Positions 1 to 64,000 of a DNA stretch of 64,000 nt are shown here, one piece after another. How positions within the stretch are numbered: the stretch's first letter is position 1; the number at the start of each line of letters is the position of its first letter. The stretch spans positions 9,734,001 through 9,798,000 of the forward strand of contig NZ_CP011125.1 in assembly GCF_000737325.1 (NCBI RefSeq). The letters are read 5' to 3'. The translations under genes were made by a program, and so were the position numbers. The DNA comes from Sandaracinus amylolyticus. GTDB lineage: Bacteria; Myxococcota_A; Polyangia; Polyangiales; Sandaracinaceae. The notes beneath the pieces were generated by a model, which did no database searches, was not told the DNA's origin, and was given only the letters and a program-made list of their open reading frames with translations.

Positions 1-513
1 GTCGATGCGCGACTGCGCGCGCGTCAGATCGACGCGTGTCCAGCTGAAGATCTCGGGATCCGGCCGGAACGAGATGCGCGTGCCGCGCATGTCGGACGCG
101 CCGTCGTCGTGCATCGGCTCGACGCACACGCCACGCGCGAAGCGCGCGCGGTGGATGCGCCCTCCGCGCCGGCTTTCGATGACGAGTGATTCGCTCAGCG
201 CGTTCACCACCACGAGCCCGACGCCGTGCAGCCCGATGTGCACGTGCGGGTGATGTCCGTCGAGCGTGTTCGTGTCGTGCAGCTCGGTCAGCGCGCGTAT
301 CGCGACGTCGGGCGCGATGCCGCGCCCGTCGTCCTCCACCACGAACGAGTCGTCGCTCTCGATCGTCACCCGCACGCGCGAGGCGTGTCCCGCGAGGTGC
401 TCGTCGATCGCGTTCGCGACGACCTCCCACAGCACCTGCAAGAGCCCGGACCCGTCGTGCACGTCGCCGACGTACATCCCCGGCCGCTTCCGAATCGCCT
501 CGATCGCGCTCAC
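1..513 (-). CDS. GyrB/ParE-like ATPase subunit, N-terminal part (runs off window)
   Basis: Reverse-strand reading from a GTG at 513-511, 12 bases after the xdhB stop, gives a GHKL-type topoisomerase B-subunit N-terminus. Visible landmarks in order are IRKRPGMYVGD, WEVVANAIDEHLAGH (Glu/Asn of the ATP site), VEDDGRGI (Mg/ATP Asp and Gly) and GLHGVGLVVVNALS. The segment between DDGRGI and LHGVG is somewhat shorter than in housekeeping GyrB and the sequence diverges from it, so this looks like a paralogue rather than the main gyrB. It is cut by the window edge at about 171 residues. The position directly behind xdhB suggests co-transcription. Family assignment is firm; role is unknown. Confidence 0.8.
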   Translation of the reverse strand, partial: MSAIEAIRKRPGMYVGDVHDGSGLLQVLWEVVANAIDEHLAGHASRVRVTIESDDSFVVEDDGRGIAPDVAIRALTELHDTNTLDGHHPHVHIGLHGVGLVVVNALSESLVIESRRGGRIHRARFARGVCVEPMHDDGASDMRGTRISFRPDPEIFSWTRVDLTRAQSRID

Positions 514-525
514 CAGTCGACCGGC

Positions 526-2931
526 TCAGCTGCGCACGCCGACGATCGGCTCGGGCATCGTCGCCCGGCCCTCTTCGCGCAGCGTCTGGATCGCCCAGAA
601 CACCTGCTCCGCCGTCGCCGGCGACGCGAGCGCGACCGCGCCGCGGCGACCCGTCGCCGCGCACGCCGCGACGGCGTCGCGCAGCGCTTCACGCACGCTG
701 ATCGCGAGCATCAGCGGCGGCTCGCCGACTGCCTTGCTCCCGCCGACCACGCCCTCCTGGCGCGCGCGCTCGAGCAGCTTCGTGCGGAACACCGGCGGAC
801 ACTCGCCGAGGCTCGGCAGCTTGTACGTGCTCGCGTTCGGCGTCCTCAGCGCGCCCTTGTCGTCCCACACCAGCTCTTCCTGGGTGAGCCACCCCGCGCC
901 CTGCGCGAACCCGCCCTCGACCTGGCCGACGTCGATCATCGGAGAGAGCGAGTCGCCCACGTCGTGCAGGATGTCGACGCGGCGAATCGCGTACATCCCG
1001 GTGAACGCGTCGACCTCGACCTCGGTGATCGCCGCGCCGTACGCGAAATAATAGAACGGTCGGCCGCGGCCCTTCTCGCGATCCCAGTGGATCTCCGGCG
1101 TCTTGTAGAAGCCCGTCGCGCTCAGCTGCACGCGCTCGTGATAGGCGCGGTCGATCACCTCGGCCCACGGCAGCTCACGCCCGTCGCCGCGCACCACGCC
1201 GCCCTCGATCGTCACCGCGTCGCTGGTGCATCCGAGCATCGACGCCGCGACCTCGCACACCCGCGCGCGCAGCACGTCGCACGCGTTCTTCACCGCTGCG
1301 CCGTTGAGATCACTGCCGCTCGACGCCGCGGTCGCGCTGGTGTTCGGCACCTTGTCGGTGCGCGTCGGCATGATGCGGATGCACGCGATCGGGAGGCCCA
1401 GCGCGTCCGCCGCGACCTGCAGCATCTTCGTGTGCAGGCCCTGGCCCATCTCGGTGCCGCCGTGGTTGATCTGGACGCTGCCGTCCTTGTAGACGTGCAC
1501 CAGCGCGCCGGCCTGGTTGTACCACTTGGCGGTGAACGAGATTCCGAACTTCACCGGCGTGATCGCCAGTCCGCGTTTGACGCTCTGACTCGATGCGTTG
1601 AATGCATCGATCTCACGACGTCGCGAGTCCCACTGCGCATCCGACTTCAGCTCGCCCCAGATGCGTGCCAGTCGGTCCGCGTCCTCGACGCGCTGTCCGT
1701 AGTGCGTCTCGTGCCCCTCGCGATAGAGGTTCTTCTCGCGCACCACGTCGGCGGGAAGGCCCACCGCGCGCGCCACGCGGTCGAGCACTTCCTCGATCAT
1801 CACCATGCCCTGCGGGCCGCCGAACCCGCGGAACGCCGTGTTCGACGCCTTGTGCGTCTTGCAGACGCGTCCCGTCACCGCCATCGCCGGCACGTAGTAC
1901 GCGTTGTCCGAGTGGAAGAGCGCGCGACCGAGCACCGGGAAGCTCAGATCGAGCGACCACCCACCGTCGCTCCAGAGCGCGAGTCGCAGCGCGCGCAGCG
2001 TCCCGTCGGCGTCGCACCCCACGCGATAACGACCGAGGAACGGATGGCGCTTTCCGGTCAGCACGACGTCGCGCGCGCGATCGAGGCGCACCCGCACCGG
2101 GCGCTTCGTCACGACCGCGCCGATCGCGGCGACGGACGCGAACGGGTTCGCCTGCGTCTCCTTGCCGCCGAAGCCGCCGCCCATGCGCAGCTGCTGCACG
2201 ACCACGTCGCCCGCCGGCACGCCGAGCACGCGCGCGACGACGTCCTGCGTCTCCGTCGGATGCTGCGTGCTCGAGTGCACCATCATCGTGCCCGACTCGT
2301 CGACGTACGCGATCGACGCCTGGGTCTCGAGATAGAACTGCTCCTGACCGCCGACGTAGAGCTCGCCGTCGATCACGATCTTCGAGGCCGCGAGCGCCGC
2401 GTCGACCTCGCCGCGCACGATGCGCTCTTCGTCGGTGTGGAACGCGCCCGCGTCGATCGCCTGCTCGATCGTGAGGATCGCGGCGCGCGGCGTGTACTCC
2501 GCGATCACCCGCGCCGCGCCGAGCTTCGCGGCCTCTTCGCTCTCCGCGAGCACCCACGCGACGGGCATGCCGTGGAAGAGGATCTCGGGACGCGCATCGC
2601 CGTCGCTCGTCGCGGGGCGCGGAAACAGCGGCTCGTCGCGGCGGTTCGCGCCGGTGTCGTTCTCGCCGGGCACGTCGGCCGCGGTCAGCACCTTCACCAC
2701 GCCGCTCACGTGGTACGCGGGCGCGACGTCGAGGCGCTCGAGCCATGCGTGCGCGTGCGGCGCCATCACGGGCCATGCGTGCAGCACGCCGGGCAGTCGC
2801 GTCGCGAGATCGTCGGTGTAGAGCGCAGCGCCGGTGACGTGCGCGGTCGCGCTCTCGTGCGGGATCGATGCGCCCACCGCGCGCGCGCCAGGAGGCGCAA
2901 AGTGCTTCGGGGTCGAGCGAGGCTCGTTCAT
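526..2931 (-). CDS. xdhB: Xanthine dehydrogenase, molybdenum-binding subunit
   Basis: About 801 residues, the usual length for the molybdopterin-binding large subunit of XdhAB-type enzymes, which oxidise hypoxanthine and xanthine to urate. Moco-binding landmarks are GGGFGGKE, AFRGFGGPQG and, near the C-terminus, GGSKAVGEPPLMLA, whose Glu is the catalytic base in the family. The ATG at 2931 is preceded by AAGGATC, a plausible ribosome binding site; an upstream in-frame extension reads into the intron and is rejected. The partner small/FAD subunit gene is 3.7 kb upstream on the same strand rather than adjacent. A group II intron ends within a few tens of bases upstream of the start. Another xanthine-oxidase-family substrate is possible. 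Confidence 0.93.
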   Translation of the reverse strand: MNEPRSTPKHFAPPGARAVGASIPHESATAHVTGAALYTDDLATRLPGVLHAWPVMAPHAHAWLERLDVAPAYHVSGVVKVLTAADVPGENDTGANRRDEPLFPRPATSDGDARPEILFHGMPVAWVLAESEEAAKLGAARVIAEYTPRAAILTIEQAIDAGAFHTDEERIVRGEVDAALAASKIVIDGELYVGGQEQFYLETQASIAYVDESGTMMVHSSTQHPTETQDVVARVLGVPAGDVVVQQLRMGGGFGGKETQANPFASVAAIGAVVTKRPVRVRLDRARDVVLTGKRHPFLGRYRVGCDADGTLRALRLALWSDGGWSLDLSFPVLGRALFHSDNAYYVPAMAVTGRVCKTHKASNTAFRGFGGPQGMVMIEEVLDRVARAVGLPADVVREKNLYREGHETHYGQRVEDADRLARIWGELKSDAQWDSRRREIDAFNASSQSVKRGLAITPVKFGISFTAKWYNQAGALVHVYKDGSVQINHGGTEMGQGLHTKMLQVAADALGLPIACIRIMPTRTDKVPNTSATAASSGSDLNGAAVKNACDVLRARVCEVAASMLGCTSDAVTIEGGVVRGDGRELPWAEVIDRAYHERVQLSATGFYKTPEIHWDREKGRGRPFYYFAYGAAITEVEVDAFTGMYAIRRVDILHDVGDSLSPMIDVGQVEGGFAQGAGWLTQEELVWDDKGALRTPNASTYKLPSLGECPPVFRTKLLERARQEGVVGGSKAVGEPPLMLAISVREALRDAVAACAATGRRGAVALASPATAEQVFWAIQTLREEGRATMPEPIVGVRS

Positions 2932-2987
2932 TGGTAGATCCTTACCTGCTACCGGCCTGCGCCGGCGGTTGGTCAAGACCCCCGTTC

Positions 2988-3020
2988 AAACCGTGCGTGC
3001 GGATTTCCCGCACACGGCTT
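2988..3020 (-). ncRNA. Group II intron domain V
   Basis: The minus strand reads AGCCGTGTGCGG, then GAAAT, then CCGCACGCACGGTTT. This folds as the 34-nt domain V hairpin with the catalytic AGC start, GNRA-like cap and two-base bulge expected for bacterial group II introns. It lies about 25 bases after the maturase stop, where domain V belongs. The intact sequence suggests a splicing-competent intron; splicing itself cannot be judged here. Confidence 0.92.
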
Positions 3021-3045
3021 ACGGGCAGTCTCTCGAGTCGCTGCA

Positions 3046-4497
3046 TTACGCGACCTCCCGGAAGAAGGCTCGCTCGGGGTACTGCACGGTCCCTCGCAGG
3101 CGATGAAGTCCGAGGCTCCAGAAGTACTCGCGCGTCCACCTGCTCGACTCCCCCGGCTTCAGATGCCGGCCCTTGCGCTCCACGCGCAGGTCCCGCAGCC
3201 GACGCCAGACGTAGCTGTCGAGTTGGTTGAATTTCTTGGCGGCATTTCCGGTGCGGAAGTAGTTGCCCCAGCCCCGCAGCACGGGGTTGAGATCGGCGAT
3301 CACCTCGCGGAGATCCGCGTGGCACCGCCTCCTCGGGGTCAGCTCCTTCACGCGCTGTCTCACCCGCTTCATCGCGCGCGCGGACGGCCAGCGATGCAGG
3401 AAGTACAGGCGTCTGCCTTTCTTCTCCCACAGCGCTCCGCTCATGCGTTTGTGCAGGTGATGTCCGAGAAAATCGAAGCCCTGCTTGCCATCGTAGAGCT
3501 CGACTCGCCTCGTCTTGTCCGGATGCAGCTCGAGACCGAGGCGCCCGAGGATGACTCGAATGCGCCTCTCTGCCTCTTCGCACTCGCGCTTCGTCTTGCA
3601 CATCACGACGAAGTCGTCCGCGTAGCGCACCAGCGTCCCGGGCGGGGCGCTCCTGCGCATCCACGTCACGTCGAGCACGTGCAGGTAGATGTTCGAGAGC
3701 AGCGGAGAGATGACTCCGCCCTGCGGCGTTCCCGCGATGTTGCGAGTCACGACGCCCCCGTCCATCACCCCCGCTTCGAGCCACTGCCGCACCAGCTTGA
3801 GCATCCGCCGATCCGAGATGCGTCGAGCGACGAGCTTCATCAGCTTGTCGTGATCGATGCTCCCGAAGTAGTCGCGGATGTCGGCGTCGAGCACGTGGTG
3901 ATGCCCCTTCGCGCCGAGCTTCCTCAGCGTCTCCAGCGCACCCAGCGCGCCCCGCTTCGGCCGGAAGCCCCACGAGCACGGAAGAAAGTCCGCCTCGAAG
4001 ATCGGCTCCAGCACCAGCTTCGCCGCCATCTGGACCACTCGATCCCGGACCGTCGGAATCCCCAGCGGCCGCTTCCTTCCATCTGCCTTCGGGATGTACC
4101 GGCGCAGCACCACCTCGGGCCGGTACGTCTTGCTCCGCAGTGCGTCGCCGAGCTCTTCGAGGAAGCGCTCGACTCCGTACTGCTTCACCTCGGCGATCGT
4201 CTGGCCATCGACGCCCGCCGCGCCCTTGTTCGCCTCGACTCGCTTCCACGCTTCCCGAAGGACGTCACTCCTCCAGATGTGGTCATAAAGAGCGTGGAAA
4301 CGTCTTCCAGGTGCTCGCTTGGCCGCGACCCACAGTCGCCTCTGCAGTTGTCGCACTTCTTCGCGCGGCCTACGGCCGCCGGGGTCGTTAGGTCCGGTCC
4401 TGCCGGCCATTCCCTCGCGCTTACCTGCTTCCTCGACGTGACTGCCCCAGGGACCCTTCCCTCCCGTCGCGTTGTTCTGCACGACGTTCGTCGACAT
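3046..4497 (-). CDS. ltrA: Group II intron reverse transcriptase/maturase
   Basis: About 483 residues. RT landmarks in order are a RT-0/1 region with KGAAGVDGQTI, IPKADGRKRPLGIPTVRDR, a palm motif DADIRDYFGSIDH, TPQGGVISPLLSNIYL and the catalytic YADDFVV. They are followed by a thumb region and a maturase X domain containing GWGNYFRTGNA. No C-terminal HNH endonuclease domain is evident, so mobility would rely on endonuclease-independent routes if it is active. The catalytic Asp residues are present and no frameshift is seen. The start chosen is the ATG of MSTNVVQNN at 4497; longer in-frame extensions run into intron domain I and lack coding character. Confidence 0.93.
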   Translation of the reverse strand: MSTNVVQNNATGGKGPWGSHVEEAGKREGMAGRTGPNDPGGRRPREEVRQLQRRLWVAAKRAPGRRFHALYDHIWRSDVLREAWKRVEANKGAAGVDGQTIAEVKQYGVERFLEELGDALRSKTYRPEVVLRRYIPKADGRKRPLGIPTVRDRVVQMAAKLVLEPIFEADFLPCSWGFRPKRGALGALETLRKLGAKGHHHVLDADIRDYFGSIDHDKLMKLVARRISDRRMLKLVRQWLEAGVMDGGVVTRNIAGTPQGGVISPLLSNIYLHVLDVTWMRRSAPPGTLVRYADDFVVMCKTKRECEEAERRIRVILGRLGLELHPDKTRRVELYDGKQGFDFLGHHLHKRMSGALWEKKGRRLYFLHRWPSARAMKRVRQRVKELTPRRRCHADLREVIADLNPVLRGWGNYFRTGNAAKKFNQLDSYVWRRLRDLRVERKGRHLKPGESSRWTREYFWSLGLHRLRGTVQYPERAFFREVA

Positions 4498-4984
4498 CGC
4501 CGTGGCGATGCCGTGCGGTACTACGATCCCCTCGGACTCCCGCTGCGCGGCGGCCGATTTCGCCTTCGGCTTATACGGCGCGCTTCGCCCCGACGAGGGC
4601 TGCGCAGACGGGCCTCTCGTGTTCCGCGCTTCTCCGTGATCGCGTGCTGCGCCCCATACCCCGCCGAGACTCGATGCGCGCTCCGGAACAGACGCTTCGA
4701 GCGTGGCCTTCGCCGTGAAATGAGCGGCTCGGCTCTCGGATTGTTCATCTGACGAGGCTGCAGGCTTCACTTCATGTTGCGGCCCGCGATCTTGCTCCCC
4801 GCTGCACAGCTCTCGCTGCCTGACGGGCTTTCGACGCCCCGCTCGGGACGACGGGATCTCTCCCGACGCCCGGGGCCTGCTACTCGCCGCTCCGGTGCCT
4901 ACCGAGGCGGGACTCTCACCCGCAGGAGAAGCGCAGCGCGCAGACGTCGGCCCTACGGCTCGACCTTCGTCTGCGTCACGACGC

Positions 4985-5000
4985 ACCATCGAGCGATGGT
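4985..5000. repeat. Inverted repeat at intron 5' junction
   Basis: ACCATC-GAGC-GATGGT is a perfect 6-bp stem with a 4-base loop straddling the intron 5' boundary. On the minus strand it includes CGCGCTACCATCGC, which also occurs directly before the xdhA start (minus strand, about 8068-8082). Two readings are possible: a stem-loop target for the intron, or the original xdhB promoter with TACCAT as the -10 box. Confidence 0.55.
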
Positions 5001-5052
5001 AGCGCGAACGCAGCGAGAGCTGGTGTATCGTCGCGCGAGACCGGAGGGGGAG

Positions 5053-5514
5053 ATGACGGCCGCGCGGATCCCGTTCACGCCCGCCGACGAGAGCGCGATT
5101 CGCACGCTCGTCGGCACGATGTTGTTCCTGCTCGTCGTGAACTTCGTCTTCGGCGCGTTCGGCGTGCTCGGAGGCTGCCTCAGCTTCGCGGGCGTCCCGG
5201 CGCAAGCGCAGTTCCACCCGATGGCCGCGGTCGGCGCGGGCATCACCGCGCTGATGATCCTGGTCTACGGCGCGGGGATGATCGGACAGGGCGCGCTGCT
5301 GGTGCAGGTGCGGCGCTCGCTCGAGCAGGTCGTCACGACCGACACCCAGGATCAGGCGCTGCTCGCGACGGCGTTCGCGCGGCTGCGGCTCTTCTTCCTG
5401 CTCGAGGCGGTGCTCTTCTTCGTGATCATGGGCATGCAGTGCGGCGGGTTCCTCACGCAGGCGTTCGGCCCTGCGACGCCGATGATGCCGGGCGCGATGG
5501 GAGGTGGCCTGTGA
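5053..5514 (+). CDS. Small membrane protein, first of a paralogous pair
   Basis: 153 residues with about three hydrophobic segments (around residues 20-45, 55-85 and 115-135). It begins with ARIPFTPADE and contains TTDTQDQALLATAFARLRLFF, both matched in the next gene, so the two arose by duplication. The start is fixed by a strong ribosome binding site, GGAGGGGG, three bases before the ATG. It overlaps the following gene by 4 bases (GTGA), implying translational coupling. The hydrophilic stretch with TQDQALL between membrane segments may be the functional part. No known family recognised. Confidence 0.85.
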   Translation: MTAARIPFTPADESAIRTLVGTMLFLLVVNFVFGAFGVLGGCLSFAGVPAQAQFHPMAAVGAGITALMILVYGAGMIGQGALLVQVRRSLEQVVTTDTQDQALLATAFARLRLFFLLEAVLFFVIMGMQCGGFLTQAFGPATPMMPGAMGGGL

Positions 5515-6158
5515 GCCCGCCGCAGCAGTGGGGCGGAGGCGGCGGCGGCTTCGGGCCTCCGCAGGGCGGTGGTGGCTTCGGGCCTCCGCAGGGCGGTGGT
5601 GGCTTCGGACCGCCCGGCGGTGGCGGCGGCGGGTTCGGACCGCCCGGCGGTGGCGGTGGGTTCGGGCCGCCCGGGGGTGGCACGCCGCCGCCCGGCGGCG
5701 GTGGTTACGGCGGCGGTGGTGACGCGCCCCTGACGCGCATCCCGTTCACGCCCGAGGACGAGAAGAACATCCAGCAGACCGCGCTCTTCATGAAGATCGC
5801 GGGCGGCCTCGCGATCCTCGGATCGCTCTTCAGCATGGTCGGCTCGATCGGTGTCGGGCTCTACCGGCAGATGCCGATCGGCGCGAACGTGTGCGTCGGC
5901 GTGATCGGGCTCGGCGTGCAGGCGCTGCTCGCCGTGCTGCTCTTCATGGCGGCGAGCGCCTTCGAGAAGATCACGACGAGCGACGGACAGGATCAGCAGC
6001 TGCTCGCGGACGGGCTCGGCAAGCTCCGCGTGTACTTCCTCGTGAAGGCGGTGCTCTGGGTGCTCGGCATCGTGCTCTGCTGCTGCGGGTTCGTGCTGGT
6101 CATGACGATGGGCGCAGCGATCTTCGCGGCGCTCGGGGCCTCGCTCGCGAACCAGTGA
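5511..6158 (+). CDS. Membrane protein with Gly/Pro-rich N-terminal region, second of pair
   Basis: 215 residues. The first 70 are a low-complexity run of GGGGFGPPQ/FGPPGGG units. The rest is homologous to the preceding protein: LTRIPFTPEDE, two membrane segments, TTSDGQDQQLLADGLGKLR, and a C-terminal hydrophobic segment with a CCC cluster. The GTG start overlaps the upstream stop and is preceded by GGAGGTGG. A Gly-rich cytoplasmic tail followed by a small membrane domain is common in myxobacterial hypothetical proteins. Function unknown. Confidence 0.85.
   Translation: MSPPQQWGGGGGGFGPPQGGGGFGPPQGGGGFGPPGGGGGGFGPPGGGGGFGPPGGGTPPPGGGGYGGGGDAPLTRIPFTPEDEKNIQQTALFMKIAGGLAILGSLFSMVGSIGVGLYRQMPIGANVCVGVIGLGVQALLAVLLFMAASAFEKITTSDGQDQQLLADGLGKLRVYFLVKAVLWVLGIVLCCCGFVLVMTMGAAIFAALGASLANQ
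5533..5705 (+). repeat. In-frame Gly/Pro-encoding tandem repeat
   Basis: A 27-base unit (TTCGGGCCTCCGCAG plus GGCGGTGGTGGC) occurs twice in near-perfect tandem. It is followed by shorter variants built on TTCGGACCGCCCGGCGGT. It encodes the FGPPQGGGG / FGPPGGGG units of the overlapping gene. Copy number probably varies between strains. Confidence 0.85.
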
Positions 6159-6165
6159 CGCGCGC

Positions 6166-6636
6166 TCAGCCGAGGCGCCGCTCGTAGAACACGGTGTCCA
6201 CCGCGACGCGCGGGAAGCGCGCGGGCAGATCGCGCTCGTCGATGCGCGTGAACCCGTGCTTCTCGTAGAAGCGGTGGGCGCCCTTCAGCACGTCCACGGT
6301 GCCGAGCACGATCGACTCGAGCCGCTCCTCGACGGCGCGCTCGATCGCGACCTCGAGCAAGCGCGCAGCGAGCCCGCTTCCGCGATGCTCCTTCGCGACG
6401 AACATCTTGCGCAGCACGCCGAGCCCCTCGACGTCGAGCAGGCCCACCGTGCCGATCACACGATCACGCTCCAGCGCGACCCAGAAGTCGCCCGCGCCGC
6501 GCCGGAAGAAGCGCACCGGATCGAGCAGATCCGGCTGCTCTTCCGCGGTGATCGGCACCGAGAACTCGTCGCGCTGGATCGGCACCACGAGCGCGATCAC
6601 GCCCTGCGCGTGCGCGGGCTCGAACGGGACGATCAT
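6166..6636 (-). CDS. GNAT family N-acetyltransferase
   Basis: 156 residues with the acetyl-CoA binding motif A in the form KMFVAKEHRGSGLAARLLEVAIERA, where RGSGLA is the pyrophosphate loop, and a motif-B-like GAHRFYEKHGF. GNAT proteins transfer acetyl groups to amines; the substrate cannot be read from sequence. The ATG overlaps the xdhA stop (ATGA), so it is translationally coupled to xdhA. It ends 8 bases from the convergent membrane gene. Confidence 0.9.
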   Translation of the reverse strand: MIVPFEPAHAQGVIALVVPIQRDEFSVPITAEEQPDLLDPVRFFRRGAGDFWVALERDRVIGTVGLLDVEGLGVLRKMFVAKEHRGSGLAARLLEVAIERAVEERLESIVLGTVDVLKGAHRFYEKHGFTRIDERDLPARFPRVAVDTVFYERRLG

Positions 6637-8063
6637 CGCGTCGCGACCGTCTCCGACTCGTCGGCGACGAGCTTCTCGAGCAGCGCGCCGATCATCGCGC
6701 GGCGGTACTTCGCGCTGCCGCGATGATCGTCGATCGGCGCGAGCTCGCCGCGCGCCGCGACCACCGCCGAGCCGATCGCCGCGTGCCCGAACGGCTTGCC
6801 GATCAGCGCTGCTTCGGCGCGACGTGCGCGGATCGGCGTCGCCGCGACGCCGCCGAACGCGAGCCGCGCGCTGGTCACCACACCGCGCGCGTCGACGTCG
6901 ATCGCGAACGCGCCCGCGACCGTCGAGATGTCGTCCATGCGCCGCTTGCTGACCTTGTAGAAGCGCTGGATGCCCGGCAGCGGGCGCGGGATGCGCACCG
7001 CGCGCACGAGCTCGCCCTTCGCGAGCGCGGTCTTGCGATATCCCGCGAAGAACTCGTCGATCGCGACGGCGCGGTCGTCGTTGGGCCCCGCGATCACCAC
7101 CTCGGCGCCGAGCGCGAGCAGCACCGGCGGCGAGTCGCCGATCGGCGAAGCGGTGACGAGGTTCCCGCCGAGCGTCGCGCGCGTGCGGATGAGCCGCGAC
7201 GAGAAGAGCGGCAGGAGCTGGTCGAACATCGCGATCGTGCCGTGCAGTCGCTCTTCGAGGCGCGCGAGGGGCTCGCCGGCGCCGATCTCGATCGCGCTCT
7301 CGCCGATGCGCACACCGCGCAGCTCGGCGACGCGATCGAGCGACACGATCGCGGCGTGACGCACGTGGCGCTGGTTGATGTCGACCACCACGTCGGTGCC
7401 GCCCGCGACGATCGTGAGCTCGGGCTCGTGCGCGAGCAGCGCGGTCGCCTCGGCGAGCGTCGTCGGTCGATGAAACCGACGCGTCGACGCGGCGTAGGCG
7501 AACGACTTCGACTCCGGCGCGGGCGCTGCGAGCCGCTCACGATGTGCGTCGTCGGCCTCGCTGCGCGTGCGGCGGATGGTCGCGAGCTCGTGCGCGGCAT
7601 CGCGAATCGGACGGTAACCGGTGCAGCGGCAGAGGTTCCCCGCGAACGACTCCTCGTCGAGCGGACCTTCTTCACCGCGGTAGTACTCGGCGAACAGCGA
7701 GACCACGAAGCCCGGCGTGCAGTACCCGCACTGCGAGCCGCCGCCCCTGGCCATCGCCTCTTGCACGGGGTGCAGCGCGCGCTCGCTCGGCGCGACGCCT
7801 TCGACGCTGACGATCTCGCGTCCCTGCGCCTGCGCGACGAGGAAGAGACAGGAGTTGATCGCCTCGTAGCGGGTGCGGCCATCGGGGCCGGTCTCGACGA
7901 GCGCGACCGCGCACGCGCCGCACTCGCCCTCGGCGCAGCCTTCCTTGCTGCCGGTGAGCCCGCTCGCGCGCAGCCAGTGCAAGAGCGTCGTGTTGGGATC
8001 GACCCCGCGCGCCTCGACCTCACGCCCATTCAGCCGGAACCGGATCGCCTCCGAGATCGCCAT
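6633..8063 (-). CDS. xdhA: Xanthine dehydrogenase, [2Fe-2S]/FAD subunit
   Basis: 476 residues with three domains in the order known for XdhA. A plant-type ferredoxin domain has Cys43, Cys48, Cys51 and Cys72. A second [2Fe-2S] domain has C112GYC115 and C145RC147TGY. A CO-dehydrogenase-type FAD domain from about residue 190 contains VAGGTDVVVDIN and the TRATLGGNLVTASPIGDS motif. It passes electrons from XdhB molybdenum to NAD+. All cluster ligands are present. The gene is co-directional with xdhB but separated from it by the GNAT gene, two opposite-strand genes and the intron. A promoter-like TACCAT lies 9 bases before the ATG. Confidence 0.95.
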   Translation of the reverse strand: MAISEAIRFRLNGREVEARGVDPNTTLLHWLRASGLTGSKEGCAEGECGACAVALVETGPDGRTRYEAINSCLFLVAQAQGREIVSVEGVAPSERALHPVQEAMARGGGSQCGYCTPGFVVSLFAEYYRGEEGPLDEESFAGNLCRCTGYRPIRDAAHELATIRRTRSEADDAHRERLAAPAPESKSFAYAASTRRFHRPTTLAEATALLAHEPELTIVAGGTDVVVDINQRHVRHAAIVSLDRVAELRGVRIGESAIEIGAGEPLARLEERLHGTIAMFDQLLPLFSSRLIRTRATLGGNLVTASPIGDSPPVLLALGAEVVIAGPNDDRAVAIDEFFAGYRKTALAKGELVRAVRIPRPLPGIQRFYKVSKRRMDDISTVAGAFAIDVDARGVVTSARLAFGGVAATPIRARRAEAALIGKPFGHAAIGSAVVAARGELAPIDDHRGSAKYRRAMIGALLEKLVADESETVATR

Positions 8064-8072
8064 CGTCGCGCG

Positions 8073-8078
8073 ATGGTA
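8073..8078 (-). promoter_or_regulatory. Putative -10 element of xdhA
   Basis: TACCAT on the minus strand ends 9 bases before the xdhA ATG, within TCGCGCTACCATCGC. The same core occurs at the 5' flank of the intron upstream of xdhB. The short spacing would give a nearly leaderless mRNA. No clear -35 was identified. Confidence 0.4.
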
Positions 8079-8115
8079 GCGCGAGACGCCGCGTGTCGGT
8101 CATCGTGTGTGCGGC

Positions 8116-9117
8116 ATGGGTCACCGCGCGAACCTGGTGCTCGTCGAGCACGGCGAGACACGCGTCTTCTACGGGCATTGGTCGTCGATCGCGCTCGTGA
8201 ACGAGCTCTTCTGGGGCCACGAGCACGCACGCGCGTGGATCCTCGATCATCGCGAGGTCGGCGACGAGGGCTGGCTCGACGACGTGTGGGCCGAGGGCGG
8301 CGCGGTGCTCGACGTCGATCGCCGCGTGCTCCTGCTCTTCGGCGGCGAAGCACTGCGTGGCGACGCCGCTCGGCGCTGCACGTACCTCGGGCTCGTGCGC
8401 GAGGTGTGGACCGGTTGGGACGTGCGATGGGCGGAGCGCGGCGTCCTCGATCTCGCGGAGCACGTCGGGATCCCGGCGTCGCGCGTGCGCGCGGAGCAAG
8501 CGCTCATCGATCCGATCACCACGTTGCCCGCGCCCGACGACGATCGCGAAGCGAGCTGTGTCGCCACGTTCGTCTTCGAAGACGGGCGCATGCGCCACTT
8601 CCCGCTCGTGCTGTGCGTCGACGAGAACCTCGGCGGCGGCATCGAGCTCGTCGAGGTCGCGCGCCGCCTCGAAGGGCGCGAGCGCTTCGTGTTCGCGCCC
8701 GCGCGCGACTGCTGGCTCGAGGGCGGCTTCCACGTCGACGTCCCCCGGCGCCGTGTCGTGTCGTGGTGCGGGCGCGACCTGCCGCGGCTCGACGAGATCG
8801 CGGCGCGCTGGAGCGGCTACGAGCTGGTGCACGTGGGCGCGAGCTGGGAGGAGCACGTCGCGCTCTCGCGCGGAACGCTGGTGATCGAGCCACTGCCCGA
8901 GGACGAGCGCATCGCCGAGCTCCGCGCGAGCCTGGTGACTGGCTCCGCCGCGGGGGACGGCCGCGCGCTGATACGCGAGATGATCGACGAGGCACAGCGC
9001 GAAGGACGGAGCGTGCAAGTGAACCCGTACGCGCTCGACGAGCCCGCGCGCGGGATCACGATCGACCGGGCCGCGATCTTCGATGCCGCGGTCGCTTCGA
9101 TGCGCGCGCGCCTCTGA
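8116..9117 (+). CDS. Hypothetical cytosolic protein starting MGHRANLVLV
   Basis: 333 residues, soluble, with no signal peptide or membrane segment. It opens with MGHRANLVLVEHGETRVFYGHW and contains many Trp/Asp residues. Proteins with this opening occur as uncharacterised products in actinobacteria and myxobacteria (recalled, not searched). The ATG at 8116 is preferred to the GTG three codons upstream because MGHRAN is the conserved-looking opening. It is divergent from xdhA with 52 bases between starts. No catalytic motif recognised. Confidence 0.8.
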   Translation: MGHRANLVLVEHGETRVFYGHWSSIALVNELFWGHEHARAWILDHREVGDEGWLDDVWAEGGAVLDVDRRVLLLFGGEALRGDAARRCTYLGLVREVWTGWDVRWAERGVLDLAEHVGIPASRVRAEQALIDPITTLPAPDDDREASCVATFVFEDGRMRHFPLVLCVDENLGGGIELVEVARRLEGRERFVFAPARDCWLEGGFHVDVPRRRVVSWCGRDLPRLDEIAARWSGYELVHVGASWEEHVALSRGTLVIEPLPEDERIAELRASLVTGSAAGDGRALIREMIDEAQREGRSVQVNPYALDEPARGITIDRAAIFDAAVASMRARL

Positions 9118-9375
9118 TCACATCAGCTTGTTCACCCCGCGCCGAACCAGCGCGCGCAGGATCGCGATCGGGATCGCCACCGCGATCGCGCCGCCGCACA
9201 GCCATGGCGAGCGGATCGCGCCCGGCAGCACCTCCCACGCGACGAAGCCCATCACGCCGACGAACGCCACGATCACCACGACGCTCATCACCTCGCCGTA
9301 GCGCCGCTGCGCGGCGCGCACGCGCGCCTGCTCTTCTTCTTCCTCGCGCCTTCCGAGCTCTTCGAGCGGGTCCAT
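9118..9375 (-). CDS. Small two-helix membrane protein
   Basis: 85 residues. An acidic coiled N-terminus (MDPLEELGRREEEEEQARV) is followed by two hydrophobic helices at about residues 29-50 and 57-74 and a short basic tail. The ATG at 9375 gives a compact protein; longer in-frame extensions upstream read through a promoter-like region. It abuts the convergent gene (stops at 9117/9118). Function unknown. Confidence 0.65.
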   Translation of the reverse strand: MDPLEELGRREEEEEQARVRAAQRRYGEVMSVVVIVAFVGVMGFVAWEVLPGAIRSPWLCGGAIAVAIPIAILRALVRRGVNKLM

Positions 9376-9432
9376 CGCCGCCCATCCTGCCGCACGCCGC
9401 GCGCCCCGTCGCTTACCGAGCGTTCGCGTTCT

Positions 9433-9459
9433 TGTCGCCTCGTCCCCTCCGGCTATCCT
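9433..9459 (+). promoter_or_regulatory. Putative promoter of the GT-C-like gene
   Basis: TTGTCG and TATCCT are separated by 16 bases, and the ATG follows 9 bases after the -10. This is one of the clearer examples of the short-leader promoter pattern in the window. Confidence 0.5.
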
Positions 9460-9468
9460 CGCGCCCGC

Positions 9469-10842
9469 ATGTCGCGCGCACAGCAGATCGCACGTCGTCT
9501 CGCGCTCCCGGCGGCGATCTGGGCGATCAGCGCAGCCGTCTACGCCGGCGTCGCCGGGCCGCGCACCTCGGGCCCGAGCCCCGACAACCACTTCGTGCAC
9601 CTCGCCGACTCGTTCCTCCACGGACAGCTCGGCGTGCTCGGCAATCGCCCGCCCGGCACCAACGACTGGGCCTGTTACGACACCGAGACCCAGGACGTCT
9701 GTCCGCCCGGCGCGTTCTCGCATCCGCGCGACTCGCAGCGCTGGTACGTCTCGTTCCCGCCGTTCCCCGCGATCGTGATCCTACCCGCGGTCGCGCTCTT
9801 CGGGCCCGGCCTCTCCGACACGCTCTTCTGGGCGCTCTTCGCGGGGCTCGCGCCCGCGCTGCTCTTCGTCATCCTCCGACGCCTTCGCGAGACCGATCGC
9901 TCGCAGCGCACCGTGCGCGACGATCTGCTGCTCACGACGCTCTTCGCGTTCGGCACCGTCTTCTTCTTCACCGCCGTGCAGGGCGCGGTGTGGTTCGCGG
10001 GGCACGTCGTCGGCGTCGTGATGATCCTCGCGTACGTCTACTGCGCGCTCGACGCGCGACGCCCCGCGCTCGCCGGCCTCATGCTCGGCCTCGCGTTCAT
10101 GACGCGCGCGACGACCGCCGCGCTCGTACTCTTCTTCGCGATCGAGGCGATGCGCATCTCACGCGTCGGCCCCGAGCCCGAGTACGGCGATCAACCGAGC
10201 GTCGCGCGCCGCGTCTATCTCTGGACCACGCGCGTGCAGTGGCGCGACGTGCTGAAGCGCTGGGCGATCTTCGCCGCGCCCATCCTCGTGATCGGCGCGA
10301 TCGCGATGTGGATGAACGAAGAGCGCTTCGAGAATCCGTTCGAGTTCGGGCATCGCTACCTGATGATCCGATGGCGCGGCCGAATCGAGACGTGGGGGCT
10401 CTTCAGCTACCACTATCTCTCGAAGAACCTCGCGGTGTTCCTCGCGTCGCTCCCGTGGCTCACCGCGCAAGAGCCGCACGTAATCATCAGTCGCCACGGA
10501 CTGGCGCTCTGGTTCACGACGCCCGCGCTCCTGCTGGCGCTCTGGCCGCGCCGGGTCGACGCGCAGATGGTCGCGCTCTACGCCGCGAGCGCGGCAGTCG
10601 CGATCTGGAACCTGCTCTATCAGAACAGCGGATGGGTCCAGTTCGGATATCGATTCGCGCTCGACTATCTGCCGCTCGTGTTCGTCGCGATCGCGCTCGG
10701 GGGGCGTCGATTCGGCCCGGGCTTCCTGCTCGCGCTCGTGTTCGCGATCGTGGTGAACACGTTCGGCGCGATCACCTTCGATCGCGCGTGGCAGTACTAC
10801 GACGACGACGGCACGCAGGAGCGCGTGTTCCAGCCGGACTGA
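9469..10842 (+). CDS. Polytopic membrane protein, GT-C glycosyltransferase-like
   Basis: 457 residues with roughly ten hydrophobic helices. Between helices 1 and 2 is a long external loop (SPDNHFVHLADSFLHGQLGV, then WYVSFPPFPA). This layout, with an acidic/aromatic first loop, resembles lipid-linked-sugar glycosyltransferases of the GT-C fold and related DUF-type membrane proteins. The expected loop DD/DE motif is not clear, so the enzymatic call is tentative. The start is supported by a TATCCT -10 box 9 bases upstream with TTGTCG 16 bases before it, suggesting a leaderless mRNA. Confidence 0.7.
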   Translation: MSRAQQIARRLALPAAIWAISAAVYAGVAGPRTSGPSPDNHFVHLADSFLHGQLGVLGNRPPGTNDWACYDTETQDVCPPGAFSHPRDSQRWYVSFPPFPAIVILPAVALFGPGLSDTLFWALFAGLAPALLFVILRRLRETDRSQRTVRDDLLLTTLFAFGTVFFFTAVQGAVWFAGHVVGVVMILAYVYCALDARRPALAGLMLGLAFMTRATTAALVLFFAIEAMRISRVGPEPEYGDQPSVARRVYLWTTRVQWRDVLKRWAIFAAPILVIGAIAMWMNEERFENPFEFGHRYLMIRWRGRIETWGLFSYHYLSKNLAVFLASLPWLTAQEPHVIISRHGLALWFTTPALLLALWPRRVDAQMVALYAASAAVAIWNLLYQNSGWVQFGYRFALDYLPLVFVAIALGGRRFGPGFLLALVFAIVVNTFGAITFDRAWQYYDDDGTQERVFQPD

Positions 10843-10848
10843 GCGCGC

Positions 10849-11670
10849 TCAGACGACGAGCGCGCGCTCGAGCGACGCGTCGATGTCGTCGAGCCGCGAC
10901 AGGTCGATCCCGAACTCGCGCTCCAGCACCCCTCGCAGCTCGGCCACGCTCTGGATCGTGTGCACCTCCGCGGGCCGCTCGGGCGTGCGGTGCGTGAGCT
11001 CGCGGTTCACGAGCGTGAGCCGACCGCTCCGCGTGGGCCGCGCGACGATCAGGTTCCGCACGAAGCGCGACGTCGGGTGCGTCGACGTAAACCAGTTGAG
11101 CGTCTCGTAGTCGGGCGCGAGGAACGTCGCGTCGTCGAGCCAGTAGAGCGCACGCCACCCGTCGTGCGACTTCGCCTCGACCACGCGCCCCTCGCCCATG
11201 GTGCGCATCCGGAGCGTCTCGAGTGGCGTCTGCTGCTCGACGTCGTCGACGATCCGCAGCGGCGCGACCGGCGTGAGCAGACCGAACCCGACGTCGGCGA
11301 GGTACGGACCGTCCTCGAGCTCCACGCGCAGCGTCATGTGGCTGCGGGGCATCACGACGTCGTCGGGCACGCCCCAGCGCACCCGCGCCGCGCGCCCGTG
11401 CACCTCGAACCCGAGCGCACGCAGCACGTGCATGAACAAGCCGTTCTGCTCGTAGCAGTACCCGCCGCGCGCGCTGCGCACGAGCTTCGCCTCGAGCGCG
11501 CCGGGCGAGAGCTCGACACCGCGCCGCGAGTACGGATCGAGGTTCTCGAACGGGATCGCGCGCGGATGGAGCGCGTGCAGCGCGCGCAGTGTCTCCAGCG
11601 TCGGCGCGCGCGAGCCCTGGTATCCGATCCGCGCGAAGTAGGCATCGACGTCGATGGTCATGCGCATCAT
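10849..11670 (-). CDS. nat: Arylamine N-acetyltransferase
   Basis: 273 residues, the normal NAT length. The catalytic triad is visible: Cys72 in ARGGYCYEQN, His111 in SHMTL and Asp126 in ADVGFG. The N-terminal helix contains IPFENLDP, also typical. NATs transfer acetyl from acetyl-CoA to arylamines or arylhydrazines via the Cys. The gene is divergent from a LysR regulator with 65 bases between starts, suggesting it is that regulator's target. Confidence 0.95.
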   Translation of the reverse strand: MMRMTIDVDAYFARIGYQGSRAPTLETLRALHALHPRAIPFENLDPYSRRGVELSPGALEAKLVRSARGGYCYEQNGLFMHVLRALGFEVHGRAARVRWGVPDDVVMPRSHMTLRVELEDGPYLADVGFGLLTPVAPLRIVDDVEQQTPLETLRMRTMGEGRVVEAKSHDGWRALYWLDDATFLAPDYETLNWFTSTHPTSRFVRNLIVARPTRSGRLTLVNRELTHRTPERPAEVHTIQSVAELRGVLEREFGIDLSRLDDIDASLERALVV

Positions 11671-11735
11671 CCTGCTGCGTGGACGATCGCCGATCCAGCA
11701 CCACGCATCGAACGCATCGTCCCGCCGGTGGAACG

Positions 11736-12644
11736 ATGGACGACTGGAACGATCTCGCCGTCTTCGTCGGCGTCGTCGAGCATGGCGGGTTCTCGGCCGC
11801 GGCGCGCGCGCTCGGTGTGCCGAAGTCGAGCCTCAGCCGTCGCCTCCAGCTGCTCGAGGAGCGGCTCGGTGTGCGCCTCGTCCAGCGCACCTCGCGTCGG
11901 TTCACGGTGACCGACGTCGGCGAGGAGGTGCTCGAGCACGCGCGTGCGATGCGCACCCAGGCCGAGGCGGTCGAGAGCGTCGCGCGTCGTCGCGTGGCCG
12001 AGCCGAGCGGGACGATCCGCGTGACGTGCTCCACCGGGATGAGCCGCGACATCATGGGCCCGCTGCTGCCGCGCTTCATGCGGCGTCATCCGAAGGTCGA
12101 CGTGTTCCTCCACGCGACGAATCGGCTCGTCGATCTCGTGGAGGAGCGCTTCGACCTCGCGCTGCGCGGGCACTCCGGCCCGCTCCCCGACACCGGGCTC
12201 GTGCAGCGCTTCCTGTCGCCCTCGTGGTGGCGGCTCGTCGCGTCGCCGCGATACCTGCGCGCGCGCCGCACCCCGAAGGCGCCGCGTGATCTGCACGCGC
12301 ACACCGGGCTCCTGCTCGGCGGGCCGAGCGCGGCCGCGGCGTGGTCGCTGCGGCGCGACGAGGTCATCGAGGAGATCGCGTTCTCCCCGCGGCTGCGGAG
12401 CGACGATCACACGCTGCTGCTCTCGGCGGCATGCGAGGGCCTCGGGATCGTCGCGCTGCCTCGCTACATGTGCCGCGAGCAGCTCGATCGCGGCACGCTC
12501 CGCGAGGTGCTGCCCGAGTGGCAGGTGGGCGATCATCGGCTGACGCTGCTCGCGCCGTCGCGACGCGGACAGCTCCCCGCGGTGCGCGCGCTCGCGGACT
12601 ACCTCGCGCTCGAAGTGCCGCGTCTCGTCGCGGTCCCGGAGTGA
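11736..12644 (+). CDS. LysR family transcriptional regulator
   Basis: 302 residues. The N-terminal winged helix-turn-helix has the classic layout: LAVFVGVVEHGGFSAAARAL, then VPKSSLSRRLQLLEERLGVRLVQRTSRRF. A substrate-binding domain follows, with GTIRVTCS at the hinge and CEGLGIVALPRY near the end. LysR proteins usually control a divergent neighbour, here nat. The ATG at 11736 (MDDWNDL) fits the family N-terminus; the longer frame upstream overlaps the nat start and is rejected. Confidence 0.93.
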   Translation: MDDWNDLAVFVGVVEHGGFSAAARALGVPKSSLSRRLQLLEERLGVRLVQRTSRRFTVTDVGEEVLEHARAMRTQAEAVESVARRRVAEPSGTIRVTCSTGMSRDIMGPLLPRFMRRHPKVDVFLHATNRLVDLVEERFDLALRGHSGPLPDTGLVQRFLSPSWWRLVASPRYLRARRTPKAPRDLHAHTGLLLGGPSAAAAWSLRRDEVIEEIAFSPRLRSDDHTLLLSAACEGLGIVALPRYMCREQLDRGTLREVLPEWQVGDHRLTLLAPSRRGQLPAVRALADYLALEVPRLVAVPE

Positions 12645-13040
12645 TCAGCTCCGGTGCTCGCGGAACCACTCGGCGATGCCGGGCATGTGCTCTTCGAAGC
12701 CGCCGGGCACCGAGATGTTGAGCATGCCGGCGCGCGCATCGGTGCGGTTCTCGAAGTCGTGCTTCATCCCGCCGGGCGCGAGCACGAACGAGCCGCGCGG
12801 CGCGTCGATCCAGTGATCGCCGAGCCAGAAGCTGATCGTCCCCTCGAGCACGTAGAAGACGTCGTCCTCCTCGTGCGAGTGCGCGCCCGGTCCGTGGGTG
12901 TGCGGCTCGAGCCACCACTCGGAGATCGAATAGCGGTCTTCGGTCTCCTCGCGATCGGCGAGGAACACGGCCGCGACGCGGCCGCCCGGATAGACGCGCC
13001 CGGCGCCGGGCGCGAGGTGGATCGCACGTCTCGTCGTCAT
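12645..13040 (-). CDS. Cupin-domain protein
   Basis: 131 residues forming a single cupin barrel. Motif 1 reads EPHTHGPGAHSHEEDDVFYVLEG, supplying His and Glu metal ligands, and motif 2 is APGGMKHDFENRT. Substrate unknown. The ATG at 13040 is preceded by TATCGT 7 bases upstream, consistent with a leaderless transcript; the longer in-frame start is unsupported. It is convergent with the LysR gene, with the stops touching. Confidence 0.88.
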   Translation of the reverse strand: MTTRRAIHLAPGAGRVYPGGRVAAVFLADREETEDRYSISEWWLEPHTHGPGAHSHEEDDVFYVLEGTISFWLGDHWIDAPRGSFVLAPGGMKHDFENRTDARAGMLNISVPGGFEEHMPGIAEWFREHRS

Positions 13041-13093
13041 GCGGCCGACGATATCGATCTGCGCCGAGCGCGTCTTGGACGGAATCGACGTGG

Positions 13094-14593
13094 TCACTCG
13101 CACGGCGCGAGGCACACGCCCGCATCGTGCGAGGTGGGGACGCAGGAGAGCTCGGCGTCACAGCCTCCTAGACCCCAGCCGCAGGTCGCTCCGGCGTCGA
13201 GCAGATCGACGCAGACATCGCCGCTGCATGCACCTTCGCAGTCGCGGTACCACCCGGTCCGCATCGAGTCGCAGGCCTCGCCCGCCGCGCGGCGCACGCA
13301 GAGCCCGTCGCGGCACACGCCCTCGAAGCACGCGTCGGTGCAGGTCTCGCCGATCCGCGGCAGCGCGGCGCAGCGTCCCTCGACGCACGCGTGGGTGAGC
13401 GGACACGCGACCTCCGCGCCGCACGCCTCGTCAGGCAGCGCGATCGCGACGCACCGATCGTCGACGCAGCGGGACCCGTTCTCGCAAGGACGGGTGTCGT
13501 CGCAGGCCGAGCCGCGCGCGGCGATCGGGTAGCAGCGATGCGAGGAGAGCTCGCCGGCGATCGCGCAGACGTGGGTCTCCGGGCAGCTGTCGAACGCGTG
13601 GAACGGGAAGTCGCCCGAGAGACCGCCGCGACACCACGCGCCGTCGGCGTCGGCGGAGCAGTGCTCCACGCCGTCGCCATCCAAATCCGCACAGTACGGA
13701 CTCTCGGCCGCGCACTCGTGATCGCCGTCGCACGCGTCACCGGCGACCCCGAGCGGCGCGCAGCGCGGTGGCTCGGCATCGGTATCGCAACGAAGGCCCT
13801 CGACGCAGGGCAGACCGGGCTCGCACACGTCACCGAGCGCGGCGCGCGCGGTGCACGTCTCGCCGGCGCACCACGCGTCCGCGCCGCAGCGCGCGACGCC
13901 GGACTGGCACCGCTCTCCCACCGCCACCACCGGCACCGGCGCGCAACGCCCCTCGATGCACGCGTGCTCGACCCCGTCGACCGCCGCGCAGCGCTCCCCC
14001 TCGCCACACGCCGCGGCGGCGTCGAGCGACCACGCGCGGCACCACGCGCCGTCTTCCTCCACCACGCAGATCGTGCCGTCGGCGCACGGGCGCATCCCGC
14101 TACACGGCTCACCCCGCCGCGGCAGCGCCTCGCAGGCGCCGCCGCACCCGCCATCGACGCTGCGGCAATACAGGCCCGGCGCGCACTCGCTGGCCGACGT
14201 CGGATCACACGCGCCGCCGATCTCGACGAGCCCGACGAACGGTCGCTGACACGCGATCAGCTCGGGGATCAACGTCTGCGGCGCGACGCGACAGCTCGCC
14301 GTCTCGATCGCTTCGAGGCACGCGCTCGCGATGGCGTCGTCGAGCCTCGTCGTCCGACCGGCGCGCTCCGCGGCGCGACGCAGGTGCGGGTAGCCACGCT
14401 CGTCACACGCGCGCTGATGGCGGTCGGCGAACTCGCCGAAATCCGTCTCGCAGCGCACGTGGAACGCGCACATCGCGTCGAGGTACGCGTCGACCCACGC
14501 GATCGCGCGCTCGTCCTCGCGCTCGCGCGACGACACACAACCGGAGACGACGACCAACGCCGCGCACGCCGCGGCCCACTGCGATGGGCTCAT
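13094..14593 (-). CDS. Large Cys-rich lipoprotein
   Basis: 499 residues beginning with a lipoprotein signal (AALVVVSGC). A 100-residue helical region follows (DAYLDAMCAFHVRCETDFG onward), and then about 350 residues made of repeated Cys pairs such as GEPCSGMRPCADGTIC, GEACDSMRTG and GDVCEPGLPCVEG. This repeating [GD]xxC...C...C pattern is widespread in secreted myxobacterial proteins of unknown role and probably forms many disulfides. The start is the ATG at 14593; the upstream frame has no coding character. Confidence 0.88.
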   Translation of the reverse strand: MSPSQWAAACAALVVVSGCVSSREREDERAIAWVDAYLDAMCAFHVRCETDFGEFADRHQRACDERGYPHLRRAAERAGRTTRLDDAIASACLEAIETASCRVAPQTLIPELIACQRPFVGLVEIGGACDPTSASECAPGLYCRSVDGGCGGACEALPRRGEPCSGMRPCADGTICVVEEDGAWCRAWSLDAAAACGEGERCAAVDGVEHACIEGRCAPVPVVAVGERCQSGVARCGADAWCAGETCTARAALGDVCEPGLPCVEGLRCDTDAEPPRCAPLGVAGDACDGDHECAAESPYCADLDGDGVEHCSADADGAWCRGGLSGDFPFHAFDSCPETHVCAIAGELSSHRCYPIAARGSACDDTRPCENGSRCVDDRCVAIALPDEACGAEVACPLTHACVEGRCAALPRIGETCTDACFEGVCRDGLCVRRAAGEACDSMRTGWYRDCEGACSGDVCVDLLDAGATCGWGLGGCDAELSCVPTSHDAGVCLAPCE

Positions 14594-14935
14594 GCGCGCA
14601 TGGTCGCACGACGCGATCACGCAGCGTGGAGATCCCTCACGCGCGAGTGGGCGCCCGGCGCGCCTGCGACGGGTGCACGTCGCAGGCGCGCCGAGGCCGA
14701 GGTGCTCCGCGCGCGCCAGGAGGAAAGCCGGACCACGCGCGCGAAGACCGAACAAGGTGCCGGCTCGCGGGGAAAGGGGATGGTGGAAGCTGCGAGCCGG
14801 CGGAAGGGACTTCGGGCAGGGGTTCCCTCGGTCCGAATGCCGCGTCGGGACGAGCACCGACGAACGAAGGAGAACCTAGCGCGCGACGATTTCGAGCGTG
14901 TGTACGGGCCGGAAAATCGATGCGGCGTGACCGCG
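14594..14935 (-). other. 342-base intergenic region with nested complementary stems; possible structured RNA
   Basis: No convincing gene in either direction. Several stems nest: GGTGCTC (14701-14707) pairs with GAGCACC (14852-14858); CGCGCGC near 14710 pairs with GCGCGCG near 14738; GACCGA (about 14747) pairs with TCGGTC (about 14828); GCCGGCTCGC (14759-14768) pairs with GCGAGCCGGC (14792-14801). Together these make a multibranched fold of about 160 bases closed by one stem. Unpaired parts are GGA-rich on the plus strand. On the minus strand a TAGGTT box (14873-14878) could start a transcript ending at the 14656-14693 hairpin. It matches no riboswitch or ncRNA family I know. Confidence 0.45.
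14656..14693 (-). terminator. Perfect 15-bp hairpin
   Basis: CGGCGCGCCTGCGAC, an 8-base loop, then the exact reverse complement. It lies 63 bases before the Cys-rich lipoprotein gene and downstream of the EamA gene on the same strand. There is no following T-run, so it may be a terminator without U-tract, or the last stem of the structured region next to it. Confidence 0.55.
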
Positions 14936-15775
14936 TCATCCACCGAGCCGCACCGCGATCACGCCGATCGCGACCACGCCCGCCGCGATCAACCGGCGCC
15001 GCCCGAACGGCTCGCCCAGCGCGAACGTGCCGATGAGCGCGGCGAACACCACCGAGATCTCGCGCACCGCGGCGACCAGCGCGATCGGCGCGCGCGCCAT
15101 CGCCCAGAGGGCGATCGCGTAGCCCAGCCCCGAGAGCACGCCGCCGATCAGTCCGACCATCCACCGCGCGCGCACCTCGCGCGCGAGCGGCGCGCGCCCG
15201 ATCACCAGCGCACCGATCGCGAAGAGCGCGCCCTGCAGCGTGCACAGCCACGTCACGTACGTCGCGGCATCGCCCGACGCGCGGGTGCCGAGCCCGTCGA
15301 GCATCGTGTACGTCGCGATGCACAGCGCGATCACGAGCGCGATCGCGATCACGCGCCGTGACGCGACACCGCCCTTCGCGCCGAGCAGGAGCACGCCGAG
15401 CGCGATCGCGATCGCGCCCATCATCGCGATTGCGCCGGGGCGCTCGCCCGGCACGAGCGTCGACATCGCGGCGACGAGCAGCGGCGGCAGTCCGCGCGCG
15501 AGCGTGTACACGACCGAGAGATCACTCTCGCGATAGGCGCGCACGAGCAGCGAGAAGTACACGAGGTGCGCCGCGATCGAGGCCCCGAGGTGCGGCCACG
15601 CGGCGCGATCGAGCGGCCCCACGACGAAGAGCAACGGCGCGCCGAGCAGCGCCCACGTGATCGACAAGCCCGTCGACGCCGCGAGTGGATCGCCGCCGCG
15701 CCCTTTGATCATCGCGTTCCACACCGCGTGCGAGAGCGCGGCCGCGAGCACGAGCAGGAGCGCGATCGTCGTCAT
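14936..15775 (-). CDS. EamA/DMT family transporter
   Basis: About 279 residues with ten hydrophobic helices in two five-helix halves. The N-terminal half contains LAAALSHAVWNAMIKG and LARGLPPLLVAAMSTLVPGE. The C-terminal half contains VREISVVFAALIGTFALGEPFGRRR, the usual end-of-repeat EamA signature. DMT-superfamily exporters move metabolites out of the cell; the substrate is unknown. ATG 15775 is chosen, and 15799 is an alternative adding eight residues. Confidence 0.9.
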   Translation of the reverse strand: MTTIALLLVLAAALSHAVWNAMIKGRGGDPLAASTGLSITWALLGAPLLFVVGPLDRAAWPHLGASIAAHLVYFSLLVRAYRESDLSVVYTLARGLPPLLVAAMSTLVPGERPGAIAMMGAIAIALGVLLLGAKGGVASRRVIAIALVIALCIATYTMLDGLGTRASGDAATYVTWLCTLQGALFAIGALVIGRAPLAREVRARWMVGLIGGVLSGLGYAIALWAMARAPIALVAAVREISVVFAALIGTFALGEPFGRRRLIAAGVVAIGVIAVRLGG

Positions 15776-15832
15776 CGCCGTTCGGAACGCACGCTGCACG
15801 ACACGCGCATCCCGCGCACGGGGCCGCGCCCA

Positions 15833-15876
15833 GAAAACGCGAGAGCCCCCGTCGCATCACTGCGACGAGGGCTCTC
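15833..15876 (-). terminator. Rho-independent terminator of amtB
   Basis: On the minus strand GAGAGCCCTCGTCGCA, loop GTGA, then TGCGACGGGGGCTCTC. It forms a 16-bp stem (one G-U pair) followed by GCGTTTTC. It lies about 25 bases after the amtB stop. Confidence 0.85.
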
Positions 15877-15901
15877 CTCGAGCTCGGGCCCTGCGCGGCG
15901 A

Positions 15902-17212
<1,311 letters not shown>

Positions 17213-17456
17213 CGGGCCTCCCGCCTGCCGCGCCCACGTGATCAGGGCCGCAACATCGAGGGGGAAGCTAACGGTCCTGTGTTTCCGGCGCGTATACGAC
17301 CGGCAAAATGGCGAGCATCGCGGGAATGAGCGCGCGCCGTGTCTCCGGAGCGCCCCGCTGCGCGCGAATCGCGGTGTTTCCGGTCACTCCGCGAGCGCGG
17401 GAAGCGCCTCGTCGCGAGCACATCGACACCGCGCCCGCGCGTGTCGAGCCCCGCGC
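17213..17456. other. Intergenic region upstream of amtB
   Basis: 244 bases without a convincing gene. It contains a TATACG-like box on the amtB side (about 17291-17296) and two copies of TGTTTCCGG (17280-17288 and about 17375-17383). No sigma-54 -24/-12 element or NtrC site was seen. The gene on the far side ends here, so promoter activity would serve amtB only. Confidence 0.4.
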
Positions 17457-18089
17457 TCAGTCCGGTGCGACGTCGAGCGCGCCGAGGATCGCGCCGAGCG
17501 CAGCCGCGCCGTCGGCGATGGGATCGGGCGCGCCGGGATCGACGCGCTCGAGCGACTGCGCGAGGGAGATCCGGATCGCGAGCTGCGCGGTGCGCGCGCC
17601 CTCGTCGAGCGTGATCGGCGACGCGAGCCGCACGACGCGCTCGCGCTCCAGCTCGCTCGTGATCGTCATCGCGGCGTCGTCGCGCAGCACGAGCGTCGGG
17701 TGCTCGGCGTCGCGCGCGACGCGCACGCGGACGTCGCAATAGCGCCCGGGCAGCGTGGTGAGGCGTCCCAGCGCGATCGGCGTAGGATCGATCGCATCGA
17801 TCACGAAGGGACCGAGCGAGCGCGTCTCTTCCTCGTGGGCGTGCGCGATCGCCGGTCCGAGCAGGGTCGAGAGCGCAGCGCGATCGTCGGGGCAGCGGAG
17901 GAGCGCGATCGACGCGATGCGCAGCGACGCGTGCTCGATCGCGTGCGCGTCGCCGCGCGCATCGAGCACCGCGCCCGGCGCGTCGTCGGACGTGATCGTC
18001 ATCTCCACGCCGACCCCGGGCGTGGTCCACGCGCAGTGCGCGAAGAGCAGCGCGATCACGATCGCCGCGAGCGCGCGACGCTCACACAT
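17457..18089 (-). CDS. Secreted protein linked to ZIP/barrel metal cluster
   Basis: 210 residues with an N-terminal signal segment (LAAIVIALLFAHC, possibly a weak lipobox). The mature part includes an AHAHEEETRS His/Glu stretch and a domain starting VGVEMTITSDDAPG. The start at 18089 overlaps the upstream barrel gene by 8 bases, indicating translational coupling. No named family recognised. The context (barrel protein with CxxCxC, divergent ZIP permease) suggests a role in metal handling. Confidence 0.78.
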   Translation of the reverse strand: MCERRALAAIVIALLFAHCAWTTPGVGVEMTITSDDAPGAVLDARGDAHAIEHASLRIASIALLRCPDDRAALSTLLGPAIAHAHEEETRSLGPFVIDAIDPTPIALGRLTTLPGRYCDVRVRVARDAEHPTLVLRDDAAMTITSELERERVVRLASPITLDEGARTAQLAIRISLAQSLERVDPGAPDPIADGAAALGAILGALDVAPD

Positions 18090-18969
18090 CGAGCGCCATC
18101 CCCAGCTCGACGATCGGGCCATCGCTGCGATCCCCGGTGAGCGCCTGCACGAAGGGCAGACGCGCGACGAGCCAGAGCAGCAGATCACCGCTCGGCGAGA
18201 TCATCACGCCGGGCGACACGAACACCACCGCGCCGCCGCCCGCCTGCGTGTCGCCGCGCAGCGTCGGATCGGCGTCGATGCGCGCGTCGAGACCGACCAC
18301 CAGCGCGAGCTCGTTCATCGGCTGCCACTGTCCCTGCCACGCGAGGCGCACGCTCGCGCCGTTGCGCCATCCGCCGGTGCCCTCGGTGGCCACGGTGAGC
18401 AGCGCCGTCGTGTGCATCGAGAGCTCGCGCGCGAACCACGACCACGCGAGGCCCACCATCGGATCGAACGAGCCGCTGCCGGTCTGCGCGTCGAGCGGCA
18501 GCAGCGCGCCGTTCTCGTCGTGCAGGCGCGTCGGCGTCGGCAGTCGCGCGCCGACCTGCGCCGAGAGCAGGTGCTCGGGCGCGAACGCGCGATCGCGGAA
18601 CAGCACGAAGCGCGCGCGCAGCTCGGGATCGCCGACGCCGATCGTGGTCTCGTGCTGGAGCGACGCGTGCGCGACCTCGCGCCACACCAGCGGCGCGAGG
18701 ACGCTCAGCGTGAGCCACTCGTTCGGTGACGCCGCGATGCCGAGGGTCGCGCGCTGATCGAAGACGTCGACGCGCGCGAGCCCGCGCCCTTCCGCGTACG
18801 AGAGGTGCGTCACCGCGAGCGAGAGCCGCACGCGCCCCGCGAAGGGCTGCTCGACGCCGACCGCGGTGAGCGTCGGATCGCCGCATCCACACGTCGCGCA
18901 CGCGCTCGCGCCGGATGGCGTGGCCAGCGCGACGAGCGCGAACAGCAGCGCGAGCGAGCGGACGGGCAT
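18082..18969 (-). CDS. Outer-membrane barrel-like protein with N-terminal CATCGCGDPTLT motif
   Basis: 295 residues. A signal peptide is followed immediately by SACATCGCGDPTLTAVG and then alternating beta strands typical of an outer-membrane barrel, ending VELGMALDV. The CATCGCGDPT opening recurs in a group of proteobacterial barrel proteins found near metal transporters and redox proteins (recalled). The Cys cluster may bind a metal at the periplasmic face. It is divergent from the ZIP-like gene and coupled to the secreted protein after it. Confidence 0.75.
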   Translation of the reverse strand: MPVRSLALLFALVALATPSGASACATCGCGDPTLTAVGVEQPFAGRVRLSLAVTHLSYAEGRGLARVDVFDQRATLGIAASPNEWLTLSVLAPLVWREVAHASLQHETTIGVGDPELRARFVLFRDRAFAPEHLLSAQVGARLPTPTRLHDENGALLPLDAQTGSGSFDPMVGLAWSWFARELSMHTTALLTVATEGTGGWRNGASVRLAWQGQWQPMNELALVVGLDARIDADPTLRGDTQAGGGAVVFVSPGVMISPSGDLLLWLVARLPFVQALTGDRSDGPIVELGMALDV

Positions 18970-19089
18970 CGGAGCGCGCGGGTTCTAGTGCGGGTCCCCA
19001 TGCCCGTCGACGGACGAATTGTCGCAGGCCGCGGGTCCACACACCGCCGTGCAGGTGCGCGGGGAGCGCGCCGTGTCGATGTCAGTGAG

Positions 19090-19836
19090 GTGATCGAGGC
19101 GTTCGCCTGGGGACTGCTCGCGTCGTCGGGCCTCGTCGCGGGGATGCTGGTCGGCGTCACGGGACGGCTCGCGCATCGCGTCGTCGCGGCGGTGATGTCG
19201 GTGGGCGCGGGCGTGTTGCTGGCGACGGCGACGATCGATCTGACGACGCACGCGCTCGAGCAGGTCGGCGTGGCGGCGAGCGTCGCGTCGATCGTCGTCG
19301 GCGCGGTGGTGTTCAGCCTCGCGAACGCCGCGCTGGCCAACGCGCGCGATCGCAAGCGCTGCGGCGAGTGCGTCGCGCAGCCCACCGAGGCGGACGCGCC
19401 GGGCAGCGGCACCTCGATCGCGCTCGGCACCGCGCTCGACGCGATTCCCGAGGCCGCGGTGCTCGGCATCTCGCTCGCGGACGGAGCGCCCGACATCGCG
19501 CTCGTCCTGGGGCTCGCGCTCGGCAACGTGCCCGAGGCGCTCTCGAGCGCCGTCGGGATGCGCCACGCGGGCCGCTCGTTTCGTTACGTCGCGGGGCTGT
19601 GGTCGGCGATCGCGCTCGGCGCGGCGCTGGCCACGGCGTTCGCGTCGCGCGCGCTGATCCACCTCGGCCCCGCGCCCATCGCGGTGACCGAAGCCGGCGC
19701 CGCAGGCGCGCTGCTCGCGATGGCCGCGGAGACGATGATCCCCGAGGCGTTCCACGGCAGCCCGCGATTCTCGGGAACGCTCGCGGCGATCGGCTACGTC
19801 GCGCTCCTCGTGCTCGGCGCGGCGACGAGCCCCTGA
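19090..19836 (+). CDS. ZIP-like divalent metal permease
   Basis: About 248 residues with seven to eight hydrophobic helices and a short Cys/Arg loop (ARDRKRCGECVAQ). The ZIP signature is recognisable as ALDAIPEAAVLGIS and GNVPEALSSAVG, whose Glu and Asp/Asn residues line the metal site in this family. The GTG at 19090 starts just before the first helix. An upstream ATG at 19000 would add an Arg-rich 30-residue tail and is less likely. It probably imports or exports Zn, Fe or Mn. Confidence 0.78.
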   Translation: MIEAFAWGLLASSGLVAGMLVGVTGRLAHRVVAAVMSVGAGVLLATATIDLTTHALEQVGVAASVASIVVGAVVFSLANAALANARDRKRCGECVAQPTEADAPGSGTSIALGTALDAIPEAAVLGISLADGAPDIALVLGLALGNVPEALSSAVGMRHAGRSFRYVAGLWSAIALGAALATAFASRALIHLGPAPIAVTEAGAAGALLAMAAETMIPEAFHGSPRFSGTLAAIGYVALLVLGAATSP

Positions 19837-19839
19837 CGA

Positions 19840-20067
19840 TCAGAACGGCGCGCGGCGAACCGTGCGCGGCACCTCGCGCACGAGATCCGCGCGCGGATCG
19901 GTGGCGCGATCGCGAGGCCGAGCGCGCGCGACCGTCGTGAACGCCGAGGGCACCTGACGCCGGCCGTGCACGATCACCGGCGGTCCCTCGACCGGCGGAT
20001 CGGCGCGGACGATCGAGGGAGCCATCACGACGAACAGCGCGAGCAGCGAGCCGAGGATCCCACGCAT
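19840..20067 (-). CDS. Small secreted protein
   Basis: 75 residues: a signal peptide (MRGILGSLLALFVVMAPSIVRA) and a short basic mature part containing PPVIVHGRRQVPSAF. The HGRRQVP stretch recalls other short secreted myxobacterial proteins but no function is known. It is convergent with the ZIP gene, 3 bases apart. It could be a minor or non-functional gene. Confidence 0.55.
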   Translation of the reverse strand: MRGILGSLLALFVVMAPSIVRADPPVEGPPVIVHGRRQVPSAFTTVARARPRDRATDPRADLVREVPRTVRRAPF

Positions 20068-20122
20068 GGCGTTCTCCGGGTCGAAGCGCGATCCGACCAC
20101 GCCGCGCGACGAAAGTTCCCGG

Positions 20123-21124
20123 TCAGAACGCGTCGTCGAACGTGACCGTGCCCGTCACGCCCACCTGGTACGCCGAGACCCGACGCTCGAAGAAGTTCGC
20201 GACCTCCTGCACGTCCTGCAGGTCCATGAACCCGAACGGATTGCGCGCCCCGTAACCCGCCCTCCATCCGAGCGTCGCCAACCGCTGATCCGCGCAGAAC
20301 TGCAGGTACTCGCGCACGTCTCGCACCGAGAGCCCGGAGACGCCGCCCGAGAGCAGGTCCTCGGCGAACTGCACCTCGCACTCGATCGCCTCCGCGATCA
20401 TCGCGCGCACGTCCGCTTCCATCCGGTCGTCGAAGAGCTCGGGATCCTCCTCGCGCACGACCCGCACGATCTCGAACGCCGCGGCCATGTGCGCGCTCTC
20501 GTCGCGGAACACCCAGTTCGTCCCGGCCGCGAGCCCGTGGAGCAATCCGCGCGATCGCAGGAAGTACACGTACGCGAACGCCGCGAAGAAGAAGAGGCCT
20601 TCGATGCACGCCGCGAAGCAGATCAGGTTGAGCACGAAGCGCCGGCGATCCTCGCGCGTGTCGAGCCGCGTCACGTCGTGCACCGAGTCGAGCCAGCGCA
20701 GCGCGAACTCCGCCTTCTTGCGGATCGACGGGATCGTCTCGACCGCCGCGAACGCGCGCGCGCGCTCGTCGGGATCGGGCACGTAGGTGTCGAGGAGCGT
20801 CAGATAGAACTGCACGTGCAGCGCTTCTTCGTAGAGCTGCCGCGACAGATACATCCGCGCCTCGGGCGCGTTCACGTGCCGATACAGCGAGAGCACGAGG
20901 TTGTTCGCGACGATCGAGTCGCCGGTCGCGAAGAACGCGACGAGGCGCTGCACGAGGTGACGCTCGGCGTCGCTCATCTTCGCGCGCAGGTCGTGGACGT
21001 CGGTCGCGAAGTCGACCTCCTCGACGGTCCAGGTGTTCTTGATCGCCGCCCGATACATCTCGAAGAACTGCGGATATCGCATCGGCCGCAGCGTCAGCGA
21101 CAGGCCCGGATCGAGCAGGCTCAC
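20123..21124 (-). CDS. nrdB: Class Ia ribonucleotide reductase, beta (radical) subunit
   Basis: 333 residues from a GTG that overlaps the nrdA stop (GTGA). The diiron ligands are visible: Asp69 (FATGDSIV), Glu100/His103 (YEEALHVQFY), a Glu in ACIEGLFFF and Glu/His in RDESAHM. Tyr107, four residues after His103, sits where the radical tyrosine of E. coli NrdB lies. This is a tyrosyl-radical enzyme making deoxyribonucleotides with NrdA. A longer in-frame start would overlap nrdA extensively and is rejected. Confidence 0.95.
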   Translation of the reverse strand: MSLLDPGLSLTLRPMRYPQFFEMYRAAIKNTWTVEEVDFATDVHDLRAKMSDAERHLVQRLVAFFATGDSIVANNLVLSLYRHVNAPEARMYLSRQLYEEALHVQFYLTLLDTYVPDPDERARAFAAVETIPSIRKKAEFALRWLDSVHDVTRLDTREDRRRFVLNLICFAACIEGLFFFAAFAYVYFLRSRGLLHGLAAGTNWVFRDESAHMAAAFEIVRVVREEDPELFDDRMEADVRAMIAEAIECEVQFAEDLLSGGVSGLSVRDVREYLQFCADQRLATLGWRAGYGARNPFGFMDLQDVQEVANFFERRVSAYQVGVTGTVTFDDAF

Positions 21125-23487
21125 TGGCAGGCCTCGCAGCTCTCGGGGTTCTCGAGCGAGCACATCACCGACGCGAGCGGCGTGGGTGCAGGCGGTGCGG
21201 GCGTCGGCGTGGGGACCGTCGCTTTCGCGATCTTCGTCGCGGGGCGCGAGCGCAGGTAATACGTGGTCTTCAGTCCGCGCTTCCATGCATGCATGTACAT
21301 GGAGGAAAGCTGTCCGATGCTCGGGCTCTCGATGAACAGATTGAGCGACTGGCTCTGATCGAGGAACGCGCCGCGATCCGCGGCCATGTCGATCAACGAG
21401 CGCATCGGGATCTCCCACGCGGTGCGGTAGATCGCGCGGATCTCCGCGGGGATCTCCTCGATCGACTGGACGGATCCTTCGGCCATCTTGAGGCGCTGTC
21501 GCAGCGCCTCGTTCCACATCCCGAGCGCCTTCAGCTCGGCGACCAGATATCGATTCACCTGGAGGAAATCACCGGAGAGCGTCTCTCGCTTGAACAGGTT
21601 CGAGACCTGCGGCTCGATGCACTCGTAACATCCGGCGATCGACGCGATGGTGGCAGTCGGCGCGATCGCGATCAGCAGCGAGTTGCGCAATCCGTGCGCG
21701 CGAATGCGCTCGCGCAGCGCGTCCCATCGCTGCACGTCGCTGGGCGTGACGCCCCACGCGTCGAACTGCAGCTCTCCGCGCGCGGCGCGCGTCTCGGGGA
21801 ACGCCGGGTGCGCGCCGTGCTCGATCGCGAGCTCCACCGACGTGCTCAGCGCGTGGAAGTAGATCTCCTCGGCGATCTTCTTCGAGATCGCGCGCGCCTG
21901 CTCGCAGTCGAACGGCAATCGCAGCTGGAAGAAGACGTCCTGCAGGCCCATCACCCCGAGGCCCACCGGGCGCCACCGCAGGTTCGACGCGCGCGCGGTC
22001 TCGATCGGATAGTGGTTGCGATCGATCACGCGATCGAGCTGGCGCACCGCGATGCGCACCGTCTCGGCGAGCATCGCGAGATCGACCTCACCGCCGACGA
22101 CGTGCTTGCCGAGCTGGATCGATCCGAGGTTGCACACCGCGGTCTCGCCCTGCGACGTGACCTCGAGGATCTCGGTGCAGAGGTTCGACAGGTGCACCAC
22201 GCGACCCGGCAGCGCGGTCTGGTTGCACGCGCGGTTCGACTTGTCCTTGAACGTCATCCAGCCGTTCCCGGTCTGGGCGAGCGTCCGCATCATCCGCGCG
22301 TAGAGCTCGCGCGCGCGCACCTTGCGCTCGAAGAGATTGGCGCGCTCCGCGTCCTCGTAGGCGCGATCGAATTCCTCGCCGTAGAGATCGACGAGCTGGG
22401 GCACGCGCTTGGGGTCGAAGAGCGACCACTCGGCGTCGGACTCGACACGACGCATGAAGAGATCGGGGATCCAGTTCGCGAGATTCAGGTTGTGCGTGCG
22501 CCGCGCTTCGTCGCCGGTGTTGTCGCGCAGCTCGAGGAACTCCTCGACGTCGGCGTGCCACGGCTCGAGGTAGACGCAGCACGCGCCCTTGCGCTTTCCG
22601 CCCTGATTGACCGCGGCGACGCTCGCATCGAGCGTCTTGAGCCACGGCACGATGCCATTGGAGTGCCCGTTCGTGCTGCGGATCAGCGAGCCGCGCGCGC
22701 GCACTCGGTGGTAGGCGAGGCCGATCCCGCCCGAGAACTTCGAGAGCATCGCGACGTCGGCATAACGTCGATAGATGCTGCCGAGATCGTCCTCCGGCGA
22801 GTCGAGGAGGAAGCAGCTCGAGAGCTGCTCGTAGCGAGTGCCCGAATTGAAGAGCGTGGGCGAGCTCGGGAGATACGAGAGCGTCGAGAAGCGCTCGTAG
22901 AGCTCCAGCGCGTCACTCACCGAGTCGGAGAGCGCGGTCGCGACCCGCAGGAAGAACTGCTGCGGCGTCTCGACGACGAGGCGCGCCTCGGGGTGGCGCA
23001 GCAGATATCGATCGTAGAGCGTACGGAGGCCGAAGTACTCGAAGAGCTGATCGCGCTCGGGGCGAATCGCGTCGTTCAGTTTGCGCGCGTGTCGAGCGAC
23101 CGACTCGAACAGGCGATCATTGACGAGGCCGAGCCGATGTCCGGTCGCGATCGACTGGGAGAACGCGTGGATCTCCTGGCCGCGCACTTCCTTGTCGACG
23201 TACGACGCGAGCAGGCGCGCCGCGAGCTTCGCGTACTGCGGCTCTTCCGCGATCAGCGCGGCCGCGGTGTGGATCGAGAGCTGATCGAGCTCCCGCGTCG
23301 TCGCGCCGTCGTAGAGCCCGCCGATGGTGCGCGTCGCGACGCGCATCGGGTCGACGTCGTCGAGCCCCCCGGCGCAGCGCCGCACGGCGCGCACGATCTT
23401 GTCGACGTCCACCGCCTCGCGTGTCCCGTTGCGCTTGGTCACGCGCATCGTCGTCCGAGTGCTCGACTCGCTCGTCTCGATCTGCAT
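21121..23487 (-). CDS. nrdA: Class I ribonucleotide reductase, alpha subunit
   Basis: 788 residues. An N-terminal ATP-cone allosteric domain (VTKRNGTREAVDVDKIVRAV) is followed by the catalytic ten-stranded barrel. Visible active-site segments are SCFLLDSPED, NLCTEI (catalytic Cys), and a C-terminal CEAC pair for thioredoxin-type reduction. The ATG follows GGAGGACGAC, a good ribosome binding site. The leader holds a cobalamin riboswitch, so expression should fall when B12 is plentiful, which implies a B12-dependent class II enzyme elsewhere in the genome. Confidence 0.97.
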   Translation of the reverse strand: MQIETSESSTRTTMRVTKRNGTREAVDVDKIVRAVRRCAGGLDDVDPMRVATRTIGGLYDGATTRELDQLSIHTAAALIAEEPQYAKLAARLLASYVDKEVRGQEIHAFSQSIATGHRLGLVNDRLFESVARHARKLNDAIRPERDQLFEYFGLRTLYDRYLLRHPEARLVVETPQQFFLRVATALSDSVSDALELYERFSTLSYLPSSPTLFNSGTRYEQLSSCFLLDSPEDDLGSIYRRYADVAMLSKFSGGIGLAYHRVRARGSLIRSTNGHSNGIVPWLKTLDASVAAVNQGGKRKGACCVYLEPWHADVEEFLELRDNTGDEARRTHNLNLANWIPDLFMRRVESDAEWSLFDPKRVPQLVDLYGEEFDRAYEDAERANLFERKVRARELYARMMRTLAQTGNGWMTFKDKSNRACNQTALPGRVVHLSNLCTEILEVTSQGETAVCNLGSIQLGKHVVGGEVDLAMLAETVRIAVRQLDRVIDRNHYPIETARASNLRWRPVGLGVMGLQDVFFQLRLPFDCEQARAISKKIAEEIYFHALSTSVELAIEHGAHPAFPETRAARGELQFDAWGVTPSDVQRWDALRERIRAHGLRNSLLIAIAPTATIASIAGCYECIEPQVSNLFKRETLSGDFLQVNRYLVAELKALGMWNEALRQRLKMAEGSVQSIEEIPAEIRAIYRTAWEIPMRSLIDMAADRGAFLDQSQSLNLFIESPSIGQLSSMYMHAWKRGLKTTYYLRSRPATKIAKATVPTPTPAPPAPTPLASVMCSLENPESCEACQ

Positions 23488-23692
23488 GTCGTCCTCCGTG
23501 CGTCGCAGTGCGGACGGACGAGGGCGCGACGCGTGCGAGCTCGCTGCTCACACACGTGCGACCTCCGCCCCCGCGGGCGGCCGAGATCCACGCGAGCGAG
23601 CACGACGGAGAGATCGAGCGCACACGCTCGACATCGCCAGTCGGCCCTCCCACGAGGCCCCAGGTCGGACCGAGTGACGGATGTCTCCCCGC

Positions 23693-23905
23693 ACTCGGGC
23701 GCTGGCAGGTCTTCGGGCTCACGAGCGCTTCGCGTCCGAGGACACGATTCCTACTGGCCGTCGCTTCCCAATCCCGCCTCCTCTCGAAAGAGGAGTGGAG
23801 ACCAGTGCGCCGTCACGGCGTTCGTTCTCGCTGACCGCTGCGGGGCAGCCCTGGATTCACACCAGGTTCCCTGTTCGCCCGAGCGAACGCCCGGGCACCA
23901 GCACG
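23693..23905 (-). ncRNA. Cobalamin (B12) riboswitch upstream of nrdAB
   Basis: The minus strand carries the conserved parts in order: GGTGCCCGGG at the 5' stem, GAACAGGGAA, CCTGGTGTGAATCCAGG, GCTGCCCCGCAGCGGT, and the 3' closing GAGCCCGAAGACCTGCC. This is the classic adenosylcobalamin aptamer. About 205 further bases of leader (23488-23692) separate it from the nrdA start. They include a TCGAGCG-TGTG-CGCTCGA hairpin (about 23612-23629) that could be part of the expression platform. Expected logic: bound B12 shuts off nrdAB. Confidence 0.95.
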
Positions 23906-23911
23906 AGGGCG

Positions 23912-23941
23912 ACCATAGGCGACGTGACGCTACGTCGTCAA
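23912..23941 (-). promoter_or_regulatory. Sigma-70 promoter for riboswitch-nrdAB
   Basis: TTGACG (23941-23936) and TATGGT (23917-23912) on the minus strand are separated by 18 bases. Transcription would start about at the beginning of the cobalamin aptamer. It is the nearest to consensus of any promoter in the window. Confidence 0.75.
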
Positions 23942-24016
23942 GCAATATGTGGTGGTGCTCAGCGCGCGAGAGCCACTATGGCTAGTGGCTCACGGCTGCT
24001 ACGAGCTGCGCCGTCG

Positions 24017-25597
24017 CTACGAGCTGCAGGAGAGCATCGAGCACCCGACGCGATGGCGCGCCCACTCGGGCCGCTTCATCGCGTACTCGTCCTTGCCCGG
24101 CTGGTCGTCGTAGGGACGTCGCAGCACGTCGAGCAGCGCGAGCACCTTGCCGGGATCGCCCTTCTCCGCGTCGTCGATCGCGAGCTGAGCGAGGTAGTTG
24201 CGACAGACGTACTTCGGATTGACCGCGTTCATCTTCGCGCGGCGCTCCACATCGTTCGTTCCGTCGGCGCGCACGCGCTCCGCATATCGACGCAGCCACG
24301 TCGCGACGCGATGTCGATGATCCTCGGGCGGCTCTCCGTAGAACGCGTCTTCGAGCGGCGCGATCAGCGCGGCATCGGTCACGTCGCCGGGATCGCTGGG
24401 CACGTCCGCGAGGCGCCGGAAGAAGATCGTCATGTCGGTCTCGAACGCCTCGAGCAGCTCGTAGAGCTCCTGCACCATCGGGACGTCGTCGCCCGCGGGG
24501 CCCACGTCGAGCGCGCGGAGACCGAGCTTCTTCGCGATCATCTCGGCCTCGCGCGCCTCGAGCGTCTCGCCGTACGTCATCAGCGCGCGCTCGAGGATCG
24601 CCACGTCGTCGCCCACCAGCGGCACCAGCGCGCGCGCGAGCCGCTGCAGGTTCCACCACGCGACGTTGGGCTGATGCCCGTAGCGATAACGACGACCGCC
24701 GGCGTCGGTCGTGTTCGGCGTCCAGCTCGGGTCGTAGCCCTCGAGCCATCCGTACGGGCCGTAGTCGATCGTGAGCCCGAGGATCGACATGTTGTCGGTG
24801 TTCATCACGCCGTGGACGAAGCCTACGCGCATCCAGTGCATCACCATCTCGGCGGTGCGGCGGCACACCTCCGCGAGCCATGCGCCGTAGGTCTCGCGCG
24901 AAGGCGCGCCGAGATGCGCGAAGTGCGCGCGGATCGTGTGATCGGCGAGCGCGCGCAGCAGATCGATCTCGTCGCGCGACGCGAAGATCTCGAAGTTGCC
25001 GAAGCGCAGGAACGAGGGCGCGACGCGGCACACGATCGCGCCCGGCTCGGGCCGCGGATCGCCGCTGTACATCACGTCGCGAACGACGTCCTCGCCGGTC
25101 GCGACGAGCGAGAGCGCGCGCGTGGTGGGCACGCCGAGGTGGAACATCGCCTCGCTGCACACGAGCTCGCGCACCGACGAGCGCATCACCGCGCGCCCAT
25201 CCGCAGTGCGCGAATAGGGCGTGCGGCCCGCGCCCTTGAGCTGCATCTCCCAGCGCTCGCCGCGCGTGTTGATCACCTCGCCGAGCGTGATCGCGCGACC
25301 GTCGCCGAGCTGTCCCGCCCAGTGCCCGAATTGGTGCCCGCCGTAACACGCGGCATAGGGCTGCATCCCGGGCAGCACGCGATTGCCCGCGAGCACCTCG
25401 ACCATCTCGGGCGACTCGAGCTCGGTCGTCGTGAGATCGAGGAGCGCCGCGACCTCGGGCACCGCGACCATCAAGCGCGGCTTCGCGACCGGCGTGGGCA
25501 GCACCTTGGACCACGCGGCGCCGCGCACCTGGCGCGGGCGCGGCGCGCCGTCGAGGTCACCCGGGAGCTCGCGCACGAAACGATCGTCGAGTTGCAT
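24017..25597 (-). CDS. selO: SelO (YdiU) pseudokinase-fold protein AMPylase
   Basis: 526 residues, close to the normal SelO length. Signature blocks are CYGGHQFGHWAGQLGDGRA, QLKGAGRTPYSRTADGRAV, MRSSVRELVCSEAMF and HGVMNTDNMSILGLTIDYG. The C-terminus ends LSCSS, with Cys where animal SelO has selenocysteine. SelO transfers AMP to Ser/Thr/Tyr of proteins and is linked to redox stress. No obvious operon partner: it converges with nothing and lies upstream of the nrdAB promoter. Confidence 0.95.
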   Translation of the reverse strand: MQLDDRFVRELPGDLDGAPRPRQVRGAAWSKVLPTPVAKPRLMVAVPEVAALLDLTTTELESPEMVEVLAGNRVLPGMQPYAACYGGHQFGHWAGQLGDGRAITLGEVINTRGERWEMQLKGAGRTPYSRTADGRAVMRSSVRELVCSEAMFHLGVPTTRALSLVATGEDVVRDVMYSGDPRPEPGAIVCRVAPSFLRFGNFEIFASRDEIDLLRALADHTIRAHFAHLGAPSRETYGAWLAEVCRRTAEMVMHWMRVGFVHGVMNTDNMSILGLTIDYGPYGWLEGYDPSWTPNTTDAGGRRYRYGHQPNVAWWNLQRLARALVPLVGDDVAILERALMTYGETLEAREAEMIAKKLGLRALDVGPAGDDVPMVQELYELLEAFETDMTIFFRRLADVPSDPGDVTDAALIAPLEDAFYGEPPEDHRHRVATWLRRYAERVRADGTNDVERRAKMNAVNPKYVCRNYLAQLAIDDAEKGDPGKVLALLDVLRRPYDDQPGKDEYAMKRPEWARHRVGCSMLSCSS

Positions 25598-25693
25598 TCA
25601 GCCGCAGAACCTGGAGCCGCGCGCGAGGGAGCGCCAGTCTCGTACAACGAGAGTTGGCCGATCCGGAGTAGTGGTTACGTGGCCAGGACCGGG

Positions 25694-26467
25694 ATGAAGG
25701 TCGAGCGACACGATCGTCCACTCCGCGCGCTCGCCGTGAGCGTCGCGTTGTGGGCGCTCGGGGCGAGCGTCGCGAGCGCGCAGACGCCGCTCCCGCGGCG
25801 CACCGATCGCGCGGTGTACGACGTCGCGGAGGTGATCGATCCCGAGCGCGAGCGCGTCATCGAGCAGGTCAATCACGAGCTCTACGCGAAGGCGGGCGTC
25901 GCGATCGTCGTGATCACGGTGCCGGCGCTGCAGGACGAGACGATCGACGAGCTCGCGGTGCGGGTCGGCCACACCTGGGGCATCGGCGGAGAAGGTCGCG
26001 ACCGCGGGCTCGTGATCGCCTTCTCGCGCGACGATCGCCGCATCTTCGTCGCGACCGGGTACGGCACCGAGGGCTATCTGCCCGACGGCCGCGTCGGCGC
26101 GCTGATCGACGAGCGCGCGATCCCGTTCCTGCGCGCGAATCAGTTCGGAGAAGGTCTGTTGCGCCTCGATCTCGCGCTCGCCGCGATCTCGGCGCAGGAG
26201 TACGGCGTCACGCTCACCGGCGTCGCCGCACCGAGCGCGAGCGCGCGTCCCGCGCAGCCCCCCGGGCCCATGCAGCTCGTGATGTGGGCGCTGATCGGGA
26301 TCGTCTTCCTGTATCTCGCGATCCGTCATCCGCGCTTGTTGCTGTTCATGCTGATGACCTCGGGCGGCGGGCGACATCGCGGCGGCGGCGGGTTCGGTGG
26401 GGGCGGCGGTGGGTTCGGCGGAGGCGGGGGCGGGTTCGGCGGTGGCGGCGCGGGCCGCGGGTTCTGA
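25694..26467 (+). CDS. TPM-domain secreted/membrane protein
   Basis: 257 residues: signal peptide (ending ASAQT), a TPM (YgcG-type) domain with YDVAEVIDPERERVIEQ, GHTWGIGGEGRDRGLVIAFS and VATGYGTEGYLPDGR, one membrane helix (MQLVMWALIGIVFLYLAI), and a C-terminal GGGGFGGGG tail. TPM proteins are commonly paired with LemA, as here two genes later. The ATG at 25694 is the first that gives a signal peptide. Proposed roles in the family include assembly or quality control of membrane complexes. Confidence 0.92.
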   Translation: MKVERHDRPLRALAVSVALWALGASVASAQTPLPRRTDRAVYDVAEVIDPERERVIEQVNHELYAKAGVAIVVITVPALQDETIDELAVRVGHTWGIGGEGRDRGLVIAFSRDDRRIFVATGYGTEGYLPDGRVGALIDERAIPFLRANQFGEGLLRLDLALAAISAQEYGVTLTGVAAPSASARPAQPPGPMQLVMWALIGIVFLYLAIRHPRLLLFMLMTSGGGRHRGGGGFGGGGGGFGGGGGGFGGGGAGRGF

Positions 26468-26476
26468 GGGACGACG

Positions 26477-27208
26477 ATGCGACGAGACGTGCTCCTCACG
26501 CAGATGGTGTCGCGCCTCACGAAGGCGCTCGGCCCGAAGCTCGAGAGCGTCGTGCTCTACGGGCCCGAAGCGCACGGCGACACCTATCGCGAGGTGAGCC
26601 CACTCCACCTCATGATCGTGCTCGTCGATCTCGAGCCGGCGACGCTCTCGCTGCTGAACGATCCGGTGCACTGGTGGATCGCGCAGGAACAGCCGTGGCC
26701 GCGCTTCTTCACGCGCGCGCTGATCCGTGACTCGCTCGACGTGTTCCCGATCGAGCTCTTCGACATCCAGCGCCACCACCGCGTGCTGCACGGCAGTGAT
26801 CCCGTGGTCGGGCTCGAGATCGATCGCGCGCACATGCGGATCCAGTGCGAGCGCGAGCTGCGCGAGAAGCTGATGCGGCTGCGCGAAGGGTTCGTGGAGT
26901 CGCGCGGCGCATCGAAGCCGCTGCGCCACTTGCTCGCGGCGTCGTACGTGAGCTTCGCGCCGGTGTGGCGCGGCTGTCTGCACCTGCTCGGCGAGCCCGT
27001 GCCGGTGCACGACGGCGAGGTGGTGCGCGCGCTGTGCGCGAAGCTCGGGCTCGACGTCGCATCGTTCGACGAGGTCGCGCGCATCGCGAGCGAAGCGGCG
27101 TCGTCGCTCGACGCGAGCGCCGTCTATGGTCGTTATCACCGCGAGATTGCGGAGATGGTCGCGCGCATCGACCAGCTCGTGATCGGCGCGGGAGGGGAAG
27201 CGAGATGA
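26477..27208 (+). CDS. Nucleotidyltransferase-fold-like protein between TPM and LemA
   Basis: 243 residues, soluble. The stretch LESVVLYGPEAHGDTY followed by LHLMIVLVDLEP resembles the GS/acidic strand of minimal nucleotidyltransferases, but the usual Gly-Ser is replaced by GP and the acidic pair is unclear. It is followed by a helical C-terminal half. It starts 9 bases after the TPM gene and overlaps lemA by 4 bases, so it belongs to the operon. Catalytic activity is doubtful. Confidence 0.7.
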   Translation: MRRDVLLTQMVSRLTKALGPKLESVVLYGPEAHGDTYREVSPLHLMIVLVDLEPATLSLLNDPVHWWIAQEQPWPRFFTRALIRDSLDVFPIELFDIQRHHRVLHGSDPVVGLEIDRAHMRIQCERELREKLMRLREGFVESRGASKPLRHLLAASYVSFAPVWRGCLHLLGEPVPVHDGEVVRALCAKLGLDVASFDEVARIASEAASSLDASAVYGRYHREIAEMVARIDQLVIGAGGEAR

Positions 27209-27777
27209 GCAGAACGTGGATCGTCTTGGGCGTCGTGGTGCTGCTCGTGCTGGGCATCGCGGCGATGGGCGTGGGCCAGTACAACGGGCTCGTGCAGGCG
27301 CGCGAGGGCGTCGACGCGTCGTGGGCCCAGGTCGACAACGTGCTGCAGCGGCGCGCGGATCTGATCCCGAACCTCGTCGAGACGGTGCGCGGATATGCGT
27401 CGCACGAGCGCGAGATCTTCACCGCCGTCTCCGATGCGCGCAGTCGACTGCTCGGCGCGCGCGGCCCCGAGGACGCCGCGGAGGCCAGCCAGGCGCTCGA
27501 CTCGGCGCTCGGTCGATTGCTCGCGATCGCGGAGAACTATCCGCAGTTGCGTGCGAGCGAGCAGTTCACGCGGCTGCAGGACGAGCTGGCGGGGACGGAG
27601 AATCGAATCGCGGTGGAGCGGCGCCGGTACAACGAGACGGTGCGCGACTACAACGCTCGCATCTCGACGTTCCCGACGAACCTGTTCGCAGGGATGTTCG
27701 GATTCCCGCGGCGCGAGTATTTCGAAGCGGACGCAGGCGCACGAGAGGTGCCGAGAGTCGACTTCGGCGGAGAATGA
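27205..27777 (+). CDS. lemA: LemA family protein
   Basis: 190 residues: one N-terminal membrane helix (TWIVLGVVVLLVLGIAAMG) followed by the LemA helical bundle. The hallmark segments are QYNGLVQAREGVDASWAQVDNVLQRR, ADLIPNLVETVRGYASHE and RRYNETVRDYNARIS. The N-terminus is outside, the bundle inside or periplasmic depending on topology. The ATG overlaps the preceding stop (ATGA) and is preceded by GGAGGGG. It acts with TPM proteins in many genomes; mechanism unclear. Confidence 0.95.
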   Translation: MSRTWIVLGVVVLLVLGIAAMGVGQYNGLVQAREGVDASWAQVDNVLQRRADLIPNLVETVRGYASHEREIFTAVSDARSRLLGARGPEDAAEASQALDSALGRLLAIAENYPQLRASEQFTRLQDELAGTENRIAVERRRYNETVRDYNARISTFPTNLFAGMFGFPRREYFEADAGAREVPRVDFGGE

Positions 27778-27785
27778 GAATTCAT

Positions 27786-27850
27786 CGCAGAGAGCCGCAG
27801 AGGTCGAGAGAGAGAAGTTCTTCTCTGCGGTCCTCGGTGGCCCTCTGTGG
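27786..27850. repeat. CTCTGCGG/GCAGAG palindromic intergenic repeat
   Basis: GCAGAGAGCCGCAGAG, an AGAGAGAAG spacer, TTCTTCTCTGCGG, then TCCTCGGTGGCCCTCTGTGG. The two halves are imperfect reverse complements. Similar CCTCTGTGG/TCTCTGCGG elements are scattered in intergenic regions of many bacteria (recalled). It sits between the convergent lemA and lipoprotein genes and may serve as a terminator. Confidence 0.6.
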
Positions 27851-27867
27851 TGAGCTCGATCCGGGCG

Positions 27868-28800
27868 TCACTCGTGCTCGTGGCCCATGCCGTCCCAGGG
27901 GCACTCGCCTTCGCCTTGGAAGTGGCCCTGGGTCTTCAGCTGCGCGACGACGTAGTCCCACGCGTCGTTCAGCGTGATCGGCGCGCCGCCGAGCTCGTAG
28001 CCCGCGAGGAGCTGGCCGAGATCGCTCGCGCCGATGCTCTCGAGATCGCTCTGGGTCACGGTGCCGTCCGCGTCGATGTCGGCGTTCGCGAGCCACTGGG
28101 CGCGACGCTCGATCACCGCCTCGGCGCCCATCGGGAACCCGTTGAAGAACAGGTGATCGCCGTGGATCGTGAAGTTCACGGCCGTCGTCGTGCCCTCGGC
28201 CACCACCACACCTTCGATGCCGGTGTCGCTCTCGCACGGGCCGAACACGGTCGGCGCGGGCACGCAGAGATCGAAGTCGATCTCGGTCGCGCTCGTGCAC
28301 ATCGTGTCGTCGCCGCCGATGCAGCGCTCACCGCTCGGGCTCGTGATCGTGCCGACGATCAGGTACGTGCACCCGCCCGCGACCATGCGGTCGAAGTCCG
28401 CCTGCGACACCGATGCATCGCGCGTCGCCTCGGCCGTGACCGCCGGCGTCGAATAGAACACCTCGGGCCACAGCCCCGTCGGCATGTCCTCGAACGTCGC
28501 GAGCGGAAAGCCGCCCTCGGGCACCTGCGCGAGATCGACGACCACCGCGTCGTGCGCGTGGAAGTGCCCGTCGCCGCCGCCCTCGACCTCGACGTCGCCG
28601 ATCGCCACGACGTACTTGTCGAAGGTCACGCTCCAGCCGTCGACGATCGCGTCGTCGCCCTCGCCCGCGGGAATTCCCTCGGTGATCGTCTCTTCGGCCT
28701 CCAGCTGCACCTGGAGCGATCCCGTCGAGGTCCCGTCCTCGCCGCACGCCGCGAGCCCCGCCAGCGCCGAGAGGGTGAAGAGCATCCGCGCACGCATCAT
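27868..28800 (-). CDS. Lipoprotein with His clusters, third gene of TonB operon
   Basis: 310 residues: lipobox (LAGLAAC) after a short signal, then a domain opening DGWSVTFDKYVVAIGDVEVEG, an HFHAHD cluster, several Cys, an EF-hand-like DIDADGTVTQSDL and a C-terminal GHEHE. The ATG at 28800 follows AAAGGA by 7 bases; another ATG at 28818 overlaps the previous stop. Co-transcription with the His-rich TonB receptor suggests binding of a divalent metal or metal complex at the cell surface. No Pfam family recognised. Confidence 0.82.
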   Translation of the reverse strand: MMRARMLFTLSALAGLAACGEDGTSTGSLQVQLEAEETITEGIPAGEGDDAIVDGWSVTFDKYVVAIGDVEVEGGGDGHFHAHDAVVVDLAQVPEGGFPLATFEDMPTGLWPEVFYSTPAVTAEATRDASVSQADFDRMVAGGCTYLIVGTITSPSGERCIGGDDTMCTSATEIDFDLCVPAPTVFGPCESDTGIEGVVVAEGTTTAVNFTIHGDHLFFNGFPMGAEAVIERRAQWLANADIDADGTVTQSDLESIGASDLGQLLAGYELGGAPITLNDAWDYVVAQLKTQGHFQGEGECPWDGMGHEHE

Positions 28801-28814
28801 CGAGAGTCCTTTCG

Positions 28815-29546
28815 TCATTCGGGCGCTCCCCACGAGAGCGCAGGCAGCTCGCCCGCGGTCATCGCGAGCACGAGCGCGTCGTAGTCCGCATCGTCCTCCG
28901 GCGTGAGGACCACCGGGTCCTCGCCGTCCGCGGCGCGCGCCGCGAGCCGATCGAGATCGAGCCGCTGCCACCACGCGATCGGATCGACGCGCACCGTCAG
29001 CGCGTCGTCGCTCGACGTGATCTCGTGCTCCTCGACGCGCCGGCCTCGCACTACGATCACGCCGCGCGTGCTGGGCGCGATCGCGAGATCCGCGCGAACC
29101 TCGAACGCGCGTCCGTCCTCGTGCGTGACCTGCGCGACGAAGCGCGCCGAGTGCTCGCCATCGACGGCGCCCTCGAGCGGGCGCGCGCGCGTCTGGGTCG
29201 GGAGCCACGAGATCCCGTAGTCCCACATCGCCGAGCGCGCGGTGCCGGTGATCCCGAACGCGGTCCCGACCGACTGCGGCGAGGGATCGACACCGTCGAT
29301 CGTGACCGCCGAGGTGAGCTCGAGGATCGCCGACTCGCAGTGCTCGGGAGACGCGCTCTCCGTCGTGCACAGATAGAGCGGCCCGAACGCCACGTCCGCG
29401 CGCGTCAGCGTCAGCGTCCAGCCGTCCGACGAGAACGACGGCTCACCGCCCGCCACGAAGAGCGGCACTTCGACGTACTCGCGCCCGGTCTCGGCACATC
29501 CCGCGAGCGCGGCGATCATCGCCGCGGCGATCCACCCGCGCGTCAC
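28815..29546 (-). CDS. Lipoprotein, second gene of TonB operon
   Basis: 243 residues from a GTG overlapping the receptor stop (GTGA). Signal and lipobox read AAMIAALAGC. The mature part opens SFSSDGWTLTLTRADVAFGPLYLC, resembling DGWSVTFDKYVVAIG in the next gene, so the two lipoproteins may share a domain. It is rich in strands and acidic residues. Probably a periplasmic or surface partner of the receptor. No named family recognised. Confidence 0.8.
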   Translation of the reverse strand: MTRGWIAAAMIAALAGCAETGREYVEVPLFVAGGEPSFSSDGWTLTLTRADVAFGPLYLCTTESASPEHCESAILELTSAVTIDGVDPSPQSVGTAFGITGTARSAMWDYGISWLPTQTRARPLEGAVDGEHSARFVAQVTHEDGRAFEVRADLAIAPSTRGVIVVRGRRVEEHEITSSDDALTVRVDPIAWWQRLDLDRLAARAADGEDPVVLTPEDDADYDALVLAMTAGELPALSWGAPE

Positions 29547-32242
29547 AGCGTCACTCCGAGCACGACGTTGACCGTCAGCGGCGCGCCGGCCGCGAAATGA
29601 CGCGCCGGAATGCGCGACGCGACCGAGTCGCGATCCCAATTCGACGCATACGAGTACTCGACCGACGCGTATCGCGAGTCGGTCAGATTGAGCACTTCGA
29701 CGCTCAGATCGAGCGCGCTCCATCGCACCGACACCGATGCATCGAGGAGCCCGATCGCGTCCGCCTCCTGTCCATAGGGCAGCGGGCGCGGCGACAAGAA
29801 CGAGAAACCGAGACCGACTCTGCCGGACAGCGGAATCCCGTCGATGTCGAACAACCGATCTCCGACCGAGAGATCGGCGCGCACCACCACCGGCGGCACG
29901 TAGGGCAGCGACTGGCCCTGTTCGTACGGAGGCGCCGGATCTTCGATCGACGGAGGCGGCGGCGCGTCGAGCGTCGCGTGCACGTACGTCACCGAGAGCG
30001 CGCTCGTGAGGAACGACCAGGGACGCGCCTCGACCCAGAGCGCACCACCGATGCGCGTGGTCGGTCCGAGCCGCTCGAGCCGCCCTTCGCGCGGATCGAA
30101 CGCGGTGTCGTCGCTCACGTTCGTCAGGTAGCCCGACGCGTGGATGCGCACCTGATCGTGATCGCCGAGCACCACGCGCGCGCCGACATCACCCGAGCGC
30201 ACCTTCGCGAACGGCGCGCCCTCGCCGTCCTGCAGCTGCCTCGCCTGCGGCGAGCGATAGCCCTCGCCGTACGCGATCGAGAGCACGAGATCGTGATCCA
30301 CGCCGAGCGGCGTCACCTCGATCGCGGCGCGCGGGCCCGCGGCGACGCCGAGCGCGCTGCGACGGAACCCGATGATGTACGTCTCGCGACGGAACGCCGG
30401 GATGAAGTTCCCCAGGCGATCGTCGACGTCGTAGAAGAGCACGTCGGCGCGCGCGCCGCCGCGCAGGTGCACGTAGTCGGTGATGCACCAGTCGAGATCG
30501 AAGTACCCGCCGACGTCGAGCGCGCGAACACTCGCGTCGACGCGGCGATCCCACGTCTGGTTCTGCGGCGCTTCGATCAGGTTCTGCTGCTGACCGATCG
30601 AGTCGATGCGCCCGGTGAGCCCGACCTCGACGAACCCACGCGCCCACTCGAACGGCTGATAGAGCGGAGAGCGATATCGACCGCGCAGCCCGAGCGCGAG
30701 CACCTCGTTGCGCTGCTCGATCAGATCGCCGCGACCGACCCACTCGGGCTCGAATTCCGATCGTTCGGTGTATCCGGTGTAGTTCGCCTGCAGTCGGAAG
30801 TCGTGCCACTGCAGCCACGCGCCGAGCTCTCCGAACGATCCGCGCTCTCCGCGCATCTCGATCGAGCCCGCGAGGTGGGCGCGCGCCGCGAGCCCCGACT
30901 GCGCGAGCGCGCTCGGATCGTCGTAGACGCCGAGGAAACCGACGTCACCCTGCGCGACGTCGTCGCGCCGCAAGATCCCCGCGATCGCCGTACGCGCGGC
31001 CCAGATCGAGCCGTGCACGCGCCCGCGGATCGCGCCTTCGCCGAACACCACCTGCGCGAGCGCGCCGCCCGACTGCCCCGCTCGATTGCGACCGAAGCCG
31101 CTGGTGCGTCGATATTGCGCCGCGCCGAACGTCTCCTCGCGCTCGCCCTCGGGCGCCCAGAGGATCAGCGCGCGGAACGTGTCGAACGAGCCATAGCTCG
31201 TGCGGAATTGAATGCCACGCCGCGCGACACCGAGATCGAAGTCGATCGATCCCGCGGTCGCGAAGTCGCCCTGACGAGGATCGTAGACGCCCTCGGTCAC
31301 GCGCAGCGAACGCACGACCTCGGGGATCACGAACCCGAGGTCCGCATAACCCTGCCCGTGGATGTGAGACGGCAGGTTGAGCGGGACACCGCCCATCGTG
31401 AGCTCGATGTCCTGGCCGTGCTCCGCGTCGAACCCTCGCAGGAAGATCTGCTGCGCGACCGCGTCGCCCTCGGGGCGCGCGACGTACACGCCGGGCGCGG
31501 TGTTGAGCATGTCCGCGCCATCGCGGTGCGGCGCGGCCTCGAGCACCTCGCGCCCGATGCGGTACTGGCTCGAGGCGCGCGGACGGCGCGACTCCTCGAG
31601 CGGATCGCTCACCGCGCGCGCCTCGAAGTGCGGCGGCGCGACCTCGGGCTCCTCGACGGGCTCGGGCGTGGGCTCGGGCGGATGATGCTCGTCGTGCTCG
31701 TGGCCGTGGGGATCGCCGGCGTGGGGATCGGGCTCCGCGACGCGCGTCGCGGGATCCGGCGCGTGGAAGCGCACGGCGAGGCGCGTGCGGCTGCGCACCG
31801 CGGTGTCGCCGCGCCGCGCGGGCTCGAAGCGCCACGACGTGACCGCATCGATCGCGGCCTGATCGAACTCGGGATCGCCGGGGTGCTCGACGTGCACGTC
31901 GCTCACCGTCCCGTCGATCTCGACCGTGACGTGCAGGTGCACGGTCGGCTCGATGCCGATCGTCGCGTGCGACTCGGGATAGTGGGGATCGGGCGACGAG
32001 ATCAGCCGCGGCGGCGTCGCCGGCTGGGCCGGCGCCTCTTCCGCGGGCGGCGCCTCGTCGACGGGCGGCGCCTCGCCGACGGGCGGCGCCTCGTCGACCG
32101 GCCCAGCATCGGGCGGTGGCTGCACGCCCCCGTCGACGTCACCGCCGTCCTGCGCGCGCGCCGTGACGCCCGTCAGCGCCGTCGCCCACCCTAAGCCGAT
32201 GGCGAGCGCGATCGCGCCGACTTCTCTCGCTCGGAACCCCAA
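29543..32242 (-). CDS. TonB C-terminal domain fused to TonB-dependent receptor
   Basis: 899 residues. Order: signal peptide (1-30), Pro/Glu repeats (about 35-75), TonB_C domain (about 78-160; PHYPESHATIG, IDGTVSDVHVEHPGDPEFDQAA, SWRFEPARRGD), His-rich linker (HAGDPHGHEHDEHH), plug (from about 225; ADMLNTAPGVYVARPEG, QQIFLRGFDAEHG) and a 22-strand-type barrel ending VVLGVTL. The fusion of energy-transducer domain and receptor is unusual. The start is TTG at 32242, the only in-frame choice giving a signal peptide. Followed by two coupled lipoproteins; a metal or metallophore substrate is inferred. Confidence 0.9.
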   Translation of the reverse strand: MGFRAREVGAIALAIGLGWATALTGVTARAQDGGDVDGGVQPPPDAGPVDEAPPVGEAPPVDEAPPAEEAPAQPATPPRLISSPDPHYPESHATIGIEPTVHLHVTVEIDGTVSDVHVEHPGDPEFDQAAIDAVTSWRFEPARRGDTAVRSRTRLAVRFHAPDPATRVAEPDPHAGDPHGHEHDEHHPPEPTPEPVEEPEVAPPHFEARAVSDPLEESRRPRASSQYRIGREVLEAAPHRDGADMLNTAPGVYVARPEGDAVAQQIFLRGFDAEHGQDIELTMGGVPLNLPSHIHGQGYADLGFVIPEVVRSLRVTEGVYDPRQGDFATAGSIDFDLGVARRGIQFRTSYGSFDTFRALILWAPEGEREETFGAAQYRRTSGFGRNRAGQSGGALAQVVFGEGAIRGRVHGSIWAARTAIAGILRRDDVAQGDVGFLGVYDDPSALAQSGLAARAHLAGSIEMRGERGSFGELGAWLQWHDFRLQANYTGYTERSEFEPEWVGRGDLIEQRNEVLALGLRGRYRSPLYQPFEWARGFVEVGLTGRIDSIGQQQNLIEAPQNQTWDRRVDASVRALDVGGYFDLDWCITDYVHLRGGARADVLFYDVDDRLGNFIPAFRRETYIIGFRRSALGVAAGPRAAIEVTPLGVDHDLVLSIAYGEGYRSPQARQLQDGEGAPFAKVRSGDVGARVVLGDHDQVRIHASGYLTNVSDDTAFDPREGRLERLGPTTRIGGALWVEARPWSFLTSALSVTYVHATLDAPPPPSIEDPAPPYEQGQSLPYVPPVVVRADLSVGDRLFDIDGIPLSGRVGLGFSFLSPRPLPYGQEADAIGLLDASVSVRWSALDLSVEVLNLTDSRYASVEYSYASNWDRDSVASRIPARHFAAGAPLTVNVVLGVTL
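32046..32099 (-). repeat. 18-base in-frame tandem repeat
   Basis: Three near-identical units of GGCGGCGCCTCGTCGACG (middle copy with CTCGCC) encode the (P/E)EAPPVDEAPP linker between the signal peptide and the TonB_C domain. Confidence 0.8.
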
Positions 32243-32353
32243 AGCGCGGTGGGTCTATCGCAAGCAGGTTCCTTTCGCAACTCGATTGCATCTCCATCAC
32301 GATCTCGTCAGCGGCCCTTGCGCGGCGACCCCGTTCGAGGCGAAAAACCGCGG

Positions 32354-33985
32354 ATGACGAAGGTCGTGATCCTGGGCGGCGGGGTCGCGGGGATGAGCGC
32401 AGCGCACGAGCTCGCCGAGCGCGGTCTCGACGTCGAAGTGCACGAGATGCGCGCGATCGCCGGCGGCAAGGCGCGGAGCATCTGGGTCCCCGGCTCGGGC
32501 ACCGGCGGGCGCCACGACTTGCCAGGCGAGCACGGCTTCCGTTTCTTCCCGGGCTTCTATCGCCATCTGCCCGACACGATGCGGCGCATCCCGTTCCCCG
32601 GGAACGTGAACGGCGTCGCCGACAACCTCGTACAGGCCACGCGCTTCCAGATCGCGCGCGATCACGGCGACGATCCGGTGCTCGTCGCGCGCTTCCCGCG
32701 CTCGCTCGACGAGTGGTACGAGGCCGTCCGCGCGATCCTCGAGGCGCGCCTCGGCATCCCTCCGCGCGAGGCGATCTTCTTCGCGATCCGCATCCTCGAG
32801 CTCCTCACGAGCTGCGACGAGCGACGCCTCGGCGAGCTCGAGAAGGTCGCGTGGTGGGACTTCACCCAGGCCGCGCGCATGTCGCTGCCGTACCGCACGT
32901 ACCTCGTGATCGGCCTGACGCGATCGCTCGTCGCGATGCGCGCCGAGGAGGGCAGCACCCGCACCGTCGGGACGATCCTGATCCAGCTGCTGCTCGATCT
33001 GCTCGAGCCCGAGGGCACGCTCGACCGCCTGCTCAGCGGCCCGACGAGCGAGGTCTGGCTCGAGCCGTGGCGCGCGCACCTCGCGTCGCTCGGGGTCGCT
33101 TATCACACCGAGCACGAGGTCGTCGGCATCGACGTCGCGGGCGGCGGGATCTCGAGCGTCACGATCGAGAAGAGCGACGGCACGACGTTCACCACGACCG
33201 GCGACTACTACGTCTCGTGCCTGCCGGTGGAGCGCATGGTCGCGCTGCTCACGCCCGCGATGATCGCGCTCGATCCCGGGCTCGATCTCCTGCGGCGCCT
33301 CCAGACCGAGTGGATGAACGGCATCCAGTTCTTCCTCGCGGACGACGTGCCGCTCGTGCACGGACACACGATCTACGCGGACTCGCCGTGGGCGCTCACG
33401 TCGATCTCGCAGGCGCAGTTCTGGCGGCGATCGCTCTCGGGCTACGGCGACGGAACGATCCGCGGCGTGCTCTCGGTCGACGTGTCGGACTGGGAGACGC
33501 CCGGCATCCTCTTCCACAAGCCCGCGAAGGAGCTCGCGACGAAGGACGAGGTCAAGGACGAGGTGTGGGCGCAGGTGCTGCGCTCGTTCAGCCCCGAGGT
33601 GGCGAGCCGCCTGTCGGGGTCGATGCGCTCGTGGTTCCTCGACGACTCGATCGTCTGGCCCAACCCGAACACGGTCGAGAACCTCGAGCCGCTGCTCGTG
33701 AACACGATCGACTCGTGGCGCGATCGCCCCGAGTCGAAGACGCGCATCCCGAACCTCTTCCTCGCGTCCGACTACGTCCGCACGCACACCGATCTCGCGA
33801 CGATGGAGGCCGCGAACGAAGCGGCGCGTCGCGCGACGAACCACGTGCTCGACGCGATCGCGTCGCCGGGGCCGCGCTGCGGCGTGTGGCCGCTCGAAGA
33901 GCCCGCGTGCTTCGTGCCTTTCAAGGTCGTCGATCAGTGGCGATATCGGCAGGGTCGACCGAACCTCTTCCACCGATGCGGGTGA
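32354..33985 (+). CDS. FAD-dependent oxidoreductase, phytoene-desaturase/amine-oxidase fold
   Basis: 543 residues. The N-terminal dinucleotide-binding fold is clear: VVILGGGVAGMSAAHELAERG, then the GG-doublet continuation EMRAIAGGKARS. The C-terminal FAD-contact region is NLFLASDYVRTHTDLATMEAANEAARRA. Relatives include hydroxysqualene dehydroxylases and carotene desaturases; the substrate cannot be told. The ATG at 32354 places the Rossmann motif at the N-terminus. It is followed after 4 bases by a DUF2378 gene, so the two form an operon. Confidence 0.9.
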   Translation: MTKVVILGGGVAGMSAAHELAERGLDVEVHEMRAIAGGKARSIWVPGSGTGGRHDLPGEHGFRFFPGFYRHLPDTMRRIPFPGNVNGVADNLVQATRFQIARDHGDDPVLVARFPRSLDEWYEAVRAILEARLGIPPREAIFFAIRILELLTSCDERRLGELEKVAWWDFTQAARMSLPYRTYLVIGLTRSLVAMRAEEGSTRTVGTILIQLLLDLLEPEGTLDRLLSGPTSEVWLEPWRAHLASLGVAYHTEHEVVGIDVAGGGISSVTIEKSDGTTFTTTGDYYVSCLPVERMVALLTPAMIALDPGLDLLRRLQTEWMNGIQFFLADDVPLVHGHTIYADSPWALTSISQAQFWRRSLSGYGDGTIRGVLSVDVSDWETPGILFHKPAKELATKDEVKDEVWAQVLRSFSPEVASRLSGSMRSWFLDDSIVWPNPNTVENLEPLLVNTIDSWRDRPESKTRIPNLFLASDYVRTHTDLATMEAANEAARRATNHVLDAIASPGPRCGVWPLEEPACFVPFKVVDQWRYRQGRPNLFHRCG

Positions 33986-33989
33986 CCCG

Positions 33990-34661
33990 ATGACGATGAC
34001 CTGGGGCCGAGGCGCGGTCTCGCAGAGCGACGTGGAGGCGTTCGCGCGGCGCATCGAGGTCGCGCCGAGCGATCGCGCGATCATCGTGAAGGCGCTGCTC
34101 GACTTCCCGAGCGACATCCAGTCGCGCGGCATGTTCTTCGACGGGCTCGTGAAGGCACTGCGCGCGCATGTCGGTCCGAGCGCGGCGACGCGCATCGTCG
34201 CCGAGGCGGAGATCCCGCGCACGACGCACTCGTTCACGCTCTACGCGCACCGCGACTTCTACAAGCTCTTCTTCTACGCGGCGCCGCTGCTGCACCCGGG
34301 TCGTCCGCTGCCCGACGCGATGCAGGCGATCGCGGAGACGTTCTACCCGGTGTTCCGCGAGAGCATCGTGGGCCGCACGATGTCGGTGCTGATGGGCAGC
34401 GATCCCGCGGGCATCCTCGGGCGGCTCGTCGAGGCGTACACGCTCTCGGTGCAGGGCAACCAACACGCGCTCGAGATCACGGGCCCGAGCAGCGCGGTGT
34501 GGCGCGCGCTGGCCGAGCCCGTCCCGATGTACCCGAGCGTGTTCAAGGGCATCGTGATCGGCACGATGCGCTCGCACGATGCGCCGATTCCTCGCATCAC
34601 CGTGCGCTCGGCGACGATCGAAGGCGCGAAGCTGCGCTGCACCTTCGACGTCGAGTGGTGA
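33990..34661 (+). CDS. DUF2378 (TIGR02265) myxobacterial protein
   Basis: 223 residues matching the myxobacterial DUF2378 family in length and layout: FPSDIQSRGMFFDGLVKAL, YKLFFYAAPLLHPGRPLPDAM, YPVFRESIVGRTMSVLMG, and a final strand region ending CTFDVEW. The family is expanded in myxobacteria with no established function. It lies directly behind the FAD oxidoreductase and converges with a lipoprotein gene with stops adjacent. Confidence 0.88.
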   Translation: MTMTWGRGAVSQSDVEAFARRIEVAPSDRAIIVKALLDFPSDIQSRGMFFDGLVKALRAHVGPSAATRIVAEAEIPRTTHSFTLYAHRDFYKLFFYAAPLLHPGRPLPDAMQAIAETFYPVFRESIVGRTMSVLMGSDPAGILGRLVEAYTLSVQGNQHALEITGPSSAVWRALAEPVPMYPSVFKGIVIGTMRSHDAPIPRITVRSATIEGAKLRCTFDVEW

Positions 34662-35108
34662 TCACTCCGCCGGCTGCTGCTGCTGCTGGCACTCGGCGCG
34701 GACGCGCCCGTTCTGCTCGAGCCCGACGCGGTACGACGTGCCCGCGCACTGCGAGATCGACGTCGCGGTCGCGTCGGCGTTCGACGCGTCGACCGTCGCG
34801 GGCAGCTCGCTGCGGCGCTGGTTGGCGCACTCGGTCATCGCGAGCGAGAAGAGCTGCGCGCACTCGGACTCGTCGACCATGAAGCACTGGCGCAGCGGCG
34901 CGTCGTCGGCGTTGCAGAGCGGCGCGGTCGCCTGGCGCGCGAGCTCGGCGACGAACTCGTCGAGCGTCATCGACTCCGCCTCGCTGCCCGCGGTCTCTGT
35001 CTGCTCTTGCTGCGCGGGCTCGCTCGACGAGCCTCCGCCGCAGCCGGCCGCGAGGATCGAGACGAAGAGCGCGGCGCGTCGAAGGACGGAGCTCGAGAAG
35101 ATCGACAT
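34662..35108 (-). CDS. Small lipoprotein
   Basis: 148 residues. Signal and lipobox SILAAGC are followed by GGGSSSEPAQQEQTETAG, a typical flexible tether. A helical region with four Cys (LCNADD, RQCFMVDESECAQL, TECANQ) and a Gln-rich tail follow. Function unknown; probably outer-membrane anchored. Confidence 0.82.
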   Translation of the reverse strand: MSIFSSSVLRRAALFVSILAAGCGGGSSSEPAQQEQTETAGSEAESMTLDEFVAELARQATAPLCNADDAPLRQCFMVDESECAQLFSLAMTECANQRRSELPATVDASNADATATSISQCAGTSYRVGLEQNGRVRAECQQQQQPAE

Positions 35109-35144
35109 GTCGTAGGCCTCCAGGGCGCCGACGATACGCGACGA

Positions 35145-35828
35145 TCACTCGAGACGCACCGGGGCCGCATCGGGAGGTGGATCGCCGAACACGCGATCGA
35201 GCGGGCGATCCGTCGTCGCGCTCTCGCGCGTCAGCCGCGCGGCGCGCACGCGATCGAGCCGGAACCAGCGGCCCGCCTCGCGGGTCCTGCACCACGCGAG
35301 CAGCCACCAGTGCCCGTGGGTGCGCGCGAACGCGAGCGGCTCGACCGCGCGATCCTGGTCGTCGTCGCCGTAGTCGAGGTTCACGACGCGCCGCAGGCGC
35401 AGCGCCTCGTCGAGCACCTTCGCGCTGCGATCACGCGCCGACGTGACGCCCGAGCGCATCCACACGCGCGCGGCGAGCGCCTTCGCGTCGGCGCACTGTT
35501 CGCGCGTCATCGCCCCGAGCACCTTGGTGAGCGCGGCGCGGCCTTCGGCGCGGAACGGCGCGCCCGGCTCGGCGGCGAGCGCGATCGCGATCGCAGTGGC
35601 CTCGCCCGCGGTGAACGTCAGCGGCGGCAGGCTCGCCGAGCGCGCGAGGCGATAGCCGCCTCCGCACCCTTCGTCGGCGATCACCGGCACGCCGGCTTCG
35701 ACGAGCGCGGCGATGTCGCGCTTGATGGTGCGCGTCGAGACCTCGAAGCGCTCCGCGAGCCAGGTCGAGCTACGACCCTGCCGCCGGAGCTCTTCGGCGA
35801 GCGCGTAGAGCCGATCCGTGCGGTTCAC
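35145..35828 (-). CDS. HTH-WYL transcriptional regulator
   Basis: 227 residues: an N-terminal DeoR/HTH_11 winged helix (RTDRLYALAEELRRQGRSS, WLAERFEVSTRTIKRDIAAL) and a short WYL domain (RRVVNLDYGD, HWWLLAWCRTREAGRWFRLDRV). It is shorter than the usual 300+ residues, lacking the C-terminal WCX extension. WYL domains often sense nucleotides or DNA ends. It is divergent from a hydrolase gene 41 bases away, its likely target. Confidence 0.9.
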   Translation of the reverse strand: MNRTDRLYALAEELRRQGRSSTWLAERFEVSTRTIKRDIAALVEAGVPVIADEGCGGGYRLARSASLPPLTFTAGEATAIAIALAAEPGAPFRAEGRAALTKVLGAMTREQCADAKALAARVWMRSGVTSARDRSAKVLDEALRLRRVVNLDYGDDDQDRAVEPLAFARTHGHWWLLAWCRTREAGRWFRLDRVRAARLTRESATTDRPLDRVFGDPPPDAAPVRLE

Positions 35829-35869
35829 GGCGACAACGGTGACATGACGGTGCCATCGCGCACGCCACG

Positions 35870-36445
35870 ATGCGCGTCATGAGCCACGTCGTCGTCTTCC
35901 ACTCTGCCCTCGGTCTTCGTCCTGCGATCACGCGCTTCGCGGATCGATTGCGCGCCGCGGGCCACACCGTCACCACGCCGGACCTCTACGACGGAGAGGT
36001 CTTCGACACGCTCGAGGAGGGCGTGGCCAAGCGCGATGCGCTGGGCATCGGCGAGCTGATCCGTCGCGCGCTCGTGGCCGTCGAGGACGTGCCGAGCGAC
36101 GCGCTCTACGTCGGCTTCTCGATGGGCACCGGCGCGGCACAGCTGCTCGCGGCCACGCGACCGGGCGCGCGCGGCGCGGTGCTGCTCCACGGCGCGCTGC
36201 CGATCGAAGCGCTCGAGCTCGACGCGTGGCCCGCGTCGGTGCCGCTCCAGATCCACGTCACGACCGGCGATCCGTGGGTCGACCCGAGCGCGGTCGACGA
36301 TCTCGCCGCGCGCGTGCCCTCGATCGAAGTGCATCGATACATCGGTGAACAGCACCTGTTCACCGACGAGGGCTCGCCCGAGCACCTGCCCGACGCGGCG
36401 CGCGCCGCCGAGCGCGAGACGCTGCGCTTCCTCGCGCAGCGCTGA
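35870..36445 (+). CDS. Dienelactone hydrolase-family protein
   Basis: 191 residues with an alpha/beta-hydrolase core: VVVFHSALGLRP at the first strand, nucleophile elbow YVGFSMGTGAAQ (Ser in place of the Cys of true dienelactone hydrolases), Asp in TTGDPWVDPS and His in GEQHLFTDEGS. A complete Ser-Asp-His triad suggests an active esterase-type hydrolase. Start at 35870; ATG 35879 is an alternative. Divergent from the WYL regulator. Confidence 0.88.
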   Translation: MRVMSHVVVFHSALGLRPAITRFADRLRAAGHTVTTPDLYDGEVFDTLEEGVAKRDALGIGELIRRALVAVEDVPSDALYVGFSMGTGAAQLLAATRPGARGAVLLHGALPIEALELDAWPASVPLQIHVTTGDPWVDPSAVDDLAARVPSIEVHRYIGEQHLFTDEGSPEHLPDAARAAERETLRFLAQR

Positions 36446-36452
36446 AACGCGA

Positions 36453-36487
36453 AGAGCGCCGCCCCTCTCGCGAGGGTGCGGCGCTCT
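36453..36487. terminator. Bidirectional terminator hairpin
   Basis: AGAGCGCCGC, inner CCCTC-TCGC-GAGGG, then GCGGCGCTCT, with one mismatched base between stem parts. It lies between the convergent hydrolase and DksA-like genes and can serve both. Confidence 0.75.
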
Positions 36488-36508
36488 CTCGGGATCACGA
36501 TCGCGAGC

Positions 36509-37120
36509 TCAGCGCGTGTGCTGCGCCTTCTCGCGCTCGAGCAGCTCCTTGTAGCCGACCGAGTAGCGCGTCCACGGGCGCAGCTCGAGGCGCTTGAAGC
36601 CGATCGGCTCGTCGGTGCCCTCGCAGAGCCCGTACTCGCCCGAGCGCATCTTCTCGAGCGCCGCCTCGATCTCGATGAGCAGCTTCCGCTCCTTGTCGGC
36701 GAAGCGGAAGAGCCACGCCTGGTCGGTCGAGCGCTGCGCGATGTCGATCTCGTCCGCGAGCACGTCGCCGTCCTCCAGCGCCTCGCTCACGTGACGATCG
36801 AAGCCGCTGAGCACGCGGTTCCGCTCGTCGATGAGCTTCTGGTAGAGGCTCTGGATCTCCTTCGTGCTCAGCTTCGCGTCGGGGTGCGCGCGCACCTGCG
36901 AGGCGTCGGGGATCGGCTGGTTGTTCGACATCGTGCCCGCAGCCGAGCGCTCCGTCTTCGCGGGGGCCGGCTTGGCCGCCGGCTTCTCGACCGCAGGCGC
37001 AGCGGCGGCAGCCGGCTTCGCCGCCGGCTTGGCGGGACGCTCGGAGGCGCTCGCCTTCGTCGTCGTCGTCGCGGCCGTCTTCTTCGCTCCGCTCTTCTCG
37101 GTCGTGCGTGCCTTCGCCAT
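36509..37120 (-). CDS. DksA/TraR-like protein with degenerate zinc finger
   Basis: 203 residues. Residues 1-62 are a Lys/Ala/Pro-rich tail (KPAAKPAAAAAPAVEKPAAK). Then comes a DksA coiled coil (LYQKLIDERNRVLSGFDRHV to DVLADEIDIAQRSTDQAW, the acidic tip in place) and a DksA C-terminal segment YGLCEGTDEPIGFKRLELRP. Compared with E. coli DksA, only the first of four zinc-binding Cys remains; the others align with Thr, Ser and Tyr. DksA works in the RNA polymerase secondary channel with ppGpp; Cys-poor DksA variants function without zinc in some bacteria. Confidence 0.88.
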   Translation of the reverse strand: MAKARTTEKSGAKKTAATTTTKASASERPAKPAAKPAAAAAPAVEKPAAKPAPAKTERSAAGTMSNNQPIPDASQVRAHPDAKLSTKEIQSLYQKLIDERNRVLSGFDRHVSEALEDGDVLADEIDIAQRSTDQAWLFRFADKERKLLIEIEAALEKMRSGEYGLCEGTDEPIGFKRLELRPWTRYSVGYKELLEREKAQHTR

Positions 37121-37163
37121 TGGATTCCCCTCTACTCGATCACGGTCGCACTTCGTTCACGGT

Positions 37164-37187
37164 CGTGCTGCGGGAGACCGCAGCACG
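37164..37187. terminator. Hairpin between maf and dksA-like genes
   Basis: CGTGCTGCGG-GAGA-CCGCAGCACG, a perfect 10-bp stem with a GNRA loop, 20 bases after the Maf stop. No U-run follows in either direction. Confidence 0.6.
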
Positions 37188-37206
37188 AGAACTCTGGGCA
37201 AGGCCC

Positions 37207-37806
37207 CTACGGCAATGCGAACCCCGCGCCGCGGAGCATCGAGCTCACCGCGAGAAGCGGGAGCCCCACGATCGCCGTCCAGTCGTCTCCCTCGATGCGA
37301 TCGAACAGCGCGATCCCGAGGCTCTCGACCTTGTAGCTGCCAGCGCAGTGGCTGGGCTCATCGGCCGCCACGTAACGCCCGATCTCGTCGCCAGCAAGAG
37401 GACGCATGGCCATGCGATGAACGCTCGTGCGCACCTCGCTCGCGTCGTCCTGCACGAGCGCGACCGCGGTGACGAGACGGTGCTCCCGCCCTGCGAGCCG
37501 CGCGAGCTGGGCCGCCGCGCGCTCGGGCGACCCGGGCTTTCCGAGCAGCTCGCCGTCGAGCTCGACCACCTGATCGGAGCCGATCACCACGGCACCGGGG
37601 CGCACGCGCGCCACGCTCTCCGCCTTCGCGAGCGCTCGGAGCTGCGCGGTCTCCGCCGCGCTGGGGCCCGCGATCGCGTCCTCGTCGCACACTGGCGCGA
37701 CGGCCTCGTAGGGGAGGCGGAGACGATCGAGCAGCGCGCGGCGTGCAGCGGACGTCGATGCGAGCACGAGGGGCCGCCCCGAAGGCATGGCCGCGGAAGG
37801 TCGCAT
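37207..37806 (-). CDS. maf: Maf family nucleotide pyrophosphatase
   Basis: 199 residues with Maf signatures: LVLASTSAARRALLDRL at the N-terminus, VIGSDQVVELDGELLGKP in the centre and AGSYKVESLGIALFDRIEGDD near the end. Maf proteins hydrolyse non-canonical nucleoside triphosphates. Conserved Ser-Arg, Lys and Asp positions look intact. The start could also be ATG 37788 (MPSGRPLV). Confidence 0.93.
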   Translation of the reverse strand: MRPSAAMPSGRPLVLASTSAARRALLDRLRLPYEAVAPVCDEDAIAGPSAAETAQLRALAKAESVARVRPGAVVIGSDQVVELDGELLGKPGSPERAAAQLARLAGREHRLVTAVALVQDDASEVRTSVHRMAMRPLAGDEIGRYVAADEPSHCAGSYKVESLGIALFDRIEGDDWTAIVGLPLLAVSSMLRGAGFALP

Positions 37807-37849
37807 AGGAGGGGACCCGATGCAACGGGGGCCCGGGCTCGGAGGGGCC

Positions 37850-38302
37850 TCAGCCGCAGCCGTTGCAGGTGCCTCGGACCTGGACCTCGACGGTGCCGCT
37901 CCGGAACGACTTCGGCGCGCCCTTCACCGGGTTCAGCGTCACCGCGCCCTCGGGCAGACACGCGACCGTGCCGCACCCGGTGCACACGAAGTGCGGGTGG
38001 ACCTCGTCGATCGGGTGCTCGACCTTCGTCGTGAGCTCGAAGCGCCAGAGGTGATCGCCGAGGTCGGTGCGGCGCACCAGCCCGGCCTCGGTGAGATCGG
38101 CGAGGTTGCGATAGACCGTCGCGCGATCGAACCCCGCGTCGGCGAGCCGATCGCACACCTCGGCGTGCGAGAGCGGACCGCCCGCGTCGATCAGGCACTG
38201 GAACACCGCGGTGCGCGCCGCGGTCGCGCGCAGGCCTGCATCACGCAGGAGCGCCTTGAGCTCACCGCTCTTGCGCGGTGCTTTCGTCGCGACGGTCGCC
38301 AC
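37850..38302 (-). CDS. Fur family metalloregulator
   Basis: About 150 residues from GTG 38302. The winged helix reads LRDAGLRATAARTAVFQCL, LSHAEVCDRLADAGFDRATVYRNL and GLVRR. The dimerisation domain has HPIDEVHPHFVCTGCGTVACLP and a final CNGCG, giving two CxxC pairs for a structural zinc. Without a search Fur, Zur and PerR cannot be told apart. The GTG is preceded by TAGCCT at 7 bases, fitting the leaderless pattern; a GTG at 38347 is the alternative. Confidence 0.9.
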   Translation of the reverse strand: MATVATKAPRKSGELKALLRDAGLRATAARTAVFQCLIDAGGPLSHAEVCDRLADAGFDRATVYRNLADLTEAGLVRRTDLGDHLWRFELTTKVEHPIDEVHPHFVCTGCGTVACLPEGAVTLNPVKGAPKSFRSGTVEVQVRGTCNGCG

Positions 38303-38368
38303 GACGTCGAGGCTAGAGCCCGGACCGAGCTGACGCAACAGCAACACCGTTGCAGGTGCGACCGCGCG

Positions 38369-39322
38369 TCACGGCTCGCACGCGAGCTGCGCCTGGTCGG
38401 CGATCACGCCCACGAGGTCGAGGTTGCCCGCGGCGAAGTCCGGCAGCAGCAGCGCGGCGCCGCCGGTGCGCTCGGGCAGCGCGACCGCGTCGCGATACGG
38501 CGTGTGGAACCCCTGGCCCACGTCGGGGCTGCGCCCCGCGCCGCAGCTCTCGCCCGTGCCGGTGCGGGTGAGCGCGATCATCCGCACGCTCGCGTCCTCC
38601 ATCGCCTCGCCGACCTCGGCGTAGGTCGACTGCACGACGATGCCGCCTCCGAACGGACCGCTGAGCACGGTCGGGCGCTCGGCGAAGGTGTCGTCGGTCA
38701 CGTGCACGAGGAGGCGCGCCGCGCCCGCGCGCCACGGACAACCGCGCGTCGCGAGCATGAGCGCGTCGAGCGAATTCTCCGGGCAATCCGTGTTGTACGT
38801 CTCGCTCACCGGGCTGCGGTTGTCCTCGGAGCGCACGCGCCAGAGCTCGAGCTGGTCCTGCAGCGCGCTCACGTCGAGCGGCGCGCACTCCTCGACCGCG
38901 AGCGCGTCGTCGACGAACACGACGAGCGAGACGCGCGCGCTGGGATCGAGCGCCTGGAGGCGCTCGATCAGCGCGCTCGACGCGTCACGCAGCGCGGCGA
39001 GCGTCGGGCCCATCGAGCTCGACACGTCGACGCTGAGCACGACGTCGATCGGTCGTACGCAGATCGCTCCGTCCGGGAGCGGCGCCGCATCGACGGGCCC
39101 GGCATCGGCGCCGGCGTCGCTCGACAGGCAGAACACGTACGCGCGGCACGCCGGATCGTCGCAGTCGACGAGATCGTCGTCGTCGTCGTCGCGCCCGTTG
39201 CTGCACGCGTCGAGCGTGCTCTCGCCCTCGGCGTCGTCCTGATCGCACGCGCCGAGCAAGGGCGCGGCCAGCACGAGCGAGCAGAGAACGAAGGCGCGGA
39301 GCATCACGAGGGGCGCGAGCAT
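38369..39322 (-). CDS. VWA-domain lipoprotein
   Basis: 317 residues. The lipobox is LLGAC. An acidic DACSNGRDDDDDDLVDCDDPAC module, common in myxobacterial surface proteins, precedes a von Willebrand A domain with an intact MIDAS (DVVLSVDVSSSMG) and later acidic loops (VHVTDDTF). Likely a metal-dependent adhesion or scaffolding surface protein. The N-terminal start at 39322 or 39304 is not decided. Confidence 0.85.
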   Translation of the reverse strand: MLAPLVMLRAFVLCSLVLAAPLLGACDQDDAEGESTLDACSNGRDDDDDDLVDCDDPACRAYVFCLSSDAGADAGPVDAAPLPDGAICVRPIDVVLSVDVSSSMGPTLAALRDASSALIERLQALDPSARVSLVVFVDDALAVEECAPLDVSALQDQLELWRVRSEDNRSPVSETYNTDCPENSLDALMLATRGCPWRAGAARLLVHVTDDTFAERPTVLSGPFGGGIVVQSTYAEVGEAMEDASVRMIALTRTGTGESCGAGRSPDVGQGFHTPYRDAVALPERTGGAALLLPDFAAGNLDLVGVIADQAQLACEP

Positions 39323-39359
39323 GACGCGGCGCCGGTGTGCGCGCTATCGTGCGCGCGCC

Positions 39360-39893
39360 GTGACGACGCTGGCGCGATGGCTCGAGGCACGTGGCGCCTA
39401 CCGCGACGTCGTCGCGTGGGCCGAGCCCTTCGGCGACGACTGGAGCGCGGCGTGGACCGCGTGCCCGCGCGGCGACTGGCTGCTCGCGATCGCCGCGACG
39501 CTCGAGACGACCGATCGCCGCGCCCTGGTGCGCGCGGCGTGCGCGTGCGCCGAGCTCGCGCTCGAGGCCGTCGACGATCCGAGCGCGCGCGATGCGCTCA
39601 CCGCCGCGCGCGTTTGGTGCGACGGCGCCGAGGCGCCCGATCCCACGGCGCTCGAGGCCGCGTTCGCCATCCCGGGCGACCCGGCGATCCAGAGCGCGCA
39701 GGCGGCGGCCCTCGCGACGCTCGCGACGATCCGTGATCCCCGCGAAGCGCCGGGCGCAGCCGCTGCCGCGGTCCACGCCAACGCGCTGGCGACCGGCGAG
39801 TGCGCGCTCGACGCGGTCCTCCGCTACGCCCACGCGACGACCGCGGACCGGGTGCGCGCCTTCCTCCCTGCGCCGGTCGCTGCGAGGGGTTGA
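39360..39893 (+). CDS. Imm5-like putative immunity protein
   Basis: 177 residues from GTG 39360, with TATCGT 9 bases upstream. The stretch YRDVVAWAEPFGDDW, AAWTACPRGDWLLAIAATL and RAACACAELAL matches the pattern of the 'putative immunity protein' Imm5-like family (recalled). These are often found outside any toxin locus, and no polymorphic toxin is visible here. An ATG at 39321 would extend the N-terminus through the promoter-like region. Confidence 0.65.
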   Translation: MTTLARWLEARGAYRDVVAWAEPFGDDWSAAWTACPRGDWLLAIAATLETTDRRALVRAACACAELALEAVDDPSARDALTAARVWCDGAEAPDPTALEAAFAIPGDPAIQSAQAAALATLATIRDPREAPGAAAAAVHANALATGECALDAVLRYAHATTADRVRAFLPAPVAARG

Positions 39894-39941
39894 CGAGCGA
39901 CCCACGCGCGAACGAGCCTACCTACCCATCTCGGATCTCGG

Positions 39942-40865
39942 ATGAATCGCACCCTCCTCATGCTCTCGGCGGCGCTCCTCGCGATGGGCGTCCTGGTCTT
40001 CTGGATGTACCAGGACCAGTTCCGCGCGGAGGAGGCCGGTGGCCAGGCGATCGAGGTGGTCGCGGCAGCGATCGACATCGAGCTGGGCCAGCCGGTGCGC
40101 GCCGAGTGGCTGACCACGAAGGAAGTCCCGCAGAGCTACCTCGAGGAGCGCCACATCCGGGCCGACGGGATGCGCGATCTGATCGGGCTTCCGCTCGCGC
40201 AGTCCGTGCACGCCGGCGAGGCGGTGCTGCGCACCGATCTGAGCGCGATGTCGGACGCGCGTCGCACGCTCTCGGGCACCGTCCCGACGGGCCAGCGCGC
40301 GGTGACGATCATGGCGCGTCCGACGTCGACGTTCGGCGGGCTGCTGCGCCCCGGCGATCGCGTGGACGTGCTGCTCACGGTCGGCAGCCGCGAGCTGCCC
40401 GACACCTGGCGTCAGGTCGTCGTGCTCGAGAACATCCTGGTGCTCGCGGTGGGCCAGGAGTTCGAGATCCGGGAGGCGGTCGAGGCCCCGACGACCGGCG
40501 GCTCGCGCGGCGACACCCGCGACGTGCGCTTCGGCCGCGCGACGAACATCACGCTGCAGGTGACGATCGAGCAGGGCGCGCTGCTCACGATCGCGCGCCA
40601 GCGCGGCGGGCTGAGCCTGCTGCTGCGCAACCCGAACGACATCCAGGTCGGCGGCGAGCACCCCGACATCGTCGCGGCCGACGTGCTCGACGCGACGCGA
40701 CGCGCGCGGTTCCTCCGCCGCACGATCGCAGTGGCGGCGCCGCCCGCGCCTCCGCCCGCCGAGGGCGCACCGACCGCGCCGGGCACCGAGCCCGCGGCCC
40801 CGACCGCTCCGACCGCTCCGACCGCTCCGACCGCCCCGGCTGCGCCCGCGCCCGCAACGCCCTGA
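39942..40865 (+). CDS. cpaB: Flp pilus assembly protein CpaB/RcpC
   Basis: 307 residues: one N-terminal membrane helix, a SAF domain (VVAAAIDIELGQPVRAEWL, IGLPLAQSVHAGEAVLRTDL), a central beta domain with PTGQRAVTIMARPTSTFGGLLRPGDRVDVL, and a Pro/Thr/Ala tail. CpaB supports the secretin of tight-adherence pili in the periplasm. No other tad/cpa genes are adjacent; the remainder must be elsewhere, or this is a lone paralogue. Confidence 0.93.
   Translation: MNRTLLMLSAALLAMGVLVFWMYQDQFRAEEAGGQAIEVVAAAIDIELGQPVRAEWLTTKEVPQSYLEERHIRADGMRDLIGLPLAQSVHAGEAVLRTDLSAMSDARRTLSGTVPTGQRAVTIMARPTSTFGGLLRPGDRVDVLLTVGSRELPDTWRQVVVLENILVLAVGQEFEIREAVEAPTTGGSRGDTRDVRFGRATNITLQVTIEQGALLTIARQRGGLSLLLRNPNDIQVGGEHPDIVAADVLDATRRARFLRRTIAVAAPPAPPPAEGAPTAPGTEPAAPTAPTAPTAPTAPAAPAPATP
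40799..40840 (+). repeat. 9-base tandem repeat in cpaB tail
   Basis: About four consecutive CCGACCGCT units encode the PTAPTAPTAPTAP tail of CpaB. Confidence 0.85.
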
Positions 40866-41022
40866 TCGTCGGCGACGCGCACGATCTCGCTCCGTCCGCG
40901 GGAGGAAATCGTCCGGCGCGACGAATATCGTTCCGTGGTTCCCGTCCGACACGCGCCGCCGGCCCGCTCGTTCGTGACCGCGAGACGTCGGCTCGCCACC
41001 ATCGCGTCCGAGGAGGGGTCCC

Positions 41023-41385
41023 ATTTCCGACGAGCCGGCGAAGAAGCGATCGCTCCGCGACGAGGAGCTGATCACCCAGCGCTCGATCGGGCGCCGCTCG
41101 AGCATGACGATGCTCGGCGCTGCGGTGCTGGGCGCTCCGGTTCTCGGCACCGCGATCACCCCGGCCGAGGCGCAGGTCACGGATCGAGACGCGAGCGACG
41201 CCGCGGGTCGCGGGCGCGGCTGCCCCGGGTGGAGCGACAGCGATCTCGAGGACGCGGCGGGCTGCAGCCGTCGGACCGGGCTGACCGATCGGGATCGCTC
41301 GGACCCGGCGAGCCGTGGTCGCGGTCGTCGCAGCTGCAGCGACGCGGACCCCTACGACCCGGCGGGCCGCGGTCGCCAATGCTGA
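41023..41385 (+). CDS. Tat-targeted Asp/Gly/Arg-repeat protein A (ATT start)
   Basis: About 120 residues. The N-terminus SDEPAKKRSLRDEELITQRS leads into a twin-arginine signal GRRSSMTMLGAAVLGAPVLG. The mature part repeats a TDRDxSDxAxRGRG unit and ends CSDADPYDPAGRGRQC. No ATG, GTG or TTG lies between an in-frame TGA (40975) and codon 41104. AGGAGGGG sits 4 bases before ATT at 41023, and the length from ATT matches the paralogue at 41525. ATT initiation is therefore the best reading; ATG 41104 would remove the twin arginines. Confidence 0.75.
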   Translation: MSDEPAKKRSLRDEELITQRSIGRRSSMTMLGAAVLGAPVLGTAITPAEAQVTDRDASDAAGRGRGCPGWSDSDLEDAAGCSRRTGLTDRDRSDPASRGRGRRSCSDADPYDPAGRGRQC

Positions 41386-41524
41386 AGGGCGGGGTCGTCG
41401 TTCCGCAGCGATGAACATCTCCGTTCGGGCTGCGTCGATCAGGGCTTCCGGGGGGTTCCCCGGGTGTGCGATGCTCCGGCCGCGGCGTCCGCGGACCGCG
41501 TCGTCGCGGGAGGGTACGGGAGAC

Positions 41525-41851
41525 ATGAGCGAGAAGAAGAAGAAGACGCTGGAGGATGCGGACCTGGTGACCGAGCGCCCGATGGGCCGCCGGTCGAGCA
41601 TCGCGCTGCTCGGAGGCGCCGTGCTCGGCGCGGCAGGCATCATCGCCGCGACGACGCCGAGCCAGGCGGAAGCGCAGTGCACCGACAGCGATCGTGGCCC
41701 GAACGCCGATCCCGGCGGCCGTGGACGCGGCAACGGCGTCACCGACAGCGACGGCGGCCCCAACGCCGATCGCGCCGGTTGCGGTCGTGGTCGCCGCAGC
41801 TGCAGCGACAGCGATCCCAACGACCCCGCGGGTCGTGGCCGCCACTGCTGA
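41525..41851 (+). CDS. Tat-targeted Asp/Gly/Arg-repeat protein B
   Basis: 108 residues, paralogue of the gene at 41023. MSEKKKKTLEDADLVTERPM is followed by GRRSSIALLGGAVLGAAGI, a twin-arginine signal, and AEAQC at the cleavage region. Mature repeats are TDSDRGPNADPGGRGRG, TDSDGGPNADRAGCGRG and CSDSDPNDPAGRGRHC. The last block is nearly identical in protein A and is framed by two Cys, so a disulfide loop is likely. The DxDxxxD pattern could bind calcium. Function unknown. Confidence 0.85.
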   Translation: MSEKKKKTLEDADLVTERPMGRRSSIALLGGAVLGAAGIIAATTPSQAEAQCTDSDRGPNADPGGRGRGNGVTDSDGGPNADRAGCGRGRRSCSDSDPNDPAGRGRHC

Positions 41852-41859
41852 TCCCTCAC

Positions 41860-41930
41860 TGGAGTGCGCGTCCCGCAGGTCTCGGACGGCAGCGCGCGAG
41901 GCGCGCGGACGGTAGGGACCCGCGGGGGCG
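41860..41930 (-). repeat. Palindromic intergenic repeat, copy 1
   Basis: The minus strand reads GGTCCCTACCGTCCGCGCGC, then TCGCGCGCT, CCGTC and ACCTGCGG, ending GCACTCC. The copy at 48473-48541 matches at nearly 90% in the other orientation. Each copy is itself a hairpin (ACCTGC/GCAGGT outer, GCGCG/CGCGC inner). It lies 8 bases after the stop of Tat protein B. Confidence 0.75.
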
Positions 41931-41991
41931 ACGCGATCGGATCCCGCGATCGGTTCGCGCGTACCTGACAGAAAGCTGACAGGTGAGACTG

Positions 41992-42030
41992 GAGCCCGGC
42001 TGGCCGTCATGGCCTCCGGGCTCTAGTTTT
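41992..42030 (+). terminator. Rho-independent terminator before uvrB
   Basis: GAGCCCGG, inner GGCC-GTCAT-GGCC, then CCGGGCTC followed by TAGTTTTT. It ends about 10 bases before the uvrB ATG. Just upstream are two direct CTGACAG copies (41965-41971 and 41976-41982). Confidence 0.8.
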
Positions 42031-42040
42031 TGCGGCTCGC

Positions 42041-44125
42041 ATGACCAACGACGATCGCTTCGAGCTCGTGACGCACATGCAGCCGCGCGGCGATCAGCCG
42101 GCGGCCATCGAGGCGCTGGTGCGCGGGCTCGAGCAAGGTGCGAAGCGTCAGTGCCTGCTCGGGATCACCGGCAGCGGAAAGACGTTCACCATCGCGAACG
42201 TCATCCAGCGCACGCAGCGTCCCGCGCTGATCATGGCGCCGAACAAGACGCTCGCGGCGCAGCTCTACGGCGAGATGCGCGAGCTCTTCCCGAACAACGC
42301 GGTCGAGTACTTCGTCAGCTACTACGACTACTACCAGCCCGAGGCGTACGTCCCGTCGAGCGACACGTACATCGAGAAAGACGCGATCATCAACGAGAAG
42401 ATCGATCGCATGCGGCACAGCGCGACCCGCGCGCTGCTCTCGCGTCGCGACGTGATCATCGTGGCGAGCGTCTCGTGCATCTACGGCATCGGCTCGCGCG
42501 ACTCGTACGTCGAGATGATGATCCGGATCGAGAAGGGCCAGCAGATCCGGCGCGACGAGCTGCTGCGGCGCCTCGTCGACGTGCAGTACGAGAGGAACGA
42601 CGTCGACTTCCATCGAGGCACGTTCCGCGTGCGCGGCGACGTGGTCGAGATCTTCCCGGTCAGCGAGGAGACGAAGGCGATCCGCGTCGAGTTCTGGGGC
42701 GACGAGATCGATCGCATCCAGGAGATCGATCCGCTGCGCGGCAAGCCGATCCGCGAGCTGAGCGGCTACGCGATCTTCCCGGGCTCGCACTACGTCACGC
42801 CCGAAGAGCAGCGGAAGCGCGCCATCGAGGGGATCAAGACCGAGCTGCAGGATCGGCTCGAGGACCTCTCGAGCGAGATGAAGCTCGTCGAGAAGCAGCG
42901 GCTCGAGCAGCGCACGCTCTACGACCTCGAGATGATGGAGCAGACCGGGTTCTGCCACGGCATCGAGAACTACTCGCGGCACTTGAGCGGACGGATGAAG
43001 GACGAGCCGCCGCCGGTGCTGATCGACTACTTCGCGCAGGACTTCCTCCTGGTGCTCGACGAGTCGCACCAGACGGTCCCGCAGATCGCCGCGATGTTCC
43101 GGGGCGATCGCGCGCGGAAGGAGATCCTCGTCGATCACGGGTTCCGTCTGCCGAGCGCGCTCGACAACCGACCGCTGCAGTTCGACGAGTTCTGGCAGCG
43201 CGCGGGCGACACGATCTTCGTCAGCGCGACGCCCGGCGAGTACGAGCTCGAGGAGACGCAGGGCGAGGTCGTCGAGCAGATCATCCGCCCCACGGGCCTG
43301 ATCGATCCGGTGATCCACGTCCGGCCGGTGACGAACCAGGTCGACGATCTGCTCGGCGAGATCCGCGGGCGCGTGGAGCGCGACGAGCGCGTGCTCGTGA
43401 CCACGCTGACCAAGCGCATGGCCGAGGATCTGACCGAGTACTACTCGGAGCTCGGCGTGCGCGTTCGTTATCTCCACAGCGACGTCGACACGCTCGAGCG
43501 CGTCGAGATCCTGCGCGATCTGAGGCGCGGCGAGTTCGACGTGCTCGTCGGGATCAACCTGCTGCGAGAGGGTCTCGATCTGCCCGAGGTGTCGCTCGTC
43601 GCGATCCTCGACGCCGACAAGGAAGGCTTCCTGCGCTCGCCGCGCTCGCTGATCCAGACGATCGGGCGCGCGGCGCGAAACGTCCGCGGCGAAGTGCTCA
43701 TGTACGCCGACAGGGTCACCGACGCGATGCAGTACGCGATGGACGAGACCAACCGGCGCCGCGAGATCCAGCAGAAATACAACGAAGAGCACGGGATCAC
43801 GCCGGAGACCGTGAAGCGCGCGGTGCTCGATCTCGACCCCTCGAGCGGCGGCGCCGACTGGTCGAGCGTGCCGCGCGGGCGCGACGTCGCGGAGGACACG
43901 AGCAAGAGCCTGCCCGAGCGCATCGAGGAGCTGCGCAGCGAGATGTTGCTCGCGGCGGAGCAGCTCGAGTTCGAGAAGGCGGCGGAGCTGCGCGATCGGA
44001 TCAAGAAGCTCGAGTCGCAGATGGATGGCGCTCCGGTGGCGGCGAGCGCGTCGAGCGCGAAGAAGGCTCCGGCGCGCGGGGCGGCGGCCCGTTCGGGCAA
44101 TCGGGGACGCGCGCGGGGACGTTGA
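42041..44125 (+). CDS. uvrB: Excinuclease ABC subunit B
   Basis: 694 residues, full length. Walker A is GITGSGKT; the damage-verifying beta hairpin region reads [20 protein letters not shown]; helicase motifs include [16 protein letters not shown] and IGRAARN. The C-terminal UVR domain ([19 protein letters not shown]) binds UvrC and is followed by a basic low-complexity tail. UvrB verifies lesions after UvrA and loads UvrC. The start is clear, but a terminator lies directly upstream. Confidence 0.97.
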
Positions 44126-44156
44126 AACGCGCGGCCCGTTCCCCGATCCTGGGTCG

Positions 44157-45710
44157 GTGACGTACCGCTGTCTTCTCTTCATCGTCGCTGCGTGTGGGCT
44201 CGCCGGGCTGACCGGATGCGCGCTCGAACGAGTGGGCTTCGAAGGGGACGGACCGACACAGCTCGACGGCGGCGGGCGCGACGGAGGCGGGATCGACGCG
44301 AGCTCGATCGACGAGGACGCCGGGGACACCGGCGTCGTCGACGAGGACGCGGGCTTCGACGGCGGGATCGTCATCGACGACGCCGGGATCGACGCGGGGA
44401 TCGACTCGGGACGCGACGCAGGTCAGCCCGACGCCGGCTGCAGCGGGCCGCCGACCTGCGCCGGCGGACAGCTGACGACGTGCGTCGGCGGCGCGCCGGT
44501 GGTGACGGAGTGCGCGCTCGGGTGCAGCGCGTCCGGCACGAGCTGTCGCGCGATGGTCCCGAGCAACGTCGGGGGCATGGTCGCGTTCACCGACGGAACG
44601 GCGAGCCTCGACGTCGTCGACGGCGAATTCTGGCTGGTCCACGGCGACAGCGGGCTCATCGAGGCGCGCGACGGAGACAACCCGGGGACGGTGCTGCGGA
44701 ACGTGCGCACCGCGGGCGTCGGCACGAACAACGGCATTCGTTACGCGCAGATCGCGGGCGCGGACGGCGCGAGCTACGGCGTGTTCGTCGTGGGCAGCCT
44801 CCGGGTGCGGCCGCTCGCGGTGCTCGCGGGCAATCCCGGCGCGCGATCGCTCGTGTTCGTGAGCGCGGGCGACGTGCTCATCGAGGGGCTCGTGACGGTG
44901 CGGGCGTCGACGTTCGGGCCCGGCCCGGGCGGCGCGGCGGGCGGAAACGGCGGGACGAACGGCAGCGGTGCAGGCGGCGGTGAAGGCGGCGAGTCCGACA
45001 GCGGCATCGGCAACGACGACGACGGCGGGGGTGGCGGCGGAAGCCACGCGAGCGTCGGCGCCGGGGGCGGCGATTCGCCCGAGGCCGACGGCGGCGACGG
45101 GGGCAGCGTCTACGGCGACGCAGATCTCGTTCCGCTGCGCGGAGGCTCGGGCGGCGGCGGCGGTGGCGACGACGCGGGCGGGCGCGGCGGTCACGGCGGC
45201 GGCGCGATCCAGTTCACGAGCGCGACGTCGATCACCGTCACCGCGAGTGGCGGAATCGAGGCGACCGGCGAGGGCGGGCGCGGCGGGGACACCGGCGGCG
45301 GGGTCTTCGACAGCGGCGCGGGCGGCGGCGGCGGGTCGGGCGGTGCGATCCTGCTCGAGGCCGTCACGGTCACGGTCGCGGCGGGCCGCGTGGTCGCGAC
45401 GGGCGGCGCCGGCGGTCAGGGCGCGCGCTGCGACAACTGTGGCGACGACGGGGCGAACGGCGCGGACGGCTCGCTGCTGACGGTGCCGGCGCCGGGCAGC
45501 GCGACGGACCGCGCGGGCGGCGGCGGCGGCGCGGGATCGTCGCTGACGGGGATGGCGACCGCCGGAGCGAACGCGACGAACGGCGGCGGCGGCGGCGGCG
45601 GCGCGGGCCGGGTGCGGATCAACAACGCGACCGGCACCGGGACGTACACCGTGGTGCCGAACACGACGAGCGGGCTCTCGACCGTCGGGATGGTCGGGCG
45701 CACGCCCTGA
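44157..45710 (+). CDS. Gly-rich lipoprotein
   Basis: 517 residues from GTG 44157. The lipobox is LAGLTGC. A DGG/DAG acidic linker with a Cys-rich module (CSGPPTCAGGQLTTCVGG) precedes a domain with VRASTFGPGPGG-type strands. The C-terminal half is over 40% Gly (GGSGGGGGGDDAGGRGGHGG), with a recurring SGGAIxxxA strand pattern as in PE_PGRS-like or Gly-rich beta-helix proteins. Such proteins are common on myxobacterial surfaces. The ATG upstream at 44025 lies inside uvrB and is rejected. Confidence 0.85.
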   Translation: MTYRCLLFIVAACGLAGLTGCALERVGFEGDGPTQLDGGGRDGGGIDASSIDEDAGDTGVVDEDAGFDGGIVIDDAGIDAGIDSGRDAGQPDAGCSGPPTCAGGQLTTCVGGAPVVTECALGCSASGTSCRAMVPSNVGGMVAFTDGTASLDVVDGEFWLVHGDSGLIEARDGDNPGTVLRNVRTAGVGTNNGIRYAQIAGADGASYGVFVVGSLRVRPLAVLAGNPGARSLVFVSAGDVLIEGLVTVRASTFGPGPGGAAGGNGGTNGSGAGGGEGGESDSGIGNDDDGGGGGGSHASVGAGGGDSPEADGGDGGSVYGDADLVPLRGGSGGGGGGDDAGGRGGHGGGAIQFTSATSITVTASGGIEATGEGGRGGDTGGGVFDSGAGGGGGSGGAILLEAVTVTVAAGRVVATGGAGGQGARCDNCGDDGANGADGSLLTVPAPGSATDRAGGGGGAGSSLTGMATAGANATNGGGGGGGAGRVRINNATGTGTYTVVPNTTSGLSTVGMVGRTP

Positions 45711-45771
45711 CGGATCAGGCGCGCGACTCGAGCCTTGAGCGACGCGGGCTCGGTCGCTAGGCTGGCGCGCC

Positions 45772-45978
45772 ATGCGAATCGTCGTTGTGTTGTTCGCGGC
45801 CGCGGCGATCGCCGGATGTGCGACCGTGGCGCCCTACGAGCGCGAGCACCTGAGCCGCGCGTCGATGGACTTCGGTCGCGAGGACGACGAGACCGCGTTC
45901 CGCGCGCACGTGCACGACTCGCGCGAAGGCGCGACGGGCGGCCACGGCAGCACCGGCGGCGGCTGCGGATGCAACTGA
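45772..45978 (+). CDS. DUF4266 small lipoprotein
   Basis: 68 residues: lipobox AAIAGC, then TVAPYEREHLSRASMDF and a tail GGHGSTGGGCGCN. YEREHLSR and the terminal Gly/Cys cluster are typical of DUF4266. This family pairs with DUF3570 proteins, as here with the next gene. TAGGCT lies 8 bases before the ATG (leaderless pattern). In other genomes the pair occurs beside thioredoxin-like and ApbE genes (recalled), which are not present here. Confidence 0.88.
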   Translation: MRIVVVLFAAAAIAGCATVAPYEREHLSRASMDFGREDDETAFRAHVHDSREGATGGHGSTGGGCGCN

Positions 45979-45984
45979 GCGTTC

Positions 45985-46010
45985 GGGAGGGGTCTTGGAA
46001 GACGCCTCCC
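45985..46010 (+). terminator. Hairpin between DUF4266 and DUF3570 genes
   Basis: GGGAGG, one mismatch, GTCT-TGGA-AGAC, one mismatch, CCTCCC. No T-run; it may attenuate read-through within the pair. Confidence 0.4.
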
Positions 46011-46097
46011 CTCGACCGGCAGAGCCGGATCGGGTCCCCCCACCCCAAACACTGCGCGCGCGGCCCCAGCCACGCTTGCGCTCACTCGGGTCCGCGG

Positions 46098-47258
46098 ATG
46101 ACGTCGCATCACGCATCGCGCCCCTTCGTCCGCATCCTCGTCGCGCTCGCGGTGGCGCTCTTCGTCAGCCCAGCGCGCGCCGACGAGACGACCGGCACGT
46201 GGACCGGCGAGGTCGGCGTGCAGGGCAATTACTATTGGGAGACCTCGACCCGCGTGATCGCGCCCGAGGTGCGGTTCCGGCTGACGTCGCCCGACGGGAC
46301 CGACGTGCGCGCCGAGTACCTCGTCGACTCGATCACGAGCGCGAGCCTCGCCGCCGGCGTGGTGGAGGACATCCGGTTCACCGAGACGCGTCACCAGGTG
46401 ACCGTCGGCGCCGGGCACGAATTCGACCTCGGTGAGGCGCAGCTGCGGCTCGACGCGTCGACGCGGATCAGCCACGAGCCCGACTACCTCGCGACCGGCG
46501 TGACCCTCGCGGGCACGCTCTCGCTCGCGCAGCGCTGCACGCTGATCGGGATGGCGCTCACGTACATCCACGACGACGTGGGCTCGGTCGTCCGCGGCTC
46601 CCAGCCGCGCGAGGGCGGCGGGCGCGACCTGTCGGATCGCGGGCGCGTCGGACAGCTCGAGGGGTTCACGCTCGGGCTCTCGCTCAGCCAGATCCTCACG
46701 TCGCAGCTCGTCGCGTCGTTCGGCTACGACCTCGTCTACAACTGGGGCTACCTGCAGAACCCGTATCGCGGCGTGTCGATCGAGGGCGTGGTGCGCCCCG
46801 AGGACCACCCCGACGAGCGCCTGCGGCACTCGCTGTACGGGCGCGTCGCGCTGTACGTCCCGGAGACGCGCACCGCGTTCCACGCGCTCTATCGCTTCTA
46901 CGTCGACGGCTGGGATCTCGCGGCGGTCACGCCCGAAGGGCGCATCTACCAGGAGATCGGCGATCTGATCACGCTGCGCCTGCGATATCGCTTCTACTCG
47001 CAGACGCGCTCGTTCTTCTATCGCGCGCCGGATCAGTACACGGCGGACGATCCGTTCGTGACGAACGACCCGAAGATGCAGGACTTCTCGAGCCATCTCG
47101 TCGGCGCGCACGCGCGCGTCGGGATGGAGTTCCTCGAGCGCACGTTCCTCGGCTTCGCGCACGAGGGCGAGGTGTGGTTCAGCTTCGACTACTGGTGGCA
47201 GTCGAGCCGCTTCGGGAACGGCGTGATCGCGCAGGCCGGCCTCCGCGTGCCGTTCTGA
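46098..47258 (+). CDS. DUF3570 outer-membrane protein
   Basis: 386 residues: signal peptide (ALFVSPARA), then alternating beta strands of an outer-membrane barrel. Typical segments are SPDGTDVRAEYLVDSITSAS, ETRHQVTVG and LRLRYRFYSQTRSFFY, ending AGLRVPF. The ATG at 46098 gives the signal peptide; longer frames upstream overlap the DUF4266 gene. Role of the family is not established. Confidence 0.9.
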   Translation: MTSHHASRPFVRILVALAVALFVSPARADETTGTWTGEVGVQGNYYWETSTRVIAPEVRFRLTSPDGTDVRAEYLVDSITSASLAAGVVEDIRFTETRHQVTVGAGHEFDLGEAQLRLDASTRISHEPDYLATGVTLAGTLSLAQRCTLIGMALTYIHDDVGSVVRGSQPREGGGRDLSDRGRVGQLEGFTLGLSLSQILTSQLVASFGYDLVYNWGYLQNPYRGVSIEGVVRPEDHPDERLRHSLYGRVALYVPETRTAFHALYRFYVDGWDLAAVTPEGRIYQEIGDLITLRLRYRFYSQTRSFFYRAPDQYTADDPFVTNDPKMQDFSSHLVGAHARVGMEFLERTFLGFAHEGEVWFSFDYWWQSSRFGNGVIAQAGLRVPF

Positions 47259-47363
47259 GCGTTAAACGCTGGTGAATCGTCGCTCCGCGCGGTGGACAGG
47301 GAGCGCGCGTCGCGACACACGGCAGCACGTCGTCGCGCGTCGCGACGCAGCGAAAGGTCTCTC

Positions 47364-48455
47364 GTGAGCGTCGACACCTCTCAGCGCGCCGCCTGGCTCC
47401 TCGTTTGTCTGCTCGCCACGGCGTGTGGTGACGACGATGCGTCGAGTGGCGGCGACGCCGGCGAGACCCCGCAGAGCGACGCGGGCAGCGCGCCCACCGA
47501 GCCGCTCACGGTCGTCGCGATGGACGGCGAGCACGTGCACTTCACCGTCGAGAACCGACGGCGCGTGAACGTCGAGGTCGACTTCCCGCCGCTCGATCAG
47601 CGCTACGGCGAGGTGATCATGCACTTCGCGCTGCGCTGTCCGCCCGAGGGCGGATGCGACTGGTGGGATCGCCGCGGCGCGCTGATGATCGTCGAGAACC
47701 CCGGCGTGCCCGAGGAAGAGGAGCAGCGCATCGAGATCTCGCGCTTCGTCACGCCGTACCGCGTCGGCGCGGCGTGGGACGTCGACGTGACCGATCTTCG
47801 CCCGCTGCTCTCGGGGCGCCGCACGCTCCAGGTGTTCATCGACACGTGGGTCGGCCCGGGGCACGCGAATGGCGCGGGCTGGCTCGTCGACGTGTCGTTC
47901 GAGCACCGCCCCGGCGTGCTCGAGCGTCGCGCGATCGCGGTGGTGCCGGTGTTCCGGTCGCAGCAGCCGGTCTACGGCGATCCCGCGCGCAGCATCCCGA
48001 GCCAGGTGCCGCCGGTCACGCTCGACGTGCCGGCGGGGGCGTCGGCGCTCGCGATCCGCTCGTTCATCACCGGCCACGGCCAGGGAAATGCCGAGAATTG
48101 CGCGGAATTCTGCCCGCGCGATCACACCTTCTCGGTCGAGGGCCAGGCGTTCACCCGCAACGTCTGGCGCGACGACTGCGCGACGACGGCCGCGCCGGGC
48201 CAGGCGGGCACGTACACGTACCCGCGCGCCGGATGGTGCCCGGGCGCCGTGACGCACGACTGGTCCTTCGACGTGCCGCTCCCGAGCGACGGAACGGTGG
48301 ACGTCGGCTACGACGTCGCGACGTACGAGAATTCGTGCCGCCCCGGGGTCGCGGTCTGCAGCGGGTGCACGCTCGGCACCGGCTGCGAGTACGACGGCGG
48401 GGCGCACGCCGAGCCGCACTACGATCTCTCGGCGCTGCTGATCGCCTACGAGTGA
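47364..48455 (+). CDS. Peptide-N-glycosidase F-like lipoprotein
   Basis: 363 residues from GTG 47364, preceded by AAAGG. Lipobox LLATAC. Two jelly-roll-like domains follow: DWWDRRGALMIV and TPYRVGAAWDVDVTDLRPLL in the first, and GHGQGNAENCAEFC with TYPRAGWCPGAVTHDWSFDV in the second. The RAGWCPG motif is characteristic of the PNGase F superfamily, which includes active N-glycanases and non-catalytic relatives. The catalytic acidic residues were not verified. Surface-anchored. Confidence 0.82.
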   Translation: MSVDTSQRAAWLLVCLLATACGDDDASSGGDAGETPQSDAGSAPTEPLTVVAMDGEHVHFTVENRRRVNVEVDFPPLDQRYGEVIMHFALRCPPEGGCDWWDRRGALMIVENPGVPEEEEQRIEISRFVTPYRVGAAWDVDVTDLRPLLSGRRTLQVFIDTWVGPGHANGAGWLVDVSFEHRPGVLERRAIAVVPVFRSQQPVYGDPARSIPSQVPPVTLDVPAGASALAIRSFITGHGQGNAENCAEFCPRDHTFSVEGQAFTRNVWRDDCATTAAPGQAGTYTYPRAGWCPGAVTHDWSFDVPLPSDGTVDVGYDVATYENSCRPGVAVCSGCTLGTGCEYDGGAHAEPHYDLSALLIAYE

Positions 48456-48472
48456 TCGGGCGAACATCGGCT

Positions 48473-48541
48473 CGCCCGCAGGTCCCTACCGTCCGCGCGC
48501 TTCGCGCGCTCCCGTCAGCAACCTGCGGACGAGCACTCCGG
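48473..48541 (+). repeat. Palindromic intergenic repeat, copy 2
   Basis: GCAGGTCCCTACCGTCCGCG, CGCTTCGCGCG, CTCCCGTC, then ACCTGC and GAGCACTCC. It is related to 41860-41930 in inverted orientation and, like it, lies directly after a stop codon. The hairpin core is GCGCG-CTTCG-CGCGC-like with outer GCAGGT/ACCTGC. Confidence 0.75.
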
Positions 48542-48548
48542 CAGGCAC

Positions 48549-49457
48549 TCAGCGCGCGGTCTCGATCGCGGCCTGGAGATCGCGCGGGAGCGGGGACGTG
48601 AAGCGCATCGCGCGGGCGTCGTGCGGGTGCTCGAACGCGATGCGCGACGCGTGCAGGAAGTGTCGCGCGAGCCCGGGCAGCGCGCTGCCGCCGTAGAGCG
48701 CGTCGCCGACCAGCGGGTGCCCGATCGCCGCGAGGTGCGCGCGCACCTGGTGCCGCGTCGCGTGCGACGCCGAGACCTCGACGCGCGTGTACACACCGAT
48801 CGCCTCGGCCTTGAGGATCTCGGTGCGCGCGGGGCGCGCGCCCTTCACGTCGATCGTGACCACGCGGCGCGGATCGCGCGGGTGCGGTCCGATCGGGAGA
48901 TCGATCACCTGCGGCGCGTCCACGCGTCCCTCGACCAGCGCGACGTAGCGCTTGTCGATGCGCCCGTCCTTGAGCGCGGTGCGGAGCGCCTCGAACGTGA
49001 GCTCGTCGCGCGCCGCGACGATCAGCCCGCTCGTGTCGGTGTCGAGCCGGTGCAGGATCCCGGGCTCGCGCAGGCGATATCCGACTCCGCTCATCTCGGG
49101 ATACCGAGCGACGAGCGCGCTCGCGATCGTGCCGATCTCGTTCTCGCGCAGCGGGTGGCTCGGCACGCCCGCGGGCTTGTCGACCACCACGAGCCACGGG
49201 TCCTCGTGCACCACGTGCAGCGGCAGCTTCGCGTCGGGGCGCGCGTGGAAGTCGCTCGGCGCGGGCGCGCGCGCGAGCACCACGTGATCCCCCGGCGCGA
49301 GCCGCAGGCCCTTGCGCGGGCTCCGGCCGTTCACGCGGATCGCGCCGCTCTCGACCATCTCGCGCGCCTTCGCGCGGCTCATCCCCGGCACGCGCCGCAC
49401 GAGCACGACGTCGAGCCGCAGCCCGGCTTCGGCCGCCTCGACCTCCAGCTCGATCAC
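48549..49457 (-). CDS. RluA/RluD-type 23S rRNA pseudouridine synthase
   Basis: 302 residues: N-terminal S4 RNA-binding domain (RLDVVLVRRVPGMSRAKAREMVESGAIRVNG) and catalytic domain with VVDKPAGVPSHP and the catalytic Asp in GILHRLDTDTSGLIV, then THQVR-type HATRHQVRAHLA. It isomerises uridine in rRNA; RluC versus RluD specificity is not decided. Start at 49457. Confidence 0.93.
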   Translation of the reverse strand: MIELEVEAAEAGLRLDVVLVRRVPGMSRAKAREMVESGAIRVNGRSPRKGLRLAPGDHVVLARAPAPSDFHARPDAKLPLHVVHEDPWLVVVDKPAGVPSHPLRENEIGTIASALVARYPEMSGVGYRLREPGILHRLDTDTSGLIVAARDELTFEALRTALKDGRIDKRYVALVEGRVDAPQVIDLPIGPHPRDPRRVVTIDVKGARPARTEILKAEAIGVYTRVEVSASHATRHQVRAHLAAIGHPLVGDALYGGSALPGLARHFLHASRIAFEHPHDARAMRFTSPLPRDLQAAIETAR

Positions 49458-49686
49458 GCCCCGGCCTCGATCACTGCGTCACTCGCCCGTCCACGGCCAG
49501 CACAGCGACACGCAGGGCCTGGCCCGAGGGCCCGTGGGGTAGCCGATGCGCCCGCCCCGCGCCACGTGCCGGCCGAGCCCTTGGCCATCCCGCGCTACCG
49601 CCGTAAGATCGCGGCGCTTTCGCGGCGTCGGTCCGCGAATCGGCGAACAACGCGCGGCGGTCAGCCCGCGACCCAGCGAAGAACTC
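49458..49686. other. Intergenic region with dnaJ promoter
   Basis: 229 bases. Weak minus-strand reading exists but has no start signal or motif, so no gene is called. The plus strand holds the dnaJ promoter (49581-49609). No sigma-32-like or CIRCE element was seen. Confidence 0.5.
49581..49609 (+). promoter_or_regulatory. Putative dnaJ promoter
   Basis: TTGGCC and TAAGAT are spaced by exactly 17 bases, 77 bases upstream of the dnaJ ATG. Confidence 0.55.
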
Positions 49687-50793
49687 ATGGCTCCTCCGAA
49701 GCGCGACTACTACGAGTCCTTGGGCGTCGGGAAGACCGCGACGCCCGACGACATCAAGCAGGCGTATCGCCAGCTCGCGAAGCAGTGGCATCCCGACCGC
49801 AACCAGGGCGACCCGTCCGCGGAAGAGAAGTTCAAGGAGATCAGCGAAGCGTACTCGGTGCTCATCGACGTCGAGAAGCGCCGTCGGTACGACCGCATGG
49901 GCCACGCCGCGTTCGGCGGGGCCGCGGACTACGAGCGCATCGACTTCCGCGCGGTGAGCGAGATCCTCGAGGGCCTGATGGGCGAGGTGTTCGGGCTGTC
50001 GGGCGCGGCGCGCCGCGCGCGTCAGGGCACCGACATCGAGCTCGAGCTCGAGATCTCGTTCGAAGAAGCGGCGCTGGGCACCGAGAAGCCGATCCAGGTG
50101 CCGCGCCTCGTGACCTGCGGCACGTGCGAGGGGTCGGGCGCGGCGAAGGGCTCGAAGGTCGAGCGCTGCCACGCCTGCAACGGCGTGGGCGAGGTGAAGT
50201 TCCAGCGCGGGTTCTTCTCGGCCTCGCGGCCCTGCTCGTCGTGCGGCGGGACCGGCAAGCGCATCGAGACGCCGTGCCCGACCTGCAAGGGCAAGACGGT
50301 CGTCGCGAGCCACGAGGAGATGTCCGTGAAGGTCCCGCCGGGCGTCGAGGACGGCGCGATCCGCAGCGTGCGCGGCGCAGGCGAGCGCGGTCGACACGGC
50401 GGCCCGCCCGGCGATCTGCACGTGCGGATCCGAGTGCGCCCTCACCCGCTCTTCAAGCGCGACGGCGCGGACATCAAGGTCACGATCCCGGTGAGCTTCC
50501 CCCAGGTCGTGCTGGGCACGCAGGTCGACATCCCCACGCTCGAAGGGCGCGTGAAGATGAAGGTCCCGCCGGGCACCCAGAGCGGGAAGGTCTTCCGGCT
50601 GCGCGGCAAGGGCATCGAGGTGCTCGGCGGCGCGGGCAAGGGCGACCAGCTCGTGCACATCGTCGTCGAGGTGCCGTCGAACATCACGAAGCGGCAGCGC
50701 AAGCTGATCGAGGAGCTCGCGGCGGAGTTCGGCGAGGACGTGCACCCGCAGCAGAAGAGCTTCCTCGACAAGCTGAAGGGCTTGTTCGAGTAG
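49687..50793 (+). CDS. dnaJ: Chaperone DnaJ
   Basis: 368 residues. J domain with the HPD loop (AKQWHPDRNQGDP), then a short linker in place of a classic Gly/Phe-rich region, then four zinc-binding CxxCxGxG-type repeats (CGTCEGSG, CHACNGVG, CSSCGGTG, CPTCKGKT) and the C-terminal substrate-binding domains. Stimulates DnaK. No dnaK or grpE is adjacent. The next gene, a T3SS-type ATPase, starts 23 bases later. The missing G/F region is a minor oddity. Confidence 0.95.
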   Translation: MAPPKRDYYESLGVGKTATPDDIKQAYRQLAKQWHPDRNQGDPSAEEKFKEISEAYSVLIDVEKRRRYDRMGHAAFGGAADYERIDFRAVSEILEGLMGEVFGLSGAARRARQGTDIELELEISFEEAALGTEKPIQVPRLVTCGTCEGSGAAKGSKVERCHACNGVGEVKFQRGFFSASRPCSSCGGTGKRIETPCPTCKGKTVVASHEEMSVKVPPGVEDGAIRSVRGAGERGRHGGPPGDLHVRIRVRPHPLFKRDGADIKVTIPVSFPQVVLGTQVDIPTLEGRVKMKVPPGTQSGKVFRLRGKGIEVLGGAGKGDQLVHIVVEVPSNITKRQRKLIEELAAEFGEDVHPQQKSFLDKLKGLFE

Positions 50794-50816
50794 TCGTTCG
50801 AGTACGATCGCGCGCG

Positions 50817-52118
50817 ATGACGTTCGATCTCGCGCGATCGCTCGCGGCGCTGCGGCGCGCCGACACCGTGCGCGTGACCGGCAGCGTGCGCGAGCTGGTC
50901 GGGCTCTCGATCCGCGCCGCGGTGCCGGGCGTGCGGCTCGGCGAGATCGTGGAGATCGAGCGGCGCGCCCATCCGCCGCTGCTCGCCGAGGTCGTCGGGT
51001 TCCATCTCGACGATGCGACGCTGATGCCGCTCGGATCGGCGGAGGGCGTCGGCGCGGACGATCCGGTGCGCCCGACGGGACGGCCGCTCTCGGTGCGGGT
51101 GAGCGAGCAGGTGCTCGGTCGCGTGCTCGGTGGGCTCGGCGAGCCGATCGACGGCGGCCCCGCGATCGACGGCGACGAGTGGGACGTGATGCGCCCGCCG
51201 CCGAACCCGATCGCGCGGCCTCGCATCACGCGTCCGCTCGCGCTCGGGGTGCGCGCGATCGACGCGCTCACGACCGTCGGTGAAGGGCAGCGCATCGGGC
51301 TCTTCGCGGGCAGCGGCGTCGGCAAGAGCACGCTGCTCGGGCAGATCGCGCGACAGGCCGACGCCGACGTGTTCGTCGTGTGCCTCGTCGGCGAGCGAGG
51401 GCGCGAGGTGCGCGAGTTCCTGGAGGACGCGCTGGGCGACGACGGGCGCGCGCGCGGCGTCGTGGTCTGCGCGACGAGCGACACGCCCTCGCTCGTTCGC
51501 ATGCGCAGCGCGTGGGTCGCGACGGCGATCGCCGAGTGGTTCCGCGAGCGCGGAAAGCGCGTGCTGCTGATGATGGACTCGCTCACGCGCTTCGCGCGCG
51601 CGGGGCGCGAGGTCGGCTTGGCCGCGGGCGAGCCCCCGGCGCGGCGCGGCTATCCGCCGTCCACGTTCGCGATGCTGCCTCAGCTCCTCGAGCGCAGCGG
51701 CACGAGCGAGCACGGCTCGATCACCGCGTTCTACACGGTGCTCGTCGAAGGCGGCGACATGGAGGAGCCGATCGCCGACGAGGTGCGCGGCATCCTCGAC
51801 GGGCACGTCGTGCTCGATCGCGCGCTCGGCGCGCGTGGTCGCTGGCCCGCGATCGATCCGCTGGTCTCGCTCTCGCGCGTGATGGACGCGATCACCACGC
51901 CCGCGCATCGCGACGCCGCGGCGCGCCTGCGCGCGCACCTCGCGCTCTACGAGAGCAAGCGCGACCTCGTGATGCTCGGCGCGTACAAGCGCGACAGCGA
52001 TCCCCGGCTCGATGCGGCGCTGTCGCGCGTCGACGCGATCGAGGCGTTCTTGCGGCAGGGCAAGCACGAGCGCTCGACGCTCGACGACGCCGTCGCCGAG
52101 CTCGCGCGCATCGTGTGA
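50817..52118 (+). CDS. FliI/SctN-type secretion ATPase
   Basis: 433 residues. Walker A GLFAGSGVGKSTLL, Walker B VLLMMDSLTRFARA and the family signature PPSTFAMLPQLLERSG are complete. The N-terminal beta barrel (VRVTGSVRELVGL) and the LVEGGDMEEPIADEVRGILDGHVVL region match flagellar and type III secretion ATPases. TACGAT ends 8 bases before the ATG. No other secretion gene is nearby, so it may be part of a dispersed T3SS-like set or a stand-alone paralogue. Confidence 0.93.
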   Translation: MTFDLARSLAALRRADTVRVTGSVRELVGLSIRAAVPGVRLGEIVEIERRAHPPLLAEVVGFHLDDATLMPLGSAEGVGADDPVRPTGRPLSVRVSEQVLGRVLGGLGEPIDGGPAIDGDEWDVMRPPPNPIARPRITRPLALGVRAIDALTTVGEGQRIGLFAGSGVGKSTLLGQIARQADADVFVVCLVGERGREVREFLEDALGDDGRARGVVVCATSDTPSLVRMRSAWVATAIAEWFRERGKRVLLMMDSLTRFARAGREVGLAAGEPPARRGYPPSTFAMLPQLLERSGTSEHGSITAFYTVLVEGGDMEEPIADEVRGILDGHVVLDRALGARGRWPAIDPLVSLSRVMDAITTPAHRDAAARLRAHLALYESKRDLVMLGAYKRDSDPRLDAALSRVDAIEAFLRQGKHERSTLDDAVAELARIV

Positions 52119-52170
52119 ATCGCGCGCCGGTGCTCGACGCGAGCACGTGCGGGGACCATAAGGATCGTAC

Positions 52171-53094
52171 GTGGAGCGAACACACGTGCCTCCGAGCCCG
52201 CGTCGACCGAACGACCTCCGGAGACCGCAACGCGCTCGCGGAACACAGTTCGAGCAGCGCGACGTCGACGTGCTCGGGATGCGCCTCCGCTACATCGACG
52301 TCGGCCCGACCGAGCGCGATGCGGACGCGACGCCGCTGCTGCTGGTGCACGGCCACACATCGCGCATCGAGGAGTACGACGATCTCGTCCCGCACCTCGC
52401 GCGGCGTCATCGCGTGCTGGTGCCCGACCTGCCGGGCTGCGGCTACTCGGAGAAGCCGAACTGCGCGTACTCGCTGCAGCTCTACGAGGACACGCTGCTC
52501 GGCTTCCTCGACACGGTCGGGGTGCAGCGCGCGCGCGTCGGGGGCGGGAGCCTCGGTGGCAATCTGACGCTGCGCCTCGGACATCGCGTCCCCGATCGTT
52601 TCCCCGAGCTCGCGGCGTGGGCGCCGGCGGGCGCGTGGCAGCCCGCGAAGCTGGTCGCCGACGTGGGCAAGGCGCTCGGGCGCGCCGCGGGGCGCTTCCT
52701 CTTCTGGCCGTTCGTCTGGGTGCAGTCGCGGTACTGGTACGAGGCGCGTTGGCCCAAGCGCGATCAGACGCTACGCGACACGTTCGCGTACTACCGCGAG
52801 GTCATGGGGCCCGGCTTCGCGCGCATGTACTTCGAGGTCGCGTTCGACCAGTTCCTGCACACGCACTTCGCGTACGCGGAGCGCATCACCCAGCCGACGT
52901 TGCTCGGATGGGGCGATCGCGATCATGGGCTCGGCATGGGCGAGGGCGTGAAGCGCCTCGCGGGGATGATCCCGCGCGCCGAGCTCAAGGTATTCCCCGG
53001 CGCGCGCCACTCGCTCGCGAACGAGGTGCCCGAGCAGCTCGCGAGCGCGGTGCTCGAGTTCTTCGGTCGCTCGCGGCTCGCGCCCGCGGGCTGA
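52171..53094 (+). CDS. Alpha/beta hydrolase
   Basis: About 307 residues. Oxyanion region LLLVHGHTSRIEEYD, catalytic motif RVGGGSLGGNLTLRLG (Ser nucleophile in GGSLGG), Asp in WGDRDHGLG and His in GARHSLANEVP form a full triad. A cap region with WPFVWVQSRYWYEARW lies between. It is a general esterase, epoxide or haloalkane-type hydrolase; the substrate is unknown. The start is taken at GTG 52171; the N-terminal 30 residues are poorly supported. Confidence 0.88.
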   Translation: MERTHVPPSPRRPNDLRRPQRARGTQFEQRDVDVLGMRLRYIDVGPTERDADATPLLLVHGHTSRIEEYDDLVPHLARRHRVLVPDLPGCGYSEKPNCAYSLQLYEDTLLGFLDTVGVQRARVGGGSLGGNLTLRLGHRVPDRFPELAAWAPAGAWQPAKLVADVGKALGRAAGRFLFWPFVWVQSRYWYEARWPKRDQTLRDTFAYYREVMGPGFARMYFEVAFDQFLHTHFAYAERITQPTLLGWGDRDHGLGMGEGVKRLAGMIPRAELKVFPGARHSLANEVPEQLASAVLEFFGRSRLAPAG

Positions 53095-53419
53095 TCGTTG
53101 GAGGTCCAACGATCGACGGGACGTCGCAGCGCACGACGCTGACGAGCGGGCGCGATCCGTCGTTCGCGTCGGCGCGCGTGGGCTCGCAGCGCGCCGACGT
53201 CGCGCGCGCGTCGCAGTAGTCGTCCTCGGGGGCGTCGCAGCCGACGTCGGGCGCGCACGCCCACACCTCGGCCTCGGCGCCGGTGAACGAGATCACGCCG
53301 ACGCACGCCTCGTCGGGCGCGCAGAAGAGATACGCGCCGACCGGGCCGCAGGCGTACGAGCCGTCGGAGTCGACGCATCCGGGGACCAGGACCGCGAGGG
53401 CCGCGAGGAACGGGCGCAT
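52985..53419 (-). CDS. Cys-rich lipoprotein overlapping hydrolase 3' end
   Basis: About 144 residues from ATG 53419. Signal and lipobox LAVLVPGC, then CGPVGAYLFCAPDEACVGV, CAPDVGCDAPEDDYCDARA and SARCEPT, a compact Cys-rich secreted module. The frame stays open past the last Cys and overlaps the convergent hydrolase gene by about 110 bases, giving an Arg-rich tail. The true end may follow a frameshift, or the overlap may be real. Family unknown. Confidence 0.65.
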   Translation of the reverse strand: MRPFLAALAVLVPGCVDSDGSYACGPVGAYLFCAPDEACVGVISFTGAEAEVWACAPDVGCDAPEDDYCDARATSARCEPTRADANDGSRPLVSVVRCDVPSIVGPPTISPRARAASDRRTRAPRSRAARAPRSRASGARRGIP

Positions 53420-53534
53420 CGGATCGAGCCTGCGCGCGCGAGGGCGGGATGACGAGCGTCGCCGGTGTGAGGCGACGTGGTTGCCTCGCCGCCGCGCGAT
53501 GCTAGTCACTCGGCGCTGAGTCACTCCTGCGGGG

Positions 53535-54881
53535 ATGGAGAAGATGCGCCCAGTCCAGCTCGTGAAGTCCGTGCTCGTCGCGCTCGCGCTCGTCGCGTGC
53601 GCGCCCGAGGGTGAGGGCTCGTTCGCGGTCGATCGCGCGGGCCTCGAAGGCCGCAGCGCCGAGCTCGTGTTCACCGCCGACCACCAGCAGCGCGTCGAGG
53701 GGACGCTCGTGGCGGGGGGGATCGCGACGATCTCGTACGACGCGTCGCGCCTGACGACCTGTCGCGGCGAGCGCTACGGCAACCCGGCGTGGTCGATCTA
53801 CGCGCACTACCGGATCGCGGGCGGCGACGTTCGCTCGGTCCACGTCGCGGGCCACGCGCCGGCGCCGGATCAGGTCGGTCTTCCGATCGAGCTCACGCAG
53901 GCGGGCGAGCTCGAGGTGTGGTTCGAGAACACGTCGTCGTTCGGCTGCCAGGGCTGGGACTCGGCGTTCGGCGCGAACCATCGCTTCACCATCGAGGCGG
54001 CGCAGACCGACGAGGCGCCGATCGCGCGCTTCGCGGCGGGCGGTGGGATCTCGGTGAGCGGCGACGTGCGCCAGAGCGCGCGCCTGACCATCGAGTACGA
54101 CGTCGCGCGCCTGCCGCAGTGCCGCGACACGCGCTACGGGCTGCCGGCGTGGAGCGTGCTCGCGCACTATCGCTTCCCGAGCGGGCGCACCGGGTACGTG
54201 CCCGTGACCAGCGGCAGCGCGACGCTCGATCTCGTGGAGAGCGGCGAGCTGCAGCTCTGGTTCGAGAACCAGGGCTACTACGGCTGCCGTGCATGGGACT
54301 CGCTCGATGGCGCGAACTACCGCGTGGTGGTCGACGCGGATCCGCGCGCGCCGGGCTGGATGGGCAACGCGGCGTCGGTGATCAACCGCATGACGTGCGA
54401 CGGCGGGCCGTGCGACTCGAGCCGCGTCGCGCTCGAGAACGGCTGGACCTACGGCACGTACGCGCGCCAGCGCGCGGCGATCCGCGCGATCTACTTCGAC
54501 GTGTGGAAGGCGGGCGTGACCGACTTCGACAACGCGAACCTGTGGGCCGACCTCGACGTGCAGGTGCACTACCGCTGGCGCTCGACGGGCGCGTTCCAGA
54601 CGCGCTACGTGCGCTTCTTCCGGCGCGTCGGGAACGACGCGCGCTACGAGCTGCCGATGGCGGAGATCGATCCGCTCGCGGGCCCGTACACGCGCACCGA
54701 TCCGTCGCAGTGCCCCGACGCGGATCTGCGGGTCTCGGGTGATCCGAGCGGCGCGTACGTCGCGGCGAACGTCGAGTACTACTTCACGGTGAACGGCGTC
54801 GCGCTGCGTCGCACGGACGGCGTGAACTTCATCGGGACGTTCGAGGACTACCGGAGCCAGCTCGAGATCTGTCTGCAGTGA
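53535..54881 (+). CDS. Lipoprotein with duplicated DUF6209-like domain
   Basis: 448 residues; lipobox VALALVAC. Two internal repeats share the pattern YDxxRLxxCRxxRYGxPAWS, HYR, then LxVWFEN, GCxxWDSxxGANxRF (about residues 50-155 and 165-275). A third region with RWRSTGAFQTRYVRFFRR follows. The repeat signature recalls DUF6209 proteins. Probably surface exposed. Direct AGTCACTC repeats precede the gene (about 53503 and 53519). Confidence 0.8.
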   Translation: MEKMRPVQLVKSVLVALALVACAPEGEGSFAVDRAGLEGRSAELVFTADHQQRVEGTLVAGGIATISYDASRLTTCRGERYGNPAWSIYAHYRIAGGDVRSVHVAGHAPAPDQVGLPIELTQAGELEVWFENTSSFGCQGWDSAFGANHRFTIEAAQTDEAPIARFAAGGGISVSGDVRQSARLTIEYDVARLPQCRDTRYGLPAWSVLAHYRFPSGRTGYVPVTSGSATLDLVESGELQLWFENQGYYGCRAWDSLDGANYRVVVDADPRAPGWMGNAASVINRMTCDGGPCDSSRVALENGWTYGTYARQRAAIRAIYFDVWKAGVTDFDNANLWADLDVQVHYRWRSTGAFQTRYVRFFRRVGNDARYELPMAEIDPLAGPYTRTDPSQCPDADLRVSGDPSGAYVAANVEYYFTVNGVALRRTDGVNFIGTFEDYRSQLEICLQ

Positions 54882-54905
54882 GCTGACGACGGGTCGGTGC
54901 GGGGA

Positions 54906-54939
54906 AACGCCCTGCGGCGCGGAAGCGCCGCGGGGCGTT
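54906..54939 (+). terminator. Terminator hairpin
   Basis: AACGCCC-T-GCGGCGC, loop GGAA, GCGCCGC-G-GGGCGTT; a 15-bp stem with one T-G pair, followed by CGTGCGTTC. It ends the DUF6209-like gene. Confidence 0.75.
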
Positions 54940-54964
54940 CGTGCGTTCGGGCTAGGCTGTGCGG

Positions 54965-55759
54965 ATGCGCGGGCCAGTCGACGACGAGCGGGCGCGGCGC
55001 GTGATCGACGTGATGCGGCGCGTGGCGTTCGCGATCGTCGCCGGGATCGCGGGCGCGTGGGTCGCGCGTGTGTTCCTCACCGTCGCGTTCGGGTTCCCGC
55101 ACTCGGCCGCCGAGATCCTCGCCGAGCCACGGCACGCATGGGCGGCCGGTTGCGCGACGGCGGTCCTCGCGTGGCTCGCGGCGCGGAGCGGCCTCGCGAT
55201 GCTCGGCGCGACCGCGCTCGCCGGATCGCTGACGGGAACCGCGATGGTCGCCGTCGGGTGCTTGGCGCTGGCGATCGAGCACGGACCCGTCGACATGATC
55301 GGCGTGTGGTCGCGCGGCATCATCGCCGCGGCGCTGAGCGTGCCGTTCGGCCTCGTGCTCGGGCTGGTCTCCGGAGTCGCGTTGTCGCCCTTGGACTTGG
55401 GGCTCACGCGCCTCGCCGCGCGTCCGACGGTCAGCACGACGATGCGCGCGCTGCGCGCGAGCGCGGCCTGGGCGGTGTTGCCGCTCGGCCTCGAAGCGTG
55501 CATCGCGGAGCGACCCGTCGGAGCGAGCGAGATCGCGACGACGCTCGCCATGATCGCGCTCGTGGTCGCGACCGGCGCGGCGATCGGCGTCGCGACGCGA
55601 TCGCGGTGGGTGCGCGCGGTGTGTGAGGGACGCATCGCGGGCTGGAGCGTCGCGCTCGACGACGACGGCACGCGCTGGCTGATGCGTGAGGCGCTCGCGG
55701 GTGACGGCGCGTATCGCGACGGCATCGTGCGCACCCGTTGGGGGCGGCTCGATGCGTGA
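54965..55759 (+). CDS. Membrane protein, tandem paralogue 1
   Basis: 264 residues with about six hydrophobic helices. It opens MRGPVDDERARRVIDVMR and ends with a soluble tail (WSVALDDDGTRWLMREA, GAYRDGIVRTRWGRLDA) shared with the next two genes. TAGGCT lies 6 bases before the ATG. It overlaps the next gene by 8 bases (ATGCGTGA). No named family recognised; the conserved C-terminal tail suggests a common cytoplasmic function. Confidence 0.82.
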   Translation: MRGPVDDERARRVIDVMRRVAFAIVAGIAGAWVARVFLTVAFGFPHSAAEILAEPRHAWAAGCATAVLAWLAARSGLAMLGATALAGSLTGTAMVAVGCLALAIEHGPVDMIGVWSRGIIAAALSVPFGLVLGLVSGVALSPLDLGLTRLAARPTVSTTMRALRASAAWAVLPLGLEACIAERPVGASEIATTLAMIALVVATGAAIGVATRSRWVRAVCEGRIAGWSVALDDDGTRWLMREALAGDGAYRDGIVRTRWGRLDA

Positions 55760-56561
55760 GCCGATCGACGACGCGCGGGCGCGGCGCGCCATCGACGTGA
55801 TGCGCGCTGCGGCGTTCGGCATTGTGACGGCGATCCCCGGTGGGCTGGCGGTCCGAGCATTCCTGCCGACGTTCACGCCGGAATCGGCGTACGACATGCC
55901 ACCCGCGCTCGCACGGTCGCTGTCCGACTACGAATGGGCGGCCGTAGCGATCGTCGGCGTCGTTGCGACGTGCGCGGGTTGGTGCTCTCGCGACGCGCGA
56001 CGCGCGCTCCGGGCGATGGCGCTCGCGGGCGTCGCGTGCGCGCCCGTGACGGTGGGCATGGTCGCGTCGCTCCGAGCCGTCGAGGGATGGCCGGAGGTCG
56101 AGCACGCGGGGATGTCCGCCGTGCTCGCGACGATGTGCAGCCTCCCGCTCGGGTTCGTGATCGGGTGGTGCTCCGGCATCGTGTTCGTGCCGCTCGTGAA
56201 CATGCTCGGTGGCCTCGGTCGACGGGTGACGATCACGACGATGCCTCGTGCGCTCTGCACGGGAGCGTCGTGGTGCGCGCTCGGGCTCTCGGTGCCGGCG
56301 ATGTGGGGAGCCCCGGTCACGGGAATGCAAGACGTGGAGACAGCAGGTGCCGCGATCGCCTGGTTGGTCGTGGGCGGCGGTGCGACCGAGGTGCTGCGAC
56401 GACGGCGGCTCGCGAAGCGCGCCGAGCGCGGCGTGGCGATCGGATGGAGCGTCGAGCGCGACGAGGACGGAACGCGCTGGCTGATGCGTGACGCGAACGT
56501 CGGCGACGGCGCGTACCGCGAGGGTGTCGTGCGCGCGCGCTGGGGCCGGCTCGATGCGTGA
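55752..56561 (+). CDS. Membrane protein, tandem paralogue 2
   Basis: 269 residues; closest to the third copy (shared MREPIDDAR, TAIPGGLA, CSLPLGF/CSAPLGL, TITTMPRALC, ending RTRWGRLDA-like). About six to seven hydrophobic helices. Starts inside the end of copy 1 and ends inside the start of copy 3, each through the same 8-base ATGCGTGA junction. Function unknown. Confidence 0.82.
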   Translation: MREPIDDARARRAIDVMRAAAFGIVTAIPGGLAVRAFLPTFTPESAYDMPPALARSLSDYEWAAVAIVGVVATCAGWCSRDARRALRAMALAGVACAPVTVGMVASLRAVEGWPEVEHAGMSAVLATMCSLPLGFVIGWCSGIVFVPLVNMLGGLGRRVTITTMPRALCTGASWCALGLSVPAMWGAPVTGMQDVETAGAAIAWLVVGGGATEVLRRRRLAKRAERGVAIGWSVERDEDGTRWLMRDANVGDGAYREGVVRARWGRLDA

Positions 56562-57360
56562 GCCGATCGACGACGCGCGCGTCGCGGGATGGACCGCCGC
56601 GATGCCCGCGATCGTCTTCGCGACCATCACCGCCATTCCCGGCGGGCTCGCGATCCATGCGCTCATGCCGGCCGTGTTGATGCCGTACGACTTCCCGTCC
56701 GCGATCCGCGGATCGACCGAGGATTACGCGTGGGTGGGCGTGGTGACGACTGCGCTCGTCGCCGCAGCGGCGGCGTCGCACGCGCGGAATCCGTGGCGCG
56801 CGATCCGCGCCGTGTCGATCGCCGGCGTGTGCTGCGCGCCGATCACGCTGATCGTGCTCACGCTGGCGGTGCGCGTCGGCGAGGGTGCGGAGTCGAGCTG
56901 GATCCTCGCGGCGTACGCCCTGTGCGGCACGATCTGCAGCGCGCCGCTCGGGCTCGCGTTGGGCTGGTGCTTCGGGATGCTGCTGTGGCCCGTGGTCTTC
57001 TCGCTCTCGCGCGTCAGCAAGCAGGTGACGATCACGACGGTACCTCGCGCGCTCTGCGCGGCAGCGCTGTGGTGCGCGCTCGGGCTCTCGGTCGCCGCCG
57101 CGATCCGTACGTCGATCACGTGGATGCACGAGCTCGCCGTCGCGGGCGCGGCGATCGCGTGGGCAGTGGTCGTGGGAGTCGCGCTCGAGGTGCAGAGGCG
57201 GCGGCGGCTCGCGTGGTCGGCCGAACACGGCGTGGCGACCGGATGGCGCGTCGAGCGTGACGGGCACGGCACCCGCTGGCTCCTGCGCGAGACACACGCG
57301 GGCGGCGGCGCGTATCGCGAGGGCGTGGTGCGCACGCGATGGGGGCGGCTCGACGCGTGA
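56554..57360 (+). CDS. Membrane protein, tandem paralogue 3
   Basis: 268 residues, same architecture as copies 1 and 2; ends GVVRTRWGRLDA. At its 3' end the junction sequence reads GACGCGTGA instead of GATGCGTGA, so the next start codon of the array is lost. This indicates the array once had, or was copied from, a longer unit. The segment CAPITLIVL and CCAP-type Cys clusters vary among copies. Confidence 0.82.
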   Translation: MREPIDDARVAGWTAAMPAIVFATITAIPGGLAIHALMPAVLMPYDFPSAIRGSTEDYAWVGVVTTALVAAAAASHARNPWRAIRAVSIAGVCCAPITLIVLTLAVRVGEGAESSWILAAYALCGTICSAPLGLALGWCFGMLLWPVVFSLSRVSKQVTITTVPRALCAAALWCALGLSVAAAIRTSITWMHELAVAGAAIAWAVVVGVALEVQRRRRLAWSAEHGVATGWRVERDGHGTRWLLRETHAGGGAYREGVVRTRWGRLDA

Positions 57361-57400
57361 GTTGCGAGCCACCACGCGACGGAGCGATCGTCTCGCTCGC

Positions 57401-57646
57401 ATGACCGATCGCGAGAACGCTCGACGCAAAGCGCTCCAGGCCGCGCGCGCCGTCACGCTCGGGCTCGCCATCGCGGCGACCACCGCAGGATGCGAGCAGG
57501 TCGTCGATCGCGCGTGCGCGTTCTCGTTCACCGAGAACACGCGCTACTGCTGCGAGCGACAGCCGTTGTCCTACTACGACCCGGCGACCCGCACGTGCAT
57601 GCGCGCGATGATCGGTCCGTTCGTGCCGCCGGACATGCCCGCATGA
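57401..57646 (+). CDS. Small lipoprotein A of ferritin-like operon
   Basis: 81 residues. A basic N-terminus (MTDRENARRKALQAAR), membrane segment and lipobox TTAGC are followed by EQVVDRACAF, TENTRYCCERQ and one more Cys. Duplicated in the next gene (ENTRYCCDRR). ATGA overlap with that gene implies translational coupling. No known family. Confidence 0.78.
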   Translation: MTDRENARRKALQAARAVTLGLAIAATTAGCEQVVDRACAFSFTENTRYCCERQPLSYYDPATRTCMRAMIGPFVPPDMPA

Positions 57647-57888
57647 GCGACGATCGCGAGAACGCTCGGCGCCGAGCGCTGCAGGCCGCGCGCGCGGTCA
57701 CGCTCGGCCTCGCGATCGCGACCACCGCCGCGGGCTGCGAGCAGGTGATCGATCGCGCCTGCGGCTTCGCCGAGAACACGCGCTACTGCTGCGATCGCCG
57801 GCACTTCATGTGGGACTCGACGGCGAACGTGTGCCGTCCACCGCTCCCGGTGCCCGGGCCCTTCACGCCGCCCGATCTGCCCGCATGA
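57643..57888 (+). CDS. Small lipoprotein B of ferritin-like operon
   Basis: 81 residues, paralogue of the previous gene: MSDDRENARRRALQAAR, lipobox TAAGC, EQVIDRACGF, ENTRYCCDRR, and PGPFTPPDLPA at the end. Overlaps both neighbours by ATGA. The conserved Cys-Cys pair and a further Cys may bind metal or form a disulfide. Confidence 0.78.
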   Translation: MSDDRENARRRALQAARAVTLGLAIATTAAGCEQVIDRACGFAENTRYCCDRRHFMWDSTANVCRPPLPVPGPFTPPDLPA

Positions 57889-58730
57889 CCCGCGGCCGAC
57901 TGCGCGTCGACGTCGGAACGTCGCCGCTCGCGACCGAGCACACGCGGCTCGTGCGCACCGCGCTGCGTCGCGGCGAGCTCGCGCCCGAGATCCCGCCGGG
58001 CGCGCGGCTCACCGGCGACTTCTCCGAGCACGCGATCACGCTCGCCCGCACCTCGTGGCTCGCGCGCATGGAGCACGAGCACCAGTCCGCTGCCGTGTTC
58101 TCGCGCCTCTTGCCGCACCTCATCGAGGCCGAGGCGCCGCTCGAGTACAAGACCGTCGCGCTGCGCATGTCGATGGACGAGCTGCGTCACGCCGCGCTCT
58201 GCGGCGACGTCGTGCGGCTGCTCGGCGGCGAGCCCGAGGTGGAGCGCGAGCTCGCGACCGAGCCGCTCCCCGAGCACGCCGGAACCACCGCGCGCGAGCG
58301 CGCGATGCGCAACGTCCTCTTCGTCTCGTGCCTCAGCGAGAGCATCGCCGCGCCGCTGCTCGCGGCCGAGCGCGAGCTCGCGAGCGAGCCCCACGTGCGC
58401 CTCGTGCTCGAGCAGCTCGCCGCGGACGAGACGCTCCACGCACGCTTCGGATGGGCGTACCTGCGCGACACGATCACCGACGCCGAGCGCGCCGGGATCC
58501 AGCGTTATCTGCCGCTCGCGCTCGGCACGATCGAAGCGCGCATGCACGAGGTGATGACGCTCGAGCTCCAGGTCGACGCCGCGCTCGAGGACGAGCTCGC
58601 CGCGCTCGGCGTCACGATGGGCGATCGCAGCCGCGCCCTCATGGACGAGGTCGTCGCGACCGTCGTGCTCCCGGCGCTCGACGCGCTCGGCCTCGACGCG
58701 CAGCGCGCCTGGCGCGAGCGCATCGTGTGA
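57885..58730 (+). CDS. Ferritin-like diiron-fold protein
   Basis: 281 residues, largely helical. Putative metal ligands sit in four helices: ARMEHEHQSAAVF, MDELRHAALC (ExxRH), CLSESIAAP and AADETLHARFGW (ExxH). This pattern fits a diiron ferritin-like four-helix bundle. It overlaps lipoprotein B by ATGA. The activity (oxygenase or peroxidase-like) is unknown; coupling to two periplasmic-facing lipoproteins is unusual for a cytosolic protein. Confidence 0.82.
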   Translation: MTRGRLRVDVGTSPLATEHTRLVRTALRRGELAPEIPPGARLTGDFSEHAITLARTSWLARMEHEHQSAAVFSRLLPHLIEAEAPLEYKTVALRMSMDELRHAALCGDVVRLLGGEPEVERELATEPLPEHAGTTARERAMRNVLFVSCLSESIAAPLLAAERELASEPHVRLVLEQLAADETLHARFGWAYLRDTITDAERAGIQRYLPLALGTIEARMHEVMTLELQVDAALEDELAALGVTMGDRSRALMDEVVATVVLPALDALGLDAQRAWRERIV

Positions 58731-58759
58731 CGTTCGCGTTGTGATCGCGTGGCGCGCGA

Positions 58760-59008
58760 TCACGCCTCGCGCGGGCCGCGGAACCGACCGCGCGGCGAGC
58801 GGAGCAGGACCGCCGCGACGCCTGCCGCGACGAGCGCGACGACGATGCCCAGGCCGAGCAGCAATACGAGCGGCGCGAGCCCGCTCGTCATCCAGTCGAC
58901 CTCCGGCACATCTTCGACTCCGTAGACCTGCTGCGCTTCGGCGCTCGATGCGAGCACCAGGAACGCAGCAGCGCTCACCCACGCAGCGGCTGCGCGCACC
59001 CATTCCAT
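58760..59008 (-). CDS. Small secreted/membrane protein
   Basis: 82 residues: signal peptide (ending SSAEAQQ), short YGVEDVPEVDW linker, then a long membrane helix (LAPLVLLLGLGIVVALVAAGVA) and a basic tail. The ATG at 59008 follows GGAGGAGCTC, which settles the start. Converges with the ferritin-like gene. Function unknown. Confidence 0.72.
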   Translation of the reverse strand: MEWVRAAAAWVSAAAFLVLASSAEAQQVYGVEDVPEVDWMTSGLAPLVLLLGLGIVVALVAAGVAAVLLRSPRGRFRGPREA

Positions 59009-59081
59009 GAGCTCCTCCTCGTCCGTTCGTCCGAGCGAGAGGAGTGCATCGCGCATGCCGCATGCGCGGCAGAGTTGCGCA

Positions 59082-59279
59082 TCAGCTCGCGTCGGCGTCG
59101 GTCGCGCCACCGGGCTTCGGTGCGCCCCGACCACCACCGCCGCCCGCGTCGGGATCGGTGGCCGTCTTCGCGCCCGGGCCGAGGTTGCCGCCGACGCGCT
59201 CGATCGCGCGGCCGGTCGAGCTCCGCTTCACCACCACGTCGTCGTCGGACAGCGTGCGCTTCTGCTTCGAGTCGCTCAC
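59082..59279 (-). CDS. Small protein coupled to ECF sigma factor, related to Tat-repeat proteins
   Basis: 65 residues. The N-terminus KRTLSDDDVVVKRSSTGR aligns with KKTLEDADLVTERPMGRR and KRSLRDEELITQRSIGRR of the Tat proteins at 41525 and 41023. The second half is TDPDAGGGGGRGAPKPGGATD, a shortened version of their Asp/Gly/Arg repeats. There is no hydrophobic signal. The ATG overlaps the sigma stop (ATGA). It could be a regulator, adaptor or degenerate family member; it does not look like a standard anti-sigma factor. Confidence 0.72.
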   Translation of the reverse strand: MSDSKQKRTLSDDDVVVKRSSTGRAIERVGGNLGPGAKTATDPDAGGGGGRGAPKPGGATDADAS

Positions 59280-59941
59280 CCGCTCATGCTCTCACGAATC
59301 GCGCGCAGCACGGCCGCGCAGATGCGATCGCAGCGCTCGCCGAGGAACGGGAAGAGCTCGCGCGCGCTCGTCTCGAGCTGCTCCTCGATGCCGGCGCGCA
59401 GCGCGCGTCGCGCCCGGTGCAGCCGGACGCGCACGGCTTCTTCGGTGAGGCCGAGCACCTCGCCAACTTCGGCGCTCGAGAGCTCCTCGAGGTCACGCAG
59501 CACCAGCACGGTGCGGAACGCCTCGGGCAGCGCGTCGATCGCGCGCTCGAGCATCGCGCGCACCTCGGCGCGCGTGGTCTCGTCCTCGGGGCTCGGCATC
59601 GCGGGCGACGCACGATCGTCGACGAGCTCGAGGTGATCGTGCCCGCGCCCTCGCAGCCGATGGAGCGCCTCGCGCGCCACGATGCGCGTGAGCCACGTCG
59701 AGAAGCGCGCGCCGCCGTTCCACTGCGCGAGGTGGGTGTACGCCGAGAGCCACGCCTGCTGCGCCGCGTCCTCGGCCTCCGCGTCGCTGCGCAGGATCGC
59801 GCGCGCGGTGCGGAACACGCGCTGGTTGTGGCGCCGCATCAGCGCCTCGAAGCGCGCGGCGTCGCCGGCGAGGACCTGCGCGACGATGATCGCGTCGTCC
59901 GGCTCGTCTGCGGTGCGCGGAAGGGACACGTCGGGCTTCAT
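59276..59941 (-). CDS. ECF RNA polymerase sigma factor
   Basis: 221 residues. Region 2: FEALMRRHNQRVFRTARAIL, then EDAAQQAWLSAYTHLAQW and FSTWLTRIVAREALHRLRG. Region 4: DALPEAFRTVLVLRDLEELSSAEVGEVLGLTEEAVRVRLHRARRAL. The C-terminal tail (RELFPFLGERCDRICAAVL) resembles the sensor tail of sigma factors that lack a separate anti-sigma. An ECF-like promoter (GTAACG-N16-CCTC) precedes it, so autoregulation is likely. Confidence 0.93.
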   Translation of the reverse strand: MKPDVSLPRTADEPDDAIIVAQVLAGDAARFEALMRRHNQRVFRTARAILRSDAEAEDAAQQAWLSAYTHLAQWNGGARFSTWLTRIVAREALHRLRGRGHDHLELVDDRASPAMPSPEDETTRAEVRAMLERAIDALPEAFRTVLVLRDLEELSSAEVGEVLGLTEEAVRVRLHRARRALRAGIEEQLETSARELFPFLGERCDRICAAVLRAIRESMSG

Positions 59942-59949
59942 GCTCGAGA

Positions 59950-60006
59950 GAGGAGCGCTCCGGGCTCGACGTTACAACTCGTAACGCATCGCGCGAAGCC
60001 GTCCTC
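59950..60006. promoter_or_regulatory. Divergent ECF-type promoter pair
   Basis: The palindrome CGTTAC-AACTC-GTAACG (59970-59986) supplies a GTAACG -35 in each direction. Exactly 16 bases further out on each side stands CCTC (60003-60006 on plus; 59953-59950 on minus). The two half-promoters share only these boxes, as expected for true promoter elements. They point into the sigma gene and the cytochrome-like gene. Confidence 0.65.
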
Positions 60007-60024
60007 GATGGGCTCGGAGGATCG

Positions 60025-60705
60025 ATGCCCACATTCGCTGCGCTCGCGCTCGCCACACCGCTCTTCGGGCTCTCGCTGCAGGTGCCCGTCCTCGCTTCTC
60101 CGGAGCTCCATCCCGACGTCGTCGCACAGCTCGCGCCCGGCGCGCCCGATCCCGCGCAGCTCGAGGACGCCGCGATCGCCGCGCAGCTGCGCCAGCGTCA
60201 GGAGATCGCGCTCGTGCATCGCGCGTTCGGCGTCGCGACGTGGGCGTCGATGGCGGCGACCGCGGTGCTCGGCTTCATCCAGTTCGGCGACGAGTACGGC
60301 TTCCACGGCGCGCGCTCCGAGACCGCGTGCGCGCAGGGCACCGCGGTGCTCCAGGACTTCTGCGAGGGCACGCCGTGGCCCCACGCTGTCGCGGGGTTCA
60401 CCACGGCCGCGCTCTACTTCACGACGTTCACGCTCTCGTTCTTCATGCCCGATCCGCTCGACCTCGAGCACCAGCAGTCCGACTGGGCGGAGCGCGTGCG
60501 CATCCATCGCGCGCTGCGGTGGGTGCACCTCGGCGGCGTGGTGCTGCAAGCGCTGCTGGGGATCTTCATCGCGAACCACGAGGCGTTCGGGCTCGACACG
60601 AACGACGACTTCGACGCGCTGCAGGCGCTCGCCGGGGTGCACATGGGCGTCGGCATCGTGACGTTCGGTGCCCTCAGCGCAGCGGCGGCGCTGGTGACCT
60701 TCTAG
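60025..60705 (+). CDS. Membrane protein, cytochrome b561-like
   Basis: 226 residues; a signal/anchor segment, then four hydrophobic helices each beginning near a His: [52 protein letters not shown] and [12 protein letters not shown]. Paired His in four helices suggests b-type haem binding as in cytochrome b561 proteins. A loop carries two Cys. The ATG follows CGGAGGA. Shares the divergent ECF promoter with the sigma gene. Confidence 0.72.
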
Positions 60706-60745
60706 AGCGAGAGGCTTCGCCTCGACGTGAGGCGAAGCCTCGCTC
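60705..60745. terminator. Bidirectional terminator
   Basis: GAGCG, AG bulge, AGGCTTCGCCTC, loop GACGT, GAGGCGAAGCCT, CGCTC. Strong 17-bp stem between convergent genes; it begins at the stop codon of the plus-strand gene. Confidence 0.85.
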
Positions 60746-60748
60746 CGA

Positions 60749-61984
<1,236 letters not shown>

Positions 61985-61996
61985 GTGCCGCCTCCG

Positions 61997-62012
61997 ATGA
62001 ATGGCCATTCAT
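61997..62012. promoter_or_regulatory. Perfect palindromic operator ATGAATGGCCATTCAT
   Basis: A 16-base perfect inverted repeat 12 bases before the thiolase start, overlapping its ribosome-binding region. The TGAAT...ATTCA shape resembles operators of TetR-family fatty-acid regulators such as Bacillus FadR. No regulator gene lies in the window. Confidence 0.65.
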
Positions 62013-62079
62013 TCTGCAGCCCACGTCGTGGCGCGTAAAGTCGCTCGTCGTTCGGGCGCGACCGAGTAGATTGGGCGGC

Positions 62080-62823
62080 ATGACGATCGAGCACGACGAC
62101 GACCTCGCAGCCCTCAAGCGCGCCGCGCGCGCGGCCGCCGAAGCGCGTGATGCGATGGCGCGTGCGCTCGCACCCGGGCTCACCACCGCCGACCTCGACG
62201 CGATCGGCCGCGACGTGCTGCGCGCGCACGGCGCGCGATCCGCGCCCCAGGTCGCGTACGACTTCCCGGGCTGGACGTGCATCAGCGTCAACGACGCGAT
62301 CGCCCACGGCATCCCGAGCAACAAGGTCGTGATCCGCGCGGGCGATCTCGTGAACATCGACGTGAGCTGCGTGATCGACGGCTACTGGGCCGACTGCGGC
62401 GCGAGCTACGCCGTGGGCGACGTGTCGTCGCGCGCGAAGCTGCTGCTCTGGGCGACGAAGAAGGCGCAGGAAGAGGCAATGCAGGCGGCGCGCGCCGGCG
62501 AGCCGTTGCGCATGATCGGACGCACGGTCGAGCGTCGCGCGAAGCGCCACGGCCTGCGCGTGGTGCGCACGCTCGGCGGGCACGGCGTCGGGCGCCACAT
62601 CCACGAGGACCCGCACGTGTCGAACGTCGAGCACCGCTTCGATCGCACGCGCCTGCACGAGGGCCTCGTGATGACGATCGAGCCGTTCCTCACGCTCGGC
62701 GCGACCGACGTGTTCGAGGATCGCGACGGCTGGACGCTGCGCACCACCGATCGATCGCTGGGCGCGCAGTTCGAGCACACGCTCGTGGTCACCAAGGGCG
62801 CGCCGATCGTCCTCACCGCGTGA
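62080..62823 (+). CDS. map: Methionine aminopeptidase, type I
   Basis: 247 residues. The five metal ligands are in place: Asp in NIDVSC, Asp in WADCGAS, His in GGHGVGRHIHEDP, Glu in TIEPFL and Glu in FEHTLVV. Removes N-terminal Met. The ATG at 62080 has TAGATT 7 bases upstream (leaderless pattern). The C-terminus is complete. A ribosomal-protein or secY neighbour, common for map, is absent, so this may be a second copy. Confidence 0.95.
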   Translation: MTIEHDDDLAALKRAARAAAEARDAMARALAPGLTTADLDAIGRDVLRAHGARSAPQVAYDFPGWTCISVNDAIAHGIPSNKVVIRAGDLVNIDVSCVIDGYWADCGASYAVGDVSSRAKLLLWATKKAQEEAMQAARAGEPLRMIGRTVERRAKRHGLRVVRTLGGHGVGRHIHEDPHVSNVEHRFDRTRLHEGLVMTIEPFLTLGATDVFEDRDGWTLRTTDRSLGAQFEHTLVVTKGAPIVLTA

Positions 62824-62906
62824 GGTCGTGCGAGGGGGGCGCGCGAGCGCCCCGTGCGTACACTGCGCCGCCCGAGCCCTCGGCTCGGACGGGAGATCAC
62901 GACTAC

Positions 62907-63524
62907 ATGAAGCGACTCTCTTTGGTTCCGCTCCTCCTCGCGACGTGCCTCGGAGCGATCTCGATCGCAACGCTGACGCCATCGAGCGCGGCCGCGCAGG
63001 ACGACGTCTCGATCGGCTCGACGAACCCGATCCGCAACTGGTACGCGGGCGGCGGTCTCGGCGTGAGCGCGGGCCTGGACAACGGTGGTGGCGCGCTCTT
63101 CCTGCTCAACGAGGAGGTCGGCTACCAGCTCGATCCGATCCTGCTCGGCGGCGGCACGGACCTGCAGCTCCGCTTCGGGCTCGACCTCGCGCAGCACCTC
63201 GGTGACTTCTTCATCCTCACGTTCGGCGCGCGCGCGACGGCGTCGTTCGGCGTGTGGACCAACGGCGAGCTCACGATTCGCGTCGCGCCGGCGCTGGTGC
63301 TCGGCGGCGCGGTGAGCATCGTCGACGAGGTCTGCACCGTGTTCGGCTGTGCAGGCGGCGGGACGAACGGCGCGTTCAACATCCAGTTCTCGACGCAGGC
63401 CGAGCTCGACCTGCTCCAGGGGATGCTGACGGTCTATTTCCGACCGATCGCGATCGACGGCTACATCGCGGACGGCTCGGGCGCGCGCTGGAACATCGTC
63501 GCGGGCGCGCTCGTCCACTTCTGA
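62907..63524 (+). CDS. Secreted beta-rich protein
   Basis: 205 residues; signal peptide ending SAAAQDDV. The mature protein is alternating hydrophobic strands with GGGLGVSAGLD, LNEEVGYQLDPILLGGG and LTFGARATASFGV, compatible with a small outer-membrane barrel. A Cys pair VCTVFGC lies in one loop. Function unknown. Followed by a strong terminator. Confidence 0.8.
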   Translation: MKRLSLVPLLLATCLGAISIATLTPSSAAAQDDVSIGSTNPIRNWYAGGGLGVSAGLDNGGGALFLLNEEVGYQLDPILLGGGTDLQLRFGLDLAQHLGDFFILTFGARATASFGVWTNGELTIRVAPALVLGGAVSIVDEVCTVFGCAGGGTNGAFNIQFSTQAELDLLQGMLTVYFRPIAIDGYIADGSGARWNIVAGALVHF

Positions 63525-63560
63525 TCGCGCATCCACGAGCTGATCGCGAACCCACCAACG

Positions 63561-63599
63561 ACGCGCGGCGTGCACACCGATGCACGCCGCGCGTTTTTC
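63561..63599 (+). terminator. Rho-independent terminator
   Basis: CGCGCGGCGTGCA, loop CACCGA minus pairing ends, TGCACGCCGCGCG, then TTTTTCTTT. Best-formed plus-strand terminator in the window. Confidence 0.92.
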
Positions 63600-63605
63600 T
63601 TTCGG

Positions 63606-63803
63606 TCACCGCCGCGCGTCGCGCGAGCGATCGCGGAAGTACGCTTCGACCTTCTCCGCGCTGTTGCCGACGGCCGCGACGGCGCGCTTCAGCTCGTCGT
63701 GCGACACACCGAATTTCTCGGACCAGTAGCGCAGCTCGTGTGCCTCCGAGGTCGAGACGCGCGTGCGATCGGCGGGGCCCTTCTTCGTCGGATCGTCTGC
63801 CAT
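63606..63803 (-). CDS. DUF3606 protein
   Basis: 65 residues: MADDPTKKGPADRTRVSTSE, then YWSEKFGVSHDELKRAVAAVG and AEKVEAYF. The pattern DRxRV..SEAHEL.YW...F.V....L..AV..VG matches DUF3606, a small family often annotated near stress genes. ATG 63803 is preferred to 63821 because it gives the family start. Confidence 0.85.
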   Translation of the reverse strand: MADDPTKKGPADRTRVSTSEAHELRYWSEKFGVSHDELKRAVAAVGNSAEKVEAYFRDRSRDARR

Positions 63804-63826
63804 GCAGGAGCACGTAGGCACGACGA

Positions 63827-63853
63827 AGGGCGCTACGGAATCCGTAGCGCCCT
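63827..63853 (-). terminator. Hairpin after acyl-CoA dehydrogenase gene
   Basis: AGGGCGCTACGG-AAT-CCGTAGCGCCCT, a perfect 12-bp stem 15 bases after the dehydrogenase stop on the minus strand. No U-run. Confidence 0.65.
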
Positions 63854-63867
63854 CCGCGTGATCGCGC

Positions 63868-64000
63868 TCACCAGCCGCTGATCTTCGCGATCATGTACTT
63901 CATGACCTCGCTCGCGCCGCCGCCGATGCGGAAGAGGCGCTGGTCGCGGTAGTAACGCGAGACCCAGAGGTCCTCGAGGTAGCCCATCCCGCCGTGGAAT
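63868..64000 (-). CDS. Acyl-CoA dehydrogenase, C-terminal end (partial)
   Basis: The minus strand encodes FHGGMGYLEDLWVSRYYRDQ, then RLFRIGGGASEVMKYMIAKI and a stop. This matches the C-terminal helical bundle of acyl-CoA dehydrogenases, with the GGxGY and RIGGGxSE segments contacting FAD. Most of the gene is outside the window. Proximity to a thiolase suggests a fatty-acid catabolism region. Confidence 0.9.
   Translation of the reverse strand, partial: FHGGMGYLEDLWVSRYYRDQRLFRIGGGASEVMKYMIAKISGW

Follow-up and report, generated by a model that had tools for sequence, protein, structure and literature searches.

Two divergent ECF sigma factor promoters predicted to serve autoactivation and a haem-protein regulon in Sandaracinus amylolyticus

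What is the function of the 57-bp element that separates the divergent genes for an ECF sigma factor and a b561-like membrane protein in Sandaracinus amylolyticus, and which protein reads it? The element occupies positions 59950-60006 of the window, that is, the entire 64,000-nt stretch of contig NZ_CP011125.1 that was analysed (contig positions 9734001-9798000). Read directly, it runs from 59950 as GAGG AGCGCTCCGGGCTCGA CGTTAC AACTC GTAACG CATCGCGCGAAGCCGT CCTC to 60006; each strand carries GTAACG, 16 nt and CCTC, and the two candidate promoters point outward from the central AACTC. The paired boxes and the spacings claimed in the sequence-only reading are exact: both spacers are precisely 16 nt long and bear no sequence relation to each other. 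The gene starts are likewise as first claimed, with the ECF gene at 59276-59941 on the minus strand, a 65-codon gene at its stop and the b561-like gene from 60025 on the plus strand. The features of the locus are the following.

59082 to 59279, minus strand: gene for a 65-aa protein, its GTG start overlapping the stop codon of the ECF gene; of the loci fetched, only those of this genome (G000) and the sister species (G002) have it
59276 to 59941, minus strand: ECF sigma factor, 221 aa, PRK11922 family (NF008888, 247 bits, cut-off 204)
59309 to 59353, minus strand: C-terminal tail F-x-F-x-G-x-R-C-D-R, codons 197-211, from the family alignment
59408 to 59440, minus strand: recognition helix EAVRVRLHRAR, codons 168-178; V172 and A169 are the counterparts of the GTAAC-reading residues of SigD
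59950 to 59953, minus strand: predicted -10 box CCTC of the ECF promoter, 8 nt from the ECF ATG at 59941
59970 to 59975, minus strand: predicted -35 box GTAACG of the ECF promoter; the preceding T is also usual in relatives (TGTAACG)
59970 to 59986, no strand: palindrome CGTTAC-N5-GTAACG formed by the two -35 boxes; once in the genome, the palindrome form not conserved
59981 to 59986, plus strand: predicted -35 box GTAACG of the divergent promoter, from sequence reading and the genome pattern scan
60003 to 60006, plus strand: predicted -10 box CCTC of the divergent promoter, 18 nt from the b561-like ATG at 60025
60016 to 60020, plus strand: putative Shine-Dalgarno site GGAGG of the b561-like gene, from sequence reading
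60025 to 60705, plus strand: b561-like membrane protein, 226 aa, four helices, with invariant H65, H120, H161 and H206

The preferred reading, with a probability of about 0.86, is that the divergent GTAACG-N16-CCTC pair is recognized by the adjacent ECF sigma factor, which would activate its own gene together with the 65-aa gene, the b561-like gene and, in trans, a cytochrome c gene. The genome-wide distribution of the pattern, counted on both strands of the 10,327,335-bp genome with the reversed pattern as the control, bears on this proposal through the positions of the matches and not through their number, because the four matches to GTAACG-N16-CCTC are at the chance level (three for the reversed control). 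Three of the four are located 8, 10 and 18 nt before the starts of the ECF, cytochrome c and b561-like genes, respectively, against an expectation of about 2e-5 per given 100-nt strand-specific stretch (four in 20.65 Mb of strand). The scan, which had been put forward as a check in the sequence-only reading, thus finds the ECF and b561-like genes and an unlinked cytochrome c gene; the accompanying argument that such matching is unlikely by chance holds for the positions at gene starts, but not for the genome count alone. The third match begins at genome position 7398331, 2.4 Mb from the ECF locus, and leaves 10 nt to the ATG of a gene for a lipoprotein with a CxxCH haem site; it came out of a blind pattern scan, and the gene was recognized only afterwards as the partner of the ECF. 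The looser pattern GTAACV-N16-VBTC shows no genome-wide enrichment (20 matches compared with 33 for the control) and therefore cannot define the regulon on its own.

The fourth match (G000:C1:9575263-9575288, corresponding to L058:4264-4289) overlaps the beginning of a desaturase gene in antisense, has no evident gene downstream of it and was rejected as a regulon target. The DNA beyond it (L058, L059) is near-identical in the two species, with very few changes in 114 nt, which is unusually high intergenic conservation for this species pair.

The sister species supports the preferred reading. Its ECF is 91% identical, and GTAACG-N16-CCTC is again found before the ECF gene and before the cytochrome gene that carries it here; the spacers and flanks of the ECF box have diverged, and the box itself has been kept. 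The palindrome is absent in this species, where a single GTAACG-N16-CCTC is found at the ECF gene. This observation is pertinent to the alternative under which the palindrome is the operator of a dimeric regulator acting on the divergent genes, the CCTC boxes being there by chance. Perfect 6-bp arms, a 5-bp centre and the location between divergent genes are what such an operator could look like, but the palindrome occurs only once in the whole genome, the cytochrome promoters have one box only, and NCTC is conserved at exactly N16 among the ECF relatives. Moreover, divergent promoter pairs facing a cytochrome c gene are found in three further genera (L007, L063 and L088), and there the -35 boxes are 14, 14 and 15 bp apart, compared with 5 bp here. 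As the palindrome is not conserved in the sister species or in the other divergent pairs, the operator explanation is rejected as very improbable. The notion that the pair is built on a palindrome falls for the same reason: the gap varies, so that the functional unit appears to be the promoter pair, and the palindrome a by-product of closely placed boxes. The gaps differ by 9-10 bp, nearly a full turn of the helix, which is not necessarily significant.

The distribution of the box among more distant relatives further argues for recognition by the local ECF family. Of the 38 ECF relatives, 11 have GTAAC-N16-NBTC within 200 nt upstream, whereas the other spacings, from 8 to 25, yield 0-3 cases each; the carriers of GTAAC-N16-NNTC include other families and classes, and TGTAACG is the most frequent form upstream of the GTAAC-type relatives. 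Many of the remaining relatives have GGGAAC[CG], a spacer of 15-16 nt (counting from the second base beyond GGAAC) and then ACTC or CGTC. A conserved -35/-10 pair at a fixed spacing thus stands upstream of the sigma gene and its putative targets, as is expected of an ECF promoter. Taken at the level of sequence comparison, these findings strongly support the interpretation of the 57-bp element as two divergent ECF promoters serving autoactivation and a haem-protein regulon.

Both promoters could also be real and yet be read by another ECF, in which case the local sigma would be a target and not an autoregulator. The genome contains 48 ECF-like matches that could share specificity, and the GTAAC box is used by further ECF groups. 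However, the box accompanies the local ECF family in different taxonomic families and classes and varies with a residue of the recognition helix, and the local helix has residues of the GTAAC type, which makes recognition by another ECF very unlikely. In the local helix, E168-A-V-R-V-R-L-H-R-A-R178, the segment A169-V170-R171-V172 resembles SigD of Corynebacterium. The C. glutamicum SigD (AVRV) reads GTAAC followed by A or G, whereas SigH (TVMS) reads GGAA followed by T or C, and in molecular models SigD sets its Val and Ala against the methyl group of T, while the Ser of SigH is bonded to G (PMC6338062, PMC11588781).

Within the family, position 172 is Val or Ile in 15 of the 17 relatives with a GTAAC box and Thr or Ser in all 14 with a GGAAC box; relatives with Thr or Ser mostly have GGGAAC promoters. 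Seventeen loci read later include 12 with Val and GTAAC and one with Thr and GTAACC, and the pooled counts are 27 of 30 Val or Ile with GTAAC versus 14 of 14 Thr or Ser with GGAAC. The Fisher values, 5e-7 for the first set and 6e-9 with the later loci, overstate the link, because the correlation has little phylogenetic depth and independent switches on the tree are few (three changes, two to three independent pairs, sign test not significant). Three exceptions, L083, L085 and L231, combine Thr in the helix with TGTAACC boxes, so that Val is apparently not strictly needed for GTAAC. Nevertheless, the comparison supports the view that the local helix residues fit the reading of GTAAC by the local sigma. 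The switch parallels that between SigD and SigH, with GTAAC versus GGAA(T/C) read by AVRV versus TVMS, but those are two sigmas of one organism with GAT/GTT as the -10 element, whereas here the switch occurs within one family across species.

The match of the ECF to NF008888 covers residues 11-218. A search of the genome contigs with the ECF protein returned only distant ECFs. Beyond the helix, the protein has a short tail in which R203 and C204 are invariant in the 36 aligned PRK11922 members; the invariant R-C tail is a feature found in the present comparison and is not part of any published definition of PRK11922. The lower-scoring ECFs (L097-L109) are without the C-terminal tail. Over 208 aa, the protein is 41% identical to RpoE8 of S. 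meliloti, a member of ECF29, and the tail FPFAGKRCERLT is aligned. The two share the F-x-F-x-G-x-R-C tail, the layout of their own promoters, the lack of an identified anti-sigma and electron-transfer proteins among the neighbours (PMC6180224). They differ in that RpoE8 has Thr in the helix and a blue-copper neighbour, compared with Val and haem proteins here, and in that RpoE8 has two GGGAAC-type sites ending in CATCCAA, compared with GTAACG and CCTC. The relation to RpoE8, the C-terminal extension and the absence of a recognizable linked anti-sigma are all as in ECF29, but the ECF29 promoter, GGGAAC / GCATCCAA, is not found at the local gene, which has GTAACG-N16-CCTC; on account of this difference, we call the local sigma ECF29-like and do not file it under ECF29.

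An assignment to ECF16 from the GTAAC box was rejected as well. The ECF16 factors, SigF of Caulobacter and EcfF of Bradyrhizobium, do have a GTAAC -35 box, in GTAACC-N16-CGAA (PMC3511200) and GTAAC(g,a)-N14-15-(c,t)CG(t,a) (PMC3420878), respectively, along with known autoregulation and stress-response regulons. However, these groups have membrane anti-sigma factors (DUF1109; OsrA) and other -10 elements, whereas here the -10 box is CCTC rather than CGAA and no DUF1109-type membrane anti-sigma is adjacent. The comparison with SigF that had been drawn earlier is accordingly apt for the box with N16, but does not place the local sigma in the SigF group.

The open reading frames and the family profiles of the neighbours reveal no recognizable anti-sigma gene adjoining the ECF gene; hence, the likeliest route of control over sigma activity is the C-terminal tail, which holds the invariant Cys204, or else the level of expression alone. 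The 65-aa protein, which has no membrane segment according to the ORF and family check, may be an unrecognized anti-sigma; its gene differs from that of the sister species by 13 synonymous and 6 nonsynonymous codon changes. There is a resemblance to the CorE-type factors of Myxococcus (ECF238; PMC8999054), which are myxobacterial, lack an anti-sigma and carry Cys in a C-terminal extension, but CorE has a Cys-rich domain with a CxC motif, whereas the local tail is short, with one invariant Cys. The ECF29 group is listed among those with regulatory extensions; in 2018, detailed work on an ECF29 sigma was still lacking, and the regulation of RpoE8 was described as a mystery (PMC6180224). Single-sequence structure models of the ECF and the b561-like protein, with mean pLDDT of 46 and 53, are too poor to use.

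The predicted targets differ in how firmly they are tied to the sigma. Judging from gene neighbourhoods, the usual partner of the sigma in Myxococcota is a c-type cytochrome lipoprotein. A cytochrome c of the same type as the one unlinked here is ECF-adjacent in many other genera, in relatives from other families: divergent in the three pairs mentioned above, upstream in L006, L074 and L079, and downstream in L064, L066-L071, L073, L076 and L095. The cytochrome gene has a GTAAC-N16-NNTC box of its own in L006, L007, L063, L079, L088 and L095, and also in L235. In L061, the cytochrome gene of the third match faces a convergent gene (about 2441-3280, minus strand) that encodes the motif GGCFWCME of peptide methionine sulfoxide reductase A.

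The b561-like gene is the weakest link among the targets. The gene is absent from the ECF locus of the sister species, where homology resumes with a thiolase block, at window position 60741, that lies 70 kb away in that genome. The protein scores above the cut-off with no Pfam or NCBIfam family, has six paralogues in the genome and belongs to a family with four invariant His and two invariant Cys, and is likely to carry two b haems. GTAAC-N16-NNTC was absent upstream of 28 of the 29 homologues checked, the exception being L126 with GTAACG-N16-GGTC; b561-like homologues were accordingly rejected as general targets, and the regulon membership of the local gene looks like a local gain. These facts, the gene missing at the sister locus and homologues mostly without the box, are those expected if the leftward, ECF promoter alone were functional and the rightward boxes coincidental or decayed. 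Against this possibility, the rightward boxes reproduce exactly, and in the correct orientation, a pattern with four occurrences in 10.3 Mb; they end 18 nt upstream of the ATG and are followed by a Shine-Dalgarno site. Boxes of the same type also precede divergent haem-protein genes in the three other pairs. A single functional promoter is, on balance, very unlikely.

The preferred reading, with both promoters served by the local sigma, corresponds to the earlier claim that the sigma activates its own gene, the 65-aa partner and the b561-like gene, which gains support, at the predicted level, from the scan, the sister-species ECF box, the divergent pairs and the helix residues. We infer the following mechanism, from transcription itself and its start sites to the activating signal and the role in electron transfer. 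The leftward promoter would let the sigma transcribe its own gene along with the 65-aa gene coupled to it, closing a positive feedback loop. The rightward promoter would yield an mRNA for the b561-like haem protein of the membrane, the Shine-Dalgarno site lying in its short leader, and the c-type cytochrome lipoprotein gene 2.4 Mb away would be driven in trans. More active sigma would then mean more of its own product, of the b561-like protein and of the distant cytochrome, and thus a larger supply of haem proteins for electron transfer at the membrane; as a trigger of the loop, the tail Cys is the leading candidate. With the -35 boxes only 5 bp apart, polymerases probably cannot occupy both promoters simultaneously.

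The sigma message itself is predicted to be leaderless or nearly so, with a start 0-4 nt upstream of the ATG or at the ATG itself, given the 8 nt from CCTC to the ATG and a start assumed to fall 6-9 nt after the -10 box; the EcfF start was mapped 6 bp after the -10 (PMC3420878). Those 8 nt (59942-59949) contain no Shine-Dalgarno site. Of 28 GTAAC-type loci, 16 have the same 8 nt between the -10 box and the ATG and 21 have 7-11 nt, with the -10 box shifted by one base in a few of these, and leaderless sigma messages are predicted across the GTAAC-type family.

Homologous sigma factors are also encoded on plasmids of rhizobia, Microvirga and the Burkholderia group (L199-L203). In L199-L202, DUF4142-cupredoxin-sigma operons are preceded by a GGGAAC-type site, an arrangement predicted to be an ECF29-type regulon. 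The Sandaracinus locus provides this ECF29-related family with a readable promoter and a candidate minimal regulon in a fully sequenced organism, together with a natural switch of -35 specificity that tracks one helix residue and, in the invariant tail Cys, a place to look for sigma control. Tentatively, an ECF29-like branch lacking a recognized anti-sigma could be envisaged in which the Cys tail senses redox state, metal or haem, a leaderless feedback switch governs a small haem module for electron transfer, and TGTAACG, in place of the GGGAAC of relatives, goes with the Thr/Val change in the helix.

Several additional observations pertain to the neighbourhood and the genome. The gene at 57810-58730, with weak similarity to AurF/rubrerythrin (di-iron) proteins, lies beside the sigma gene also in the sister species (91% identity). 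Two tandem paralogue pairs, 55686-57360 and 57257-57888, encode similar 290-aa membrane proteins and small Cys-containing putative lipoproteins, respectively. Elsewhere in the genome, a gene for a MarR/OhrR-like regulator has GTAACA-N16-ACTC 15 nt upstream of its GTG start (L149, G000:C1:1581717-1581742; L162 in the sister species), with a spacer that has slightly diverged between the two species, and this regulator is a possible further member of the regulon.
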